Shown piece after piece: positions 1 through 10,710 of a stretch of 10,710 bases of DNA. Location of the stretch: NCBI GenBank assembly GCA_946625715.1, contig CAMOTK010000051.1:1-10710 (forward strand). Direction: 5' to 3'. A model generated the notes under the pieces. The model was not told the DNA's origin. It saw nothing but the letters and a program-made list of their open reading frames with translations, and did no database searches. A program made the position numbers and the translations under genes. The stretch's first letter is position 1, and each line of letters starts with the position of its first letter. The DNA comes from an uncultured Prevotella sp. Lineage in GTDB: Bacteria; Bacteroidota; Bacteroidia; Bacteroidales; Bacteroidaceae.

Positions 1-1
1 G

Positions 2-508
2 CACGAGAAGTTCTCGGGCAAGAGCATCAAATACTTCGACCCGCAGACCAACGAGTCGTACACACCGTATGTCATCGAGACCTCTATCGGCGTCGACCGC
101 ATGTTCCTCTCCGTCATGTGCCACAGCTATGAGGAAGAGAAGCTCGAGAACGGCGAGACCCGCGTGGTGCTCAAGCTGCCCGCAGCCCTGGCTCCCGTGA
201 AGCTGGCCGTCATGCCGCTCGTCAAGAAAGACGGACTGCCCGAGAAGGCCCGCGAGATTGTCAACAACCTGAAGTTCCACTTCAACTGCCAGTACGACGA
301 GAAAGACTCCATCGGCAAGCGCTATCGCCGTCAGGATGCCATCGGCACACCCTACTGCGTCACCGTCGACCACGACACGCTCCAGGACAACTGCGTCACC
401 CTCCGCTTCCGCGACACCATGGAGCAGGAGCGCGTGAACATCAGCGACCTCGCCTCTATCATCGAAGACAAGGTGAGCATCGTCTCGCTGCTGAAGAAAC
501 TGCAATAA
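2..508 (+). CDS. glyS: glycyl-tRNA synthetase, C-terminal part (5' end outside window)
   Basis: This is the last 168 residues of a single-chain class II glycyl-tRNA synthetase, which charges tRNA-Gly with glycine in the cytoplasm. The visible part opens in the catalytic domain. The stretch IETSIGVDRMFL (about residues 24-35 of the visible part) is class II motif 3, with the GxDR arginine that contacts ATP. It is followed by the C-terminal anticodon-binding domain (HGTP_anticodon fold), starting near KLAVMPLVKK and containing the typical stretches DSIGKRYRRQDAIGTP and VTLRFRDT. The reading frame is open from the first complete codon and ends in TAA at 506-508, so the gene is cut only by the window edge. 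The FKBP lipoprotein gene begins 25 bp downstream on the same strand with no terminator between them, which suggests cotranscription. The assignment is secure. The single-chain (alpha2) form rather than the two-subunit form is judged from the motif 3 and anticodon-domain arrangement. Confidence 0.95.
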   Translation, partial: HEKFSGKSIKYFDPQTNESYTPYVIETSIGVDRMFLSVMCHSYEEEKLENGETRVVLKLPAALAPVKLAVMPLVKKDGLPEKAREIVNNLKFHFNCQYDEKDSIGKRYRRQDAIGTPYCVTVDHDTLQDNCVTLRFRDTMEQERVNISDLASIIEDKVSIVSLLKKLQ

Positions 509-533
509 GCTACAGACAAAGCTATCTGAACAC

Positions 534-1145
534 ATGAAAATAGCAAAACTCTTTTGGCTCTTCGCACTGGTGCTCTTCTTCGTGGCTTGCAAGGAAGAGA
601 CCGACGAGTCGCAGGACGAGTATGCCAACTGGAAGGCGCGCAACGAGGCCTATCTCAAGACCATTGCGGCCAAGGCCGAGGCCGACCCCAGCAACTGGCG
701 CAAGCTCTGCACCTACTCGAAGGAAGCGGCCGTGGCCGACGACATCGGCGACTACATCTATGCCGAAGTGCTCGAGTCGGGCATCGGAACAGAGTCGCCG
801 ACGGGCTCCGACAGCGTGCGCGTCAGCTACATCGGTCGGCTCATGCCCACCGACAAGCATCCCCAGGGGCTGGTCTTCGACACCAGTGTCAATACCTCAA
901 ACGGCGGCGTGTTCGACTTCCGTACCAACGCCACGCGCGAGTTCTACATGTCTACACTGACCGACGGCTTCCTCACCGCACTGCTCTATATGCACCGCGG
1001 CGACCACTGGCGCATCTACGTGCCCTACCAGTTGGGCTATGGCTCGACCGTCTCCGGCCAGATTCCGGCCTACAGTGTCCTCACGTTTGAAATGGCGCTC
1101 CACGACTTCGCCCCTGCCGGCGAAGCCCTGAAGCCCTGGAGCTAA
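534..1145 (+). CDS. FKBP-type peptidyl-prolyl cis-trans isomerase, lipoprotein
   Basis: This 203-residue lipoprotein carries one FKBP domain, a family that catalyses prolyl cis-trans isomerisation and often acts as a folding chaperone in the envelope. Residues 2-18 form a short signal peptide with a hydrophobic core, ending in a lipobox (FVAC) whose Cys19 would be lipidated. The next residues are K-E-E, resembling the acidic surface-export tag of Bacteroidetes lipoproteins. A helical, charged linker follows (about 25-85). The FKBP domain spans about 93-192: VSYIGRL, VFDTS (F115, D116), YQLGYG (Y169), QIPAYS and LTFEMAL match the active-site landmarks. The usual pocket-floor tryptophan is replaced by phenylalanine (F146), and there is a roughly 8-residue insertion between FDTS and that position, so activity may be reduced. 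The gene follows glyS by 25 bp and ends just before a strong terminator. The family call is firm; catalytic activity and the physiological client are not known. Confidence 0.9.
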   Translation: MKIAKLFWLFALVLFFVACKEETDESQDEYANWKARNEAYLKTIAAKAEADPSNWRKLCTYSKEAAVADDIGDYIYAEVLESGIGTESPTGSDSVRVSYIGRLMPTDKHPQGLVFDTSVNTSNGGVFDFRTNATREFYMSTLTDGFLTALLYMHRGDHWRIYVPYQLGYGSTVSGQIPAYSVLTFEMALHDFAPAGEALKPWS

Positions 1146-1157
1146 GCACAATGAGCA

Positions 1158-1197
1158 AAGAAAAAAGCGAAGGAATTCACTCCTTCGCTTTTTTCTT
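1158..1197. terminator. Rho-independent terminator, probably bidirectional
   Basis: A perfect 17-bp inverted repeat (arms 1158-1174 and 1181-1197) encloses a 6-nt loop (1175-1180). The core AGCGAAGGA/TCCTTCGCT is preceded by a run of six A and followed by a run of six T, so either strand gives a hairpin plus U tract. It lies 12 bp after the stop of the FKBP gene and about 30 bp past the stop of the convergent small gene at 1228-1368. It therefore most likely ends transcription from both sides. Confidence 0.9.
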
Positions 1198-1227
1198 GGC
1201 ATACAACGGACATTGCCGGCCAGACTG

Positions 1228-1368
1228 TCATCCAAAATAGTGGGGCTCGGACTTCTGCGGGTCGGCCTTCAGGCGGTTGAGCAGCTTGGCATATTTCTCG
1301 GCCAGGTCCTGATTGCGCGCCGTCAGACGGTGGTTCACCTCGCGCATCTTTGTCAGTTGCTCTATCAT
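1228..1368 (-). CDS. 46-residue predicted coiled-coil protein of unknown function
   Basis: This short frame starts with ATG at 1368-1366, one base after the TAG of the upstream beta-barrel gene, and ends in TGA at 1230-1228. I do not recognise the protein. Its central part shows hydrophobic or Asn residues at a strict 3-4 spacing: L5, M8, N12, L15, N19, L22, Y26, L29, L33, with charged or polar residues elsewhere (for example KMREVNHRL and EKYAKLLNRLK). That is a canonical two-stranded coiled-coil pattern. Asn at two core a positions is what favours parallel dimers in leucine zippers. The C-terminal tail (KADPQKSEPHYFG) is polar and Pro-containing. Codon use is GC-rich like the neighbouring real genes, and the frame sits in the expected place between the barrel gene and the terminator. 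There is no signal peptide or membrane segment, so it should be cytoplasmic. The main doubt is its shortness. Confidence 0.68.
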   Translation of the reverse strand: MIEQLTKMREVNHRLTARNQDLAEKYAKLLNRLKADPQKSEPHYFG

Positions 1369-1369
1369 A

Positions 1370-1999
1370 CTAAATCTTGTAGCCCAGCGTGATGGTGAAG
1401 ACGCTGTTGCGCGACTTGTCGCCAGAACCGGATATCACTTTGGTGCAGCCGAAGTTGTAGCGGGCGTCGAGTACCACGTTCTTGAACTCATAGCTCAGAC
1501 CGATGGGAATGGAGAGGTCGAACTTGTTGAGCTTGACGTCGTCGTTGCCATCATAAGCAAGTGCCAAGAAGCGGTCGACGTCGATGCTCTGGTCTCCCTG
1601 CTTGATTTTAGTGTTCATGCGCAAGGCTGGCTGCACACCGATGCGCAGTGCCAGACCTGGCAGGGGGTAGTAGCCGACGGTCAGGGGCAGCGCCGTATAG
1701 TAGTTGTTCATCGTCGACTTCACGCCTCCGTCGTTATACTTTGCTCCCTGGTCGAGAAAGAGCAGACCGCCGGCAAAGCTGAAGTTCTCGGTGAAGTAGT
1801 GTTCTATCTCGACGCCGTAGGTCAGGTTCACCTTCGCCTTGGCGTCCTTGTCGTTGGTCAGGTTGGAAATGGAAATACCAACACGCGGCTGGAAGGTGGT
1901 TTCGCCCTCACTGTGCTGAGCGTTTATACCAAGGCTGCTGCCCACGAAGAGCAGGCCTGAGAGCAGGATACGTTTCAAAGTTCTGTTGTCCATAGTCAT
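1370..1999 (-). CDS. porin-family outer-membrane beta-barrel protein
   Basis: This 209-residue exported protein looks like a small outer-membrane beta-barrel of the kind abundant in Bacteroidetes (OMP_b-brl_2 type). Residues 1-27 form a signal peptide: a basic start (R6, K9, R10), a hydrophobic core (ILLSGLLFVGSSLG) and a likely cleavage site after INA or INAQ. The rest is made of alternating polar and hydrophobic strands with aromatic girdle residues, for example VNLTYGVEIEHYF, FSFAGGLLFL, LPLTVGYYPL, LALRIGVQPALRM, LSIPIGLSYEF, VVLDARYNFG and the final VFTITLGYKI. These are separated by short polar loops, consistent with about eight strands. The start at 1999 is used; the ATG two codons later (1993) is possible and would not change the signal peptide. 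The EamA gene ends 8 bp upstream and the small coiled-coil gene begins 1 bp downstream, so the three are probably one transcript. The ligand or role cannot be read from the sequence. Confidence 0.85.
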   Translation of the reverse strand: MTMDNRTLKRILLSGLLFVGSSLGINAQHSEGETTFQPRVGISISNLTNDKDAKAKVNLTYGVEIEHYFTENFSFAGGLLFLDQGAKYNDGGVKSTMNNYYTALPLTVGYYPLPGLALRIGVQPALRMNTKIKQGDQSIDVDRFLALAYDGNDDVKLNKFDLSIPIGLSYEFKNVVLDARYNFGCTKVISGSGDKSRNSVFTITLGYKI

Positions 2000-2007
2000 T
2001 TGTTTTT

Positions 2008-2943
2008 TTATTTGTTGTTATTAATGGTTGCTTCTTTCTTTTCCATATCGGCACGGCTGCGGCTCTTCGTCACCAGCCACACACCGCCGAACACCAAGAC
2101 CACGGCCAAAGCGTGGGATGGCTTCAGCACACCGAGCCCCGTGAGCACACTGACCACCACAGCCACCAACGGCTGCACGTAGTTGTAGACCGACACCACC
2201 GTGGGCCGGAGCGTCTTCTGGCCTATCATGGTGAGAATATAGCCTAAATAGGTGCCGCAGAACACCACGTAGAACGCTTCCCACCATGTTTTGGCGGGAA
2301 TAGGCTGCGACACGATGTCGTAGACGTGATGGCTGGTGAAGGGGAAGATGAGCAGCGAGGCCCAGAGGAACATCCACTTGTTGGTGGTGAACACCGAGTA
2401 GCGGCGGATGAGCGGATTGAAAAGCGACAGATAGAGTGCAAACGAGAACTGAGCGCCCAGGCAAAGCAGGTCGCCGCGAATGTCGCCCACCTTGTCGCTG
2501 GCATGGGCTGCACTGGTCAGAATCAGTATCAAAGCGCCGCTGCAGCCCATGAGCACGCCCAGGGCTTTCTTGCCCGTGATAGGCTCTTTCAGGATGATGG
2601 CGGCCAGAATCATGGCGAAGATAGGCATCGACGTGGTGACTATCGAGGCATTGATAGGCGAGGTGATGGAGAGGCCAATGGTGTAGCAGCACTGATTGAA
2701 CACCAGCCCGAATACGGCGGCACCGATAAACAGCAGCTTGTCGCGCGTCGGCACATGCTCGTGCTTCACGAACAGCGACGTCAGCCAGAACAAGATGCAA
2801 CCGCCCAAGACGCGAAACGTCACCATCGTCAGACCGTCGATGCCGTGGGTCATGGCGTCTTTGCCCAGCGGAGCCATCAGGCCCCAGAATGCGCATGCGC
2901 CAAACATCGAGAGGTGGGCTATCAGTGGCTTTTTGTTGTCCAT
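2008..2943 (-). CDS. EamA-family (DMT superfamily) membrane transporter
   Basis: This 311-residue inner-membrane protein has about ten hydrophobic segments arranged as two EamA repeats (about residues 9-143 and 157-293), the usual size and layout of drug/metabolite transporters. Family landmarks include the N-terminal FGACAFWGLMAPLGK, the repeat 1 stretch ASIVTTSMPIFAMILAAIILKE (about 99-120; the KE after TM4 is typical), and the repeat 2 counterpart VSVYNYVQPLVAVVVSVL (about 250-267). In repeat 2 the acidic residue expected after this helix is absent (GLGVLKPS). The C-terminal tail (about 295-311) is charged and cytoplasmic. Members export amino acids, nucleobases or other metabolites; the substrate cannot be predicted here. 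It is the first gene of a minus-strand operon, with a TATATTTG box about 28-35 bp upstream of its ATG. It is transcribed away from the ATPase/DUF4435 pair. Confidence 0.9.
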   Translation of the reverse strand: MDNKKPLIAHLSMFGACAFWGLMAPLGKDAMTHGIDGLTMVTFRVLGGCILFWLTSLFVKHEHVPTRDKLLFIGAAVFGLVFNQCCYTIGLSITSPINASIVTTSMPIFAMILAAIILKEPITGKKALGVLMGCSGALILILTSAAHASDKVGDIRGDLLCLGAQFSFALYLSLFNPLIRRYSVFTTNKWMFLWASLLIFPFTSHHVYDIVSQPIPAKTWWEAFYVVFCGTYLGYILTMIGQKTLRPTVVSVYNYVQPLVAVVVSVLTGLGVLKPSHALAVVLVFGGVWLVTKSRSRADMEKKEATINNNK

Positions 2944-2970
2944 TTATAACTAAAACTTAAAATTTCGTTG

Positions 2971-2978
2971 CAAATATA
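2971..2978 (-). promoter_or_regulatory. -7 box (TATATTTG) of the EamA operon promoter
   Basis: On the minus strand this reads TATATTTG, an exact match to the Bacteroidetes TAnnTTTG -7 element. Transcription would start near 2964, giving a leader of about 20 nt before the ATG at 2943. No clear TTG -33 element is seen at the usual distance, so the promoter may be weak or may need an activator. Confidence 0.55.
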
Positions 2979-3001
2979 CGCATTATTTGGGAATTATTGT
3001 G

Positions 3002-3009
3002 TATATTTG
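3002..3009 (+). promoter_or_regulatory. -7 box (TATATTTG) of the ATPase/DUF4435 promoter
   Basis: TATATTTG exactly matches the Bacteroidetes TAnnTTTG -7 element. Transcription would start near 3015, leaving a leader of about 15 nt before the ATG at 3031. This favours 3031 over the upstream in-frame ATG at 2968. The nearest TTTG upstream (2986-2989) is only 12 bp away, shorter than the usual 19 or so, so no proper -33 element is assigned. Confidence 0.6.
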
Positions 3010-3030
3010 CCCAATAAAAACCAACGGATT

Positions 3031-3864
3031 ATGCAAAAATACGCTGATTATATCAAGAAAATCGAGATTGATTCGCTTTGGAGCGGCAAGAAACACATTG
3101 TGTGGGAACTCAGTCCGCGGGTGAATATTCTCAGTGGCACCAATGGTCAGGGCAAGAGTACCATCCTGAACAAGGTGGTGAAAGGACTTTCTGCCGGCGG
3201 CGAGTTTCCCAGCCACATGCTCAAAGGCGTGCGCATCGAAGTAGTTCCCGAGGATGCCCGCTGGATTCGCTACGACATGATCCGTTCGCTCGACAGCAGC
3301 CTGACGCAGGTGTTGGGCGACGACGAGACGGCGCTGCGCCAGGTGCTGCCCGTCATCAGGGGCGGCGGCGGTTCGCTGCTCGACTACCAGCTCTACCACC
3401 TGCAGCGCAAGTACTTGGACTATCAGGTGAACATTGGCAACCGCATCATCGCTTGTCTGCAGGAAAGCAAGGCCGACGAGGCCCAAAAGCTGTCGCAGAA
3501 GAAGACGCGCTTCCAGGACATGGTCGACGAGCTGTTTGCCGAAACAGGCAAGCACATTGTCCGCACGGAAAACGAAATCCGCTTCACCCAGATTGGCGAA
3601 CTGCTCACGCCCTACCAGCTCTCCAGCGGCGAGAAGCAGATGCTCATCATCCTGCTCACCGTGCTGGTGGAGGACGAGCTGCCCTACGTGCTGTTTATGG
3701 ACGAGCCGGAAGTGTCGCTCCACATGGAGTGGCAGAAACGGCTCATCGACCTCATCCTCGAACTGAACCCCAACGTACAGATTATTCTTACCACCCACTC
3801 GCCGGCCGTCATCATGAACGGCTGGATGGACAGCGTGACCGACGTAGCAGACATCACCTCATGA
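3031..3864 (+). CDS. ABC-type ATPase (AAA_15/AAA_21-like), partner of a DUF4435 protein; AriA-like
   Basis: This 277-residue soluble ATPase has the ABC/SMC/Rad50 type of nucleotide-binding domain. Walker A is GTNGQGKST (36-44), the signature motif is LSSGEKQ (197-203), Walker B is VLFMDEP (220-226, catalytic E225), the D-loop is EVSLH (227-231), and the switch histidine lies in TTHSP (H256). A helical insertion of about 150 residues separates Walker A from the signature motif. There is no long coiled coil and no fused nuclease. ATPases of this family pair with DUF4435 proteins, and the PARIS defence system (AriA + AriB) has this composition; AriA proteins, as I recall, are considerably longer. 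The start at 3031 is chosen because it follows a promoter box; the ATG at 2968 lies upstream of that box. The stop overlaps the next start as ATGA, so the partners are translationally coupled. The ATPase fold is certain; a PARIS-like role is inference. Confidence 0.88.
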   Translation: MQKYADYIKKIEIDSLWSGKKHIVWELSPRVNILSGTNGQGKSTILNKVVKGLSAGGEFPSHMLKGVRIEVVPEDARWIRYDMIRSLDSSLTQVLGDDETALRQVLPVIRGGGGSLLDYQLYHLQRKYLDYQVNIGNRIIACLQESKADEAQKLSQKKTRFQDMVDELFAETGKHIVRTENEIRFTQIGELLTPYQLSSGEKQMLIILLTVLVEDELPYVLFMDEPEVSLHMEWQKRLIDLILELNPNVQIILTTHSPAVIMNGWMDSVTDVADITS

Positions 3865-4859
3865 GCCAACGGTTAAGGGACAACATCGACAGTCGTTACT
3901 TCGAGGCGGCCAATGCGCTGCGCTCGAAGAAAGCACGGCGTAGGATTGTGGCCTACGTCGAGAGCTACGACGACATCTACTTCTGGCGCACGGTGCTCGG
4001 CGTGTTCGAGAACGAGGAGCGCTACTTCGAAGTGATGCTGCCCTCGAAGGTGAACCTGACGCGCGGCAAGAAGTCGGTGCTCATGAACTTTGTGGGCGAA
4101 CATGTGGGGCCCGACATGATTGCCTGCGTCGATGCCGACTACGACTACCTGCTGCAGGGCGTCACGCCCCAGTCGAAGCGGGTGCTTGGCAGTCCCTACG
4201 TATTCCACACCTACGTCTACGCCATCGAGAACTACCAGTGTTTTGCGCCGTCGCTCCACGATGTGTGCGTGGCCGTGACGCTCAACGACCATCGCATCTT
4301 CGACTTCCAAGACTATTTCCGTCAGTTCAGCGAAGCCTGCTTCCCGCTGTTCGTCTGGTCGGTATGGGCCTATCGCAAGGGCTATCACAACCGCTTCTCG
4401 CTCACCGACTTCAACCGCGTGACCGACCCGGGCGGCTTCTCGGTGCAGAGTCCGGAGCAATCGATTGCCAACATCCGACGGAAGGTGCAGACCAAGGTGC
4501 GCGAGCTGCAGCGGCAGTATCCCGACAACAAGGAAAACTACCTGAAACTGAAAGACGAACTGAAAGCACTGGGCGTGACGCCGCAGACCACCTATCTCTA
4601 TATGCAGGGCCACCACCTGTTCGATACCGTTGTGGCGCCTATCCTGACTAAGGTCTGCAACTTGCTCAGACAAGAACGGCAGAACGAAATCTATCATTCT
4701 GCCGCACATAAGACGCAAAAGCGCAATGAGATGTCGTGTTATGAGAACTCGCTGCAAGACGTGAAGGCGATGCTCAAGAAGAACAACGGCTACGTGATGA
4801 GCGAGCAGTTCCGCCGTCTGCAAGACGACGTGCGTCGCTACTTAGACAAAAGTCTCTAA
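3861..4859 (+). CDS. DUF4435 / Toprim-like protein, AriB-like putative nuclease
   Basis: This 332-residue soluble protein fits the DUF4435 family. The N-terminal half has a Toprim-like arrangement: a hydrophobic strand ending in an acidic residue (IVAYVESYDDIYFW, E34 with D37 and D38), then a strand followed by a D-x-D-x-D cluster (IACVDADYDYL, D91, D93, D95). These are the positions where Toprim nucleases bind metal. Next come YVYAIENYQCF (E123, N124), typical of DUF4435, and a basic helical region (about 198-240, with IRRKVQTKVRELQRQ). The stretch MQGHHLFDTVV (about 248-258) resembles the conserved GH-x-LF motif. The start overlaps the ATPase stop by 4 bp, a strong sign that the two form a complex. 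In PARIS the corresponding protein AriB is a Toprim nuclease that cleaves host tRNA once released by its ATPase. Whether this protein is a nuclease is not shown. Its 3' end overlaps manA by 18 bp on the other strand. Confidence 0.85.
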   Translation: MSQRLRDNIDSRYFEAANALRSKKARRRIVAYVESYDDIYFWRTVLGVFENEERYFEVMLPSKVNLTRGKKSVLMNFVGEHVGPDMIACVDADYDYLLQGVTPQSKRVLGSPYVFHTYVYAIENYQCFAPSLHDVCVAVTLNDHRIFDFQDYFRQFSEACFPLFVWSVWAYRKGYHNRFSLTDFNRVTDPGGFSVQSPEQSIANIRRKVQTKVRELQRQYPDNKENYLKLKDELKALGVTPQTTYLYMQGHHLFDTVVAPILTKVCNLLRQERQNEIYHSAAHKTQKRNEMSCYENSLQDVKAMLKKNNGYVMSEQFRRLQDDVRRYLDKSL

Positions 4860-5801
4860 GAAGCGCACGCTTCCCTCAACCTTTATTTCATTCACCGTGG
4901 CCGGAACGAGCACCGTTTCGCCCATGTTGAGCGTGGTCTGCTGGCCGTCGACGGTCAGTGTGCCTTGTCCCTTCACGCCGATGAGGATGACAAAGGCGTC
5001 GAGCTCCGAGTAGTCGAGCGTCATGGGCTCGTCGATGTCGTAGACGGCAGTGGTGAAGAAGGGGCACTGCACCACCTGCTCGGGCACGTTCTTCTCCAGT
5101 TTGTAGGCCGTTCTGTAGTCGGGCAGCACGCGGTAGTCGATGCTTTCGGCAGCCTCTTTCGTGTGCAGTTGGCGCAGGTTGCCGTCCTTGTCGCGCCGGT
5201 TGTAGTCGTAGATGCGGTAGGTGACGTCGCTGGTTTGCTGAATCTCGGCCACGAAGCAGCCCGCGCCGATGGTGTGGATGCGGCCTGCCGGGATGAAGAA
5301 GACGTCGCCTTCCTGGACGTGGTACTGCGACAAAGCCTCGGTGATGGTGTCGTCGGCCACCATCTGTGCATATTGCTCGGGCGTGATTTGCTGCTTCAGT
5401 CCGCTGAAGAGTTGGGCTTCCGGCTCGGATGGCAGCACGTACCACATCTCCGTCTTGCCGCGCGACTTGCCCTGTCGGTGGGCCGTCTCGTCGTCGGGAT
5501 GCACCTGGATAGACAGGTCGCGTTGGGCATCGATGAACTTGATGAGCAGCGGAAACTCGTTGCCGAAGCGCTCGTAGTTGTCGCGTCCCACCAACTTTTC
5601 GCCCAAGCGGGCCACCAGCTCGTTGAGCTTCATGCCTTTGTACTGGCCTTCCTTCACAATCGTTTCGTTACCCTGAACACCCGAAATCTCCCAGCTCTCG
5701 CCCACTTGGTCGAGCTGTTGGTCGAGCTGTTTGAAGGGGATAATCTTGTCGCCGCCCCAAATGGTCTGCTTGAGCAGCGGTTCAAACTTTATTAACTCCA
5801 T
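4842..5801 (-). CDS. manA: mannose-6-phosphate isomerase, type I (cupin)
   Basis: This 319-residue cytoplasmic enzyme interconverts fructose-6-phosphate and mannose-6-phosphate, feeding mannose catabolism or GDP-sugar synthesis for surface glycans. It is a type I phosphomannose isomerase of the short bacterial (Bacillus-like) kind. The zinc ligands are visible in order: SIQVHPDD (Q99, H101), KTEMWYVL (E118) and IPAGRIHTIG (H176), followed by the catalytic region TSDVTYRIYDYNR (R196). The N-terminal WGGDKI and GESWEIS stretches are also typical. A second cupin-like half (about 235-319) ends in LIGVKGQGTLTVDG and ETVLVPA. It lies 56 bp downstream of trkH on the same strand. The gap has no terminator, so it may be read from the dxs operon; a one-mismatch -7 box (TTTATTTG, 5816-5809) lies so close to the ATG that its own promoter is doubtful. 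Its last 18 bp overlap the end of the convergent DUF4435 gene. Confidence 0.94.
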   Translation of the reverse strand: MELIKFEPLLKQTIWGGDKIIPFKQLDQQLDQVGESWEISGVQGNETIVKEGQYKGMKLNELVARLGEKLVGRDNYERFGNEFPLLIKFIDAQRDLSIQVHPDDETAHRQGKSRGKTEMWYVLPSEPEAQLFSGLKQQITPEQYAQMVADDTITEALSQYHVQEGDVFFIPAGRIHTIGAGCFVAEIQQTSDVTYRIYDYNRRDKDGNLRQLHTKEAAESIDYRVLPDYRTAYKLEKNVPEQVVQCPFFTTAVYDIDEPMTLDYSELDAFVILIGVKGQGTLTVDGQQTTLNMGETVLVPATVNEIKVEGSVRFLETFV

Positions 5802-5857
5802 GTACTTTCAAATAAAAACAGTTGTTATTATCAATACGATTACGGGCGAATGCATAC

Positions 5858-7315
5858 TTAGTTTTCTTTCCAAAATGAGCGTGTGAAGAGCACCAGCACC
5901 GTCATGATTTCCAAACGTCCCATGAGCATGAGCAGGCAGAGCAGCCACTTGATGGCGTCGGGCAGAACCGACCACGACATCGAGGCGCCGATGTTGTTGG
6001 TGAGCGACGGTCCGACGTTGCTCACGCAGCTCAGTGCAATGCTGATGGCATTGGTATTGTCGACGCCTGCAGTTATCATGATGGCCGTGGTGACGAGCAA
6101 CATCATGACCGTGAGCGTGAAGAAGGCAAAGAGCGAGATGAGCTTAGTCTGCGAGATGTTCTGGCCGTTGACCTTCACGGGCAGCACGGCGTTGGGGTGC
6201 AGAATCTGGCGGAAGTTGTTGCTCATCACCTTGATGAGCATGAAGCCGCGTATGCACTTGAAGCCGCCGCTGGTGCTGCCGGCGCAGGCTCCCAGATACA
6301 TGACGACGCCGAGGATAATCCACGTGATGTGCGGCCAGAGCGCCACATCGTCGTTGAACATGCCGGTGGTGGTCATGAACGACACCACCTGGAACAGGGC
6401 GTTTCTGAAGGCATGCTCCAGGTCGTAGCCCAGGCGGGTGAAGAGCAAGTACATAATCCAGAGCGTGGCGCCCAGGATGACGCAGACGTAGAGCTTGAAC
6501 TCCGAGTTCTTCAGCAGCGTGCCTAATCTCATCTTGAACAGCCCCATATATAATAAGGTGAAGTTGATGCCCGAGAGAAACTGGAAGACGATGGCGATGT
6601 AGTCGATGGTGGCCGACTGGAAGTACATGGTGCCTTCGTTGTTGATGGAGAAGCCGCCCGTGGCCGTGGTGGTCATGGAGTAGTTGGTGGCCTCGAACCA
6701 GTTCATGCCAGCCGCCCAGAAGGCGAGTCCGCAGCCAATGGTGAGCAGCATGTAGACCGACCAAATCCACTTCGACGACGTAGACAGTCGGGGGTGCATC
6801 TTCGAGCGCATGGGGCCAGTGGCCTCGGCTGCGAACACCTTCACGCTGCCGCCCACGAGCGAGGGCAGAATGGCAATGGTGAAGAACACGATGCCCAAGC
6901 CGCCAATCCACTGCAGGAGCGAGCGCCAGAAGAGAATGCCGTGGGGCAGCACCTCGACGTTGTCGAAGATGGTGGCGCCGGTGGTGGTGAAGCCCGACAT
7001 GGACTCGAAGTAGGCGTCGGTGATGTTGCTGATGGAGCCGTTGATGAGGAAGGGTAGGGTGCCGAACAGACTGAAGACAATCCACACCGACGTGACGACG
7101 AGGTAGGCGTCGCGGCGCGAGAGCGAGTTCTCAGCCCCTTTTCCGAAGAAGAGGAACACGAAGGCCGAGCCCAGCGTGGTCATCATCGACAAGAGGAAAG
7201 CCAGCGCATCGTCTTCGTTGAAGGCGAAGGCAATGGCCATGCAGATGCCCATGAAGAAGGCCTCGATGAAGAGCAGCGACCCGATGATTTTCGCTATGAT
7301 GCGGAAGTTTACCAT
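5858..7315 (-). CDS. trkH: Trk-type potassium uptake channel subunit TrkH
   Basis: This 485-residue inner-membrane protein is the ion-conducting subunit of the Trk potassium uptake system. Four M1-P-M2 repeats are visible through their filter loops: SGFTTTGAT (107-115), MTTTATGGFS (214-223), FMTTTGMF (313-320) and SNVGPSL (432-438), each with the filter glycine (G113, G220, G318, G435). QWIGGLGIV (135-143) and the intramembrane loop of repeat 3, LGACAGSTSGGFK (341-353), which gates the pore in TrkH, are also present. Length and motif order are those of full-length TrkH/KtrB-family members. The start ATG at 7315-7313 overlaps the end of trkA by 7 bp, so the channel and its regulatory subunit are translationally coupled. 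Nothing suggests a defect. The TrkH name rather than KtrB rests on length and on pairing with a two-domain TrkA. Confidence 0.95.
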   Translation of the reverse strand: MVNFRIIAKIIGSLLFIEAFFMGICMAIAFAFNEDDALAFLLSMMTTLGSAFVFLFFGKGAENSLSRRDAYLVVTSVWIVFSLFGTLPFLINGSISNITDAYFESMSGFTTTGATIFDNVEVLPHGILFWRSLLQWIGGLGIVFFTIAILPSLVGGSVKVFAAEATGPMRSKMHPRLSTSSKWIWSVYMLLTIGCGLAFWAAGMNWFEATNYSMTTTATGGFSINNEGTMYFQSATIDYIAIVFQFLSGINFTLLYMGLFKMRLGTLLKNSEFKLYVCVILGATLWIMYLLFTRLGYDLEHAFRNALFQVVSFMTTTGMFNDDVALWPHITWIILGVVMYLGACAGSTSGGFKCIRGFMLIKVMSNNFRQILHPNAVLPVKVNGQNISQTKLISLFAFFTLTVMMLLVTTAIMITAGVDNTNAISIALSCVSNVGPSLTNNIGASMSWSVLPDAIKWLLCLLMLMGRLEIMTVLVLFTRSFWKEN

Positions 7316-8667
7316 AACCCGTTTTTCTTGAAATATTTCTCCACCTTGTCGAGGTTGTGCTCGTGGCAGAAGACCATGACCGAGTCGCCCTCTTCAATCT
7401 GCGTGTTGCCGTTGACGAGGATGCCCTTGCCGTCGCGCACCAGTCCGCCGATGCTGACGCCCGAGGGCAGTCCGAGCGCCTTGACGGGCTTCTTCGTGAC
7501 GCGCGAGCCTTCGGCGGCCACAAACTCGGCCACGTCGCTGTCGACGGTCATGAGCGAGCGCATGTTGCGCACGTCGGCCTTGAGCATCATCTGGAAGATG
7601 TGGCTGGCGGCCACGGTCTTCTTGTTGATGATGGTGCCGATGTCGAGCCCTTCGGCCATGTTGACGTAGTCGAGGTTTTCAATCATGGCCACCGTCTTGC
7701 GCACGCCCAGTTTCTTGGCCGTGAGACAAGCCAGGATGTTGGTTTCGGCGTTGCCGGTGAGTGCCACGAAGGCCTGCGTGTTCTTGATGCCCTCCTCTTC
7801 GAGCAGACCGAGGTCGCGCCCGTCGCCGTGAATGACCATGATGTTGCTGTTGTCGAGCAGCTGGTTGAGCTTCTCGCAGCGGTCGATGTCGCTCTCGATG
7901 ATTTTCACGTTCATGTAGTCGGGCATGATGAGTGCCGCCCTGACGGCGGTGCTGCCGCCACCCATGATGATGACGTTCTGCACGTCTTCGTAGTGCTCCT
8001 TGCCCACCACCTTGCGGATGTAGGGTATATACTCGCGCTGGGTCATGAAGTAGGCCAGGTCGTTCTCTTTCAGTTCGTCGAGACCGCCCGGTATGATGGT
8101 TTCGCCGTTGCGCTTGATGGCCACCACGTGGTAGGGGTCGTCGGGTCCGCAGAGGTCCTTGAGTGGCTGGTTGAGCACCTCGCACGACTTTCTGAGCTTG
8201 ATGCCGAGGAGCACGAGTGCGCCGTCGTGTACGTCCCAGCGCTGTCGGGCCCACGACATTTTCAGTCCGCTGATGATGTCGTCGGCGGCCAGCACCTCGG
8301 GGTAGATGAGCGAGTCGATGCCCAGGTTCTTGAAGAACTCCTGGTTTTGCGGTGCGAGGTATTCAGACTGGTCGATGCGTGCCACCGTCTTCTTGGCGCC
8401 CAGCGAGTGGGCCAGTATGCAGGCGGTGATGTTCTTCGTCTCCAGAGGCGTGACGCCCACGAAGAGGTCGGCACTGCCTATGCCCACTTCCTTCAGAGCC
8501 TTGAGGCTGGTGGGCGAGGCGTTGTAGGTCATGATGTCGTAGCGCGAGTCGAGGTCGGCCAGCCTGTCCTCGTTCTCGTCGATGAGCACGCAGTTGTGGT
8601 TCTCTGTTGAGAGCAGCTTCGAGAGGTGTGTGCCCACGCGCCCGGCACCGGCAATGACAATCTTCAT
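7309..8667 (-). CDS. trkA: Trk potassium uptake regulatory subunit TrkA (two RCK domains)
   Basis: This 452-residue cytoplasmic protein forms the nucleotide-gated ring under TrkH and controls potassium uptake in response to NAD(H) or adenine nucleotides. It holds two RCK (TrkA-N plus TrkA-C) units. The first Rossmann domain begins at once with IAGAGRVGTHL (5-15) and has the acidic ribose-binding residue in CVLIDEN (D30). Its TrkA-C part (about 140-220) includes LKENDLAYFMT. The second Rossmann domain has a modified glycine motif, IIMGGGSTAV (233-242), with VKIIESD (about 254-260) and VIHGDGRDLGLL (about 278-289). The final TrkA-C part ends in IEEGDSVMVFC (424-434). The start lies 3 bp after the dxs stop, and the end overlaps trkH by 7 bp. 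The two-domain length is usual for TrkA, unlike the single-domain KtrA. Confidence 0.95.
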   Translation of the reverse strand: MKIVIAGAGRVGTHLSKLLSTENHNCVLIDENEDRLADLDSRYDIMTYNASPTSLKALKEVGIGSADLFVGVTPLETKNITACILAHSLGAKKTVARIDQSEYLAPQNQEFFKNLGIDSLIYPEVLAADDIISGLKMSWARQRWDVHDGALVLLGIKLRKSCEVLNQPLKDLCGPDDPYHVVAIKRNGETIIPGGLDELKENDLAYFMTQREYIPYIRKVVGKEHYEDVQNVIIMGGGSTAVRAALIMPDYMNVKIIESDIDRCEKLNQLLDNSNIMVIHGDGRDLGLLEEEGIKNTQAFVALTGNAETNILACLTAKKLGVRKTVAMIENLDYVNMAEGLDIGTIINKKTVAASHIFQMMLKADVRNMRSLMTVDSDVAEFVAAEGSRVTKKPVKALGLPSGVSIGGLVRDGKGILVNGNTQIEEGDSVMVFCHEHNLDKVEKYFKKNGLW

Positions 8668-8670
8668 AGG

Positions 8671-10560
8671 CTATTTGGCTGTTGGCTGTATGACGTTCTT
8701 GATACTTTCCACGTCGATGCCCACGATGTGCATCAGTTCGGGCACCTTGCCGTGTTCTACAAACTTGTCGGGCAGACCCATGCGGGTGAGCTGAGGCTGA
8801 TAGCCGTGGTCGGCAAACCACTCGAGCACGGCCGAGCCGAAGCCGCCCTGCCGGACGCCGTCTTCGATGGTGACCACGCGCTGGAACTTGCGGCCGACCT
8901 CGTGGAGCAGCTCTTCGTCGAGCGGTTTCACGAAGCGCATGTCGTAGTGGGCCACATCGTCGATGCCCAGTTCCTCGATGGCGCGCTCCACGAAGTTGCC
9001 GGTGGTGCCGATGCTGAGCACGGCCAGACGGCTGCCGTCGCGCAGTCGGCGTCCGCGTCCGACGGGAATCTCCTCGAGCGGACAGTGCCAGTCGTTGGTG
9101 ACGCCGCGCCCGCGGGGGTAGCGAATGACGAAAGGCCCCTTGTCGGGCAGTTGCGCGGTGTACATCATGCGGCGCAGCTCCTGCTCGTTCATGGGGGCGG
9201 CGATGGTCAGGTTGGGAATGGGGCGCAGGAAGGCCAGGTCGAAGGCGCCGTGGTGTGTGGGGCCGTCTTCGCCCACGAGTCCGGCGCGGTCGAGACAGAT
9301 GACCACCGGCAGCCGCAGTATGGCCACGTCGTGGATGATGTTGTCGTAGGCGCGCTGCGAGAAGGCCGAGTAGATGTTGCAGAAGGGCTGCAGTCCGTCT
9401 TTGGCCATGCCGGCCGAGAAGGTGACGGCGTGGCCTTCGGCAATGCCTACGTCGAAGGTGCGGTCGGGCATGGCTTCCATCATGATGTTCATGGAGCAGC
9501 CAGTGGGCATGGCCGGCGTGACGCCCACGATGCGCGGGTTCTGCCGGGCCAGTTCCAGAAGCGTGTGTCCGAAGACGTCCTGATACTTAGGTGGCAGGTT
9601 GGGGTCGTCGTCGCTGATGCGCTCGCCCGTGTCGGGGTCGAACTTTCCAGGTGCGTGCCACACGGGCTTATAGTCTTCGGCCGGCGCATAGCCGTGGCCC
9701 TTCTTCGTGTGCAGGTGGAGCAGCTTGGGGCCGCTCATGTCCTTCAGCTGTCGGAGTATGCGCACCAGCTCCTTCACGTTGTGGCCGTCGAAGGGTCCGA
9801 AGTAGCGTATGTTCATGCCCTCGAAGATGTTCTGCTGGTGCGAGATGGCGCTCTTGATGGCGTTGTTCAGTCGGATGAGCCCCTGCCGGCGGTCGTCCTT
9901 GAGCATGCCCTTGCGGCGCAGCCACTGTCCGGCCTTGAAGCGCAGGGCGTTGTAGGTCTCGTTGGTGTTCAGTCCGAGCAGATACTGCTGCATGCCGCCC
10001 ACGGAGCGGTCAATCGACATGTCGTTGTCGTTGAGGATGATGAGCAGGTCGTTGGGGCTCGACGAGGCGTTGTTGAGACCCTCGAAAGCCAGTCCGCCCG
10101 ACATGGCGCCGTCGCCGATGACGGCCACTACCTTGCGGTTGTCCTTCGATGCCACGGCCATGCCCAGTGCGGCCGAGATGCTGTTTGAGGCGTGGCCGCA
10201 GATGAAGGCGTCGTACTCGCTCTCCTCGGGCGAGGGGAAGGGCTTCAGGCCGCCCAGCTTGCGGTTGGTCTTGAAGCGCTCGCGGCGCCCGGTCAGAATC
10301 TTGTGGCCATAGGCCTGATGGCCCACGTCCCACACAATGCGGTCTTCGGGGGTGTTGAACACATAGTGTAGTGCCACGGTCAGCTCCACCACGCCGAGGC
10401 TCGACGCCAGGTGGCCGGGGTTGACCGAGAGCTCCTGCACGATGGTTTCGCGCAGTTGGTTGCACACTTCGGGCAGTTGCTCTACCGTCAGTTTCCGCAG
10501 GTCTTGCGGGTAGTCTATGCTGTTTAAAAGTTCAAAATTGCCTTTTTCCACTGTATTCAT
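8671..10560 (-). CDS. dxs: 1-deoxy-D-xylulose-5-phosphate synthase
   Basis: This 629-residue thiamine-diphosphate enzyme condenses pyruvate and glyceraldehyde-3-phosphate into 1-deoxy-D-xylulose-5-phosphate, the entry step of the MEP isoprenoid pathway and a precursor for thiamine and pyridoxal. Visible landmarks are [19 protein letters not shown] and [12 protein letters not shown] near the N-terminus, [14 protein letters not shown] (about 120-133), and the ThDP/Mg motif [17 protein letters not shown] (149-165). NDNDMSI (177-183), FGPFDGHN and the transketolase-like [18 protein letters not shown] follow, with a C-terminal domain ending near the stop at 8673-8671. The start ATG at 10560 is chosen; an in-frame TTG at 10578 overlaps the promoter -7 box and cannot be used from that promoter. 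It is the first gene of the dxs-trkA-trkH run, with only 3 bp before trkA. Length is normal and no key residue is missing. Confidence 0.96.
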
Positions 10561-10575
10561 AAAGTCATTTGGTGG

Positions 10576-10606
10576 CAAAGTTACTATAATTTATGCACAT
10601 GACAAA
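10576..10606 (-). promoter_or_regulatory. Bacteroidetes-type promoter of the dxs operon
   Basis: On the minus strand, TTTG at 10606-10603 and TAACTTTG at 10583-10576 match the -33 (TTTG) and -7 (TAnnTTTG) elements, separated by 19 bp, the normal distance. Transcription would start near 10570, leaving only about 10 nt before the ATG at 10560. The -33 element lies within a perfect 12-bp palindrome, ACAAAATTTTGT (10602-10613), which could be an operator or could arise from an overlapping opposite signal. Confidence 0.72.
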
Positions 10607-10629
10607 ATTTTGTGCTGTTTATTTTCTTA

Positions 10630-10710
10630 ATGAGTCAACGCACTCAGACGGTGTCTTGTCAAGAAAAATTGCTAAAATTTAACACTTCGCGACCGACCAT
10701 TCTAGAAAAG
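10630..10710 (+). CDS. possible start of a divergent gene, cut by the window end
   Basis: From the ATG at 10630 a frame stays open for 27 codons to the end of the window, beginning MSQRTQTVSCQEKLLKFN. It points away from dxs, as a divergent gene would. The upstream DNA is AT-rich, and AAATTTTG (10605-10612) differs from the -7 consensus by one base, at a distance that would leave a leader of about 11 nt. Against it: the codons are AT-rich at third positions, unlike every gene in this window; the frame is short enough to be open by chance; and I recognise no family. Otherwise 10584-10710 is plain AT-rich intergenic DNA with no RNA gene that I can see. Confidence 0.2.
   Translation, partial: MSQRTQTVSCQEKLLKFNTSRPTILEK

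Follow-up and report, generated by a model that had tools for sequence, protein, structure and literature searches.

The locus studied here raises the question of whether a gene pair built like the anti-phage system PARIS, found in a Prevotella, is an acquired defence system, a resident one, or something with an ordinary task in the cell. The window (the whole stretch of DNA that was analyzed, 10,710 nucleotides from an uncultured Prevotella sp.) carries two such genes on the plus strand: ORF A (3031 to 3864; 277 amino acids), coding for an AriA-like ABC ATPase, and ORF B (3861 to 4859; 332 amino acids), coding for an AriB-like DUF4435/Toprim protein. They are joined by a 4-bp ATGA overlap. 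Upstream lie genes for an FKBP, an outer-membrane barrel, and an EamA transporter, and downstream genes for phosphomannose isomerase (PMI), TrkH, TrkA, and Dxs; the flanking genes on both sides bear out the preliminary description, according to which the pair stands alone among housekeeping genes. The PMI gene is convergent with B, and the ends of the two overlap by 18 bp (4842 to 4859).

The gene pair and its likeness to PARIS

Conservation was followed in 151 homologous pairs with distinct B proteins, a set without duplicates, homologues from other families, and the second copy L167, and also without loci in which A or B is missing or A aligned piecewise (L102, L021, L129, L131, L133, L144, L164, L165, and L168); at L021, L129, L131, and L133, A is visible in the locus survey, yet start-codon assignment returned no A. 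At least 99% of the 151 pairs keep G36, N38, G39, G41, and K42 of Walker A (residues 36 to 43; 3136 to 3159), the ABC signature LSSGEKQ (residues 197 to 203; 3619 to 3639), D224, E225, P226, and E227 of the Walker B/D-loop region (residues 221 to 227; 3691 to 3711), and the H-switch histidine H256 (3796 to 3798), all on the plus strand; the same holds for E34, D91, D93, and D95 of B. Hence, neither A nor B looks like a relic. The ORFs, the overlap, and the ATPase motifs are all as first described, and the acidic set E34/D91/D93/D95 of B stands in part. The plus-strand codons of E34 (3960 to 3962) and of the DxD formed by D91 and D93 (4131 to 4139) specify residues that are, together with D38, invariant across 54/54 aligned DUF4435 sequences. 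D95 is conserved in the lineage of the window and is missing from 15/15 fused homologues, from one homologue of family f106, and from 1/2 plasmid homologues. Since E34, D91, and D93 are invariant while D95 varies, the Toprim core is E34 plus D91xD93.

The proposed kinship with PARIS agrees with profile searches. In Rousset et al. 2022 (PMC9122126), PARIS is detected as an AAA_15 or AAA_21 ATPase adjoining DUF4435, with scores of at least 32/27/27 bits; A scores 60.9 bits with AAA_15 and 65.6 bits with AAA_21, and the overlapping B scores 196.3 bits with DUF4435. The top PADLOC matches are AriA and AriB as well: PDLC04164 is the best profile for A (183 bits), and B scores 117 bits with PDLC04165 and, better, 229 bits with the general AriB profile PDLC02983. 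In single-chain structure models, E. coli AriA and AriB are the best matches of the predicted A and B folds, above the next families (VIA-align), and the B model, in which strands and helices follow one another as in a Toprim-like fold, is closest to AriB. A second protein without a Toprim core, named at the outset as a result that would speak against the assignment, was not what the model predicted. Foldseek alone also ranked AriB first for B (E value, 4.4e-3; TM, ~0.45), although VIA-align gave the clearer result. PDB sequence searches with B, with the B profile (E values up to 1), and with a Klebsiella plasmid B returned no AriB match, and the link between B and AriB is thus carried by profiles and folds. 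An ATPase with intact ABC motifs and a predicted AriA fold is followed by a putative Toprim nuclease with the glutamate and the DxD of AriB, which supports a PARIS-type pair in domains, gene order, profile matches, and predicted folds. Membership in the PtuAB group of Septu and retrons was considered and ruled out: the PtuA of Septu is partnered by the HNH protein PtuB, whereas the partner of the window ATPase is a DUF4435/Toprim protein, and the best profile of A is AriA.

Compared with E. coli PARIS (PDB 8ux9 and 8v45 to 8v49), the pair shares the order of an ABC ATPase followed by DUF4435/Toprim, both folds, the catalytic residues, and the tight linkage. However, identity over the structural alignments is 7 to 8% for B and 19 to 20% for A, and the window pair belongs to a family core and is mostly vertically inherited, whereas PARIS is sporadic. 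As had been suspected, the ATPase is also shorter than AriA. The solved E. coli protein has 464 amino acids with a long insertion, at the place of which the A model has a short helical hairpin (residues 116 to 168). In sequence, AriA blocks 4 to 52 and 362 to 439 of the 464-residue chain match positions 6 to 54 and 189 to 268 of the A profile, and about 175 residues of E. coli AriA between Walker A and the signature are missing from A, so that the surface recognizing the trigger is unlikely to be the same. A short AriA is not unusual in itself, since PDLC04164 has 253 positions. The window pair resembles the compact AriA/AriB of PADLOC (PDLC04164/PDLC04165) in length class and gene order; however, a pair from family f106 (L234) fits these profiles far better, with 328 and 290 bits against 183 and 117 bits, and window B prefers PDLC02983, which points to a separate sub-lineage.

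How such a pair might work can be modeled on the solved system. In E. coli PARIS, according to two reports (PMC12409363, PMC11455837), a hexamer of AriA keeps hold of as many as three AriB; AriA is bound by phage proteins such as Ocr, and AriB, once freed, dimerizes and cleaves tRNA-Lys, among others, in a two-metal reaction that is abolished in E26A. By analogy, A would assemble and restrain the Toprim nuclease B; once a trigger altered A, B would be released, dimerize, and cut tRNA or other RNA, bringing translation to a stop. With the ATPase motifs conserved in A, and E34 and D91/D93 in B, the chemistry is likely to be that of PARIS; holding, release, and target we infer from the E. coli system. 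B has a conserved G69-K70, 35 to 36 residues after the catalytic glutamate, and the tRNA-holding K60 and K64 of AriB lie 34 and 38 residues after E26; this nearness in spacing is a hint only. A different target is conceivable, B being a DNA nuclease of the OLD/Gabija-like Toprim kind instead of an RNase and the pair guarding against invading DNA, but we regard this as improbable.

Distribution and inheritance in the family

B homologues were found in 33/35 genomes of the same genus (the window's own not counted) and in 2/24 genomes from other families of the order. In the family, 379/399 sampled genomes (95%) are positive for B, as are 200/207 good-quality genomes and 28/30 genera, the two negative genera being represented by one incomplete genome each. 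A is present in 27/27 family genera tested and adjoins B in 137/138 fetched loci (the window's own loci included, along with 80 named loci, the closest of 229); the remaining locus ends at a contig edge. A control search for RpoB found it in 29/30 genomes, the sole miss being the window's own genome, which is 65% complete. A phylum-wide draw with the B profile matched 4/296 genomes, three from the family and one outsider (B, 36% identical), and an order-wide draw gave a DUF4435 match in 79/393 genomes, six of them from the window's family, and in 2/14 named controls. The named relatives (the best 80 of 229) are mostly Prevotella, Xylanibacter, and uncultured Prevotellaceae, and a Bacteroides finegoldii record has the order alpha-2-macroglobulin, DUF1573, MeaB, DMT transporter, A, B, and MscS. 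From these names and gene orders, we infer that the sampled family is the one that holds both Prevotella and Bacteroides, presumably the Bacteroidaceae of GTDB.

In the literature, PARIS is given for 5.2% of genomes overall (PMC9122126), and one B. thetaiotaomicron strain is predicted to carry it along with other systems (PMC12135933); in the accessible part of PMC10799925 it is mentioned only as a comparison. Our search of the open-access literature found no description of a family-core PARIS pair, and the supplementary prevalence figure of Rousset et al. may already contain the signal.

Inheritance is mostly vertical, the tree of the pair being RpoB-like except in one genus. For 27 genomes from 25 genera, with G066 left out, distances in the A+B tree correlate with those in the RpoB tree at 0.78 (permutation P, 0.001; Mantel correlations for A and B singly, 0.62 and 0.73), and 12/24 splits are common to both trees; permuted labels, run with all 28 genomes, gave a mean of 0.21 and a maximum of 2 common splits. 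With G066 included, the correlations are 0.05 for A (P = 0.38), 0.34 for B, and 0.23 for A+B (P = 0.034), with 11/25 common splits. G066, of genus g31 (L166/L217), has a divergent pair with a B of about 30% identity, and all five g31 genomes score low; it looks like the resident pair of this genus was replaced by a foreign, divergent copy. The preliminary description had held that near-universal vertical conservation, together with an established non-defence function, would refute a defence pair: the conservation is indeed near universal and mostly vertical, whereas a non-defence function is not established.

These results bear directly on the idea that the pair is simply a PARIS copy of the accessory kind, acquired recently and lying among housekeeping genes by chance. 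Plasmids and viral contigs do contain PARIS-like pairs, but recent acquisition is already contradicted by the family-wide distribution, by the tree, and by the composition of the window pair (GC, 0.57; GC3, 0.79 to 0.80), which is matched by the values for the rest of the window's genes (0.55 to 0.63 and 0.77 to 0.88); we give this reading hardly any weight.

The pair is occasionally lost. Seven good-quality genomes are without B, and in 6/7 A is missing too. In G118, the DMT and MscS genes are adjacent and the pair is cleanly absent. Four B-negative genomes of one genus share a different gene block beside MeaB (judged by ORF lengths only), and these absences are probably one loss. G267 is also among the seven. 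In G332, A lies 235 bases from the contig end, which leaves too little room for B, and B is probably off the contig. The losses suggest a pair that cells can do without yet seldom give up, and whose two genes, in the family, disappear together; occasional joint loss suggests dispensability of the kind a defence system would have. The trigger is probably common to many phages or infections of the family and not one narrow phage protein, and such a broad trigger would explain why the pair is rarely lost.

A promoter-like TAnnTTTG box, which we take to be a promoter -7 box, lies at 3002 to 3009 on the plus strand, 21 nt 5' of the ATG of A. It recurs in 94/151 upstream regions, 81/94 boxes being 16 to 33 nt before the start of A, against a mean of 10 and a maximum of 18 in 200 single-base shuffles, related sequences being counted separately. 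A promoter of two boxes was not borne out: in the window, only TAnnTTTG is clear, and the upstream TTTG stands at a spacing judged unusual. A 9-bp inverted repeat (CAAATATAC ... GTATATTTG; 2971 to 3009) separates the divergent EamA and A genes; the pairing CAAAnnTA...TAnnTTTG occurs in 15/151 upstream regions (shuffled mean, 0.16; maximum, 2), and the repeat may be an operator or else a couple of -7 boxes facing opposite ways.

Both genes are under strong purifying selection, and averaged values give no sign of an arms race. The median dN/dS of A is 0.057 (87 pairs) and that of B 0.070 (115), compared to 0.031 for TrkA (41), 0.047 for Dxs (33), 0.074 for TrkH (35), 0.077 for PMI (14), and 0.179 for FKBP (27), all confined to pairs whose B proteins share at least 85% identity and which are mutually non-independent. 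An estimate over all pairs was set aside, dS being misleading for the distant ones. Mean pairwise tree distances are 1.05 for A, 1.54 for B, and 0.41 for RpoB, i.e., a divergence of 2.6 and 3.8 times that of RpoB, and the presumed sensor A is slower than B.

It is imaginable that the same latent RNase switch has been domesticated for physiology, with an internal trigger (e.g., a stress, DNA-damage, or translation signal) upon which, in cells without infection, growth is slowed or the tRNA pool reshaped. Near-fixation with mostly vertical inheritance, dN/dS in the range of housekeeping genes (Dxs, TrkH, and PMI), native composition, and the recurring promoter box would all fit, as would a sensor that evolves more slowly than its effector. 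However, the pair is missing from some good-quality genomes and is hence not essential, and A and B diverge faster than RpoB. Moreover, the flanks differ from genus to genus, and the one neighbour that recurs widely is the EamA-cluster transporter, divergent beside A in the window and six further genera. We consider this reading a possible one, though the less probable.

Mobile, orphan, and fused relatives

The hallmarks of a mobile element, that is, sporadic spread, mobile context, and foreign composition, were not found for the window pair. Annotated phage records gave no match to it, and the four matches in viral contigs are all 26 to 34% identical, none of them a close copy; this, too, is in line with a physiological task. 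Seven plasmid records matched, five from Klebsiella/Acinetobacter (21 to 23% identity) and two from Bacteroidaceae (48 to 51%). The latter (L238 and L239; NZ_OY725943.1 and OY726067.1) are labelled plasmid and carry the resident pair; the one annotated over the stretch has the gene order of other family genomes and is read as, probably, a mislabelled piece of chromosome. A mobile origin of the window pair was rejected, the plasmid matches being distant or, for the annotated Bacteroidaceae record, chromosome-like in order.

A second B match is listed in 21/399 family genomes, some of which may be one gene in two pieces. The two second copies that were fetched are both about 25% identical to the core B. 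In G024, the second pair has 29% GC among genes of 30 to 41%; in G069, it has 42 to 43% among genes of 42 to 51%, which is not unusual. In two of the four matching viral contigs, the pair has 32 to 35% GC among genes of 38 to 61%. Of the distant pairs examined, 3/4 are GC-poorer than their surroundings, the exception being the second copy in G069; mobile copies are not cleanly marked by their composition. The second and viral copies indicate that PARIS-like pairs of other lineages coexist with the resident pair at a much lower frequency.

Family f113 (L177, L178, L183, L190, L230, and L231) has a DUF4435/AriB protein of 36 to 39% identity that keeps E34, D91, and D93. No A lies beside B at the four loci found, which represent the four matching genomes, and a search for A in these genomes came back empty for three and yielded a weak partial match (E value, 8.6e-5) in the fourth. 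B can evidently persist without this ATPase, an observation on the side of a physiological function. In several other Bacteroidales families, a fused AriAB of about 530 amino acids (PADLOC PDLC02982; L220 to L229, L232, L233, and L235 to L237) is recurrent; organisms matching a fused query include Coprobacter and Parabacteroides. Like the window pair, it combines a short ATPase with DUF4435 and keeps E34 and the DxD; unlike it, it is a single gene, very distant in the B tree, and the equivalents of D95 and K70 are absent. At 9/15 examined loci, it adjoins a gene of a UbiA-family prenyltransferase cluster (one member Pfam-checked), presumably menA.

Resident defence or cell physiology

Taken together, we favor resident defence, with physiology having a sizeable chance. 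The pair is a compact, vertically inherited module of PARIS architecture and, by a judgment somewhat firmer than even, most likely a family-wide abortive-infection system. It is assigned to defence because PARIS acts against phage in the cited papers and because occasional joint loss fits. Three findings count against a resident defence system of this kind: a prevalence of 95% in the family compared to the 5.2% given for PARIS in PMC9122126, defence usually being patchy; a selection pattern within the housekeeping range, with the presumed sensor slower than the effector; and the roughly 175 residues of E. coli AriA that A lacks, where a shared trigger surface is unlikely.

A farther-reaching possibility, which we put forward tentatively and hold for roughly as probable as a physiological task in general, is that the ancestor of the family captured a PARIS-type switch and built it into its core physiology; most gut Prevotella and Bacteroides cells would then carry a programmed brake on translation, common to the family and set off by a very general signal or one from inside the cell. 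Against a physiological task stands that, to our knowledge, all studied relatives of the pair are defence systems.

PARIS itself is known, and detection software would probably list one PARIS per genome; such a listing conceals that the pair belongs to the core and may lead to an overcount of acquired defence in gut bacteria. A near-fixed, vertically inherited pair of PARIS build in nearly all sampled members of a family is unusual for a defence system. Abortive-infection systems are thought to be patchy and quickly gained and lost, and a near-fixed, mostly single-copy pair makes one wonder what keeps the cells from discarding a dormant growth-arrest switch. Two answers offer themselves: the family possesses a genuine innate immune core, or such "defence" machines do ordinary work in the cell.
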